Made by a program: the position numbers and the translations under genes
Origin: Morinoia aosen
Lineage: Eukaryota > Arthropoda > Malacostraca > Amphipoda > Talitridae
Reading direction: 5' to 3'
Length of the DNA: 64,000 bases
NCBI GenBank assembly: GCA_030386875.1
Contig: CM059563.1
Span: 44,856,102 to 44,920,101, forward strand
Shown: in pieces, positions 1-64,000 of the stretch
Layout of the letters: each line of letters starts with the position of its first letter
Numbering within the stretch: position 1 is the first letter of the stretch
Notes under the pieces: generated by a model
Databases searched by the model: none
Seen by the model: only the letters and a program-made list of their open reading frames with translations
Told to the model about the DNA's origin: nothing

Positions 1-68
1 GGTTGAGTGTTGTTTGTTCTAAGCTAGAGGTTGAGGCTATTGAATATGACTGTAGAGTGAGAACAATG

Positions 69-90
69 GAGAGAGAGAGAGAGAGAGAGG
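69..90. repeat. (GA)n microsatellite
   Basis: About ten uninterrupted GA units. Confidence 0.9.
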
Positions 91-2931
91 TCGAGTTGGT
101 ACCAGTCAGCAAACTTCCCAGTGGGTAACTCAGGAATCCAACGTACTAGTATCTCCGAAGAGCGCAAGTCCCAAAAGCGTTGAAATACGACTCCTTTTCA
201 GCGTTTCCTATAAGGGGACAATACATGTTTTGTCGAAATATAACTTAATCCTAATGAAAATTTGGTGTCAGTTACGTCTGCATTTTATTTTCGTAAGTTG
301 TTTGGAAATAGGGAAACGTCTTAGAACATTTGAGAAGTTTTATTGAATTCTTCTCGCTTAAATGTTGTCCGTCCACGATCACAGGTCTCTTAAGAGTTTT
401 TGAATTCATTTTCTTTTACATCCATTTATTTCAATTGCACGACATTTTTTACATGCGAAACTTATTTTTAATATACCGGGCCATTATTTTAAAACATTGT
501 TCAGGAGGGTAAAAAGTGTGTAGCCAAATTATCTTGACAGAATTAAAATTAAGGGGTTTCAATCTAAGCAAGAAAATATGTTATGATACGATAGTATTGT
601 CATTTCAAGGATTGATGGCATTCTCTCCAAAACGACACCCTAAGTTTGAAAAGAAATCAAGCACCTCTCGCTGAAAGTATCTCAAGCGAGGAGTATCTAT
701 GCTTAAACTATGATAAATTCACTGATTCATTAAACCAAAACTTAGAAGAAATTAAGTTAGCTCTAATCACCACAGTTAACCCATTGGTGGAAAATTGTAC
801 TGCTTTTGGTCCCGTAATAAACAGGTTGTTGAGACATGATTCTGAAAATGAATTTATTTTGAGACGGAAACAAAAAACGCATACTCGCCCATCCTCGTAG
901 ACTGAGCAACGACATTAATAAATTTCTTGTTCTTTAAAAATGTAAATTTAAAGACGTAAAATCACTAAGATGAAGGTGTTACATGAAAAATTTATCTCTA
1001 GCAAAGCTAGGTTATTGTAAAAAAACATCAACAATTAGCCGAATACAGTCCCTAACTCGGGGCAATAAAATGACGTCATTTAAATTTGATCACAAATTAG
1101 GTATAATACAAACACGATATCACATATAACCATCAATAAATACATAAATAACTTATAGACAATAATTGAGATCATCAATCTGAGAGCATGCAGAGACTAG
1201 TCCCACAGTTCACTAAGGGTGAGAAAGCCGAAATCGAAGGACTTTTTAAAAATCGTCGAAAGTGTTGTAATCAACTAATTTCCTAAGGTATGATTTCTTT
1301 GCAGAAATTATTTTTTTGCTTGGGTACGATTTGAAATAATGAGTTATTTATCTGATACTGAAGGATAATTCTGCTCTTTCATAAGTACAAGCGAACGTTG
1401 ATGTTGACAGGAGAGGAAGATTACAGTTAACGCTAAATGTGGAAGCCAGTAACTGCACAAGCCCCATCGTCATACTCTTAGAAATAGTAAAAAAATTAGA
1501 TATAAGCAAACGAGTAATAATATGGGACAAGTTTTACATGTGGACCATAATTTTAAGCTCTTAACCCAAGTTCGAACAAAGCAAAAGGAAGAAGGGTTAG
1601 GTTATTCTGTAATGTATGTTTCTTCCTCGTAGTAAAATATTATTGAACGTTACAAGCTTCAGTTAAACAATACTCGGAGTCTCTTTGTTTAACCATTTCC
1701 ATCATCGTTTTTCCAGGTCAAATCACACTCTGAACAGTAAAAACAATGCACTGGTTTTGTAGACAATATTGAAAAGTGCTGTAACACTAAATTTAACCCA
1801 AAAGCTGCCATCATGATCTGACCTTCTCATCAGCAATGATAACTAATATTTGATCGACATCGATATCAAGGTTGGTAGATAAGTTTTCATCTGGTGAAAA
1901 AATCTAAAATCTGACCGTCTGTCAAATAATTTCGGTCATTCAGACCACACAGCTTCCGGTAGCATCAGCTGGAAAGCCAGATGCTGAGGTGTCTTTGTGA
2001 CCGAATTTTGTTCGAAAAAGCTCTGTTTGTAACTTAATCTTTAAAGCTAATCTAGCTACACTTCCACTAAAAAAGACTGCCCCGTCCAACTGTGCAAGAT
2101 TTCCCTCTATGTTCTTCGAAACAGATCGTTAACTCTAACATCAGTTCATGTTCTTCTATGAAGAAACGGTGAAATTCTACTCGATGTATCGACCAGAAAA
2201 ATTTACATTTAACACCATGCTGCCTACCGTTTAGTCTTTTGTTAGTATTTCATAAATATATGGTCGCTGATTGTCTCAATGGAACTCCTGGTGCTTCGGC
2301 ACTTTCAATCCTCCATATGACAGCCTGCGTTCATGGGACATTTACAGGTTGGACTTCTTAACTGCGAGGTGTAAGAACTAAAGTAACACACAAGATCCTA
2401 TGATAAAGTATCTTTGGCTTAGAATACGCCACTTTACCGTCGGCCACTTTTCTGACAAGGACGTAACAGCTCAACATATTTTTCAGAACTTTAACTCTAG
2501 TACTTAGTTTCTAAACTGATCATTGGAATCTAGTTCAAGACAATTACAGTATTTACCCTTTCTCTTGAATATATTCTCTGATCTATAGATTCCCCCAATG
2601 TGGCAGCCTCAAAGGGTTGACTTTACCGCATTCCGAATAAGAACTTTGAACAGTATATGAGACGAGAATCGATTTTAACTTAATCCAATATTAAATTTGT
2701 ATAAATACTTTTTTATCATAAATACTTACTCATAAATATTTTTCTCACATTGATGCCGATAGTGTCACTATTCCATGTAATGGTTGCACATTGAACTACA
2801 GATTTGTTGATGCTATTACCCGAAACTGTCAATAGCGATTGCGAAAACTGATTAGGATTACCACTGTATCATTGCGTACGTTGGCTTGAGCAATAAACAT
2901 GGATAAGAACATGGGCATATACAGGGTAGCC
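90..2931. other. Gene-free A+T-rich DNA
   Basis: Only short chance frames, the longest 84 codons at 646-900. I see no splice chain, repeat array or transposon end. Confidence 0.5.
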
Positions 2932-3942
2932 CAAAAGTAACTGACCTTTTCAATTGGCTGATAAAACCTAAAACCTAGGATGTTGAAGCTTGTTTTATTC
3001 AGAGGAAAAAACTTTTGCAGTAAATTAACTCTATGATTTGAAAACGATCTTTAAATGCCAACTATACTTTCTCAGTGCTTGATATTGGCATATTAGTTTT
3101 ACATGCTTCATTTGTATTAGGCTTGATTGGAAATAAAGCATCCGTAGATGCCTTCATTATTCATTATTATCATTATTGTTTTAAGTTAGAAACTTGAGAA
3201 CACGAAGTAATTCAGCATAGTTTACTGCAGAATTTGCTCATCTCTTGACAGAGTGCCATAGACACCTCGTAGCTTATATGGGCCACATTGGTAATACTTT
3301 TGTCTGTTCGTTCTGAGCATATTCTTATGTCATATTTGTAACAATGCACACGTTTAGGGCAAATAATTTTTTCAGAACTCAGACAATGACCATGCTTGTT
3401 TTAAAAAGTAAGGATTGTTTTCTTTTTCATAGCTCACCTTAATGTATCAGAAGAGAGTTGAACTATTTCATAATAAACGTCGTCTTTGAGTTCTTGCAAA
3501 CTCATATATTTTATTTCACAAACTCGTAATTGCCCACATGAAAAAGTTGCATGGAACAAATCAGGAGAATAAGGGGGCCAAGAGTGGAACCCAAATAATG
3601 AAATCTCGCTGAATGGGTTGTAGTTTCACCCTGTTGGAACCAAGTTTTGTCTTTTAAATTTTGGACCAAGAAACTCTCTTATTACATTTCGGTATCTTTC
3701 ACCTGAACTGTTTCAGTTGTGCTACCATTCTAAAAAAAGTGATGACCAAGCACAGTCGAAGCAGTTGTTCCGCATGACATACGAAAAGAGTTCAGTGGTC
3801 TTGTTTGAATTTCTCGTGGACCAAGTAATATCACACCACAAAATTGTTTAATCTTTCGCATACAACAAATTTCATCATGCTAGTCTTCTTAATTCTTGTT
3901 TTATTCCAAAGTTAAAAGAGTCAGGTACTTCTGGGCCACCCT
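2932..3942 (-). mobile_element. Decayed IS630/mariner-type DNA transposon
   Basis: Inverted ends cagggtagcccaaaagtaac and, reading inward from the right, gggtggcccagaagtacctg; each abuts a TA dinucleotide, the usual target site. On the minus strand a relic reads GFHSWPPYSPDL, matching the WPPxSPDLxPxDFFLWG motif near the last catalytic Asp of this transposase type. The frame is broken throughout, so it is inactive. It lies about 180 bases beyond the stop of the Spätzle-like gene. Confidence 0.65.
3900..3905 (-). promoter_or_regulatory. Candidate polyadenylation signal AATAAA
   Basis: First canonical AATAAA downstream of the Spätzle-like stop on that strand, about 220 bases away. It lies inside the end of the IS630/mariner-type element. 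Confidence 0.35.
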
Positions 3943-4125
3943 ATAACAATGATGATACACACTTTGATAATATGAAACAAAAAATTGATATCATTATACG
4001 ACTTTATACTAAAATAACTGTATTATTCGTGATTCCATACCCGAGAGTATGCACTCTTTACCATTGACCAAGAAATCAATGTGATACGTCTGACAGTCTT
4101 GATAGGCCAGCGAAACAGACGGCGG

Positions 4126-4274
4126 TTAGTGGACTTGAGGGATCAACATACAGGAGCAGTAAGATGGGATCTTGACGCCCCCCCGCTGAATGTCTGTGCG
4201 TCCGGTATTGAGTTCCTTGTAGTAAAGCCAATGTGTGGCGTATTCCATCTGGCACTGGGAGTTCCCAAACACAC
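4126..4274 (-). CDS. Spätzle-like exon 6 (end of knot and stop)
   Basis: The acceptor CAG lies at 4277-4275. Residues 238-285 hold C244 in NSQCQMEY and the signature KIPSYCSCML, then PQVH and TAA at 4128-4126. No AATAAA or ATTAAA follows before the transposon that begins about 180 bases downstream. Confidence 0.85.
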
Positions 4275-7200
4275 CTGTCGTGAGTGAATAAATGCTTTTT
4301 AAGTTTATGCTAAGAGCCGTTAAGGATCAGTCAACGTTAGAGGAGTCCATTTTCTCAAATTAAACTCATGCAATTACCGATAATAATTACAATTAATGAA
4401 AGTACAACAAAGACACAAAGTGAAAACAGATGAAAAGCTCTAACATTTTATTTTAGCACATTTAGCACTGAAGTGTGAACGATAGACTAATCGAAGATCA
4501 TTTGATTTATTTGTCAAAGCTTCACTTTAATTTTCCAGCGCTTATTTTTCAGCTTGAAAATAGAAAGAATGCGTAGCCAATCATGGAAATATCTAATATA
4601 AGTGTCATTTACTTTATTTCATTAATGGAAGGGCTTGGTACTGACCGTTACATCTGGCCTTTTCACGCTCGCACCAGAGGACTTCCACCTTCTGATCGTA
4701 GAATTCCCCGTCATGCTCCCCTTGCAGCACTTCCACGAGGTTACCATGCCGGTCTGTCAAGTTGTACGACTGGGATTTGTACGTTAAAGTTCTTTCGGGG
4801 GTCATCATGACACTGCAGGGAAAATCGTTAGCTTAAGTTCATCATAGAAACACGCATAGTGTCTTAGGGAGCGCTATAATTGGGACCTGTAGCGGCAAAG
4901 CAAGTTTAGCACGCGTGTGTGACTTATGTGGGCACTGTAACTGACGTGTAGTCACGGGAGCTTTAGAACTTCAGATCACACAGCAGGAAAATATATTCAT
5001 CGTGAAGAATAAGTATATGAGCTATCAGGCTTAAAATCCTAAAATAACAGTGAATTGTTTAAGTTTCCACAAAAATAATGAACGTAGATTTTGTGAACGA
5101 ATGAAAACTAACAGCAGCTGAATATCAGCGACGCGATGTTGAAAATTGAACTTGCAATACATATTTACCCACATAAGGGCTAGTGTTTTACGACAAATTC
5201 TTGAATGACTGAAAATTACAAATTTCAAATTATCCATATTTTGATGGACCTCTTTCAAATATTTCTAAAACAATCAATCTGTGGTAGAGTAGAGAGTTAT
5301 AAGTCTTGTGAAGGACTTTTTGGCAATATTGAAGCGACATTGAAACACGATTATATTGGTGGCGGTTGTAAAAGAGTATCAATCTTTTTAATTACAAGTC
5401 TAGAAAAAAATTCAATTTTGATACTTACTTGATATGACTGCACACCAGCTCGTGATGGTGGGACCATTTCTGTTGAAAAATATATTTATTTTGTTAAAAA
5501 ATGAAATTATCATGGGATCCATAAATTCTCCTATGCAATTTTAGAAAGGTGGGTCAAAATTGTGGGAACACAGGTTTTTGTTACGTCTCTCAGAAAAAAA
5601 AGTAGTTTAAATTGAATTTCATTTAATGAAAGTGCTTGTAGAAGATGCCTTAACACTATTGAAAATATCTATACAATATGATCATCAACATCTCAAAAGT
5701 TGGTTGCTGTAATTTTGGCGCACCCTTCACAGTTACCAGTTCTGTCTGAGATACCAGAACTACAACATATTCTTAACCGTTTCAAAGTGCTTTGAATTTA
5801 TTTTGATGCAGATACCAGTATAGTGCGTGAGAAATGCAACGCATTGTTTCATTTTCATTTTATTGATTAGGAGTTAATTATCTCAAGTTAGGCTCAAGAA
5901 AATAACGATGATAACAGTTATTAAAAGTACAAAATAATTAAACTGATGCGTAAACAATAAAACTTCGTGGTCGGCAAGGATTGACGAGAATGAGTAACAC
6001 TTTACGACAGTGTGCAAGTAACCATCATTTCATCCATCAAATAATTAACAGCGACAGCCGACGCATGCAGTTCTTCCAAGGGTTATTTTACGAACTCAAA
6101 ACTAGTAACTTTTTATTAATTATGCTTAGGGTATTCAATTCAAGTATTACAGGTTGTAAAATACGGCTCTATTTATCAGGTTACAGTTAATATAATAAAA
6201 TCGCACAGAAACACTCTTCTTAGATGTCGAGTATTTATCAAAAAGTAATTTATATCACTTTTTCCACGTGTACATTAGTTTTTATGTTTCAGACTGGCAG
6301 AGACTTCGAAAAACTTCGGACAAAAAAACTGGGTTTGAAAATCTTTTACTCATTTAAGATAACTCAATGAAAGTTATAAGCATAGTTTCTGTATAATGTG
6401 AATACTTATGTGCCGTTACATATGTGCAATAAACAATTTTGAAAATGAGTCTCAAATTTCGAATACAATACCGCAGGTTTTATTTTATCAAGCATCAAAT
6501 TATATAGCAAACTCTCATCTGTTATAATATAGACGACCTAAGGACGTACCTCATTAGAGGCGTCGGCACAGAAACTGTTGGTAGACTCTGAAATGAAAAT
6601 ATAATTGATATTTAGGTGAGGTACTCAATTTAAACTTTCAACGAAAGTCGTAATCTTCTTCTAAAAGAGCAAGTTGCCAGACTTAAATTTTACTCAGGGA
6701 TTTCATGGTACAATAATTTCACAACTGAAAATAGCTAAATAATATAGTTCATATTTTTTTCGAAATTTTTCAACCAACAATCATAGAATTGTCAATTTTG
6801 TCTAAAATTTATTCCTGACTCCCATTTGAACTCCCCCGTTTATTAAGTGTCTTTACATTAATTGTCGTAACTAAGAGAATCAAATTCGAAACATAGAATA
6901 AATAATGAGCAAGTAGGTCTATTTTGGATGGTAAACACTCACGTATGTGGTTGTTTGGTCGAGGAGAATCTCTGCCATTTTGATGAAAAGGCTTACTTGC
7001 CAACGGAGAACCGCCGTTCCTGTTCTGCTCGTAATCGGGCGCAAAATTATATTCTTGGTAAATGTAATCGTCAGTGTTTGCTTTTGCACTTTCCACGAGC
7101 TTTCTGAAGGCGATTCCATTCCATGCTTCATGTGTGACCAAGGCATCTATCAGTTGTACGATTCTAGGATCAACCAGATTTTCGTCATAGTTGAATAGTC

Positions 7201-10200
7201 CACGCTTGTATTGTTGGTCGTGTTGTTTAGGTGGCATCAGATCATAATCAACACCGTCCGAGAGTAACTGGTCTTGACTTCGATGTTGCTGGGCGTGCGC
7301 TAGCCGACCATTGGACAATCTTTCGCGTTTCGACAGGCCTGCAAAGAGGAAAATTGGGAGGTGAGCATACTGAGTTGGACATCAGCTGGACATGTGAAAA
7401 TTCAAACTGGAACTGAGAAGTAATTAGAAGAGTTGCTGCTCGTACTGAGGGGCCAAATAAAATAAAGTATTAAAATTTCAATACAATTGGAATATAGCGA
7501 AGGCTGTCGCAGCCTAGCTCGAATAAAGACCTGTCCCCAAAAAATAATGTAAAACGGAAAAACTTTGATTCGTTTTTTTTCAAAGCCAATCAAATGAAAG
7601 AAAAAAAGTAGTAGTAGTCTTTGTAATCGATAGCAACTATGCCCAAAAAATTTAACGTAGGTAGCAAACTATATTTTTTAAACAGTGATGACTGTCCCAA
7701 ATCACTCGAAGCAGAAAGTAGGAACGGTTAAGTAAGAACATTCACTGGCAATACGCGAACACTTCCTTAGATCAAAGGGGGAAATGAGCCTAGGAAGTGA
7801 GCCATAATTATCCGAAGAGCATCTTTCAAGTTTTTTCGCGCAAGACTGACCAGAATATGTTACCAGAATATGTTGGTGCAGATTTCCTGAAAAATAATCG
7901 TCGTTCGAAAGAAAAATAGTTCTCAAGTTCTGGAAACTACCCGCTCAAAATTATTCTACCTAATCATTTCAAGATGCCATGTATAGCTTTTTATAAGTCC
8001 TCGATATTGGAATCAAGAGTTGGAATTTACATCCCAGCCTACGACGTGGAATAGTAAACTCCTAGTCCACGTGAGCTGATGAATTAAATTACCCAAGGGT
8101 ACCAGAAATATAAAAAAAAATCATGACCATAATAAATATTAGAGGACTATGGCCATTCTTTCATTATAAATAAGAATAGATCCAGCAAGAAAGCACTGTT
8201 TGAAATGGTGTATTCATCTATTTTACAAAATGTTTAAAACTCGAAATTCTCACCTCAATATGAATTCACCTGTTTAACTAATGAACAGGCAGTTGAAATC
8301 TCAAACCATGATTAGATATTCAGAAGAAGTTGCTTGAAGTTTAAAATAACTCATCTAATGTTTTCTAGGAAGCAACAAAGTACAACAGATTGACCAGGTC
8401 TCTTAAAATAATGGTGGCATTTTCGATAGCATTGGCTAGATGGAACTCAGTCGTGCCCCATTTCATTGAATTGAAGGACGCCCACGCGGCTTTTGCATTT
8501 TCCTATGGAGCTCCGAAATTTTCAAGCGCAGCAACGATTTATAGGATATGACTTCCATTCGAACGTGAGCGAACGGCCGAACCGAACAGCTTTTTTAAAG
8601 TTCATATTGAAGGGCTCGGGACATTCACGTGGTGTGCTAAAAAAAAGGAATCCCTGAACACGATCACCGTGACGGTAATTCAGCGAAGAAAGTTCGTCGC
8701 AAAAGCTTGCAAAAAACAACCTAATTGACAATACTCGCAGACTTGAGGTCAAAGTTAACATTCGACCTCCTGCACGCGCTAGCTAGCTGTAGCTCGAGCC
8801 TCTTCATTCAGAGACGAGATCGGAATATTTTGCGTGTCACATCACCTCCGTACTCCTCACACCCCCGGAGCTTCCACCAATTACCACTGGAATGGCTCCA
8901 GCATTGACTGGAATCCTAGTCCATTCCAGGATTCATCTGACTCTTGCAAGTGTGCAGCCTGCTGCACTTTCTACGCATATCTTAGGACATGCGTACAACA
9001 GTACTGAACTTGGTGAATATCTAATGCTTATTGTTTTGCATGCGTGGCGATTTCAAACTTTCGTTTTAGTTTCGCACAAAATCGAGGCTTGAATTAATAT
9101 TGATTTTTCAAAGTATTAATATTCATGTAAATATCTGATCTCTTCCTTAAGACTCACTAGAACGTCAGTGGGTGAAATTCGAAGCACTTTTTAATGAGCG
9201 ATAGGTTCTCCGCCACGATGTGTTCGAATCCTATCTATGCACAAAATACTTTTTGTGGGTCTTTTCAAGAAAAGCTGGCTTCTTTACATCATTCAAAAGG
9301 GATTTTTCACCTTCAGCCCGTTGTTTTAAATCAGTCAGTCAACCACATCGCTCCTGCGGAGGTGAATCGTACCATTCAGACCTGGGTCTACACAATTACA
9401 CCCACACTACTGACTGAAATGATGAATTATGAGTTGGAGTTTAACACGAACAGAGGTAAGAAATTGATACGGTCTTATGGGAATGAAGAGTTATATAAAA
9501 TCAGTAACCACTTTCTACACTTTCGGAATTTTTCATGGTCTCTTTGAAAGGAAAAATGCCCACGAGCGTCAAAGGAATTTCGCAGCAAGCACCATGCAAA
9601 GGCCTATAGTAATGCTACAGTAGTTTTTGATATTACAAAGCCGGGTTAAAATTTCGATTGCATTTAAAACGAATGGTGATTTGATTTAGTGTATGTATTT
9701 TACCCATGATATTGTGATGGTAAAATCACAGCTGTACCATGAATTTTGTATCAAGATCAAAAGTGAGGAATTTGCTTATTTTGATGCATAAATAAAGAGC
9801 TTTACACTAAATTTCATATTTACTCAGCTTCAAAAGTTTGCGTACGTTTGATTAGATCCCTCGTTTTTTGAAATAGTCAGTATCAATATGAATATAAAAT
9901 TTAAGAATCATTCAAGCATTCAAAACCATCCGATGCCTAGAACTGCGAAGAAGGGTAGTCTTAAAAGTATTTTCACAATTTTTGTAGAACTCTAATTTGG
10001 TTTACTATACATGCAAAAGCAGTAGGGTACACGTAAGGTTGCATTATGATATTAAAAATAGAAATGAGCAGCATAAAATCGCAGAAATTTTCGAGATGTT
10101 AATGATTTGCAGTATCAACGCTAATATTTTCTTTTTTTATTATAACATCACTATTTTGTTTTTACCGAATCTTGACATACCGTGGGAATCTTTACGTTGT

Positions 10201-13200
10201 ATCTACGACTCCTTTCATGAGTTTGATAAAAATTAATGAGCTTACAATATCAAGTACATGAACTGCGCACATATAATTATACCTACTTTTCTTGGATGTA
10301 TACGGATAAACCGACAATAAAACTTACAAAGCCCCATAATACCGAGTTTACTGAACGTGTTCGTTTAGATCCTTCAAATGTATCACATGTTCGAACAATC
10401 AAATCAATAAAAAAACTGCCGCGCGTCTTTTACTCAGATGCAAAACCCCATTCTCTAAATTTTAAACTAGCCTCTTGGAGAGAGAGGAGGCGCCTCAAAA
10501 AGCCATTGTTTCGTGTTATGCAGAAAGCCTCTTCAAAAAAAGACACTCCGACCAAATGTGACAAAGCGAGCACCATTGAAGCTTTCAAGGATATTACTCA
10601 GTCCAGTAACGTTCTCAAGGATTTTACGAGTTGTTGAAAACATTTTCAGGTGTTTCGGTCTGCCGGACCGCCATCGATGGGGGTATCACGCACCGAGCTC
10701 GTGCATTTAACCTGTACAAGCGTGGTGGACATGTGATCGGGGTATATTGAGTAACGAAAGCCACGCTTCAAAGGAAATGGAAAAATCTACCATGGGTAAT
10801 ATTTTGACGCCATTGTGACGGCTTGACCGTATTGTAATAGATCAGTTTTTCAGCACCGTGAATATTTAGAAGATGTGGACCACAATACTTAAAGTCATTC
10901 TGCGGTTTTATTTAGATCATATAGTTGCAGGTCCCGAACAAATAGGGCACTTGCTTCTTTTATAAGCGCGAGAGTTCTAAATGGTTCAATGTTTACGACA
11001 AATAATCATTTAAGTACAAATAATTTTTCATACTTCCGGCACTTAACTGGTATTTGTTCAAATATGCGTTTGCATGGTACAAATCTTGTGTTTTTCGGGT
11101 CTTCTTCTTCGAGCTTCTAGAAATCTGGACTTATAAGTCTATGAACTCGTCAGAAGCGGGTGAGAAAAATTATATATTTATATGCAGCAAGTTTCACTGC
11201 CTAATTTTAGCATTGGACAAATATTTAATAATCTAATGTGAGCAGAGCTTACTTGCTTTACAGTAAACAGACAGGGCAAATAATTGACGAAGTTCATGAA
11301 ACTACCGCAAGTATTCACATGTTATGCATGACATTGAGCAACAAGTCCACTGCGCGAGCTCGCTTCAGAGGACCCATGGAAGCCAGGTAATTGAAACCTT
11401 GACTTGGAAGGAGCTCATACGACCTGCTATACGTGGCAATTGTGTTTGAGTAAGGCTTGGTTCCTAGCGTTATATCTTTTGCATTGAAACAGACGAGGCA
11501 GAGGAATTTGAACACGCACTTGAAACAGCGTTTCTGAGAGCAGTAACCGTAATTTTCAATGAATTAAAAGCTCAGTGACTGAAGCAGTACAATTGTAACG
11601 AGAGTCTCCAACGTCCTTTCGACCGCACGTAAAAGTTCTGAATCAAAGCGAGGAGCACATCAATGTTACAGCAGCTGGTGAGCATTGAGATAGCGTGACA
11701 AGTAGTGTTGATCGCAGTGAGTGTCACCATGTAGTCCAGCAGTTCATTATTTTGCGTTACCTTCGCATTACCATGCGCTGTTGAATTTTTGGCTTTCAAA
11801 TAATTTTACGCGTACTACTTGTGGGTAGTCAAGTGACAACAAATTATGCTCAGACAATTAATTTCAGAATTGAAGAGAAAATCAACCTGACATAACTTTG
11901 AGTGTCTGCACCTAGGACTTGTGTCGTACACACGATCGTTCATGTCAGTGAACGATTTAGATTCAGCAAAAGACCTAGAGACTTCTGTTTAATCGTAGTC
12001 AGCGTGGATGCTTGAACGTCATTGACAAATGAAAGCTTCAAGAGGGATTTCTGGAAGCGCGCGGCGTAGGTGGGACGGCGGTGGTGGAGCCTAAAATAGA
12101 CACACCTGGCGACCATCTTCTTTGGGGTCCGCAGAAACAATCGAGGTTGCGTGGTTCAGTCTGGCTGTTGCATCTCTTCATGCAATGTTGGTATTCATTG
12201 GTTTTGCTCCACCTAAATGCGATGTCTAATAAAAAAATTAATGTTTGTCAGCCCACGGAGATTGTATTTTTGGATACATTTTTTCGGTTATTTGGTAGAA
12301 TATTTACAAATAGTAATATAATTATCATACAGAGGGGAACATATTGAATGATAGATAAATAAGTTTTGAAAGTTGACGTAGAGTGTGATTCATGAATAAC
12401 ACTAATGATGTTAACAGGAACCAGTTCAGTGCCTAGTTTTCTAAGCGTTAGATCAAGTTGACTGAATTTGAGGCCTCATAAAATTAACTTACAACTTTTA
12501 ACTTCCACGAAATAATGACCAATTAGTGGTGTTTCAATCTCATTTCATTCAATGTCACTTCCAATGATTAAAGTGGCGAAAAAATTCAATATTTGATTTT
12601 GCAACTCCGTTCTATAACCTTCAATTACAGCTTGAAAGTTCAAGGTTATAAAACTTCCATCGTTAATGGGACGAATGAATCATATCATATCTAGGTTATA
12701 ATTTATTTTATGATACTTAGTTTGATTTTCTAATTTAAAAGAAATTGTCTAAACAGTGTAGTTTCAGAATGGTTCTCCATCAGTTTATGGAAATCTTTAC
12801 TTCACAAATAAGTCAATGATAACAAATGTCTTTGTCATCATATTGTACCCGAGATAAATTTTGTCATTATATTGTACCCGAGATAAATTTTGAAATTCTA
12901 TGAACCGCTCTAAAATGTAGACTGAAGAGATTCCAATTTTAGTCATTCTAGATACTCGGACCCTGATGCTCAGAGATGTAACTGGGAATCAGACGCATTC
13001 GTGGCGTGAGCAGCACTCGTGCTACCGACTGCCCCGTTCTGGATGACGCAGTGCTGTATTGAGTGCCTTAAATGCTCACCCCTGGCCGGGATACCTACCG
13101 AGACGACAGGCGTGGAAATGATCGTAAATTATATAGTGAAAGTGAGGGCAAGACGAAAGTGAAATTGATTGCAGGTCAATGGAGGAGATAGTTACATGAC

Positions 13201-16200
13201 GATCGATATAACGAAAATGAGTGGGAGATGATATAGTGGAAATGAATCCAACCAAGAATATGCAATGAAATTAATTGTAAGATGAAATGAAAATAAATGC
13301 AAGGTAATGCTGTGAAAACGATTATTATACGAAGTAGAGTAAGAACTGTAATTGCAGGACTATGTACAAAAAGTGGATGTCGCAAGACGATAAAGTGATG
13401 CAGATTGATGGACGACATACTGTGACATTGATTACAAGACGATAGCTATGATAATTGTGAGACCTTATATAAAGAACGCTGAAGATTGAAAAGATGCAGT
13501 GAAACTGATTAGAAGACGATAAAGATTAAAAGAGTGAGAGGCGATAGTGTTTATGTTTGGACGAAAATGCAGTGACGATGACTGATGGAAATTAATTTCG
13601 AGATGAAGCTGAGACTGAAAGTTAGAAGACAGTGAAAACTAAAGTAATCACTCTGTTCTAATTTGATTCGAATACGACGGCGGTTCTTAACCTTTTTAGG
13701 CAGTGACCCAAAATCTGCCCAAAATAACTACCGTGACCCACGCCTCCATAACAATAAAAAGAGTTTTTATAGAGGGTTTTTATATTTAAAATACAAAAAC
13801 CCTTAGAGACCTAATGAAATGACCCGGCGACCCAAGTTTGGGTCGCGAACCAGGGGTTAAGAACCACTGGACTCAATACGATGTACTCTGTGCAGTATTT
13901 TTGCGTCCCTTCGTTGGCACGTACTGTTCTTTGCTCATGGTAGAGTTCTGATATCCGCAGACCATCTTACCTAATAATACTCTTGGTGTGTGCATTTATT
14001 TATCAATTTATATATCTGTTCGGTGTTTACTTCTTAAGAAACAATTTCTTTGCTTTGATTTGAAGGTTGCTTCATGACCGTACCTGTGATACGAGCTTCA
14101 CCAGTGCACAAGTACAAGAATATTTTAATCGCGAGTACAATCAAGTTGGATGTATTAGTTTTTCATCCACATCTGGAGGATTTATACGAGGAAAATGTCG
14201 AAACCTGTTATTTCTGACGGCCCATGTATACCAGTTTTGAAAATAAACTGCATTTGGGTCTGATGAAACTAGGGCAAACATTTAATCGGACAATTACAAA
14301 CCTAAATTTGGGCTAAGCCACAAATTTAATTAGTGCTGAGCATTTGAGTCACCGCGTAAATTCGTCAGCAGACATGCATGAACTTCACTCCCCCCCCAAA
14401 AAAAAAATCTTTAAAAGTAATACATAATTTGAGAAAATTATGTATTACCAAATATGTATTGTCAACGATGTATTATCAATGTTAACAGATGAACCAAATT
14501 AAAACCAAGGTGAATGGAGAGGAATATAATCTTCGATAAGCATGTTAGATATAGCCTATAGATGGAGTCGAAGGATGCTGAAAACAATATGAAAGCATCA
14601 ACTTCAAGGACTTACATTTATCTGCTGCAAAGAGTGCATTAGCATCCACATTATCATTTTCTTATCCCATTTACTGGGAATCATTACAATAAAATATCGA
14701 TCAAGTGTCCTGACAATCGTTCTTTATGGCAGATCATCCCAATAAAATTATATGATACGCTATTTGTTCCGTACCCGATTGATTACCCGTTTCACAGAAG
14801 CTGAAATTAGTAGCACGAAGTAAGACAATAAGAAATCATATGCAAGATAAAGAGTATTTGCCATATTTTACAAGCGGCCTTCACACATAGAAGAGTGGTC
14901 ATCTGAGGAGTACAACAAAATGACAGTAAACTTCTGCTTTGAATTGCAATTCCACAATAATGCAAAAGTTCTTTCCTGACTCCATTTCGAAGAATAATTT
15001 AAGAATTGGATAGGAAGTGAAGCGTGTATCACAGATCCACGCTTCACTTACTCTCATTTGTCCAAAAAAACGGAGAATAGTTAATGCAATTACATATTTT
15101 CCAAATTTACTGCATGATTTACGGCTCATATAAATGAATAGGACTCAAGAAGACAAAGCTTAAGATGGCGCGGCATGTTTGCTACAAATCTTTGGGCTTC
15201 ACAATGAAACAAAAATAGATAGCATCTACGTTATCGAACTAGAGTTCTTTAAATATCCCAGATCAGAGAGCGCTATATTAAGCTTTACGCCAGCGTTTAC
15301 GTACACGCCTGCAATGTAGCTCGAAAGAAAAACGATTTGATGTCGCATGCGTCAAGATACTCCTTGCTGATAAGCTCATTGAAGCTTCAACGATTGTTTG
15401 AAGACTGATAACGCAAAACCTTAACATTTTCCATTCAAATGAGTCGTCTTTTTATGAGCTGATCATCAGGAAGAGACCTCCTGGTCGGCTAAATTGAGCG
15501 AAAAATTTTATCACGCTTTTGTGGTACAAGAAAAGCGATAATTTCCCTTGTGTGACGATTTCCTTGTAAAAGCGAATAATGAAAATGGAATCCCGCCATT
15601 GGAAATTCTTTACGTTTTCTTTTCGAGGCTTGATGGAATATTGCCTTCCGTAAAAAATGGCCAAGTTACGGTTTCCGAAGCGCGCTTAATTATTGTTCTA
15701 CTACAGGAAGCCGTTTCCAGGTACACCGGGCCAAACGCAAGCTATGACCAAGTAATGAATTGTTATTTCACAGAATTGTGACCTAAATCTTTTGAGCCTG
15801 GCTGTTGAGTTGGAGATTTCATTGATAATTATTTTCAATCGAGATCCACCTATTGAGGTCCGTATCTATTATGCGTCGTCGGAATACGCCCAGTGAGGCG
15901 TTTGGTGGTCGAAAATTTGCTCACCAGTAAGTGTGAATTTTTTTTTATTCAGATCTCAATTACAATGATTTATTCGGTCATTTGTACGTTCTTGAAAATT
16001 TATTTTCACTGCTACAATCTAGTCTATACTAAATTAGAGCCGCGTCCGTCCGTCTGTCTATCTGTCCGAAGCTAGTGTGCAGTGTGTGATGAGCGAATCT
16101 GTGATACAAGCTTCATCAACTTCACAATTTCTGCATCTGTGATACAAGCTTCATCAACTCCACAATTTCCAGTGTATTAATCCATTGGATTCGAGTAGGT

Positions 16201-17296
16201 ATGAATATCGCGTGAATTCTTAGGAAATAGGAACGTGCGTCATGGGATTTGTCGAACATTATACATTTTCGACGGGCCGTGCACTAAGCCTCATCAATTT
16301 TCTCGAGATTGAATTTTTTTATTTCTTACAGCATTTCTTTCATTTTGTCTTCTTTGTTATTTCAAATACAGGGGGGAAGGTGAACTAGTTTAAAGAGAAA
16401 GCGAGCAAGTGAGTGAGATTAAAGCGAACAGGTTCTTAATTAAACTTCCTTTCCTCCCTAAAATTGAATATTCAAACCGAAATTTACGTATTCCATCTGA
16501 TGGCATATCCGTGCTAAATTGCTTTCTAAGCAATAGCAAATCATATTATCAACGCCAGTGGTTCTCAAACTTTTTTTAATAACCGCCCTCTTCCAGGAAA
16601 GTTTTTATCTACCGCCCCTTTTGAAATTTTGCCTCCCCCTAGTGGTTAATTATATTAAAATTTTATAACAAATTATCGAAAAGATGAATTTGTTCTATAT
16701 AAAAAATGTCCAAGATGAATCTTACCACGATTTTGAAGTCTACGACTTTAGCGCTTCAACGCCCACCAGGGGCGGTAGCGCCCATTTGGGAATCACTGAA
16801 TTCTACACCATATAATAATAAAAGCCGTAGTATTTGTATTCATATGTTTGTTTGTCTCGCGCCACGCTTTCAGTATTAGTTAGGGAACTGCGGGTCGAAC
16901 GGAACAGCTGGAAGTGTGCACGATGAGCGCCACTGACACAGGTTTCTCTACCTAACGGACATAAACAAAATATTCAAATCACGAGCATCATCAGGATAAA
17001 TTTAAGAATTTATTTGGCATTCGTATCTAAAGTCCAAATGCTGGAAAATTTCGAAACACATTGAAGCTTCATCTCAGATACACTCATCGCTCACTTTTTG
17101 TTCTTCAGTAAACCAAAGAGTACCGCTATTCTACGTAGATTATATATTTAAATACTGTAATTTTAGGCAGGTCGTGTAGTGCTTGAATAAATTATTGATG
17201 CACTAAATAAGCTATAGCTCAGTACTCACCCCTCGCGCTGGCCCCGGAGACGACGAGCAGCAGCAGCAGCAAGGAGCAAAAGGTGGAGTTGGTCAT
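4126..17296 (-). CDS. Spätzle-like secreted cystine-knot ligand, six exons
   Basis: Joining 17296-17230, 6943-7338, 6550-6587, 5429-5469, 4646-4812 and 4126-4274 on the minus strand gives 858 bases: 285 residues and a stop. Every junction is GT-AG and every phase agrees. Residues 1-21 are a signal peptide with a Leu run ending ASA. Residues 24-155 are a polar, disordered pro-region with basic sites (SKRER, YKRG). Residues 177-278 form the cystine knot: C177, then C228-x6-C235, C244, and C276-x-C278 in KIPSYCSCML. This follows the Spätzle pattern, including the IPSCCxC ending, with Tyr275 at the first Cys of that pair. N198-L-T is a glycosylation site. The family is known as secreted pro-ligands of Toll receptors, cut by serine proteases, in immunity, dorsoventral patterning and as neurotrophins. 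Length is near that of Drosophila Spätzle. Which paralogue it is cannot be told. Confidence 0.85.
4646..4812 (-). CDS. Spätzle-like exon 5 (cystine knot, central part)
   Basis: The acceptor is ttttccctgcag and the donor is GTCAGT. It encodes residues 182-236 with the glycosylation site NLT and VEVLWCEREKARC, the C-x6-C step of the Spätzle knot. The final G combines with GT of exon 6 to make Gly237. Confidence 0.85.
5429..5469 (-). CDS. Spätzle-like exon 4 (41-bp micro-exon)
   Basis: The acceptor is tttttcaacag and the donor is the near-ideal GTAAGTATC. It encodes KWSHHHELVCSHI plus two bases of an Asn codon. C177 is the first cysteine of the knot, in the place of the FLC motif that opens the Spätzle domain. 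Confidence 0.8.
6550..6587 (-). CDS. Spätzle-like exon 3 (38-bp micro-exon)
   Basis: This micro-exon lies between acceptor atattttcatttcag and donor GTACGTCC. It supplies STNSFCADASNE (residues 156-167). C161 is an extra cysteine ahead of the knot. It was found from splice signals and phase, not from an open reading frame of its own. Confidence 0.75.
6943..7338 (-). CDS. Spätzle-like exon 2 (pro-region)
   Basis: A pyrimidine-rich acceptor (ttttcctctttgcag) opens this 396-base exon and the donor GTGAGTG closes it. It encodes the pro-region: Gln-, Asn- and Asp-rich, with SKRER and YKRG as possible protease sites, and a likely amphipathic helix around VDPRIVQLIDALV. It is open in the one frame required by exons 1 and 3. 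Confidence 0.85.
7339..13677 (-). other. Left part of Spätzle-like intron 1, no gene seen
   Basis: A+T-rich intronic DNA. Plus-strand open frames at 9194-9547 (117 codons) and 10236-10637 (133 codons) show no family motif, no splice context and no codon bias that I can see, so they are treated as chance. A 29-bp direct duplication lies at 12832-12889. Confidence 0.6.
12832..12889. repeat. 29-bp direct tandem duplication
   Basis: Two near-identical units, each containing attgtacccgagataaattt. One base differs. Confidence 0.85.
13678..13869. mobile_element. hAT-type MITE, 192 bp
   Basis: Left end cggcggttcttaacc and right end ggttaagaaccactg form inverted repeats of the CAGTGGTTCTTAACC type common to hAT elements. 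The inside has no coding capacity. No clean 8-bp target duplication remains. Confidence 0.65.
13870..16555. other. Intronic DNA, no gene seen
   Basis: Intron 1 of the Spätzle-like gene. It contains a 38-bp direct duplication at 16097-16170. Open frames such as 15548-15781 are short and have no splice or motif support. Confidence 0.5.
16097..16170. repeat. 38-bp direct tandem duplication
   Basis: Two copies share gtgatacaagcttcatcaac and cacaattt. Confidence 0.85.
16556..16798. mobile_element. hAT-type MITE, 243 bp
   Basis: Begins cagtggttctcaaacttt and ends tttgggaatcactg, the typical hAT terminal inverted repeat. It is non-coding. Its core speaks of runs such as ccgcccc near both ends. Confidence 0.7.
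17230..17296 (-). CDS. Spätzle-like exon 1 (start codon and signal peptide)
   Basis: The ATG at 17296 follows the good context CTCACC. It opens 22 codons with a run of Leu and ends ASARG, a signal-peptide layout. The donor GTGAGTACT follows immediately. One base of a Gly codon is left over (phase 1), completed by exon 2 almost 9.9 kb away. Confidence 0.85.
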
Positions 17297-18038
17297 GGTG
17301 AGCTGTTCAGTTGCGCGGACAACCACTCGGTCGTGTGCTCTGAGGTGCCGGATTGGTGCTGGCGATGTGGCACTGGTCTTCCGAGCGCAGCGTTAATTTT
17401 CAACTTACGTGCTGAAGAAAACTCTGCGTTCACTGTCTGATGGGGCTCTAAAATTCACTTCGTTGCAGTTCAACAGATTTTGAAATGTTTCGCTTATTTC
17501 TGAGAGACTTTGAAGTTTGTTTTGCTGATGATTGGAAAATTTTAAGATTTATTTCAAATGTATTCAAGGGATTTTAAACGATTGTTTCGTTTATATCTTT
17601 AAGTCAACTCGATGTAAAGAAGGCTCTGAAATGGAAGTTGAATGTTTGGTTTTAGACACTAGACCTCAACGCATCTAACGTTCTACATCCAACATACAAT
17701 CTACGAATTTCTACTCTCTACAAACTTTTACGCTCTACTTGGGTCCTCTATTAGCATTTGATTGACTGGAAAAGGAATGAATTTCTATACCCTTTGCTAA
17801 TACGAGGGTACAATTTGTAGTACGGCTGGCAGAAATAGTCGCATAACAATGGTTTATATCTACAATTCAAAAATAAAATTCGAGTACAAATTTTCCACTG
17901 AAACTGGAGAAAAATAGAACTTAGCCCAGCTCTGTTTAGAATTTTACTTCAGAAACAGTTATTATAAGCAAGAAACCATGCAAGAGTCACAGCTACATTC
18001 AACACTAGGAGCTCCTACAGAGACGCTTCCCTGTTCAG

Positions 18039-18090
18039 GAATGACACGCCGTGGCACTCGTCGTCTTTATATACTAGTGCCCCGCCCCCG
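18039..18090 (-). promoter_or_regulatory. Core promoter of the Spätzle-like gene: GC box, TATA box, initiator
   Basis: Read on the minus strand: a GC box (GGGGGCGGGG, 18089-18080), then TATATAAAG (18073-18065), then the initiator-like TCATTC with its A at 18042. The TATA box begins 31 bases upstream of that A, the usual spacing. It points toward exon 1, about 750 bases away. The leader is probably spliced, because upstream ATGs occur; a good acceptor (ttttcttcag) ends at 17412, 115 bases before the start codon. Confidence 0.6.
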
Positions 18091-18099
18091 TCTTCGCCA

Positions 18100-18875
18100 C
18101 TTCCATAAACGTTTGGTGTCATCGCTTTGTGAAACACATTTCACGATTGTACAGAACGTATTAAACGTAAGACGTCAGAGCTGGAGTACATTATGCGCAA
18201 AAAATTCCGTTACTAATACAACCGAATACGCAGTTTCCTTTGTTTTGGTGACCTGTTCCTCCATTATAAATTTCAACGCCTAGCAAGTGTCATGTCTTTA
18301 CTGCTTATGTTTCTCTTTTGGCATGCCTTTTTAGAAAAACAATACTCCATACATCTCTTTACGATATTTTAAAATGCGTAATTATCATTTTTCATGCCTA
18401 TATCAGTCATCACTTCTACTTGACCTCGCGGTGGTTCCAAATAACTAATTTACATCAAAAAATTTGATGGAAATGTAATGAAATTGCGTTCAGTTACACA
18501 ATGGATGAATAAAAACCTTTGTGACTGCCCCTTGTATTTGCCAAACAAAGTCAGAAAATGCTGCGGTTTTGGAGATGAATTTTTATCACCCAGAGAATTA
18601 TTCATCTCCAACCCAATTTAAATGCACAGTTGTTATGAGCACATAAATGAAGACATAGCTTCTCCGTATTATTTCAGGCATGAAGTTCATGATAATCGTA
18701 AAATTTTTAGGGAAATATCACAGATTAATATTAACAAGGACAGCTAAGGAAGTTAAAGACCAACACAACAATAACGTGACAGTAAAATTGGTGCGACAAC
18801 TAGAAGGAGAAAAGCTATGAAGAGAGGAGATATTCTTTCAATACCAAGCTGTACTAATCATCGACTTGTCAATTT
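18100..18875. other. Upstream DNA of the Spätzle-like gene, no feature seen
   Basis: Region behind the promoter. No coding region or recognised repeat; regulatory sites could exist but none can be called with confidence. Confidence 0.4.
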
Positions 18876-19155
18876 CGGTGACTGTCTACCCTGTCATCTA
18901 CGGTGACTGTCTACCCTGTCATCTACGGTGACTGTCTACCCTGTCATCTACGGTGACTGTTTACCCTGTCATCTACGGTGAATGTCCGCCCTGTCCTCTA
19001 CGATGACTGTCTACCCTGTCCTCTACGGTGACTGTTTACCTTGTCATCTACGATGACTGTCTACCCTGTCATCTACGGTGACTGTTTACCTTGTCATCTA
19101 CGGTAACTGTCTACCCTGTCCTCTACGGTAACTGTCTACCCGGTCATCTACGGTG
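18876..19155. repeat. 25-bp minisatellite, 11 copies
   Basis: Exact 25-base period, unit cggtgactgtctaccctgtc followed by atcta, with copies differing by one to three bases. Eleven full units and part of another. It lies about 800 bases upstream of the Spätzle-like promoter. Confidence 0.95.
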
Positions 19156-20930
19156 CCTCATCGCTCAACTGGCTTCCTTGATTGCTTTATAGCTTTTTAT
19201 TTTTTGATTTTGCACAGATACTTCAAAATCGAACAAAATTTGTTCATCGGCTACTTTAAGCCATTCAAATGGCTAACTAATTTATTGAATTTAAAAAACT
19301 GAGAGTAATAGTTAAAGTCACAACGAACTTAACCTAATCTATGGCTAAATAAATTGTCTGTTTAGTGGTTGAGTGAACATCCACGAAAATAGTGGTCTTC
19401 TCCTGTCTGCTGCTCCTGGTTTGACGTAGCTTACTAGTCTTCCAACCCCTGTTTTGCCGATTTGAAACATACATTTCGAATGTATTTTTAGCGTGACTGA
19501 AGTCTTTCAATATTCTTTGGGCTTTTCGTAGACTAAACTGTAAATAAAACGAAGAAACCGAATGTGATTGAGAAAATCTTTAAAACCAAACATTTCGGGA
19601 TACACCATCATCACTAATGTAACAAGAAAAAGGGTAAATTGAATAATCCAACCAACACGAGAAATTCTAATTCAAATACACGAAAAATGTTTCTTCCTAA
19701 CTATTTCTGCTCTGTTTATTACAGTAGCGAGGTTTTTTATAGTTTGACCTATTTGCGCTATACAAGACAAACATTTTTTAATACTATTTCGGATGTTGAT
19801 TACAGAAGTAGCATAAATACCGGTTAGGGTTCCCAAATTCCATAAGTGTTGATCCCGCAAGACAAAAGTAACGACGTAGGTACAGTAGAATAGCTCCGTG
19901 ACGGGGATTTTGAAATGCAGGAGGTACTCCACGCAACACAAGTAACATAGGTTATCATTTTAAGGCGTTTTACCACCGAAGACGAGTAACGTAGGTATAT
20001 GGAGTGGAACTTGTGGAACTCTGACTCTGACGCATACGAGTTCATTATTATTTTTGAGCATGAGTGAGCAAACCAGGTTTGCGTTGAGACGGTTCAGTAT
20101 TATCACCTTAAGCAGAAAGTATTTTTTTAAACGACGTATAGATGAGGTTTCATTACAGTAATGAAGGAAAAAGGTTTTGCTTACAAGAAATTTTACAGGA
20201 GAGAAAACTAACTTCTTCTAGCAAATAATGTATGCATCTCTCCAAAAAATACACTGCGTAGTATGCAAGTGATTCGGAGAGTACAACACAGGCTTGGTCT
20301 TTATTATTTTAGAAGATTTGAATTATTACATGACCTTTTGAAGCACACCACCGTCGCGCATTCAAGTCATTTTGCCAATTTCTTAATTTTGCCTAATCCA
20401 TGATGGTGGAATAAAATATGTCATTACAGCGACCCTGCAAAAAAAAAATTACAGAAATAGGTAAAACGTCAACCTCTCCCTCTAATAAATATCCAATTGT
20501 TCTCTAAGTTGAATAAAAACCTGTTGTGATCGGTGAAGTCTCAAATATGTAAGACTCGGCTGTTTGTCGCTGTAAAAGGAAGTTTTTAAAACGGTATGAC
20601 TTTGAACTTCATGGCAGCGAGAGCGTTTTTTGGCGAGTCAAAGGGCTTCCTATGCTTTCTGATTACATTACCAAGCTGCTCCTATTAATACGATTCCCTT
20701 TTTGGACCAAATTCTATTTTATGATGCTATTACTATTTTCCCCTCTCTGTAAAATACCTATACGGAGTTACTAGTTCCATACAGTCGGTGCCCATGCTAA
20801 GAACTAAAATTATTAGATCTTCTCTAAACTACTCATTTTACGATGCCCTTTCAGAGCTACTCATTTTTCAATATGATACCCTCACTAAGAGACCCTGATA
20901 GCTCACAACAGGACACGCCTCTTGACCACT
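19156..20930. other. Gene-free DNA
   Basis: Only short overlapping frames on both strands. No motif, transposon end or RNA gene seen. Confidence 0.45.
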
Positions 20931-20932
20931 GA

Positions 20933-21015
20933 GGTCATCCTTGGTACCAAGGTTGTTTTGATGCTTATTAAAAAAGGTCATCCTTGGTACCAAATCCTTG
21001 GTACCAAGGTTGCAT
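20933..21015. repeat. Repeated perfect palindrome CCTTGGTACCAAGG
   Basis: The 14-base palindrome occurs twice in full, with a third broken copy (ccttggtaccaaat) between. The 20-base context tcatccttggtaccaa is also duplicated. Confidence 0.8.
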
Positions 21016-21134
21016 AGAAGATTTTAACGCGGGAATTTGAATGCATTTTCTGCTCTCCAGATAGTTGGTGACTGTATTTAGCCTGAGTGTCTTCTTTTTG
21101 GGGTATATTATAATCTGGTGATTCAAGTTCAATG

Positions 21135-21489
21135 CCCCTCAGGGGGATACATCTATTGTATCTATGGGAATAGGCGCTCCCAGGAAGACTATGTGAGGGC
21201 CTGAGCTAAAGGTTAGGTAGGCTTTTTTTTTGTTTAAATAGAATAGGTTTTTGTTTTGTTACGGACCATCTTTTTCGGTTCACTGCTGTCCTGTTTTTCA
21301 GCACCTACTACTTTCTTCTTCAACTTTTTTCTTGTTTCATGAACTTCCTTCTTAGCTTTCTGTTTCTGTGCCCTTTCTGCATAGATTCCGCGTTTCTTTA
21401 ACTCCGTACTAAATGGTGCCTTCTTCCTTCCTCTCTTTGGATAGCCTTTGTTGCGGATAGGGAGGCTTAAACTAACTAATAATCTAATC
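21135..21489 (+). mobile_element. SINE-like retroposon, copy A (355 bp)
   Basis: Flanked by the 13-bp direct repeat ttcaagttcaatg (21122-21134 and 21490-21502), a target-site duplication. It starts cccctcagggggatac and ends in a short taatctaatc repeat. The antisense strand carries a 99-codon Lys/Arg-rich frame that is broken in the other copies. The strand given assumes the taatc repeat is the 3' tail. Confidence 0.8.
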
Positions 21490-21668
21490 TTCAAGTTCAA
21501 TGTGTGCATGTTTAAACGCACTCTTTTTAACACTCTGACCGCAATTGGTTAAACTGAAGTTGACTATTCAACTCGAATTTAAAGCCAATTGTAGTAGGCA
21601 ATTTTGAAAATAGCAAACATAAACTGGATCGTGCCTTCATTTAACGTTGATTAAGTTTTTATGAAGGT

Positions 21669-22580
21669 ACTTGTGGGTTATCTGTCACCACTTGTTTAAG
21701 GGAAAAAGAGTTTTTAGGGGAAAAAGTGAAAATGTGATTGTTTTATGAATATTGAATTGAAGTTCTGGGCAGTGTGAATGGATTTTTCATGTGAGAAGGT
21801 ATCCTTGCTGATTTATGTTCATTCCTAACGCAATTTATCTACTTTCTATGTATATCTATATAATGAATCTCTCGAAGAAAAAGAAACACGTTGTTTACTC
21901 AAATTTTCAATCAGGAATGCGCCTTGTAGAGCACTTAGGAGATTTACCTGTTCCCAAAACTCCAGGTAGAAAAATACGGAGTTCCAGCAGGGTAAATGAA
22001 CATTTCACTGTAAATATGTGGAGCCCAGTTATCCAGAAAGCGAGAGTAAACCAAAAACAACTTCTCAAGAGATTTAAATTATTTGTGCGGGGATTTTTAC
22101 TTCACCAAAGATAAATATGAGCTTCTGGCATCAAGGTTTCAAGAACGTAATCTTCGTGAGAAAGGAGTGAAGATAACGCTGTACAGAAAATACACAGAGA
22201 AGCTGCTTGCATGGTCACCATGAAGGATGACTAATACATTTGTAATGATATCACTGAATTTATTGAGCAACTGGAAATACCATATGATAACACCAACTGG
22301 CGACTTTTCATAGACTCATTCAAGTACCGTATCAAATCTATTCTGCTGCACGTCGGTGACACTTAGCCATCTGTTCCCATTGCTTATAGCGCAACCATGG
22401 AAAAATCATTAGAAAATCTGTAAGCAATTAATTCTAACAAGAATACAGTATGATGACCATAACTGGCATATATGAGCAGAATTCAAGGTTGTGGCCATAC
22501 TTACTGACCTTCAGCCCGGATATACAACATTTTGCTGCTTCCCGTGTTTATGGAACTCCTATTGAAAAAAAAAACGTGTG
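21669..22580 (+). mobile_element. Remnant of a TIR transposon with degraded coding sequence
   Basis: The left end acttgtgggttatctgtca matches both ends of the MITE at 45947-46302. About 150 further bases are shared, for example aaggtatccttgctga. After this lie coding relics, in order: DLPVPKTPGRKI, KYELLASRFQERNLREKGVK, NWRLFIDSFKYRIKSILLH, then HWHI-x-AEFKVVAILTDLQPGY and CCFPCLWNS. These match, from memory, a highly repetitive orphan open frame of arthropod genomes (W-x-FIDSSK ... LKVIALLLGLQ-x-GYTK-x-CCF-x-C). Stops and frameshifts break it. No right end was found. Confidence 0.6.
21835..22560 (+). pseudogene. Broken transposon-encoded protein (orphan arthropod family)
   Basis: The longest intact piece reads from near 21815 to 22114; the following parts lie in shifted frames with stops. 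The conserved blocks keep the order expected for the family, so it is one decayed gene. Its biochemical role is unknown to me; association with inverted termini suggests a transposase. Confidence 0.55.
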
Positions 22581-22679
22581 GGGAAAATGCGGAGTTTAAT
22601 TTATTCAATTTTATTCTTTAATCAGAATAATAATATTCATTAATCACGGGCATCTTTAAATCTTGAGTAATAATTTAAA

Positions 22680-23220
22680 TGATTCTCGTACGAGCGTTAA
22701 ATAAAGTTGCTGATTTACTTAAAGGCTGGGAAATTCAGGGTTCGAAGATAAAAGCCGGCGGACTGGATTTATTCAGTGAAGCAAAATGCTGGGCGCGGCG
22801 CTTCCGGCGGAAGCCCACTGACGGCCTCCTCAATAGCAGCCATCTGAAGATAACGAGAGCGTCAATATAATAGAAAAGCAATCTATCCCTGATTCTGTGA
22901 AAAAACTTATTAGGTTGCAGAGCAAAGAACAGTCAACTTGTTCAAGGCAAAATAGTGGGACGCTTTCCTTTAGGTTTAAATTTCTAACCAAAATTCACGT
23001 TTCAAGTTTAAAGTTTAAAATCAAAGTTCAGGTATAAAGTTTGTGAGTTCAAGTTTTAAGTTCAAAATTTGAGATATAACGTTTACATGATAAAAATTCA
23101 GTTAGGCTGCGGTAACTTGTGATAATAGGACCGAGTAATGAGACGATTGCCAAGAAAGAATTTCTTGAGTCGACGGACAAGGGTGCCTGACAAAAGCACC
23201 AAAATCGTCAACATACTCAC
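22680..23220. other. Gene-free DNA
   Basis: A 63-codon frame at 22679-22870 has no support. Otherwise simple, AAGTTT-rich sequence. Confidence 0.4.
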
Positions 23221-23500
23221 CGCGTCCGACACATCCCAAGGGCTCGCAAGTAGAACAGCTGAGAGTCGACCTCCCAGTTGCCAGTCCAGGGCCTCCAGAA
23301 ACAGCGGCACGAAAACGTGGCGAGGGACCGACGACCGACTCCAGCGCCCTCCAGTGAACGCGCCCCCGGCCGGCGAAGCACCCAGGGAAGCTAGCAGCGC
23401 ATGGCTAGACCGCACTCCAGTGTCTTACGGCAGAGGTTGATGGTTATTGTGATGGCGAGCGTCTAAACACAGATGAGACGTGTGAGCGGAGTTGGGTCGG
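23221..23500 (-). other. CpG-rich exon-like block with strong splice donor
   Basis: This G+C- and CpG-rich block stands out from A+T-rich surroundings. On the minus strand it ends in GACGCG followed by GTGAGTATG, a strong donor. One frame is open for more than 60 codons but no suitable ATG starts it. A non-coding first exon is the likeliest reading, either an alternative start of the Spätzle-like gene or of an unseen transcript. No acceptor partner is proven. Confidence 0.4.
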
Positions 23501-23520
23501 CGATGTGTCTGTGGACGCTA

Positions 23521-26500
23521 CAACAGCACGGGCTGATTACACGTCGAAATCGACATAATAGTTCGCATTTAGTATGCCACGAATAGGACGTCGTCAGACA
23601 CACAAATCTATTAATTTTTTTTATCGGTCAGCTAAAGAGAATATTTTATACAATTTCAGTGCAAGAACTGAACATTATGTACTCAAGGATTGACTCTGAG
23701 ATGAAATAAAGCTAGGAAAACACAACATCATACACAAACCACGTCTGAAAAACGATAGAATTGATTTACTTTCTTTGCATATTAAATTTGCTTTGCTTAA
23801 GCCTCCGTATAAGGATTCCTCCGTATTTATACATCACGCAGAAAATTCTCTTCCATTTTGTCAAGGTAAAATTAAAAAAGGTATCTTCATAAGTACTTAA
23901 GATCGAAAAATTGTACTTGATGAAATATTCATCGCACATATCAAAAGAAAAGAAAAGCTTGCCTTTGAGTCATTCAAAAAAATTTGTGATAACTCCCTAA
24001 AAGAACGTCGTTCAGAAGACTCTGGGCAAGTTGTGAATAATCTGCTGCCTCATTTTCATGATATGGGACGTAACATATCTCTAAAAATTCATGCGATCCG
24101 CTCTCATTTGGATTTTTGGCGGAGACAATTTGGGAATGTGAGTGATGAACTTGGCCACAGATTTCTTCTGAATATTTCATTGATAGAGCAACTATTCAAG
24201 GGAAAATGGAACCCTGGCATATCGGCAGACTACTGCTGGAATATAAAAAAATCACACTCCCCGCAAGAGACATAGTAGGACAAATGTTTAATCTGACAGC
24301 TCGGTGTTTTTCATTCATAACTAACAATAATAACATATGGTTCATGGTCCAGGAAAATGGTGGCTAATCTAGCATAATAAAGGTCAGATTCAGAATTAGG
24401 ATATTTTTTTACCCCTAAACAGGTTTTATGCAGCATGTAATTTTTCAACCTGAAGTTTGTTGCACAGTGTAATTGCACTGAGCGTAAGAATGATATTTCA
24501 CCCTTCAATATTTCTCGCAGATTGTCAACGTTGTTCACATTGTTGAATTCGGATAAAAAACCTTTTGTCCCGCGCTCCGGCTATTAATAAACAATCATTT
24601 CCTCAAGTACCTCGGCACGTTCGAGACATAAGTTCTCAGAGCCGGCGAGCGAGTGAAGTGGCTTTCAATTTGCCTGTCGATCACGCGTAGAGCGGTCATC
24701 CTAACGTGATGCCCTGGTCTTAATAAGGGCATCAATCTGGTTCATTTTTTTTCTTTTCCAGGGTATTCCTTTTTGATCCGAGTTTTCAGCCGACTCCGTC
24801 GTGTTTTCTTGTATTCTTCTCAATATTAGTAATAGGTTGCTCCTCGATCTAAGCTTTCACTTAGCTTTTCCGAGTTTCTTCCAGTAATATGGACAACAGA
24901 TCATCCAATAAATCCAAAAGTGATTCGCACTTCGGGGAATATTGAAATTGAGGCGTATGGTATCGCGAACCATTGCTTCACCGAAAATATAATCAATTAC
25001 GTGTTTTTCACATGGACAGGAGCGCGTTATGTCGCTACTGAAGATCAAACTATTAAAAAAAGCTTTTGACTCAACTCAAATCTTGAAAATTTTCAGAAAA
25101 AAATGGAAAGTTACGAAAAAAGAAATTGTTATCGCACTTTTTCAGTAGCGAATGTTTTTCAAAAGGGTTTTTGATGTTGGACCTGCAAGTTGGTATAAAG
25201 TCTTTACAAATATCAGCTGCATAAATTCATCGCAATTCCGTTACTCTTTCATAAAAGTCACTGTCGACAAAGACTAAAGGATTTTACGTATCTGAAAACG
25301 TAAACTGTACCTTGACCAATGACCGTAAACTCTTTGTCACACCAGCCTTGAACTTTCTAGAATCCTGCTTACGTCAATACAACATTTAAATTTATTTTCG
25401 TTTTTTTTTAAATTTATGCATACGAAAAGAGTTACGTATTGTTTGTCCTTGAGTAGAAGAGTTCGTTGGAATATCTCAATAAAATAATAGGCCATCTGTT
25501 TACGGAACATTTGTGCGAGCTGTGGACGATCTCTGAGAATAATTTCAATCATTATTTATGCGTATCTCCTGTCCTTGTAACGATTGACGTCATACTCATT
25601 GACACTAATATCTGCATGTCATGAGTTTCAATACTTCAATATGAATATGAAAGGAAGATCCGTTATCGGGATGCAATATCGGTGGTCGGCGAATGGAAAC
25701 TTTTGGCTTGAACGTTTGCTCTTATCAGTTCAACGGCTTACTTAATGTTATCATGCGTTTCACATGAAAAATGATGCCCCGCCCTACGATACACGGCTCT
25801 TACTGGTGGTTGTACGTGTGTGTGCTGATAAAGAAGCTCGTGCCCTGCCCGCGTAAATGACTAAACAAAAGGTGAAGCAGTCATCAAACGCGGGATCGAT
25901 GCTTTGTAGTGTTTATGCCGCAGTTATCGCTACAAAATACAAACATCAGCGACATGGTTTAATGCGAGGTGCTAAGTGACACGATTTTAAAACCATTTAC
26001 GTCGTCGTAACGGTACAGCTGGCGTCACATGTTCTACTAAGTTGATCTGGAAATTGGTGAAAATCAGTTCTCAAATCAAATCCGTCCTAAAAAATATAGC
26101 GACATTGGAGTCTCGAAAAAATCATGCTAGCTAATAATCACAGAATATCATTGTTCGAACAAATTTTTGTTCGTCATCTGTCACATCAAGCCTCTTAAGA
26201 ACCATTTTGTAATTACACCTTCATAGCCTAAACAAAGGGGATATCAAGAGAGGAAGATGCCATTTAGTATGAAATAAGGAACTGGGATCGAGTAATATTG
26301 TTAGTTGCACAAAAAACAGCTCGGTAAACGAGCGAGTTGGCTGTGGTGACGTCACAATTACGTGGCTTCTTCTTGCCGGAAGATCTGATAACAGTTCACC
26401 ATCCTCTGAAGCATCGAACACTGAATGTATTTTCGAAATTGCATCAAAACAGACTAACTTGATGTATTCGACGTTCCCTTCCCGTACGCGGATGTGCTCA

Positions 26501-27646
26501 GTAAATTTTCGTCATTGTCGAGAGTTCCGTAACGAAAACAAATGTTTATTTCAATCAAGATAACAAATTATATTTTCCGCTGTGGAGTTGTTTCAATTGA
26601 CTTGTGATTAATGACGGGACACAAGGATGTAAATTGGTTGTGGATATACCTATATAAATTGAAAGTGGGATACAAAAGCTTTAATGTATAAATATTTAAT
26701 CGACTAAAAACGTAGGTTAAAGCCTATTATTATAGCAGTATCATGTTAGCTGCAGTCGAGTGTATATGAGGGCATGCAATGTTTGCTCTACGAATATTTT
26801 TTAAGACAACATTTAATATCATTTGACTTGGCTTCAGTGTTCTACCTCAAAACCTTCATGAATTTTCAAGCATAAATGATACCTTTTTTTAAAAAGTATC
26901 CACAACAGAGAAATGTGCCAATATTTCAATTTTATTAATTCTGCTGTTTGCGACATGTTCTAGCACGTAAATTCAGTTAGCCTTAAACTACATATCGCGT
27001 TCATTAAGACGAGAAATACAATTATCATTTGAATAAATTTCTATTCACGTACATAGCCTTTCAGAGACGTCTAACACTCCCCACAAATTACGATGCGAAG
27101 CACTCGAGTAACTGTTCCTTCCAGGCATGCGGTATATATGTTTTCTGGTATATTTCCGGTATATATGTTATATATCAAATGAGATTTAATCGCCCTACAT
27201 ATGAAGTATTCAATAAGTGTCCGCAAAATTTAAAAATAAAGGCAGGAAAAAAATCCTTGCATTTATGCCCCTCAATTAAGTTAAATTTGCAATCCTAAGG
27301 GCATAAGAATCTATTGAAATAGGATTTTTGAGGCAGGTGCAAAACGAGTGAATGAATATTCCGCATCAATTCGGTATTTAGCTCTTCGTTCATGATTATT
27401 GCAATTATTATTATTATTATAATCGGGGGCTTACCAAAGACCATTCCCTAGCGTTTCATTTATAGATTAATCTCCTTTTCACATGCGAGGGCACCGCAAG
27501 ATCTCAACATTTTGCACAGTTCGCTACACTGCCAGAGATGCGTAAGCAAATTGATGAGACGAAAAGGTGAAACCAGGATAAAGAATAAAAGACGAAAATA
27601 CTAGTGCAAGATGTCAATTGCAGGAAGTCCCAGCCATCCCCACGAT
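23521..27646. other. Gene-free intergenic DNA
   Basis: About 4 kb with only short frames (up to 89 codons) and no splice chain, motif or transposon end that I can recognise. Confidence 0.4.
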
Positions 27647-28022
27647 AGAGATTAAGATTTTGATTAATAGTCTAGCTTCCCTAGTCACAACACAAGTGTT
27701 TCCAGGAGAGGAAGGGAGAAGGCGCCTTTCAGTAGGGAACTGAGGGAACGGAAAATCAATGCACAAGGTGTATATTCACACTTTGCGTTAAAAAACAGCA
27801 GGATTGAAAGAAGATTAAGAAACAAAAAAAAGTCGACGAAAGAAATAATAGTAGCTGAAAAAACTATAGCATTGAACTGAAAAGCCCTGTCTGTAACACA
27901 AAAAAAGCCAATTCTATTTCAACAATAGAAAAACTTAACTAGCTTCAGCTTGGGACTTCAGATCTTCCTCCTCGGAGTGTTGATTTCCATACATGCATTA
28001 GTTGCATTCCCTCTTAAGGGGT
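27647..28022 (-). mobile_element. SINE-like retroposon, old diverged copy (E)
   Basis: Aligns along its length with the other copies (reverse orientation relative to copy A): aggaagggagaaggcgcc, gggaactgagggaac, gtagctgaaaaaactata, ttctatttcaaca, ttgatttccatacatgca. Many substitutions, no target duplication left. Confidence 0.55.
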
Positions 28023-29384
28023 CCCGCGACGGAAAAAAGGAATGAAGAATAAAAGGTGAAATGTATACGTGAACATCTACCAGTGAGATTGAATAAGTGT
28101 TAGACGATGATAGTAGAAAAAATGCAATCTTCCAAGTATTTGAGAATGAATGGAACAGAAAATGTATCATGGTGCAGCTTAAGAATCTTCACACTATGGA
28201 GTTTGGAAGGATGTTTATTTACGGTAAGATGATTTCAAGTTTCTGAAGAAGTCTTAAAAAGAGATACAATGCGTCTGCGCATCTAGACATAGACTCTGAA
28301 ACTGAGACTGTCAACACGAAGAAGAATAAATGTGTTTTGAATGTATCTTCAAGAAAAAGTTTTAACAATGATATTCAAGAGAGTAAAACCCTTGAAAGTG
28401 TTAAAAACACAAGCATATTCAAAGAGTTCGTGTACTAGAGTCTCATGATTAATGACAGGTCTAGCTGCCCAATGAGTTAGCGTTTAATGAAGAAAGATAA
28501 TTTCAAAAGCTCCAGGAAGGTATCAGGCTGCCCTTTGGGTGTGGATGAATGAAGCAAGAGAAAATAAAGAACGAAACTGAAAAGAGTTTATTTCCACAAA
28601 AGTTGATCCATGATAATGCAACGAGTCAAATTAAAAAATGTCATATTAGAAAACGCACTTATTGGATGTTATGCAGTAATAGGCAACGTTAAAAGTCCTG
28701 TCAACAATAGGAAAACTGTAGAAAAAACATTAAAAGCTATTAGTTCCATTTGAGTTACGTCTAGTTTGTTTGCCTGCGGATTGAAGGAGAGTAAATGCAG
28801 AGCGATGTGTTTGCGCGAAGAGGTGCGCTATGCTGAGTGTGTGCGGAAATGAATACTGCACTTTTTTTCTGCTTAGGAATACTGAAACTCGTATCGATCC
28901 TCGTTCGATCACCTCCACCTCCCTCCGATACAGTGCGCAGTTTCTCTTTGGCATTTTTAAGACATTTGCGGTGCCAAATTTTAGATTGATATTTTGACTG
29001 TGATGTGACACACTGGTAATCACTGAGGGGATTTTCATGATGCTACTGATCGACCGGTGATCACAAACTCAATTTTCAACATAAAACTTAATGAAGGCAA
29101 GATCTATTCAATGTTAGTTATTTTTAAAATAATCTCAAAAATTAACGATAGTTTGAGTGGCATTTTGAACTTCCGTTTCACCTGCCGCAGTAAAACGTGT
29201 TAAGAAAACTACCTCGTGCTCAGGATGGCCTTATATAGTGTCGTAATTTAAACGCAGTGGGGTAGCCGTGCTGTTAAGGTTTAAGGTGTACAAATGATAT
29301 TTACGGCGAAGTTGAGTTATGTTTTAGATTTGGATGGGCTAGGTTAGATTAATTTTAGTTTACTTAAATTAAAAAATGGGTCAA

Positions 29385-29860
29385 GAAGTTTAACCTTCGT
29401 ATTAAAATGAAAGTTAAAATGAAAGTCACGAGTGTTATTATGGTTAAGATTTGGTTAGGGAAAGGTTGGGCTGCTTTTAGTTTATTTAAATAAAAAAATA
29501 AGTCATAAAGTTTAACAAGTTCCTTGCGTATTGGGCCGTATGTGTGCCATTCGGTAAATTGCTCATTCACGAACCTCTATAATTGAATGACATTTCATGT
29601 GTTTTGCAATATTTAAAAAAAAGTTATCATACGAGGTAGAATGTTATCGAGCAATTGTATTTTCCTATTTCTTACGAAGGATAAAAATGTATTAGGGTCG
29701 TAAAGTCAATTTCACAACGCTGTTACAACCTAATCATCAAACCAACCGTTAACAGCCGCGGAAACGCATTGGAAGCGTTACCCTTCGAGTTAAAATGAAG
29801 CTCAAAATGGAAGTCACGAGTAGTATTATGGTTAAGATTTGAGTAGGGATAGGTTATTGA
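29385..29860. repeat. Pair of related 85-bp segments
   Basis: 29385-29470 and 29770-29860 share accttcg-attaaaatgaa, aagtcacgagt, tattatggttaagattt and tagggaaagg-type stretches at roughly 80% identity, in the same orientation. Confidence 0.7.
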
Positions 29861-30565
29861 AAGTTTAGTTTGAAAGCATGGTACCGATTACAAGCAGTAT
29901 GATCGAGAAACTTTTTACAAAAAAATTGAAAATTAATCAGTTAGTTTCAAATAAGAGTTATATTTTTTTTGTGAAAACGATATCATTAGTATTATCATTT
30001 TTCCCATTCGCTAACCGGAGATTTCGGTATTCTGTTGAAAATGTAAGTCTACTGATTACCAACGTCACACTTCACTGTGTTGATGGATCGGACAGCTTGA
30101 GTTGCTGTGACTAAAATAATATTTTGAAATCGTCTTGTGCCTAGGTTGGTTAGGTTTCCAAGATTATTCTAATAATTATATTGAAGCCAAGTTATAACAG
30201 ATTATATCGACCAGTTTCTGTTAACTTACCTGACAAAATTACAATTTGTTTGGTTAATTAAAATTGTTTTTTGCAAGGTCACGATAAAGGAGAAAGTCAA
30301 CATTATAAGTAGAAACTCATGATAATCTTAGACTTAAGAAGAAGTTTTAGGTTGGATTACTTTAGATGAAAGTTCAAAAAGAAAAATTACACGAAAAAAT
30401 CTAACATGTAGATATACAAACTAAGATGAGACACTGGAGGAAAAGAAGCAAATATTAGTTCTTCACTGTCAATTATTATTGTAAATTATGTTCGAGTTAA
30501 CTCTTAACTCGAATTATTATCGTTGTCATATTGTTATTTTAATATTCCTATTCTCGCTACGATCG

Positions 30566-30623
30566 TTAATACTTTTTCTATAGAGACTGGCACGACTTTT
30601 CACGTTAATAATAGCCTGCAATT
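30566..30623 (+). repeat. 58-bp terminal-type repeat, left copy
   Basis: Starts ttaatactttttctat and ends aataatagcctgcaatt. It matches the reverse complement of 36646-36703 at 54 of 58 positions. Confidence 0.85.
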
Positions 30624-33600
30624 TGGCAAGACACGTGGAGGTGGTGAAACAATTAAGTGGCGATGCCAGACCTTGAAGCCTTCGAGTGCAGGACGACGTT
30701 AAAAATGAATTTTAATGCTTCGCTAACCGCCTGCGCCACAATTACACTCCACACTCTTGTATTAAGAAACACCTTCGGTAGAACGTCCAAGCAAAGCAGT
30801 AGGTTCCAGATGCATGCAACTGCTATCAGGTATCACTTAGCTCAGAAAGACATAGGGTTTTCTTGCAGAGTATAGAGCGCTGTCTCGAAGTTGCGTAGGG
30901 CTCTTTGGAAGAAAGATAAGAAAGTTCACAACGTACCCTAGTAGCATAATCTGATGCCACTGTGAATAAGTGGGAAGTCTAAATGCAGAGCGTACGGGAA
31001 GAGTTTGCGTGCTATCTTCCGCGCCCATGCTACGCGTACCTAAAATGGTTTAAATGGTTCCTTGTTCTGAAGAACGCTGCTAGTACTTAAACCTTCGAAC
31101 TGGTTTTCACATTGGGTGCAAATTTGAATATTTTTACTTTTTCGTTCACAGGTCGGTAAATACTCAGATCATTCAGTTAAATGTGAAAATTGCCTTGAAA
31201 CGGAAGTATTACGTCGGGGCATAAATATTTATTGATTATTATACCAACGATGGCTTAGCATAATCTGATAATAACTATTAAAAGGAAGGCTGGGGAAAAC
31301 CTGCTTCTGAAAAGGTTCATCTGATCTAGAGCTTTCGAGCATTATCTGTGATCCTCTTCAGTAGGTTATCTGAAAAATGATACAAAATATAAATTAAAAG
31401 GACAAAGAATCAATGAATATTAAATTGCTATCGCTTGACAGCAGAGAAAGAAAACGTGTCTGTATTTATTTACATGTACGATTGGTGCGTGAATTTGAAA
31501 TTTCAAATAAAGCAGAACTACCTGAATCAAGTGTGGGTGAAAGTTCATGAATGAAAATGCTTTCCACTTATCTAATTATTGTTGCGAATGATGATGCTAT
31601 GACTTTCAAACTCTTCGTACTTTAAATTTGTACGTTTGGGACTATTAAATTCTATTGTATAATTCCGAAATCTCCCATTAGATATCGAAACTAGAGGGTT
31701 CCCCTGGTACGTTACGACATTCTCTCATGCTCTGGAGTGCTGATTTACGCACGACTTTTTGTTTCTCCAGAATAGGTAGCATTATACTCGTCAAAATGAA
31801 CATTTGTGTTACCTTTGAGCTGCATCGAAGGAAATATTCACATCGTACAAAAGTGTCACATCTGAGGCTTTGTTTTGAGCCTTAAGAATTAAGGAAATAT
31901 GTAACAGATGTGCACGAGTTCGAAAAACGTGTTGAAAACATTTCAGGGTTGCACTGAAATTTTGTCGTAGAAGAGTCTTGACACATTGGATAAATATTTG
32001 TAGGAATTTGGTGTTTTTACCCTGAAACAGATTCGAAGTTAGTTGAGTGTGGGAAGACTCGTTCAGAAAAAGTATATCTTATAGAGGTTTTTGAAAGGAC
32101 AGGCTGCAGTCTTGCTAAACACAACCGCTGCGGTGCTGCGACTCAATATACTGGACTCGACTGGATTGGACCACGAGACATCCTTGAATTTTACACTACC
32201 TTCGCACCCTTAGTTATTGATGTAATTGGTGTTAAATCCTAGAAAATAACATTGTATTGAAGACTTGGCGTTTTAAATTGCGAAAGTGTTTAGAAATATC
32301 GCAACAGCTTCCTGAGCTCATGTCCCAAGAGGGTAAAATTAAACACACTTGTGAGTTCCATTTGCAAAGTACTGTTATGATTTTAGAAACTTGAAATTAT
32401 AAACGTTGAAGTCGAAGCTAAGAATTAATTTACATGTAGTTAAAAATTGAAAAAATAACATTCATTTTTTAAAATTACGATAAACCGTTTGTGAATCATA
32501 CTTAACGTATCAGCTTCATTAGAAATACACCGTTTTTATTTTACTTTCTCATAACGCAGTTCAAGAAAAGACTTTACATCGCTGTGAATTAGGATCTGTT
32601 TTTGAAGTTTGCATCCGAAATGGCCATTAAAAGTTCAGCGAACTGCAGCATTTCGACACATTTAACGGTTTTTTGATGAGCCATTAGTCAACTTGAATAG
32701 AGAAAAAGAATCATAGAATACGCGATCAATTTTCTCGCTTACTGTGTAGATATTGCATGTAGTCTGTCCTTCAATTCACTCTAAATTTCCGATGAACGTC
32801 AATTTTTTGAAGGGTTTCGCAGGAAGAAAGACAGGATTAGTAGTAGATTCTCGCAAATCTTTGGAAGCTTTCAAGCTCGCAATGATCACGCTACTGAAAC
32901 TCGTTCGTAACCTCGACGTCATTCATTTCGATGCAACAAAAAGTTGGAAACACCACGTTTGGCAAAAGCTCTTACCTCAAAACAATCTCCATTCATGTCC
33001 ACCCAGCCTCCAGGTAACCCCTGCTAAAACACATGCAACCCGGACATTGATACGACTGACTTCAGCTCGACACAACCGTAACGCCAGAGCAGGGTATTTC
33101 CGCACTTAATCATTTCAAGACCATGGACAAACATTACCGCGTAGATCAAGCAATGAGACGTTACCTGACGCGTATTTGAAAAGTGACTGTAATTTCATTT
33201 ATGCGTCCATGTTGTCATGCAAAGCCTGGTGAATTCTGTATACATACTTATAACCGCTATTATTAGTACGATAATATATTTACAAAGCTAAGTGAAGTTG
33301 TTTATTAGTCCACGTATTTTTAAAACAAAGCTAAGTGAAGTTGTTTATTAGTCCACGTATTTTTAAAACAAAGTGTTATCTCATGTTATCAGCAGTGGAA
33401 ATAGCCAGTATTGCTTACGTGGTCATATGAAGTGATTTATTGATTTAGGGTGAGGCCATGTAATATATGTGAACAATAATTGGAAGAGTTAGAACAATAC
33501 AATGGTTTTGAAAAGGAGTTAGCAATGTGATTCTGATTACTGACCAACTGAAAGTTTGTTTTTTAAAACAATTAAGACTCGAGAAGGATTTAGTATTTTT

Positions 33601-33716
33601 CGTTTGAAATAAAAATTAAATTGAATAAATAAATATAACAGATGACAAATTTTATGTGTGTGTTAAGGAACGCTCGTCATCACAATTGTTACATGCATAG
33701 AAACATCAAAAATATA
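30624..33716. other. No gene seen; Penelope-like UTR relic possible at 31290-31390
   Basis: Short frames only, the longest 118 codons at 32753-33109, with no recognisable domain. The minus strand at 31390-31300 has CTGAAGA and later CGAAA, the two halves of a hammerhead core, but stem II is poor. Confidence 0.35.
33282..33367. repeat. 43-bp tandem duplication
   Basis: Two units with no difference that I see, each containing gctaagtgaagttgtttatt. Confidence 0.9.
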
Positions 33717-34308
33717 GGGCTTGGACAAAATAATGGAAACACCTAACATTTGGGCATTATAAGCTTTGAACATGTTTTAAGCAATCGAAACGTGACATAT
33801 TTTACTGTTTTTTGTTTATTATTTTTGCTCTTTGATGTGGTTATTTAAAATGACTGTCATTTACAGATATTTAAAAAAACAATGGCTATAATTTAGAAAA
33901 ATGGCAGACCTTTCTGACTTTCAAAGAGGACAAATTGTTGGTGATCGTTTGACAGGCGCTAGTGTAACAAAAACTGCCCGAAGGCTTGGTGTTTCAAAAG
34001 GTGCTGTCTCAAAAGTATTGACTGCTTTTGAGAAAGGAGGCAAAACGTCCTCAGCAAAGCACAGGTCCGGCCGAAAGGTGAAGTTATCTGAGAGAGCCCG
34101 TCGGACTTTAAATCGAATTGTTAGAGAGGATCGCAAGACCACGGGTCCTAAAATCACTGCAGAGCTCAATGAACACCATGATGAACACCTACAGAACCCA
34201 GTTTCAGCAAAAAACTGTTCGTACTAATATAAAAAATGAAGCAATTCAGCAATTCCCGCACTCAAAGTCAAGGTTTGTCAAGGTCTTTCCATTATTTTGT
34301 CCAACTCA
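33717..34308 (+). mobile_element. Internally deleted Tc1-type transposon (592 bp)
   Basis: The 19-base repeat ttggacaaaataatggaaa at 33721-33739 recurs inverted at 34286-34304, the typical Tc1 terminus. Full-length Tc1 elements are about 1.6 kb; here everything after the N-terminal third of the transposase is missing while both ends remain. Confidence 0.85.
33901..34227 (+). CDS. Truncated Tc1 transposase, DNA-binding domain only
   Basis: This 108-codon frame starts MADLSDFQRGQIVGDRL, then TARRLGVSKGAVSKVL and KHRSGRKVKLSERARR. These are the two helix-turn-helix units of the Tc1 paired-like domain with the GRPR-like hook (here SGRK). It continues to LNEHHDEHLQNPVSAK, then runs into the deletion and stops. 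The whole DDE catalytic domain is gone, so it cannot transpose itself. The intact frame is notable for a deletion derivative and could still bind termini of related elements. It sits 180 bases inside the left end, the usual place. Confidence 0.8.
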   Translation: MADLSDFQRGQIVGDRLTGASVTKTARRLGVSKGAVSKVLTAFEKGGKTSSAKHRSGRKVKLSERARRTLNRIVREDRKTTGPKITAELNEHHDEHLQNPVSAKNCSY

Positions 34309-34309
34309 T

Positions 34310-35880
34310 GTAGATCAAGTGCTCATGTCGCTAAAATCATAGTTGTAAGTACATTTTAAACCTTTTTTTGGAATTATTATGACCATAATTCGAGGAAAGA
34401 TAAAAAAGTCTGAAATTTCTTTATACCAGTATTGCATGAAACATTCACGTACAACAAGTCAATACATAAGTTTTAGTATTAAATTCAAATGTAAGTGTTC
34501 CTCACTGATTACAAAAGTTACTTTAACAGATAAAAAGTCCCTGCAATATTCTTCTATCCTTCACAGATGTCATTACGTATCAAGTGTTTTAACTGATGCG
34601 TCTTTTTCATTGCGCTATGGGTCGCGGGTATCACTTTAAAAAGGTCTCCAAGTCAGTGCCCCCACGATGGCTCGAAACATTCACCAGAGCAGGCAGCTCT
34701 TACGGTGATTGCAGAAAACGGAGATGGCAGAAGTACTCGCACTTATACTACTCCGAAGTTAACAGTTGAAAGATTATGGTTATTGCCAAAGTGATGGGAA
34801 AATGAAACATCTTAGCCTAGATGAAAGCTTCAAATTTGTTTTCCAAATTCACTTTATCAGTTGTTCCACAATGTGTGAATCTTCGCGTTGTAAACCGTTT
34901 TTGTTATGCTTATGCGACAACACTTTCTCGTTTGTGACTCAAGGGAATCATTTGTGCCACCATCATTTACACAGGACATTTTATAAATTTATTGTTCGGT
35001 AAAACAAGTTCTCTGAGCTTGTCATTAGGTGATTGTTGAATTTGTGAATAAGTTTGTGTTAAAAACTAGTTGCAAATATCCCGCTTGTCGAATTTTTAGC
35101 ATTAGATGCAGAATAATTCACATTCATTCATTACACCTTCAAAAATATCAATGGCTGCTTCAAAAAAACAAGCTCATGTGGCAACGTAAGTAGAGAGTGT
35201 TCTCGAGAAATGTTCTTCATCAATGTGCCACTGTCTTCTTTATTTCCTTACCCATATTTTTAAACCTTCAGAGACTTGGAATAACTTAAGCAAGAGAATA
35301 GAATCCCACGTTTTTCTTTCAATCTATTGTTCAACCATTGGCGAGGGTATCATAATCCCTATGTTTGTTCATCAACTAAAGATATTTATGTTACGACTTT
35401 TTGAAATTCATTGTTGTACGTACATTTCATGAGTTACCGTTATTGAAAATAAATTGTTTTTCTTTATTTTTCTTCCTTTTCACTATAAATTTTTGTATGC
35501 GCTCCCAAGCTGATCTTTTCCTTCGTCGCATCAGTGTAAAATGGACAACTGTCAGACACAAAAATTTTTTTGGGAAACACCTATATTGATCGCTACACCA
35601 TTACAACTGCGTCTTTAATCTTCGTAGCGCAAGTACGTAGTTAGCCATAAGATTTAGGGTTGAGACCACCTCCGCGTGTCTCCCCTGTAGAAAAATTCTC
35701 TCTTGAGAAACTTTTCCGTAATAGTTTTTTATGATTAGGCTTTCTGTGTATTCAAAAATTAATAAAGAGGATACAGAAAAAGGTAAGTTAAATGATTTCA
35801 TTAGAGGATTACGAATAAATAGATTTAATAGCACGAATAGATACTCTTGTTAAAATTGTTCTAAAAGCTTGAGGGCAGGC
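34310..35880. other. Gene-free DNA
   Basis: Only short frames. No domain, splice chain or clear transposon end. Confidence 0.4.
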
Positions 35881-35935
35881 GGCGCGAATGTAGAGCACCT
35901 CGGATGGCGGGCCGGTCTGCACAGGGTCTGATCTC

Positions 35936-36431
35936 GCAGGATTTCTACACCGCCCAGCCCTCTCCCTCCACCTCCAACCAGCTACAGCACCACCTCCAAG
36001 CAGCTACAGAAATGTTAGGTTAAATTAATTTAGGTTAGGTTAAGTTAAGTTAAGTTAGGTTAAGAGGTTAGGTTAAGTTAGGTTAGGTTGGGTTAGGTTA
36101 GGCCAAGTTCAGTTAGTTTAAGGTTAACTTAAAAAAGTTTGAAAATGCCTGTTTTTGCGTGCCGAGATGGAGGGTCGAATAGCCAAACACCAGCGGTCGT
36201 TGTAAAAACTGATTATAATGATTTAATAGAGGTTAAATTTGATATTACGCTGTAGTATCTGCTTACTAAGTACTTGTAGTGGTTATATTGCAGTGATTAA
36301 TAATAACTGCATAACGAACAGATAGGTTAATAAACCTCAGTAGTGCTACATAGTTCAATAATTGGCGCGAATGGCAACTTTAGTAGCTGCTCGGAGGTGG
36401 AGGGAGAGGGGTAGGCGGTGTAGAAATCCTG
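35936..36431. repeat. Inverted repeat (about 40-bp arms) enclosing TTAGG-like DNA
   Basis: 35936-35975 (cgcaggatttctacaccgcc onward, ending ccctccacctcc) matches the reverse complement of 36391-36431 with few differences. Both arms lie in G+C-rich DNA that shares more sequence outward (ggccggtctg). Confidence 0.8.
36013..36125 (+). repeat. Degenerate TTAGG/TTAAG repeats
   Basis: Stretches such as ggttaggttaagttaagtt and gttaggttgggttaggttag. It resembles the arthropod telomere unit TTAGG, but is short and interstitial. Confidence 0.85.
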
Positions 36432-36552
36432 CGTGCTTGGACCGAGTGCGGCCGGTCTGACAGCTGCCGCCTGAAAACTGCAGAAACAGGGCTGAGCAAA
36501 GCAGACGGTACAACCCCCAACCCGCTAAATCCCACGTACACGCTAAAGAGCC

Positions 36553-36643
36553 TAGAACCCCCAAATCAATTAGAACCCCCCAAATCAATTAGAACCCCCC
36601 AAATCAATTAGAACCCCCAAATCAATTAGAACCCCAAATCAAC
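36553..36643. repeat. 18-20-bp minisatellite, five copies
   Basis: Unit caaatcaattagaacccccc with small length changes in the C run. It ends directly beside the 58-bp inverted repeat copy. Confidence 0.9.
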
Positions 36644-36645
36644 TA

Positions 36646-36703
36646 AATTGCAGGCTATTATTAGCGTGAAAAGTCGTGCCAGTACTTATAGAAAAAGTAT
36701 TAA
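36646..36703 (-). repeat. 58-bp terminal-type repeat, right copy
   Basis: Inverted partner of 30566-30623. The outer ends of both copies are TTAA. Confidence 0.85.
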
Positions 36704-36709
36704 CTGAAA

Positions 36710-38135
36710 TGGTTTTTAATTTCCTAAAAGAAATTTTAAGAAAACTCAAGTTGCTGTCAAGGAATAACAACAAAAAGCATATTTCATATTCTCTCGGTAT
36801 TTCTGCAACATCATGTGGACATGGATACATGGGATAAAATGGAGACACAGTGTAAGCATATATTTACTTTTAAGAAACAATTTTTTAAGGTTTATTCTGC
36901 TAAGTTTATGTTTCCTTTCCTTTCTTGTTCTTAAAAGCAATATCATCTGCCTAACTCCTATAAATTTTATTTTTTCATTAAACCTAAATTACATGTAACT
37001 ATATGTACGTAAAACTTTAGTATTTTGTACGGATAAAAATTCTTAATTTCAATGCAAATATTGCGTTGCTTATTGAAGTGAGAGGTACAGTTTTCGTGGA
37101 CAAAGTTTAGAAAGTATTGAGAACAAGATTTGAAGCAAAAAGTTTGTGCGTATTTAATATTTGCTGATGAATGATATTGATCAAAAATATTTAAGGGCTT
37201 AAAGAGTGATGTAATGCGAAATATAATAAAATTTAAATGATAGTACTCACAGAAAAGTCAAAATTCCCGGAGTGTCGTTTTGACACACTGCGCTACCACT
37301 CGATCAACCAACTCCTTTGAAATCCCTAAGACAAACATTTTCACAAAAATTTTGTTCGCTTCTATATTTCTTAGACTCTCAAATTAATTGTCCGATTAAA
37401 TTAAAAAAAAAAAAATTCTTCTTCCGTTCCTAACAAATTTGTTCACGAGGAGTAGGACCTCCTCTTGACTTGGTTTTTTCATAAAATTACTTTTTTATTT
37501 CGGTATCATACCTCATCTATAGAGTGTTGAAACTTCATACCATTTTAACAGAATAGCCCATCGCATAATACATTATGGCATATCTGTCAGTTACAAAATT
37601 TCAACTCAAAAACTTTAACACTAATATATTATCTAACATTTTATGGTCATACTTCTGTCAACAATGTAACAATCGCACTGAATACATACGGCTGTATATG
37701 CGTAGGTATGTATGTGCATGCATGTGTGTATATATTTACATGTGCATATGCACATATGTGTATAACACGCTGACAACTGGCATTTTAACTAAAGATACGG
37801 GTATAGAAAAAAAGGAATTGATTAATAATATATGTAGGAGAGTTAAATACACGGAGTTCAGTAATGGGAAATATTGGTTCAATTTATTAAGATAAATCAG
37901 AATGGCATTGGAATGAGAAGATTAAACCACTAAAACTAAGGGCAACAAGATTATGAACTTCTCAGAGCCGGACTTCAGGTAGGCAGGCGGGCGTTGGACT
38001 CCATGGCGTTGGACTTGCGGTCTGCGACTGTGCCGTCCTAGGAAGCAAGCCGTGCTCTGTGGAGTTAGCTGCGGTTAGTTATGATGATACAGAGTAAATG
38101 TTAGGTTTAATACAGTTATCGTTATAGTTTTTAAT
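36710..38135. other. Gene-free DNA
   Basis: Short frames only. The minus strand at 37317-37262 resembles a serine-tRNA D-arm (gatcgagtggtagcgc) but lacks a T-arm. Confidence 0.4.
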
Positions 38136-38321
38136 TCATGAGGTAAGTTATAGTTGTTTTTAAGTTATGAGGTAAGTTATAGTTTTTAAGTTATGAGGTA
38201 AGTTATAGTTTTTAAGTTATGAGGTAAGTTATAGTTTTTAAGTTATGAGGTAAGTTATAGTTTTTAAGTTATGAGGTAAGTTATAGTTTTTAAGTTATAA
38301 GGTAAGTTATAGTTTTTAAGA
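38136..38321 (+). repeat. 26-bp minisatellite, about seven copies
   Basis: Exact 26-base period, unit atgaggtaagttatagtttt plus taagtt. The first and last copies are diverged. Confidence 0.9.
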
Positions 38322-38990
38322 ATGCATGGGGAAACGTAGTCCTAAGTACCCAGCTCACGGCATGGCAGTATTTGGTCCTAAACTTATAGTTTACGAACCT
38401 CCACAAGTACTCGCGAGCTTCAGGAGGCCAGGAAGCGCACTCTGGCTAGTGGACGGTGAGTGGTGCAGGTCAGCAGCAAGGAAGGCGCCTCAGCCTCTCA
38501 TCTTCTGTCCGCTCGGTCCTCGGAAGAAGGGACGGAGAGCGTAGCGAAGCTGAACGAAAAACCACCTGGGCTGGTTGCAGGCAGGTTCCGCACGGTGTTC
38601 GAGACGAAGGCTGAGTAGGCTCAAGTTTGCATAAGTAATAAAGTTGATGGATGATGTTTGCTTAGTGGAGGTTGGAGGCGATCTGAATTGGCATCCAGAA
38701 AATTTACGATGTAAGTGCGGCTTGGCTCTAATGGTGTATTCATTAGGTTGTATTCAGGACAGTAAACCAAAGTTCAAGAACCAAAGACAAGCCTAGAGCT
38801 GGGTTATAGAAATTTTTACGTATTAAGTTATTTAATTTGCTAAATTATCTGGGACTAAATTTCATTTAAAGGTTTTAAGGGCTATTTATGGTTCATTATT
38901 AATTACTTATAGTCTTAAAATTAAGTTCATGAACAAGAAAAGCTTAAAGTTAACGAACGCGAAAACTAATACAGGAACTCTTGTAAATTT
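38322..38990. other. Moderately G+C-rich segment, no gene proven
   Basis: A 72-codon frame at 38326-38544 has no recognised motif or splice support. The segment is richer in G+C than its flanks. Confidence 0.35.
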
Positions 38991-39004
38991 ATTGAACAAC
39001 TGGT

Positions 39005-39290
39005 CCTTTTTTTTCTGTTTCACTCTCAACCTCTGACAATACCTAACTCGTCATCTCTTTATTATTGTAAAGAATCCACGTAAAAAAACTACAAATTCGT
39101 TGTGTGATCATCCATTTATACTTAAATAAAATGCTTATCGACTAATGACCGCTATGTTAAAAATTTCTAATTAGAAATAAAAACTTTTAATTTTCGTGGT
39201 CCTCATGCCTATATTTATATATTTTTTCATGCTTCCTTGAAATGACATTTTTAAACATCTGCTGAAATAAGCAATTTCTACTTTGTTAAG
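39005..39290 (+). repeat. Penelope-associated repeat unit R1, copy 1
   Basis: Contains tctctttattattgtaaag and gtgtgatcatccatttata, then the segment leading straight into the Penelope-type coding relic. Further copies lie at about 41105-41190, 41735-41950 and 42030-42460. Confidence 0.6.
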
Positions 39291-39884
39291 AATGGGTTCC
39301 CTGTTCGCCTAGTAGACGACTCAATTAGAAAATTTCTCTCCTCTGTTCGCACAAACGTTCCATCGGTTGCCTCTGTTGATAGAAAACAATGTTACGTTTC
39401 ACTATTGTACTTTGGTGCTCAGTCGGAAAAACTAAAATCTGAACTATCCCTCCTTTTATCGAAGTTTTTATACGCAGTGTGATTTCAAATTTATTCCTGT
39501 CAATTCCTTGTCAGGTTTTTTTTCAAATTTAAGGATGAACTTCCTAAAGGGATGCTAAGCTCGGTTGTATACAAGCATAGTTGTGCACGATGTGGTGCAT
39601 CTGAAAACGTTGGATCTACATCCCGTAGCCTGCGTATTCGTGTGGCTGAGCATGCTGGACGAAGTCACCGTACTAATAACCTTTTATCAGCACCTTCTCA
39701 CTCTGCAATACGCACACATGCAGAAAAATGCGACCTACCAGTTAGACTATCTGATTTTGAAGTATTATGCCGAGGAAGTAACCCAGTAGAACTCAGAATA
39801 TTAGAATCTCTTTTCATTTTTAGACTAAAGCCAAATCTCAATGATATGCAATCTGCCTATCCCCTACAAATAGTTTGTTAGCAA
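39291..39884 (+). pseudogene. Penelope-like element: end of reverse transcriptase and GIY-YIG endonuclease
   Basis: One frame reads NGFPVRLVDDSIRKFL, then CYVSLLYFGAQSEKLKSEL, FKFKDELPKGMLSSVVYK, HSCARCGASENVGSTSRSL and RIRVAEHAGRS. This is the order at the C-terminus of Penelope-like proteins: the last part of the reverse transcriptase, linker, then a GIY-YIG domain in which the second motif is ENVGST. The frame has one TGA at 39480-39482 and ends at 39881. The 5' part is absent, so it is a truncated dead copy. It lies in a cluster of non-coding repeat units probably from the same family. Confidence 0.75.
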
Positions 39885-40000
39885 ATGTTTCTAATTTCAT
39901 GTTTGTTTTTACCATTGTGATTTTCTGAATGATGTCTGATTTGTAATCTTTAATCTGAATCTTTAATCTTTGTAATCTTTCTGAATGATGTCTGATTTGC

Positions 40001-40860
40001 CTTCTAACACACGGATCTCAATGTATGCAGATGATGTTCAAATTGCAATAACAAGTTCAGTATCGGAAATACCACAGACGCAAATTAAAGCCGAAACTTT
40101 ACTGACTAGCCTGAAATCATGGTACGACCGAAATGGTCTCAAATTAAATGCTAATAAAACACAATGCATTATTTTTGGATCCAAAGATGCAATTAAAAAA
40201 ACTTCAGATCTTACTCTTGCAGTTGGAAATGATAAAATTAATGCATCAGAAAAAGTTAAAAATCTAGGTATCTGGTTCGATAGAAATATGTCCTTCAAAT
40301 CTCACGTTGAGACTACTTGCAACAAAATCTACGGAACTTTAATGTTTTTTCATCGTATAAAAAGTATGCTAGACGAAAAATCCAGATTATTAGCTATTCA
40401 ATCCCTTGTGTTATCGCGCATTGACTACTGCAGCCTAGTATGGGGAGACTTACCTCAATACCTTCAAAGGGACTTACAAAAATGCATGAATTTTGCAGCC
40501 AAGGTGGTATGCAACGGTAATTTCAAAAGAAGTGATCACGTAACCCCTCTCCTCAATAAACTCGGCTGGATTCCTATTCAAGAAAGGCTCCTCTTGCAGA
40601 AGGCCCAATACGTATTCTCCTCGTTATATCTTCCTCAGAGCAATGCTGAGATAGTGCGTTTCCATCCACCCACTGTAACCAATCAAAAACCGAACAGAAA
40701 CAATAATGTCTTAGTCAACTATCGTTCATCTCACTTAGGGCAGAAGGCTCTGTCCATATCAGGCGCTTTACTGTGGAACAAACTTCCCCTGAATATTAAA
40801 GTCCCTCAAAGACCTAGAGAATTTAAAGCCAAAATAACTCGTCATCTTGTGTCTCAATAA
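40001..40860 (+). pseudogene. 3' part of a CR1/L2-type LINE reverse transcriptase
   Basis: An open frame of about 290 codons begins within the reverse transcriptase: ISMYADDVQI carries the catalytic YADD motif, then NGLKLNANKTQCIIFGS, the thumb, LVLSRIDYCSLVWGDLP and a C-terminus ending GALLWNKLPLNIKVP. This is typical of CR1/L2-group LINEs. The endonuclease and the finger half are missing, so it is a 5'-truncated insertion, though the surviving frame has no stop and is probably recent. A 22-base direct repeat (39925-39946, 39979-40000) lies just upstream. Confidence 0.75.
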
Positions 40861-42234
40861 TAATTTTTAGTTACAGAACATACTGAATGAGTACTGACGA
40901 ATCTCATTTGCCTGGTATCTCCATTGCTGAACAATCTCCCTCGCTCATTGTTTTATAATTCAAGACATCACACAACAGTTTGGAAGTATGCGTAGGTATT
41001 ATGATTTGACCGCCTATACGTTGTCATTTGCAAATATGGTACCTATGTGTGTGTGTGTGTTTATCAATTGCAGACATTCTGCACCATATTACAAAGATAA
41101 TGTGTTTTTTTTTCTAATTTGAAATTGTAAAGCATCCATGTAAAAAAAATAAAAATAAATTCGTTGTGTGATCATCCATTTATACTGCAGTAATATGCTG
41201 AGTCTGCTTATAGTTATATGCTTATAATAATGTGATACCTATGTTTGTTCATGAATTGCCGACAATTTGCGCCATATTTCAAAGATAATGTGATTTGTTT
41301 TCTAATATGAAACCTTTATAGGACATTAATGTTTTCTTTCTTATCCACGTCCCACAATCGATTTCATGTTTCTGACTTAAGTAGACTGTCTTGTGCCACT
41401 ATTTTTAGTACTAAATTTTATAAAATTCATGCTATAATAAAAGATATTTTCTCTGTTCCCCTCGATTGGAATTCTGGTTTTTAATGGCTAGTTTATGCTG
41501 ATATTTGCGCACATGCTTACTTGTATATATGTGTACGTGTGCACGCTATGCGTATGACACTCTGTAGAATGCGTATGCATTGCCTCGATGCATAGAAATG
41601 CATTTGTGTATGCTTACGAGTTTGGTGTAAGTATGTGCGTGGGTATGTTTGTGCATGCGTATGTGTATATATCTACATGTATACGTGCACATATGTGTGT
41701 ACTAAACTGACAACTAGCATTTTACTAGAGAAAATGTTTTTTTTTCTGTGCACTCTCAACTTGTAACATTACCTAACTCGTCACCTCTTTATTATTGTAA
41801 AGCATTCATGTACAAACTATACATTTGTTCTGCGATCATCCATTATATTTAAATAAAATGCTTATTAACTAATGACCGGTATGTTAAAATTGTTGAATCA
41901 GAAATACAAAACTTATAATCTTCTTGGTCCTCATGCTTATGTGTACATATATGTGTATATATTCACATGTATGTGTGCACATATGTGTGTGCTAGACTGA
42001 CAACTAGCATTTTACTAGAGATAATGGTCATTTTCTGTTCACTCTCAAATTGTAACATTACCTAACTCGTCATCTCTTTATTATTGTAAAGCATTCATGT
42101 ACAACTTATACATTTGTTGTGCGATCATCCATTTATATTTGAATAAAATACTTATTAACTAACGACCGTTATGTTAAAATTGTTGAATTAGAAATACAAA
42201 GCTTATAATCTTCTTGGTCCTCATGCTTATGCGT

Positions 42235-42238
<4 letters not shown>

Positions 42239-42316
<78 letters not shown>
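42239..42316. repeat. (AT)n microsatellite, about 39 units
   Basis: Uninterrupted AT/TA run inside an R1 repeat copy, followed by related tatgtatat sequence. It produces spurious Ile-Tyr frames on both strands. Confidence 0.95.
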
Positions 42317-42318
<2 letters not shown>

Positions 42319-42469
42319 GTATGTGAGTGTGTATGTAAGTATATATATATGTACGTATATATATGTATATGGATTTGTATTTATATATTTTTTTTCATGC
42401 TTCCTTAAAATGACACTTTTGAACATTTGCCGAAACAAGCGATTCATATATTACTTCCTGGCATCAATA

Positions 42470-43285
42470 ATTGCGAAGTTTTATGTCATGTACATGTAAA
42501 CTGTCAAAAGTGTTTTCACCCCACAATGAAAATGCATCGTCCATGAATTTGTGTTATCTCTTATAATTATCATTACATGTATTGTCAAATGTAGATTAAG
42601 CAAGATTAGGAGTACATTGCCCTCAATCATATCTTTTCGACTAGTGACACGAGTTTTTTCAATACTCGTGTGTGTGTATCATCTAAGTGTATTAATTTTA
42701 AGATATTTAAAAACCAATGATTGTAATATTGTACAATCTCTATTGGAAATAAAGTTTTTTCTTTCTTTCTTTTTTTTCTTTACTTTTACAGTGTTGAGAA
42801 TGACCACTGCTAGTTGGTCGAAACGTTCACTTTTATCGATTTTATCAACCAATTAGTACACAATTAGTACAAAATGAGTCTAAGCGTTGTGTCATTGGTC
42901 TTCCTATTTTTAATTAAGATCTCCAAGAATTGGAACTTTGACTTCTTTAAGCAATTTCTAATATTACTCCCTGGCGCCACGGATATCAGAGTTTTACGTC
43001 ATGTACGTGTAAACTGTCGAAAGTGTTTCCACCCCACAATGAAAATGCATCGTCATGTAATTGTGTTGTCTCTTATAATTATAATCACATGTATCATCAG
43101 ATGTACTGTAGATTAAGCAACATTAGGAGTATATTACCCTCAATCAGTTCTTTTCGACTAGTGACATGGGTATTACAATACTCATATGTGTGTATCATCT
43201 AAGTGTATTAACTTTAAGATATTTTAAAAACCAATGATGATACTTTTGTACAATCTCTATTTGAAATGAACTGTTTTTCTTTCTT
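42470..43285 (+). repeat. Duplicated Penelope-associated unit R2
   Basis: About 42470-42770 and 42985-43285 are related along their length (gtgaactgtc-type, caccccacaatgaaaatgca, tttcgactagtgaca, aaaaccaatgat), in direct orientation, roughly 85% alike. Tandem terminal repeats (pLTRs) are usual for Penelope-like elements. Confidence 0.65.
42794..42824 (+). ncRNA. Decayed hammerhead-ribozyme-like motif
   Basis: TTGAGAA stands where CUGANGA is expected (two changes), followed by stem II GACC/GGTC around a ten-base loop and then GAAAC. Hammerheads of this minimal form are known in Penelope-like pLTRs, and this lies between two R2 units. The core changes should abolish cleavage. Confidence 0.45.
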
Positions 43286-43289
43286 TTTT

Positions 43290-43859
43290 CTTACTTTTTA
43301 TTTTCATGTTCGAACGGAAAACTGTCGTCCGTGTGTCAGGCTGTCAGCGCCAGAATTTGAAAATTTGCTGAATAGGACGTTTTGCGCTCACTCAAATTCT
43401 GTAACCTCCGTACCGATCATTGTACAAGGTGCAATCCTCACTCACTCAAAATTTCAATCCTTCCATCCCTCAGAGATTTTCCTTGAGTTCTATTCAGATA
43501 TTCTAGAATTGGGCTTTTCAATTTTTATCGTGCTGACATAGCTAGCTAATGCTGTGCGGCCCTGGCTGAACCTTTCTATAACTCGGTGAGGTTTGTTATA
43601 ACTAAGGCATGCTAATTGCTATAGATGTAAATATAATATTGTTCAATCAAAATGATTACATGAATGTATATATTTCTTACTGTGTAACTTGTAAAATTCA
43701 TACCGATTTCATATTTGTTTGTCATGAATGACTTTGTATTCCTTGGTGAATTCAGTTCCTAATGTACACTGATATAGCCTAAATGGAGACTGTTGGGATA
43801 GCTTTAGAAAGCTTCTTAGGATTTAGACATTATGAAGTTAAGCTTGGATTTCTATATTT
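43290..43859. other. Gene-free DNA
   Basis: A 91-codon frame at 43266-43541 has no recognised motif. Confidence 0.4.
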
Positions 43860-45000
43860 GGTTAATGTTGAGGATTGCTTGGGAATTGATTATCCACTTT
43901 TCGAATGCCAAACATAGTAAATTAGTTTTTTTTGAGTTTTCAGTGCCTAAACGTAGTTAATTAGATCAAAATAAACAAGTTTTTTCTATGCACTTTCCGT
44001 TGTAAATGATTATTTTACGAATTATAGCGGTAGGTTTAGTTTCGTCTTTGATGACGAATGCGCTCAAATAAACAGCAACTCGTTGATTTTTTGAATTTTT
44101 GTTGGTTTGAAACAAGGTAATAACGTCAAAATAAACTACTTTTCTTCTATACACTTTTTTCGTCAAATGAATATTTTACGAGTTAGCGCGGTAGGTTTAG
44201 TTTCGTCTTTGATAACGAGAAAACTGGAAGCAAGACACCATTGCAGCGTTGCCATTTGTCGGGTCAATATATGGTAAATGTGTAGCGTTGGTCAGTAATC
44301 GATTTTTGAGTTTTCAGTGCCTAAACGTAGTTAATTAGATCAAAATAAACAAGTTTTCTTCTATGCACTTTCCGTCGTAAATGAGTATTTAACGAGTTAT
44401 GGGGGTAAGTTTAGTTTCGTCTTTGATGACGAATGCGCTCAAATAAACAGCTACTCATCGATTTTCAAATTTTTGTTGCTTGAATCATGGTGATAACATC
44501 GAAATAAACAACTTTTCTTCTATACACTTTTTCCGTCAAATGAGTATTTAACGAGGTATAGCGGTAGGTTCGGTTTCGTCTTTGATGACGATCGAACTAG
44601 AAGCAAGACGGCATTGCAGTGTTGCCGTCTGACGTGCTGTTTGAATTAGTTCCCGCTTCAAACACTGGAGTTGCGGTCAGTAATTTACCGCTATAACTTG
44701 TAAAATATTCATTTACGACGGAAAGTGCATAGAAGAAAACTTGTTTATTTCGATCTAATTAACTACAATTAGAAACCCAAAAGTGGAAAATCGATTACTG
44801 ACCAACGCTATACATTTATCTTAAATATTTCCTGCTTTAAACACTTGAGTTAAGGTAACTAATTCACCGCTATAACTAGTAAAATACTTATTTACGACGG
44901 AAAGTGCATAGAAGAAAACTTTCTCATTTCGATCTAATTAACTAGCTTAAGGCACCTAAAAATCAAATATTGATTTCCGAACAGTCCTCAACATTAACCC
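43860..45000. mobile_element. Foldback-type repeat with inverted modules
   Basis: The outer ends ggttaatgttgaggatt (left) and, inverted, ggttaatgttgaggact (right) match. Inside, a module (taattagatcaaaataaaca, tatgcactttccgt, gcggtaggtttagtttcgtc) occurs at about 43940-44100 and 44310-44470 in one orientation and at about 44690-44770 and 44870-44945 in the other. No coding sequence. The layout is that of a foldback element. Confidence 0.65.
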
Positions 45001-45219
45001 TATATTCTGCCTTTCAAAACTTCTACATATGCAAATAAAAAATTTTATCTTTTTCTGTGAATGATTTTTTCTAGAAATCACATGGTTTGTAGTCAAATTT
45101 TTTTGTTTGTGTGTAGCAGTAATATTATTTTTTCTTTCCCAAATTTTGTTTGCATTTAATATGAGAGTAAATGCATTTGAAGAGTATAATTAAAATAATA
45201 ATTATTTAAATTGTTGCAG

Positions 45220-45357
45220 AAAGAAAAATGGAGGATAAATCTTTAGCTAGCAGACCTTCAGGACTCACTCTTGTGTTTACTCCTATCGTGAAGAAGGCAC
45301 AACGTGACTGCCTCAATCTTGAACTTGTCTCACAGCTAAACCTTGGAGATGATAAAG
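45220..45357 (+). CDS. Unrecognised gene, first coding exon
   Basis: Acceptor aaattgttgcag, donor G|GTAACAGT (phase 1). ATG at 45228, then MEDKSLASRPSGLTLVFTP and NLELVSQLNLGDDK. Confidence 0.65.
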
Positions 45358-48300
45358 GTAACAGTGGGATTTTCAATCTATTTAACTGCTGTATTATAAT
45401 GTAAGTATATTTTTCTCTTAAATTTGAGCAACTATGTCCATGCTTCCAGGCAGGCTTGTAAAAGTTAATCTTTTTACTAAAAAAAACTATCATTTGCATG
45501 CATTATACTAATGGGTGAGGGGGGGTTAGGGTGAATTTAAAATAAATTGGGCTATAACCATCCATTCGAATGTTATAAACATGCTGTGAATACCTGAGAG
45601 CTTATTTCCCTCTGGAAGTATTTTTTTTATTTTTCAAAGAATTCATAGGAAAAAGCATTCAATTCCCTTAAGGAATATGTGAGTGCTTTATCTTGCTTAG
45701 GCTCAACTTCAGTTTTGAACTACATGGAAGTATCCACTATTTTTTCCAGTATTATATTTAAAAAATAATGCTACGCTTTAACTATACTAATGACAGTTTG
45801 CCAAGTTTGGTAGACTATTTCATTAGTTGTAGATCAATTTTGGAATTATTTCATTCGTAGTGTGTATAATTTATGAAAATAAATTAGTTATGCTAAAAGA
45901 GATTAAATAAATTATTTAAAATAGTCTAAATACAGAACAAATTGGGACTTGTGGGTTATCTGTCAATATTTGTTTAGGGGAAAAAGTGAAAAATGTAATT
46001 GTTTTATGAATAGTGAATTGATATTCTGAATAGTATAACTGGATTTTTCACATGAGAAGGTATCCTTGCTGACTTATATTTATTTTTAATGTAATTTAAC
46101 TACTTTACATACATTTATAATGAATCTCTGGGACCTTCCTCTTCTGTTCTTGGAAGGTCCCAGAGATTTATTTTGGCCTGAAATGCATCAAAAATTGAAA
46201 AATAATAAAAATTTAAAATTTTATTAAGCTAACCTAACTTGACCTCAACTTATCATCAAAAGGACACCATAAATTAAAAGTGGTGACAGATAACCCACAA
46301 GTTCCAAGTGTATATGTAAGTCTAATGTGGGAGTATTTTATACGATTGTAATTAAGCCTGTACATGTACATTGTTGCTTTCTGATTCAATAAAAATATCT
46401 CTTTATAGTTCCACAGTTTTGTTTGGAGGCTTGAGAAAATAATCATTCCTGTAGAAAGTTTATGAAATTGCTTTGAAGGATGGTGTATAATTGTCTAAAA
46501 TACATATTATATTGTGAACAGTTTCCAAGATGTTTTAATTGTTTTTAGTAACTGCATGTAACACTGTTTACAGATATAATTTACGTGGTGAGCAGCGATA
46601 GTCTCTGCAATGATTCAGAGTCACCTGCCGAGATATTGGTGTCTTGCCAGCAGCCTCATGAAGACCTGACTCCAAGTAAAGCATCTCTAGGCTGCCCTCA
46701 AGCCCTCCACTCCTGCAGTAAGTTTTAAGTCATGGTTTCATCAATATGGTAAATATAGGGAATTTTTTCTGAGGCTGGTTAATCATGGCAATGAAGGAGA
46801 AGTGTGATGTACCATACACATTTCCCTACACGTAATACACAAAAAATACACATTCTACTACAAAATTTGCATGGCATTATGTATTTTGAGTTCCTGCTAC
46901 AAATAAACAATTATTGATGACCTGTCTGTATGCTTCTGAAATGTCAAGAGTCTCCAAGAAAATTAACCAATCATTAATTTTTTCCTGTAGGGGCACTTTT
47001 TTCTCAAGAGACTGCACCACCTCATAGTGATATCTCCTTGAAGAAAAAATTACTGATCTGAACTGAAAATCCTTATCCTACATTTTCTATTGATGTTTTG
47101 TGGCTTACTGAATTTTTCTGCCTTTTTTTTGTGAGAAACTTAACAGTGAAAAGTAAAGAGTACCTTGAGTAGGAGCTCTAGAATACTTTCACTCCAAAAC
47201 TCTAGTATTTAAATGAAATTTATAGAAACTTTAAAGCCATCGGCAGAAGTTTCAGATGCGAGAGGAGCTTATATATATGGGTAAAATTTGTGTTGTTCCC
47301 AGTTTTGTGTTTTGTCATAATTAAAAAAAAAAAGGGTTGAGAATCTGATGTAAGTCACCCTGGCAGCAGAGCCTATTTGATCAAAGATTGCCTACAGAAT
47401 CGGATAATAATGATCCTTTAAAAGAATAAGCTATGAGTTTGGAGATAATCCAAAGATTATTTAACTTCTTGAATTTCAATTCACTTTATCGTAAGTTATT
47501 CAATGAATACTTTCATGCACAGGGAGTGACAAAACAGAGGCAGTTTGTGAGGCGTTGGTGGGGCTGTGTCGGCAGGCGGGACTGCTGGCTCCCAGAGCTA
47601 CGCTGCTGTCCCTCAAGGAGCAGCAGCAGGCCCTTCTCCTGTGCCTTGCTCGACACAATAAGGAGGTCCTGTGCAGGGCTTGGGAGCATCATGTTCTCCA
47701 TGACTGGGTCTTCATTAGGAGTTTTTTGGGTTTGGTCGAAATACAAAGTGAAAGTTACGATTATTGAGCACTGAGTGAAGGTTGGTAATGTTGTGTGAAG
47801 GGGAATGGGTCATTAATACACCAATGCAAGGGCTGTCTGATCAATTTGATTGAATTTGATTTATGCATTAAATTTGGAGTTAACGTGGTTCAATTTAAGA
47901 ATACTATTGCAATAATAGAGATCTACTGTGTGTTATGGTACGCTTGAAATGAAGGATGCTGAAAAGACGTCTGCCGCACATTTAGGTCTGTGTGGTTTAT
48001 GTTTGCTCAATGGCTTGATGTACGTGCAGGTCAGTGGTGATTTCAGTGCTGATGCCAGTGACCTGCTGGCTGCCTGGAATATCATGAAAAAAGGCGCATT
48101 TGAAGTATCTGGTACTGAAGGAGGCCGACCCAACTCTAGGTAAGAGCAACTGTTTTAGACTCGATTTAAATTGCTGAATTATTTTTGTGTATCGCTGATT
48201 TAGAGGCCAAATTTTTTCTTAAAATCTTTTAATCAAAGTGAATTGATTTGTATCTAATTAGTTTAATTTGTAGGCTACTTCACTCCATCGAGGAATTGCT

Positions 48301-51300
48301 AATCTCTACTAGCTCATTCATATGTGAGCTAATGTAATGAAGACGAGTTGGAGTGCAGCACTTAGTAAGACTTTGTTCCCTTTACTTGTACTTTTAAGAT
48401 TCGTTCCCAGCCTGTACTATGTTTGTAAACCCATCGTAAGCAGTAGATGTATGAATCAATTGAAGATTCCTGAAAACTGCGTTTTAATCATGTACATCTT
48501 TGAACTGCTGAACATGTTCATCAGAAAACTCATAACGCTGTAAAATTACTACAAATTATGTCATGGAGTTCATGTTTGGGAGAAAATATTAAAATTGAAT
48601 TGAATATGGTAACAAACCCGAGCTGAGTGGCCCACTGTAGGATTGGTACTAAAGTTCCATGCCTTCAGACACAAATTACAAGAAGGCACTTTAGTAGAAT
48701 AAGAATCTGAGTATAGTTACAAAGCAACGATTGCTAACCCTTTCTTATTCTGTTGAGTTACATGTTGGTTGACAATAGGGTGCAATTTCAGGATTAGCAG
48801 ACTAAAATAGAAACAGGTCATCAAATTTTGTAATCAGTTAAAGTAATTCGAATTTAGTATTAATTAATTTCAGTTCACCAAAAATCGAGAACTTTTACGC
48901 ATAGTTCTAAATTATTATTAAATTGTCAGAACACAAGAAACAGTGGTCTCATACTCCTCTCTTCTCGACAGCAAAAGCAAAACTCCGGTGGCAGCCTCAG
49001 GGGACGTGCGTGCGCTGCTGGAGAGCTACGCCTCCTTCATCGCCGCGTGCAGCAGCATTGACGTGTTCACTCTGCACCGCGCTCTGTGTGTGCTGGGTGC
49101 TGAGCAGGGCGTGGCTAGCAAGGTGGGTGGCTCGGCGGTCTTGTAATGGGGGCTGTGAGGAGTAGTGATGGTGACAGGCGCTGTGATGTTGGGAGGGCAA
49201 TGATGGTAAAAAGTCATGTGATGGTTATGGTGGTGATAGATGTTGTGAATTCAGGGATGGAAAAAACCCAGGGTTTTTTAAAAAAACCCAACCCACCTGG
49301 GTTTTTTTTGGGTTAAATTGGGTTTTATGGGTTTTATTGGGTTTTTTTGGGCTTTATTGTTTTTTTTGTAATACTTGTTTTTGTAAAAGAGTTATTCACA
49401 CAATTCCCGTTGCCCCTATTTCAGATTTATATACATACACTTATTGAGTAAATATTGTTATTTGATTACTTTATTTCCAACATTATATTACATTATTATA
49501 TGAATTATTACATTATATGAACAATATATGAATTAAGTTTGTCCATCACAATTACCATTTACCAATTACCATATGCATAGAGACATAGCTCTGCAGTCTG
49601 TAAAGATATAAGATGTCCAAAGAGAACTGCTATGCTCATCAATTCATAGTAAGTTGTTTTAGCAGCAGACAGGCGCAAGTCATGTGAGGGGGAAGCACCA
49701 TGCAGATCATAAGTAACCACCACAAGCAGCTTGAAGCAAGACAGCTGCACATCACTTAACAGTCATGCTGTTAACAACTTAACATGTGTATTGTGTGAGC
49801 TGGAGTGCTTAGCTGCGCAAGTCAAGTCAGTCAACCACACTGTTACATGTCACGTGTAGTGACATGCCAAATTTTTTTTTTAAATTTGCCAAAAAATTCA
49901 CTTTTCGCAGTACAGGATAGCAACAAACACTAAAATGATTGGAAGTAAATGCTCTAACAGATTCCATCGTCAAATAATTTCCAGTGCAGCTTGAATGCTC
50001 CCCATAGGCTTGTAGTTTCTTTACTTTCTCACCCCATGATGGCTGCGGTTGTCTTGCCCCATCTGACTATAATTGTTAGACTTATTTCAATTTAAACAAT
50101 TTATTTACCACAGGTGATACAGAGGTAGAATGTTTCTTAAGTCTAATACAATGGTCAAATTTGAGTATAGCTACCTGTGGGCCAGAATAAGTTCAGCGAC
50201 TTCTAGGGCATCCTACCATTACATTATTCTAGGGTGTACAATAATGTTTAACCTAATTCACTTAGCCTAGTTTCACATTAGACTGATCAACAAGATAATG
50301 AACTCGATATTGACGTTTCATTTTACAACATTTAAGGCAAAGCTCTCACAGGAGACTGATATTGAAGAGTGGTTGGCCGAGTACTATCCGGAGTTCATCG
50401 GTGTGCTTTACTCCTATAAATTGAAGGACCCCAACATCTTCCCAAAACACATGTTCAATGAGAATATCACTAAGACAATGACTCCTTGTTGATGGTGGGA
50501 TATTCAAGACATGAAACAGCAGAAAATGCATATTCATGAAAAGAACACTGGCATAGGGTTGCTGCAAGTTTATAAGCAATCTTCATTCTTGCCCCGCAAG
50601 TTCAGGATCCATTGAGAGAATTTTCTCAACATTTGGAATTGTGTGGAATAAATTGAGAAATAGATTAGGATCAGAACGCGCACAGAAATTGTCCCAGTAT
50701 ATCGCCACCTCACGAATGATCATGATGTGGATGACAACGATGAAATGGCAGTGGATGTAGAAAGAGAAACACAGTAGTATTGTAGTAGCAGTCTAGTCTA
50801 GAAGACAGTAAAAATTCAGAAGTCTCTATATTAAGTAGTCAAACTGCATTTGTTTCTAAATTTTTGTTTTTTTACTTTGGAAATGGAATTCATTAAAATA
50901 TATTAGTCCCTCAAGTTTTTTTGTGATTAGGGTTTTTCGAATTTGATTTGTATAAGGTTGGTGTTTTGTTTTTCAATGTTTTCTTGTCATAGTCATGCAC
51001 ATGACTTAGATACTTATTTTGACAAGATAAATATTTAGCTCATTTTGATTCTATAAGCTTGAAAACAAGTAAAATTTACATAATAATAAAACCCAAAAAA
51101 GCCCAAAAAACCCCACTATTTAGTGGGTTTTTTAGTGTGGGTTTTTTGGGCCTTTTTTGGGTGGGTTTTTTTGGGTGGGTTTTTTATGTGCCAACCCTGG
51201 TTGTGATGAAGGTGGGGGTTATATAATACGAGGTAGTGCAGGTGGTGGTAATAACGAGGTGAGGGCAATAACATGGGGTGCAGGTGGTGGCTATAACAGT

Positions 51301-54300
51301 AAAGAGTGCGTGTGATGGCAATAACAGTAGGAGGTGATGCAGTTGATGGTATTAACACGAGAGGATGCAGGTGGTGCAGTAATGCAAATTTGTATGTGCA
51401 GGTGGTGGCAATAACGCAAAGTTGTATGCGCAGGTGGTGGTGGTAGAGGGCGCCGTCAGTGAGCTGGAGCAGCTACTGCTGCAGCCGTTGCTGAAGGCCT
51501 GCAGCTGCGTGTACATCGCTGCCTTCATAACCCCAGAGAACGACAGCTGCAGCGATGCAGGTGTTCACAGCTCTAAAGGTATACGTCCCTACTGCTATAG
51601 GCAGGTGCTTGTTTTGAAATTAGAGTTGCAGGTATTTACTTCTGTTTTACTAGAACTCCATGGTCTAGTCAAGTGTGGTCTGCTCGTTCCTACTCCCTCC
51701 TTGTAAACTAAATACCTGCACACTACATTACAAATGCAAATTTACTTTTTTTTTAAATGGCAATTTGTATTGACTGAAATTCATTCAAAAGTAATCCCAT
51801 TGTAAAAATGAGGATTTAGAATTATGGACAAGGATTTAAATAGTTCATTTGGAAACGTTTCTTTGAAAGAACATATATGGTCCAAAAATATTTGTTTAAC
51901 CATCTTATGTTTTTGTAAACGTCTACTGTAATGAGGTACTAAATTATGATTGATAACTAATACTTCATGAGTTGTGAAGGTTGTTAACGCGGCTACTTTT
52001 CCACGACGTATTGTGTTCTTGAAGGAGGCTAATTTCCAGATGCGAGCTGGCTGTTGAGACATGTGGACACAGAAGAAGTTACACTGGCTGAAATTTTCCG
52101 CGCGTGCTGCGGCACTGTCTCCAATGCTGCCACTCCTGCTGCCAAGGTATGGAGGCGTCTCACGTCTGCAATATTAAACTACTCAAAGCTAGCAACTGTT
52201 GTATTGATGAATCTATTTCCGATACGTTTGATACAGTACAGGCTCTACGTCAATGTTTTCCTCTTGGTGTTGGCAAAATTTTATGTTTGTGGTGCATAAC
52301 AGGTATTAGCTATTTGACTTATATCTACTTCATTAAAAGGGTTAAAATGGTGTCCTCTGGATAAGTGACGAGAGTATAAAATTGTTCGTATTCATCAAGT
52401 TGATGCTGAAATAGTATTTTGATTTATTTTAATATGTAGCAGATAACTGAAAGTGGGTGATTCGTAATGTGTAGAAGTTACGTAGTGTTGGACATATCTT
52501 CACGCAGTAGGAGGCCATGTGTATAACTTATTTTTGAGGGCTTTAATTCATCAAATGGTTATAACAGATCGTATTCTCAATGCATTTGATGGAAATTTAA
52601 AAATTTCCCCCCTTGCTCTAACCAAAGCAAGGTTCCAAATTTTGCCCTATTTTAATACAGGGTAGTTGAGCGATGGCAATGACAAGCGAGAAGACAAACA
52701 AAAAACCAATCGTGCTTACAAAGAAATTAGATAATATAAGTTTTATAAGCATACACTTGTAGATAAAGATAGTTTAGATCGGTGGTTCTTAACCTTTTTA
52801 CTCCCACACCCCTCTAAAAATTGTCTGTGTAAATTTTGTGTAGATTGACTGGTAAATAAGTGCTCACAGCAAAGAATATTGTAGATTAGATTAGATCATT
52901 AGTTAGTTTAAGCCTCCCTATTCGCAGCAAAGGCGATCCAAAGAGAGGAAGGAAGAAGGTACCATCTAGTATGGAGTTGAGGGAACGCGGAATCTATGCA
53001 GAAAGGGCATAAAAACAGTAAGATAAGAAAGAAGTTCGTGAAACAAGATCAAAGTTGAAGACGAAAGTAGTAGGTGCTGAAAAAACAGGACAGCAGTGAA
53101 CCGAAAAAAGATGGTTCTAAACATAAAAGCATTTTATTTCAACAAAAAGAAGGCCTACCTAACTCTCAGCTCGGGCCCTCACATTGTCCCCTTGGGAGCG
53201 CTAATTCCCATAGATGCAATATTTGTATCACCCTGAGGGGAAAGAATATTATAAATAGGTCCTCAAATATATTCAACAGTGAAAGTTCACTCTTTCTTGA
53301 AAACATTACTGGGAAAAATCAGGCTTTACTGCGGAGGTTCGCACCCCCATGTTAAGAATCACTGGTTTAAATAGATGAGCTGAGAGTATTTGTTTGTGTC
53401 AACGTCCGTGTCGTATCGAAGATACCCATGACAAATGGTCAGAGAGAGCATTGTTGATTTTGTCTCTCAATTTACACTCTAGTTATTACTTTTATGTTCC
53501 ATTTCTCTTGTGTAAGACAGTTTCAGATAAAGGCGCTTTCAAATTATAGACGTGCATTGTTTTTCGAACCTTCAAATTTCATGTATACCTTGTGTTGCGC
53601 CGAAACCTCTTCTAGCTCCATTGGTGGTTGAGACAGTCCAAGAGAACACGTTGTGTAATGTCATTGTTCCAAATTTGACCTTTCAAAAAAAATAGTCTCA
53701 ATATAGTCTTGTGAAAATAGTCTCAGTATATTGTATTTCTTGTTCAATTTCCTCAATAAACTTTCCTTTGGAGTTCACTGCCGAGTGACAGTATTTACTT
53801 CATTTTGATGTCGGTGACGGTGGTTGTGGTAACGGCAATATGAGTACAAAAATTCTGACGTTAAAACAGGGTGTCTACTAGGTAGTAAAGTAGTAAAAAG
53901 TAGTAAAAAGTAGTAAAAAGTAGTAAAATTTGAGAAGTAGTAAAAAAGTAGTAAAAAGTAGTAAAATTTACCTCTGGGTAGTAAAAAACTGTGAAGTGGA
54001 ATAATTCTTTGAAAATTGAAAGTAATGTAGAGGGGTATAAAGTGTATTAAGATTATTTAAAATTTATTTCTCCCAGCATTAGCAATTTGCCGCAGTTTAT
54101 GTGAAATATTCCTGTATGGCGGGATGTAATTTCAGGATTGGGGGACCCAAAATAGAGAAATGTTCCAAAATTTTTGGAGACGACTGTAAATAGTTCATTT
54201 TTTCTCATTCAGTTCGATATGAAGGATATCGAATTGCTTTATGAGGGAAGGTTAATTTGGGCCATTTCAATGTTTAAATTTTACTTATCTTCAATGCCAT

Positions 54301-57300
54301 TTCATAAATTTTTAGGCATTAAATTTTTAATAATCAGTGAACAATCAAGGATTGTGAAGTTTTCTAAGATTGAATTCAGTTTCCTGCTTGAGTTTTTTAA
54401 ACAATAACCTCAAGTGGCTATTTCTCTCTATAATATTCATCATTCATGTCTTATGCTGATTTTCTTTGGATATACCCAATAGCGTTACCTTCGAAGAACA
54501 AACTTATCCTTCGTCATATATTAGGCATTTAAACGTCCTTGGCCTAAGTTTAATAATAGCACTTCACTCAAATTATTGCATCATTTAACTATACCTCACA
54601 AATGTGAATATAAAAGATAAGCAGTGAAGAACCAAGTGATATAACCTTCCAAATCTTATTCAGAGATGAATATTCTCACACTACGCTCTTCAATGTAAAC
54701 AAAAATGGGATTATGTGCAATTTAAGGGAAAAACTGGATTTATATATCAACTCTTTCACATCACGTTCCTTGGATCACAATTTTGAATGTATCATATTGC
54801 AATACATCATTACATCCTCAATTTAGCATCAGTACATTACAATCCTCCGGCGAAGATGTCAAAGGAACTTCTCTGCAGTTCATTTACATCCAGCAATAAT
54901 ATCTTCTTTTGAAAAGACGAGTTTATTCTGTCCGTTTCGGTGTGAGGGGAACAATAACAATTTACTGTAACTTTGAATGTTTTTTTTTTGTAGAAAAGCT
55001 TACCTCGTTGTAAAGCTGAAAGTTTTTCTCTTTCTCATGACATTACCCCTCAGGTGAATACAATTATTGTATCTATAGGAATTAGCACTCCCAGGGGGGA
55101 ATGTCAGGGCCTAAGCTGAAAGTTAGGTAGTCTTTTTTTTGTTGAAATAAAATATTTTTTTTATGTTAAGGACCACCTTTTTTCGGTTCACTGCTGTCCT
55201 GTTTTTCAGCACCTACTACCTTCTTCTTCAACTTTGGTCTTGTTTCATAATCTTCTTTCTCAATTTACTGTTTCTATGCCCTTTCTGCGTAGATTCCGCA
55301 TTTCATTCAACTCCATACTAAATGGTGCCTTCCTCCTTCCTCTCTTCGATCGCATTTGTTGCTGGGGAGGGAGGCTAAAACTAACATCTAATCTAATCCC
55401 ATGACATTAATTTATGTCCAAATACTGAAAGAATTATGCTATAAAATTGTCTATTAGAACAAAATGTAATCTTTCAAATGAGAATTAAGTTCCTTTTGGC
55501 AGTCATGGCGACTCACGGTTCAGTTCAGTTACCTCCAGGATGTTGTCAGAGGAGCATGGTGATGCTACATCTTATTAAAGTTCTGTCTTCTATCAGGTTG
55601 TAGCAGAAGTTCTGTCCATTTTTTTAGATATGAAATGAAGTGAAAATCCTCTCAAAAATGCATTTATTTAGTCTTCAATATAGGCACCATTTTTATTAAT
55701 TACGTCCTCCCATTTTCTGGTAAGCTTTTTGATTCCTTCTTCATAAAATTTAGATGGTTGGACGCACAAAGAGAAACTAGTTTCATTTCGAACTCTTCTC
55801 TCGTAGTAAGCCTTTATTCCATTAAATGATTCTGTAAGCCCCTGAAAAGGTGAAAATCGGTTGGAGCAAGATCTGGAGAATATGGTTGGTGATGCATGAC
55901 TTCCCAGCAAAATACTTCAACAAGACTTTTGGTTGCATTTGAAGGGGGGGGGGGGGGGGGGTGTGTCTGCCATTGTCATGGTGCAGAATCACTCCTTTTC
56001 GATTGATCAAAAATGGCCGTTTTTCCTGTAAACTGCTTTTGAACGAGTTAGCTTCTGACAGTAAACTTCAGATGTTATTTTTTGATTGTCACCCATTAAT
56101 TCATTATAAACAATTCCCTTCAAATCCCAGCATCCACTCAAAAGAATTTTTTTAGGGTGCAGTCCTCTTCTCGGCTGTGGAATGGGCTTTGAACAACAAC
56201 TAAGACACTGTCTTTTGCGCTTAACATTGTTGTAAAGGATTCACTTTTCGTCACCAGTTATGATTCGGTCTAGAAAAGGGTCTGGACTTCATGAGAACGC
56301 AGTGAAACACAACAGGTCGCCCGTATGTTGCCTGTTGATTTCTGACAAATTGTGTGGGACCCTGTGTCTCAGCCTTTGAGATTTTGCCAAATCTTTTCAT
56401 TACCCAATATATGGTCATATGGCTTACATTAAAGGTTTTGTTCATTTCTCTAGTGGTGCAGGTTTGATTTTCATCAATGGCAGCTAGCAATTGCTCAGAA
56501 TTGAGTTTTTTTTAGCATCTTGCTCATGGTAAGTCTTAGACTGTAGGCATATTTTTTTTAAACAAAAAACGATCTTCTGCAGGTCTTTTCATTCACAACA
56601 TCATTTCCATGTGTCTTTGAGTGTTTTTGCTGCTGAGCTTGCCATATTGCCTTTATGAAATTCAAACAGTAAAATATGCCTGACATGCTCTTTACTTGGA
56701 GTGTACCTTTGGGCTGAAAATAGTTTTTAATTACGATAATTATCACAGAATATGAGAGAAGAAACATTTTATTAATTACCACAGATAAGCATACAACATT
56801 AAGCTAAATTGAAGTAATCTTGCCCTGAACATAAAGCTCAACAATTGGACAGAACTTATGTTACAACCTGATACTATATGTATGTATATGAAAGTTACAC
56901 GAAATTTGCATTTCCGTGATTTGTTCCATAATATAATGTTAATAACCAATTTATCATTATTGATCGCAATTAGGGTGCCAATTTAAATTTTGAGGTACGT
57001 TAGATATAGTTTACAAAAATTCGTTCACATATTCAATTCGTTCAATAGTTTACAATCTCATATTTACGAAGTGTCATAGTGTTTAGTCACAATAAAGTTC
57101 CCTGATATTCTACCCTGCAGTGTAAAGTGATGTGACAATCACCTGGTGTCTACTAGTTTCCAGTTGGTTTATTTTTTGGTATCATGAATGGTTGTCCTCA
57201 TCGTTGAAAGATGTTAAGACATGGTTCTTTGTCTTAACATTCGATGGAGTCCATTAGGATGAGGTAACTTAGGAATTTAGGTAACTTTTTCTCAATGATG

Positions 57301-58073
57301 CTTTGATTGATGCATTGAGCATGAAGTATTTTAAGTATTAAGAAACTTGGACCCTTTTTGAACATTTGGTATTGCGTGTATCATTGGCTCATACTACTCA
57401 TTATAGGCTGATGACTTACATCTGGACATTTGGACAACATTCATTATGTAAAAAATAGGTAGTAATTTTTTTCTGGTGAAGGTAGTAAAAAGTAGTAAAA
57501 AGTAGTAAAATTTGGAAATGAAATATCAGTAGTCACCATGTAAAAGGTTAATAACTGTTCAGAAGTACTGGCCCCAATATTGGTTACTCTATTTTAGGGC
57601 CTGACAGCCTTGGGCATCATTGATCTGAGTTTGTCGCATAGAAAGGTTATTGGGGTGTCCCAAAAATGTACTTTCTTTGACTCAAATACTCGAAATACTC
57701 GTAAAAAACTCACGTATTTTTTGTTAGAGGTGCGGCTAAGTTTCATGCTATGACATTATATTTTTAAATTAAATGTTTATTTCCATTTGTGTTATCAGTA
57801 TTTTATTTATGTCAGTAAACACCTACATCAAAACAAAACAAAGCACATGAGGACTGGGAAGTCGAAGAGTGAGCTCATTATTTTGATGACGTACCCTGTA
57901 TTTTGACTTCCTATTTTTGCGTCCAGGCAAGCCTTGGTGGCTCTCCTCATGGCACCCCCATAACTCCTGCCCTAAAGCAGCGGGCACTCGGCAGCACCGC
58001 GCCCTCTTGTACTCCCTGCCGCACACCTCGACCCAAGGGCCACGGCAGGGAAAGCTTGCTCTACGTCGGGCAG
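45220..58073 (+). CDS. Unrecognised multi-exon gene (S/T-P-rich, helical protein), 3' end not seen
   Basis: Exons: 45220-45357, 46574-46717, 47523 to about 47747, 48030-48139, 48930-49122, 51434-51578, 52040-52146 and 57927-58073. Phases agree at every junction except the one after exon 3, whose donor I cannot place. The first ATG (45228, context GAAAAATGG) lies just inside the first exon, so the leader is probably spliced. The product is about 350 residues here: TLVFTPIVKK and an acidic Ser-rich stretch with LTPSK; two helical Leu/Ala/Cys-rich regions (LKEQQQALLLCLARHNKEVL; DVRALLESYASFIAACSS; LEQLLLQPLLKACSCVYIAA); then a basic tail with SPHGTPITP and CTPCRTPRP. S/T-P clusters hint at cyclin-dependent kinase control. 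I recognise no family. Its last exon ends at a GT donor, so it continues. Confidence 0.65.
45947..46302. mobile_element. MITE with 19-bp inverted ends, related to the element at 21669
   Basis: acttgtgggttatctgtca at the left (45947-45965) recurs inverted at 46284-46302. Its first 180 bases parallel those from 21669 on. The centre has a perfect 17-base hairpin (arms 46123-46139 and 46152-46168) around a 12-base loop. It lies in the first intron of the unrecognised gene. Confidence 0.8.
46574..46717 (+). CDS. Unrecognised gene, exon 2
   Basis: Acceptor ctgtttacag, donor A|GTAAGTTTT. Encodes DIIYVVSSDSLCNDSESPAE and HEDLTPSKASLG. Phase 1 at both ends. Confidence 0.75.
47523..47747 (+). CDS. Unrecognised gene, exon 3 (3' limit uncertain)
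   Basis: Acceptor tactttcatgcacag. Encodes EAVCEALVGLCRQAGLLAPR and an amphipathic stretch to CRAWEHHVLHDW. The frame closes at 47767. The end given uses GTGAAAGT as donor, which is phase 1 and does not fit exon 4, so either another donor or an unseen small exon exists. Confidence 0.55.
48030..48139 (+). CDS. Unrecognised gene, exon 4
   Basis: Acceptor gatgtacgtgcag, donor AG|GTAAGAG. Encodes VSGDFSADASDLLAAWNIMK and FEVSGTEGGRPNS. Phase 0 in, phase 2 out; the other two frames have stops. Confidence 0.7.
48930..49122 (+). CDS. Unrecognised gene, exon 5
   Basis: Acceptor ttattaaattgtcag, donor AAG|GTGGGTGG. G+C-rich coding segment: SLLDSKSKTPVAASGDVRAL then a predicted helical region to GAEQGVASK. 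Phase 2 in, phase 0 out. Confidence 0.8.
49252..51199 (+). mobile_element. Degraded hAT transposon (1.95 kb)
   Basis: Ends cagggatgg and, inverted, cagggttgg, with gttgtga flanking both sides as a worn target duplication. Both ends carry many GGGTTTTT-type repeats in the same orientation. Inside, a relic at about 50600-50720 reads GSIERIFSTFGIVWNKL then NRLGSERAQKLSQYIA, the hAT C-terminal dimerisation motif. Frames are broken. It lies in the intron between exons 5 and 6. Confidence 0.8.
50298..50720 (+). pseudogene. hAT transposase relic
   Basis: An open stretch at 50298-50492, then a shifted frame carrying the dimerisation motif GSIERIFSTFG. Only the C-terminal third can be recognised; stops and frameshifts make it non-functional. 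Confidence 0.65.
51434..51578 (+). CDS. Unrecognised gene, exon 6
   Basis: Acceptor tatgcgcag, donor G|GTATACG. Encodes VVVVEGAVSELEQLLLQPLL and FITPENDSCSDAG. It follows an intron that holds the hAT element at 49252-51199. Confidence 0.75.
52040..52146 (+). CDS. Unrecognised gene, exon 7
   Basis: Acceptor gctaatttccag, donor AAG|GTATGG. Encodes DASWLLRHVDTEEVTLAEIF and RACCGTVSNAATPAAK. Phase 1 in, phase 0 out. Confidence 0.75.
52780..53364. mobile_element. hAT-type MITE with nested SINE-like copy
   Basis: Left end cggtggttcttaacc, right end gttaagaatcactg, flanked by 8-bp repeats gtttagat and gtttaaat (one mismatch). Without the nested copy it would be about 215 bp, like the MITEs at 13678 and 16556. 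Confidence 0.75.
52884..53240 (-). mobile_element. SINE-like retroposon, copy B (357 bp)
   Basis: Flanked by aaagaatattgta (52871-52883) and aaagaatattata (53241-53253), a 13-bp target duplication with one mismatch. Opposite orientation to copy A. Inserted in the hAT MITE. Confidence 0.8.
55046..55399 (+). mobile_element. SINE-like retroposon, copy C (354 bp)
   Basis: Flanked by the perfect 10-bp repeat catgacatta (55036-55045 and 55400-55409). Same orientation and same limits as copy A (cccctcagg ... ctaatctaatcc). Confidence 0.85.
55593..56871 (-). mobile_element. Full-length dead mariner (1279 bp)
   Basis: Inverted ends tcaggttgtagcagaagttc and tcaggttgtaacataagttc, each beside a TA target site (55591-55592 and 56872-56873). 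Length is that of an intact mariner. Confidence 0.9.
55670..56740 (-). pseudogene. Mariner transposase, broken
   Basis: Minus-strand blocks in order: EHVRHILLFEFHKGN and a helix-turn-helix (LLAAIDENQTCTTREMNKTF, VSHMTIYWVMKRFGK), then PFLDRIITGDEK with the first catalytic Asp, LHHDNGRHTPP with the second, and PYSPDLAPTDFHLF with the third (D34D, mariner). A TGA replaces the Trp codon after GDEK, there are frameshifts, part of the N-terminal region is deleted, and an 18-base G run (55944-55961) sits after the second Asp. It cannot be functional. Confidence 0.85.
57651..57895. mobile_element. Possible short IS630/mariner-type MITE
   Basis: Left ttggggtgtcccaaaaat and inverted right cagggtacgtcatcaaaa are loosely alike, with TA on both sides. 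The right end is about 30 bases from the acceptor of exon 8. Confidence 0.35.
57927..58073 (+). CDS. Unrecognised gene, exon 8
   Basis: Acceptor cctatttttgcgtccag, donor CAG|GTGCGG. Encodes 49 codons rich in S/T-P: GGSPHGTPITPALKQRALGS and CTPCRTPRPKGHGRE. G+C-rich against an A+T-rich intron; phase 0 on both sides, matching exon 7. Confidence 0.7.
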
Positions 58074-58525
58074 GTGCGGTGCCTCCTTAGTGTGAGGGCT
58101 TCAATGTGTTCATCTCCTGACCGTTGTGTATAGCATCGGTCATTTGCGTGCTTGAAAATAGTTGAATGGATGTTTTGGTGCTTGGTGAATTGGTGTATAT
58201 CTAACTGAAGGTGTTAGAACAGGTGAGTTTAATGACTGTATCCTACGACTCGTTACGTTAAGAGGTCTTTTGTGCCAACTAAATTGATAAGGTATCATTT
58301 TGTGCATTGGTCTTTCCAATAGCTCTCAATGGGTTATTACTATTGTGCCCATGGGAATTAGCACTCACAGGGGAACGTGTGAGGTTCCAAGCTGAAGGTC
58401 AGGTGGGTTTTACTTTCCTTCAAATAGAATTAGTTTTTGTGTTGTCACGGGCCATCTTTTTTGGTTCACTGCTGTCCGTTTTTACAGCAACGATTACTTT
58501 CTTCTTCAACTTCTACCTTGCTTCA

Positions 58526-59459
58526 GCCCACACACTAACAATATCAACACTAAATGCAAAACTAGGCTGAACGTCCTCCGAGCACTAACACACACTACAT
58601 ACGGCCACTCCAAGGAAGACATAACAACAGTATACAAACAGTTCATCAGACCCATCCTCACTTACGCACACACATCTTGGTACGCAGACACTGCTCGCAC
58701 ACACTTACAGAAACTACAGTCCACACAAAACACAGCGTTGCGCATTGCCACGGGCTGTACACGATCGACCCCTATAGCACACCTACACGAAGAAGCCCTT
58801 GTCCTCCCCCTCCTTGACCACATGAACACGCTAGGGACAAACTTCTACACCTCCACACAAGACCCTGCCCACCCGCTACACTACATGCAACAACCCCGGC
58901 CAACCCAACGAACATTACACACCACCCCGGCCACACACCTCAGAACATTATATGACTCCCTCCCTCCCTGCCCCCCTGATACCTCACTACGCACACACAT
59001 ACACACACAGTTCACCTCACGCGCCCTCGCTGCCCTACCCCCTAACTCCCTCGGAGTGAGACCCCCCCCGTCCCCTCGACGGAGCGATCCCTCCCCCGGC
59101 AGGATCGAGTCCACCTGGCGCGGCTGCGGTGCGGGCACCACACTTCACTCCCCTCATACATGCACAGAATAGGACTTGCGGAGGACGACAGCTGCGTCTG
59201 GTGCCATGCCAACGTGGGCGATCTTCCGCATGTCCTCCTACACTATCCCGCCCTACACGCACACCGACACACACACCAGATACATGCACTGGAGCACCTC
59301 TGGACTCGCCCCGCGGACGTCGTGAGGTTTCTGCACGACGCGGGCGTCTTCCAGAGGCCCATATAACCACACCCCTCTTCGCCTCGAGCCGGGCCCGGTC
59401 TGGGGCGGCCCTGGCCGCGGCGGACCCCTTCGAGCGGCCGTCGGGGCAAAACAACAACA
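58526..59459 (+). mobile_element. 5'-truncated I/Jockey-type LINE with target duplication
   Basis: Flanked by the perfect 11-bp repeat accttgcttca (58515-58525 and 59460-59470). It ends in an acaacaacaa tail. Its base composition is G+C- and C-rich, unlike its surroundings. Confidence 0.85.
58560..59366 (+). pseudogene. LINE reverse transcriptase C-terminus
   Basis: Reads RLNVLRALTHTTYG, FIRPILTYAHTSWYAD and LQKLQSTQNTALRIATG, then after a frameshift near 59090 SLPSYMHRIGLAEDDSCVWC and LPHVLLHYPAL. This is the thumb and the C-terminal cysteine/histidine region of Jockey/I-group LINE ORF2. The polymerase core is absent, so it is inactive. Confidence 0.75.
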
Positions 59460-59499
59460 ACCTTGCTTCATAAACTTTTTTCAATCTTGCTTGTTTATG

Positions 59500-60600
59500 T
59501 GCACTGAGTGTGGGGACTGATACAACTTGTGTATAAAGTCACCGTTCCCTTAACCCGTCGCCTCGTCCTGGACTCTTAGAAGGTCGGCAAAGCTAGTACA
59601 TGTTTCACATCAGCAAACCTAGGGTTGCTATATATGGTCTTAAGCGTCTCGTTGAGCGCTATTCATTGGTGTAAGGTAAAATTAGGTGGGGGGAACAGGG
59701 AAGGAGAGGTAACAAGCTCAAATCTGTATGAATTCTTCTGCTCAGTCTGGAGTGTAGCTACCGGCGCTGCACAGCCTCTTAATTAGAAGGCCAGCAGTGT
59801 AGCTGAGACATACCAGCGCACACTTTACCTCTAAGAAGGTCACCATCATTTTTATTTTCTTATGTTTTTTGTTCCAAAAATGGGAGTCCAAATCCACAGA
59901 TTTACTCCTAGGCAAAAAATAATACCACCATTGTATTCGGGAGGAAAAGCTCTATGCATATCAAACTCTTTACAAACAATGAAACTGCTTGATAACAGCC
60001 TATACACAAAATGAACTATAAAATAAAAACTGTTTTACATATAGTGCACATAAATCCTGAACTATTGGACCTGAAAAAAAAATTCACATACCACAAGATT
60101 CAGCAACTCGGAATCTATGAAAATGCATTATAAAAAAACATGAAGGTGCAATAAATAAAAAAGGGCCAGTGATTTTCTGATTTCTGTTTTTTGTATTTTA
60201 CCGAAATAAAAACTCAAATTTCGTAGATTTTCATTGGGGTAGCAGCATTTTTTTCCCCACTGACAGAAAGAGTAACTCTTTCTCTTTACCATGAACCCCC
60301 AATGAAACTTCTAACGTGATTAATGAATGTACAGTAAGTTGCACAGTTGACCCATTTTCTTCAAACCTCTTGGTAGGTCGACCATGTGGAGACGGGTTAA
60401 TTCCATGCAAAATAGAGCATTCCTCTTTGCTCTCTTTGGAACTTTTTCTTTGTGGTTCAGGGTACTTAAGCTAACTTATTGCCTAATCTAATGAAATTTT
60501 CAAATGCCTTATAACTCACTCTAAGAGCTGGAAATTTCACTGTTCCCTTTACCAATTTTACTGGTACCAAATTATTGAATTATTGAGCTTGGTGAAGGGA
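59500..60600. other. Gene-free DNA
   Basis: No coding frame of note, no clear repeat. A downstream exon of the unrecognised gene could lie here but none stands out. Confidence 0.35.
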
Positions 60601-61033
60601 AAGAAGTCGTAGACAAGGATTGATACAGGAATACCTACTCACGAGCAGGTATCCAGCTGACCCGGCACCTTCTCGTGGTGGTACTGTTGAAATACCCAAC
60701 TGCTCTTTCCTCTATCTTTTGAGTTTTCTTTCGAGGGATTAAGATTTTAGGTTTTTTTCCAATTCCCCGTTGTTGGGTAGAACAAAGTCGGGCGGCGGCC
60801 CGAGCTCTTCGGAGCTTGGGTCTCATTTGCGTAGTTATTTTCTCTTCAATTTGCCCTATACTCCAGGGCCCTTAAATAACCTATAAGAATAGACTTAAGT
60901 TACGCAGACCAATAGTCCATTTTGGATTACTACTTTGGATCCCAAAGTAAAACTTTAAGCACTTCTGGCAACAATCAGCGAATACCTCAAACCCCGACTT
61001 CGAGGCGGGGAAACCCCCTCTGAAGCCGGGAGT

Positions 61034-63599
61034 ATGTACGCCAAAAATAAAAACAAATTAAAACAACGAATAAACCCCAACAAAAACAACCTAAGCACTG
61101 CTACCAACGTAGATGCAACAAACCCCAAAACTAACAATATCACCAGGAAGATAAGCGAAAACAATGAAACATTTGACCAAACAACCGAAAAAAACTCCAC
61201 CGGAACCAAACGGTGCTACCTGTAAGGTGGACCAATTGGAGGCTAAATTAAATGAAGTGCTGAATAGACTTGCGGCAGATGATGCAACCAAATGCATCAA
61301 CCCCGATAAACATGAAGTTGAAAAAGAAGCACAAAATGTAGACGATCGAATAAGGAAAATCGAAAATACACTCGAAAAAATCCTAGAAATGACGAAAGCG
61401 CAGAACATAGGAAAAAACAGTAAAATCATGGGCTGCGAGAAAGAAAATGTGAGAAAACAATGCAAAGCTAACAAATACACACCCATATCGTTGAACCAAG
61501 AAATGACGAAGAACGACCATTATACAAAGTTCTTCTCGGTCAAATTCAAAATCGAAGAAAGAAACCAAATAAATCCATTTTGCCTCCAAGAAGAAATAGT
61601 CAAAATAACTGGTTTAAAGGCGAAAGGATAACTTATTCAGGTAAAGATAGCTTTATCATAGAAACTCGAAACAAACTCCAATCTGAGCGCATCACCAGAC
61701 TTAATAACGTCGACGGCATTAATTGCCAGATCAGCGAACACCCATACTACAATCAATCCAAAGGACTAATATATATATTCAAGAATACGATGTAGATAAT
61801 ATAGAAGATTTTGTGGAAGGCCTGAAGAGCCAGTACAATATCAGTGACGCTGTCCGTGCCAGCTTCATTAAAACTCGATTCTCCCAAACCACCCCACTCC
61901 TACTAACCTTTAATAGCTACACTACACCAGACTCTATATATATCCCAGGCGAAAAATCAGATACGATAGTATACCCATTTATTAATAGACCAATGATCTG
62001 CCACAAATGTCAAAACTACGGCCACACAGCCAAACACTGCCATAACGAAGCAAACTGTAAACGCTGCGGAGAAACAGGCCATGACAGCGAACAATGTGGC
62101 AGCGCAGCGAACAATGTGGCAGCGCCCTCTCCTGCATGCATTGCAAACGTCAACATGAAACTGGCCACAGAGAATGCCCGAAACATATCATGGAAACAGA
62201 AATATGCAAAGTCCAACAAGAACAGCGAGTTAATAGGCGTCGTGCTGTACAGATAGTCACAGGACACTCCGAGATACCAATATCAGATACGAACACCCCC
62301 ACAACTCATTTCAATATAACAATGCAGGAAAACGAAAAGCGGAAAATTACTCCATGGCTCCTAGAAAAATGTATTGCAAACCAAATCCAAAGAAAACCCA
62401 AATCTATTCGATCGGGCGGCAAAAACACATTTATTGTAGAATTAGATCACACACGACAAAAAGATGAAATACAGAAAATCAAAGACACAAACAACATCCC
62501 TGTGCAAGTAACAGAAAATAACTATGTAAATCTTTCAAAAGGACTTGCCTACATCTATAACTACGACTTCACCAACTTCGAGAAATTCAAACAAGGTTTA
62601 ATGGAAAACCAGATAATCAAAAATGTTGAACCAGCAAATTGGATAAAAAGCCGTAACACAAATGCAAAAGCAATACTTCTAACTTTCAGAGGCTCAACCC
62701 CCCCTGAGTATATCGACATCCTTGGCCAAGACTGCAAGAGTAGGATATATGAATACTTCGACCGCCCTATGATGTGTAAAAAGTGCTTGGAATACAACCA
62801 TACTGCTAAAAGATGTACCAGTGAAGAGTTCGTGTGTGGAAAATGCGCAAAAAAAGGCCATGAAGCAACAAATTTCACGGAAAACAACTTGACATGCTAC
62901 CACTGCGGAAACAATCACAAAACTGGAGACCGGACTTGCCCGGAACAACGCAAGCAACAAGAACTAATTTCTATCCGTACTAAACAAAACGTATCAAGAG
63001 AACAAGCCCTTATAATATACCACAAACGATCCCCACAACTCGATTAAAGCTACGCACAAATAACCAGAAATCGAACGGATCAAATACCTAAAGTACCAAC
63101 ACCCCAACCCTTTATGGCGGCTACCAAAAACCAAACGATCACCGAACAAAATATGGCTCCCCCACTTTGTAACGAACCAGGTACAACTGATAACACAACC
63201 GAAACACCAGAAACCAAACCACCGCAAACTTCACAACGCGACCACGAAACATGCGAAAAAGAGATACTCCGCATTAAACCCAACCCAGCACAATTGCTCA
63301 AATCCACAATTAATATTGAAACTACAGCCGAAGGATCTGAAAATGAGGAAGATGGCACGAGCGAATGCAACCCTATTATGAGACAAGAAGCCAGACGAAT
63401 ATTCAACGAATTCAAACCCCCAAAGCAGCACAAACCTTCCAAAACCCAAAACAAGAAGCGACCAAGATCACGATCAAAATCACGATCCCCCACCTACAGC
63501 CGCAACAGACATGATAAACGACAAATTTACTCAGATGAGGAACAATCACACTACTCTCGTGACTCTAGGATTAGAGATAGATCACCCAAAAGAAAGTAA
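61034..63599 (+). pseudogene. LINE ORF1 (gag-like) with two homologous RNA-binding modules, broken
   Basis: N-terminus Asn/Lys-rich, then a coiled coil (61225-61400; VDQLEAKLNEVLNRL, RIRKIENTLEKILEM). Module 1: GKDSFIIE, NQSKGLIYIF, LLTFNSYTTPD, then zinc knuckles RPMICHKCQNYGHTAKHC, CKRCGETGHDSEQC and CMHCKRQHETGHREC. Module 2 (62360-62950) repeats this: GKNTFIVE, NLSKGLAYIY, LLTFRGSTPPE, RPMMCKKCLEYNHTAKRC, CGKCAKKGHEA and CYHCGNNHKTGDRTC. The tail is Arg/Ser-rich (RSRSKSRSPTYSRNR). Frameshifts near 61610 and 61785, a 20-bp tandem duplication at 62086-62125 and a TAA at 63045-63047 disrupt it. Such proteins bind LINE RNA in the retrotransposition particle; this copy is dead. Confidence 0.75.
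62086..62125. repeat. 20-bp tandem duplication
   Basis: agcgaacaatgtggcagcgc occurs twice in a row. Removing one copy restores the third zinc knuckle to the frame of the second. Confidence 0.9.
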
Positions 63600-63642
63600 C
63601 TAATTGAACGATTGAATAACAAAATCAAATCAAACACACCCC

Positions 63643-64000
63643 ATGGCTAACGTGGGAATCCTGCAGTGGAACTGCCAAGGCATCAGGGGAAAGAAAGATG
63701 AACTAATGGAAACAATAAACAACCACCAACCCAGTATAATAGCACTTCAAGAAACAAAGCTATGGGATAACTGCCAGTTTAGAATAAACGGCTACAGTAA
63801 TGTGCTACGACATGGTCATTACAACAGAACCCCCCATGGAGGTGTTGGAATATATGTCCATAGCTCAATACCTTTTTGTGAACTGAATCTACAGACTGAA
63901 CTACAAAGCGTGGCCATTCAAGTAAACATAGGACAGCTGATAACCATCTGCAGCATCTACATACCCGGTAGACGAACAGTCACAAACGAAAAACTAAATA
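63643..64000 (+). CDS. LINE ORF2, N-terminal endonuclease part (partial)
   Basis: ATG at 63643 opens MANVGILQWNCQGIRGKKDE, then IIALQETKLW, GGVGIYVHSS and TICSIYIPGR, with no stop to the window edge. Asn in QWNCQGI, Glu in LQET and the SIYIPG motif are the metal-binding and active-site blocks of the apurinic-type endonuclease that nicks the target in I/Jockey LINEs. The reverse transcriptase would follow beyond the window. Unlike ORF1, the visible part is intact. Confidence 0.8.
   Translation, partial: MANVGILQWNCQGIRGKKDELMETINNHQPSIIALQETKLWDNCQFRINGYSNVLRHGHYNRTPHGGVGIYVHSSIPFCELNLQTELQSVAIQVNIGQLITICSIYIPGRRTVTNEKLN

Follow-up and report, generated by a model that had tools for sequence, protein, structure and literature searches.

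We found that a family of short repeats represented in a 64,000-base stretch of DNA (the window) is a long-lived, very abundant and non-autonomous non-LTR retroposon of SINE-like character, a reading to which we give a probability of about 0.9. Its SINE-like nature, originally predicted from the window sequence, is borne out by 28,648 genomic occurrences of one family 17-mer, by target-site duplications around 38 of 48 full-length copies and by truncated copies that also have duplications.

Copies in the window and in the genome

Three full-length copies were predicted in the window, and all three are real, with their limits where they had been placed: copy A (355 bp, plus strand, 21135-21489, of the (TAATC)n-tail subfamily), copy B (357 bp, minus strand, 52884-53240) and copy C (354 bp, plus strand, 55046-55399). 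The family limits are fixed, as A, B and C all have the CCCCTCAGGGG head and the (TAATC)n tail, and over its full length A is 86% identical to B and 84% identical to C. Copy A lies between two exact 13-bp copies of TTCAAGTTCAATG (21122-21134 and 21490-21502), and copy C lies between two exact 10-bp copies of CATGACATTA (55036-55045 and 55400-55409). The 13-bp duplications of copy B agree in 12 of 13 bases, with one at the tail end (52871-52883) and the other at the head end (53241-53253).

We also found the old copy that had been proposed, on the minus strand at 27664-28012 (model positions 8-348), with 68.5% identity to A. The proposed split copy is likewise present, as three plus-strand pieces: a 5' piece at 58325-58525 (model 4-205), a middle piece at 59460-59555 (model 195-269, a weak profile match with E 7e-4) and a 3' piece with the tail at 60397-60488 (model 264-355). 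The first two pieces are separated by a LINE-like insertion on the plus strand with an (AAC)n tail (58527-59460), which has its own 10-bp duplication, CCTTGCTTCA (58517-58526 and 59461-59470). We take this insertion to be a LINE; a Pfam search with it gave no match. A further weak profile match (E 6e-5) is a short fragment of about 70 bp on the minus strand at 26213-26282 (model 258-336). Together, the window has eight matches to the profile, which was built from 44 full copies, and they cover 1,868 of the 64,000 bases; block-shuffled versions of the window and of the random sample described below gave no match at E 1e-3.

Copies A and B each have a near-identical twin that includes the flanks (99.3% and 99.7% identity over 3.2-3.4 kb). 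These twins share the contig (C8, about 44.00-44.04 Mb) and the orientation of A and B, lie about 870 kb further upstream and reflect either a large duplication or an uncollapsed haplotype. A similar twin pair with 99.6% identity (L017 and L029) is found on two other contigs.

The high copy number that had been predicted from the window holds for the genome (1.99 Gb searched, in 29 contigs). The exact 17-mer TCGGTTCACTGCTGTCC occurs 28,648 times, with 14,092 forward and 14,556 reverse occurrences, and the reversed pattern, used as a control, has 0 occurrences in the same genome. Since the 17-mer is exact in 8 of the 32 bystander copies that span its place (query matches, L002 and L010 were left out, and the duplicate pair L017/L029 was kept), this count scales to some 115,000 copies, an estimate with broad uncertainty. 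The family size is roughly 10^5 copies. Random sampling of twenty 3-kb stretches from the 18 contigs of known length gave six profile matches, or about five copies, in three stretches, covering 1,473 of 60,000 bases (2.5%). Divergence from the consensus ranges from 2% to 33%, and the closest pair of copies differs by 0.8%.

The element is short (355 bp), dispersed and non-coding, as 145, 65 and 31 of 200 shuffles have open reading frames at least as long as the longest in the three subfamily consensuses. An antisense coding reading was rejected for the same reason, its longest frames being inside the shuffle range.

Insertion and limits of the element

Target-site duplications were found in 38 of 48 full-length copies, and 23 of these 38 are 13 or 14 bp long. 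In comparison, a swapped-flank control, in which the two flanks came from different copies, had a mean of 0.5 duplications over 20 trials. Duplicates (L001, L002, L009, L010 and L029) were left out of the duplication, T-run and flank counts, and copies too near a locus end were left out of the duplication count. The ten copies that have no duplication are 4 of the 42 scoring above 300 bits and all 6 of those scoring below. Full copies start at CCCCTCAGGGG and finish in TAATC or TAA repeats, after which the duplication follows, so that target-site duplications and a 3' simple-repeat tail occur together, as in SINEs. On the tail side, the duplication edge is A or T in 30 of 35 cases on each side; on the head side, it is A or T in 22 and 24 of 35, near the local base composition (window G+C 33-43%).

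We found one related empty site. Locus L154 has a full copy between two TGCTCAGCAATATT, and the corresponding repeat in L153, which is 87-93% similar, has TGCTCAGCAACATT once; the target is 14 bp, and the L153 version differs from that of L154 by one base.

Truncated copies point to the end at which insertion starts. Copies truncated at the 5' end retain the tail. Duplications flank 9 of 14 of them, against a control mean of 1.07 of 15, and the other five have none; these 14 are the 17 truncated copies found minus two that lie in a larger repeat and L141, where an upstream tail is met first. Hence, priming took place at the TAATC end. Among 11 tail-only places, two (L082 and L098) have the last 24-28 bases of the element between duplications of 11-12 bp, which is the outcome of target-primed reverse transcription from the tail after early 5' truncation, and nine have no duplication. 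Forty tail places with their upstream sequence were taken at even steps (20 per tail, 400 bp upstream, all on contig C1), and 23 of them reach model position 20 or less, with the other 17 beginning later, at many points. The target-primed retroposition that had been proposed from the tails and the variable duplications of the window copies is therefore borne out by 38 of 48 duplications against a control of 0.5, by 9 of 14 truncated copies and by one empty site.

In the mechanism that we propose, an RNA spanning the CCCCTCAGGGG head to the tail would be taken by an endonuclease and a reverse transcriptase that we infer to be LINE-encoded. Reverse transcription would begin at a nick in T/A-rich DNA and be primed on the 3' repeats. 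These repeats would slip, so that their number varies, and the first strand would often get to the head.

The original prediction had named copies extending far beyond both limits as the sign of a larger element, and we looked for them in the flanks (150 bp per side) of 48 full-length copies. One similar pair was found upstream and two were found downstream, and none of these starts at the element edge in both copies. Hence, these copies stand as elements in their own right rather than as pieces of a larger one.

A minority of copies does lie within a larger repeat. In L003/L154 and L134/L153, and probably also in L133, this repeat carries a truncated, (TAA)-tailed copy (model 195-354); the repeat is at least 2 kb long, is about 87-92% alike between two copies and continues beyond the family tail. 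A second element sharing the 3' part, a candidate raised by the recurring break at model position 195, was rejected, since the break is that of the truncated copy within the larger repeat. Eight head-bearing matches end short of position 335. Three of them run into the end of a locus, and three others into a LINE-like insertion, a nested copy and a copy that abuts them, respectively; the remaining two are L035 (13-305) and L028 (9-239).

We also observed that 5 of the 17 truncated copies directly adjoin another family copy (L117, L125, L139, L141 and L149), which meets the truncated one by its tail end in four cases and by an internal stretch in L139. Hence, the family seems often to insert into itself. 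At L110, a TTAA site within the 3' end of a family copy is interrupted by an insert whose ends resemble CACGTT...AACGTG; we take this insert to be piggyBac-MITE-like.

Head, tail and helper

No clear tRNA-type A and B boxes had been seen in the window copies, and this absence stands: the best box pair has a score of 11, which 89 of 100 shuffles reach. A tRNA, 5S or 7SL head, for which a search had been suggested, was looked for with ARAGORN and Rfam, and neither such a head nor one from an snRNA was found. ARAGORN gave 0 tRNA in the window and eight loci, and Rfam gave 0 matches in the window at the gathering cut-off. For two copies searched at E up to 10, Rfam gave three weak matches below the cut-off, to a plant-type snoRNA (twice) and a bacterial sRNA. 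A known RNA or ribozyme at the head was rejected because none of these is credible.

Within consensus positions 93-164 we found four sense-strand T runs (5, 5, 6 and 6 bases); the antisense strand has a single T4. Likewise, runs of four or more T number at least four on the sense strand in 52 of 52 copies and 0-3 on the antisense strand. The T runs are present in all three subfamily consensuses; hence, they belong to the source genes. Animal Pol III transcripts end at four or more T, so a full-length sense Pol III transcript is unlikely. As far as its sequence goes, the element has neither the A and B boxes of a Pol III promoter nor a front part clear of early terminators. Transcription is probably not by ordinary Pol III in the sense direction, and our guess would be a Pol II or read-through transcript.

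The element may instead be a conventional SINE whose Pol III small-RNA head has diverged past recognition and whose T runs are tolerated or bypassed, which we consider unlikely while granting it a real chance. Its size, copy number, tail and duplications fit such a SINE, and GGTTCACTGC at consensus positions 142-151 is B-box-like and falls within a comparatively well-conserved stretch. However, shuffles reach the box pair score as readily as stated, the T runs are in every subfamily consensus and the head has no Rfam or ARAGORN match. In addition, the B-like site near 143 is far past the usual distance of a B box. Predicted folds have no excess stability over shuffles (z of -0.01 for the whole element, -0.39 for the head, -0.54 for the tail and 0.64 for the antisense strand), and unusual RNA stability was rejected as a feature of the family on these scores.

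The two kinds of tail were compared among three subfamilies, into which copies were grouped by hand. The subfamily A and B consensuses differ at 1 of the last 60 bases and at 23 of the 293 before them. Against the (TAA)-tailed consensus, which comes from only three copies, subfamily A has 6 differences in the first 190 bases, 12 of 105 at 191-295 and 14 of 58 at the 3' end. The simplest reading of these consensuses would be a swap of the 3' part while the front half stayed the same; a 3' end that changes faster is a possible source of the same difference. Exact-string counts in the genome are 6,532 for the (TAA) tail and 3,771 for the (TAATC) tail, and the former is inflated since the larger repeat carries truncated copies (2 of 20 sampled places).

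A LINE sharing the family's 3' end, as a helper might, was sought in several ways. None of the 40 sampled tail places on contig C1 joined LINE-like sequence, a result that diverged, short or rare sharing could escape. The 17 truncated tail places comprise five that abut a family copy, two in the larger repeat and ten with mutually unshared upstream sequence. In ten stretches downstream of reverse-transcriptase matches (10 among the 150 listed), there was no (TAATC)2 tract; eight of these stretches have a clear LINE 3' end, and two (L067 and L074) have none.

Exact tail patterns with non-family upstream bases occur at 8, 5 and 55 places. The reversed control gave 25, so the 8 of the first pattern are not above chance. 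We examined 28 of these 68 places, and most proved to be family copies that have acquired indels or insertions. At eleven, the tail has no family sequence just upstream; of these eleven, L084 is more likely an interrupted copy. In L103, L105 and L106, (TAATC)n occurs with no family sequence. Five odd rows among the 100 tail places listed are also family copies, three of them interrupted, and two of those three (L108 and L109) are one duplicated locus. Tail counts show only seven upstream bases, too few to rule out on their own a LINE that shares at least 30 bases; hence, the 40 places were sampled. A helper with both a long shared 3' end and a high copy number is not in evidence, and a possible helper would be a LINE present in a few hundred copies or one whose sharing is short or structural.

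These results also bear on the idea that the family is an internally deleted LINE derivative of the bipartite type, as for RTE, with a LINE 5'UTR and its promoter as the head and a LINE 3'UTR as the tail. The absence of a small-RNA head would fit this origin; SINE heads typically come from 7SL, tRNA, 5S or snRNA, and both bipartite families and heads of undetermined origin are on record in passages of PMC7245038. However, with 23 of 40 tail places reaching position 20 or less, ten of the others having unshared upstream sequence and all ten stretches after reverse-transcriptase matches being free of (TAATC)2, which a LINE of a few hundred copies could escape, we consider this origin improbable. 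A DNA transposon (MITE) with chance flanking repeats would share the fixed limits but is practically excluded, since the duplications vary from 9 to 16 bp rather than having one length, a variable microsatellite forms one terminus, the two termini do not make up inverted repeats, and copies truncated to the tail side have duplications.

Two observations concern the LINEs themselves. The 3'UTR of one LINE family (L065, L075-L078) holds 21 of 22 bases of consensus positions 27-48 in antisense, inside a GGCGC...GCGCC stem. The score of this match was reached by 1 of 200 block-shuffled queries, and 223 kb of masked genome gave 31.9 bits at best, compared to 36.5 bits for the match. It recurs in four of four other LINE copies fetched, with two changes in L077, and we regard it as a weak lead. 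Separately, 8 of 10 LINE 3' ends (L065, L066 and L068-L073) finish in a unit of 7-10 bases given twice, and AAG or AAGT follows the doubled unit in seven of the eight (e.g. AACAAGTAACAAGTAAG), across several families.

Relation to known retroposons and other features

Four diagnostic strings of the family had no occurrence in the literature text searched, and literature on crustacean, isopod, Armadillidium and TAATC SINEs gave no such family by title. We stop short of strict SINE membership, since neither a Pol III promoter nor a LINE-shared tail was found. Judged against the literature rather than repeat databases, our call is that the family is SINE-like and distinct in having neither a recognisable Pol III head nor a traceable LINE tail.

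The eel pair UnaSINE1/UnaL2 (L2 clade) has (TGTAA)n repeats. The family is like this pair in having a short-repeat 3' tail, target-site duplications and no poly(A), and it differs in having no partner LINE 3' end that we could find and no tRNA-derived head. At the 3' end of the family, the predicted fold has a GCCTTC...GGGAGGC stem-loop followed by the short repeats, so that a possible stem-loop just before the tail may be a further likeness; stem-loop and repeats together would resemble the unit that UnaL2 and other stringent-type LINEs recognise. Since shuffled sequences fold about as stably, we treat the stem-loop as a guess, and the family has a likeness to the stringent type, not membership. 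According to sections of PMC4176376, LINEs of the stringent type need a stem-loop at the 3' end and have the tail in common with their SINE partners.

Bird SINEs built on bipartite RTE sequence, MeloSINE and snoRTE are similar in that the head is not from tRNA, 7SL or 5S, as portions of PMC7245038 describe them. They differ in that no RTE sequence was recognised in the family and the host is another one. We take the similarity as a likeness only. The trypanosomatid SIDER with Pr77 is similar, from partial accounts, as a short non-autonomous retroposon with a promoter of another kind at its 5' end. RIME and NARTc are trypanosomatid retroposons that are grouped with SIDER. The trypanosomatid elements differ from the family in that, in the same partial accounts, their 5' ends are shared with LINEs and HDV-like ribozymes are reported, neither of which was seen here.

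A bolder reading, which is tentative and on the unlikely side, is that the family represents a SINE-like class with neither a Pol III small-RNA promoter nor sequence shared with a helper LINE, that has reached about 10^5 copies and that switches its helper by swapping the 3' module. In this reading, Pol II or read-through transcription would make the RNA, which fits the four or more internal T runs of every copy examined, and one RNA lineage would exchange (TAATC)n and (TAA)n modules on nearly the same front half. The two tails are a natural test of a change in helper choice. If transcription is truly not by Pol III, the question would be how about 10^5 copies arose without the promoter thought to let SINEs propagate themselves. 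In decapods, and across arthropods generally, SINEs are said to be rare (parts of PMC10454600). A family near 2.5% of the genome might escape masking with existing libraries.

Other features were noted along the way. The genome has 17 arthropod hemocyanin matches (PF00372), with tandem clusters on contig C23 at about 9.01-9.06 Mb (five matches) and on contig C13 at about 64.80-64.90 Mb (ten matches), and 14 of the 15 clustered matches have open frames of over 500 aa. For one hemocyanin that was compared, the closest PDB entries are 1hc1 and 6l8s, which we take to be decapod crustacean hemocyanins. The host is likely to be a malacostracan crustacean.

In the window, overlapping open frames at 61155-63599 have CCHC-like zinc-knuckle spacing and are presumably LINE ORF1-like; the two frames tested gave no Pfam match. 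At 39483-40860, an RVT_1-like fragment scores just under the curated cut-off beside another frame, which we take to be Penelope GIY-YIG-like and which has no Pfam match. Finally, 18876-19155 is a tandem array with a 25-bp unit in 11.2 copies.
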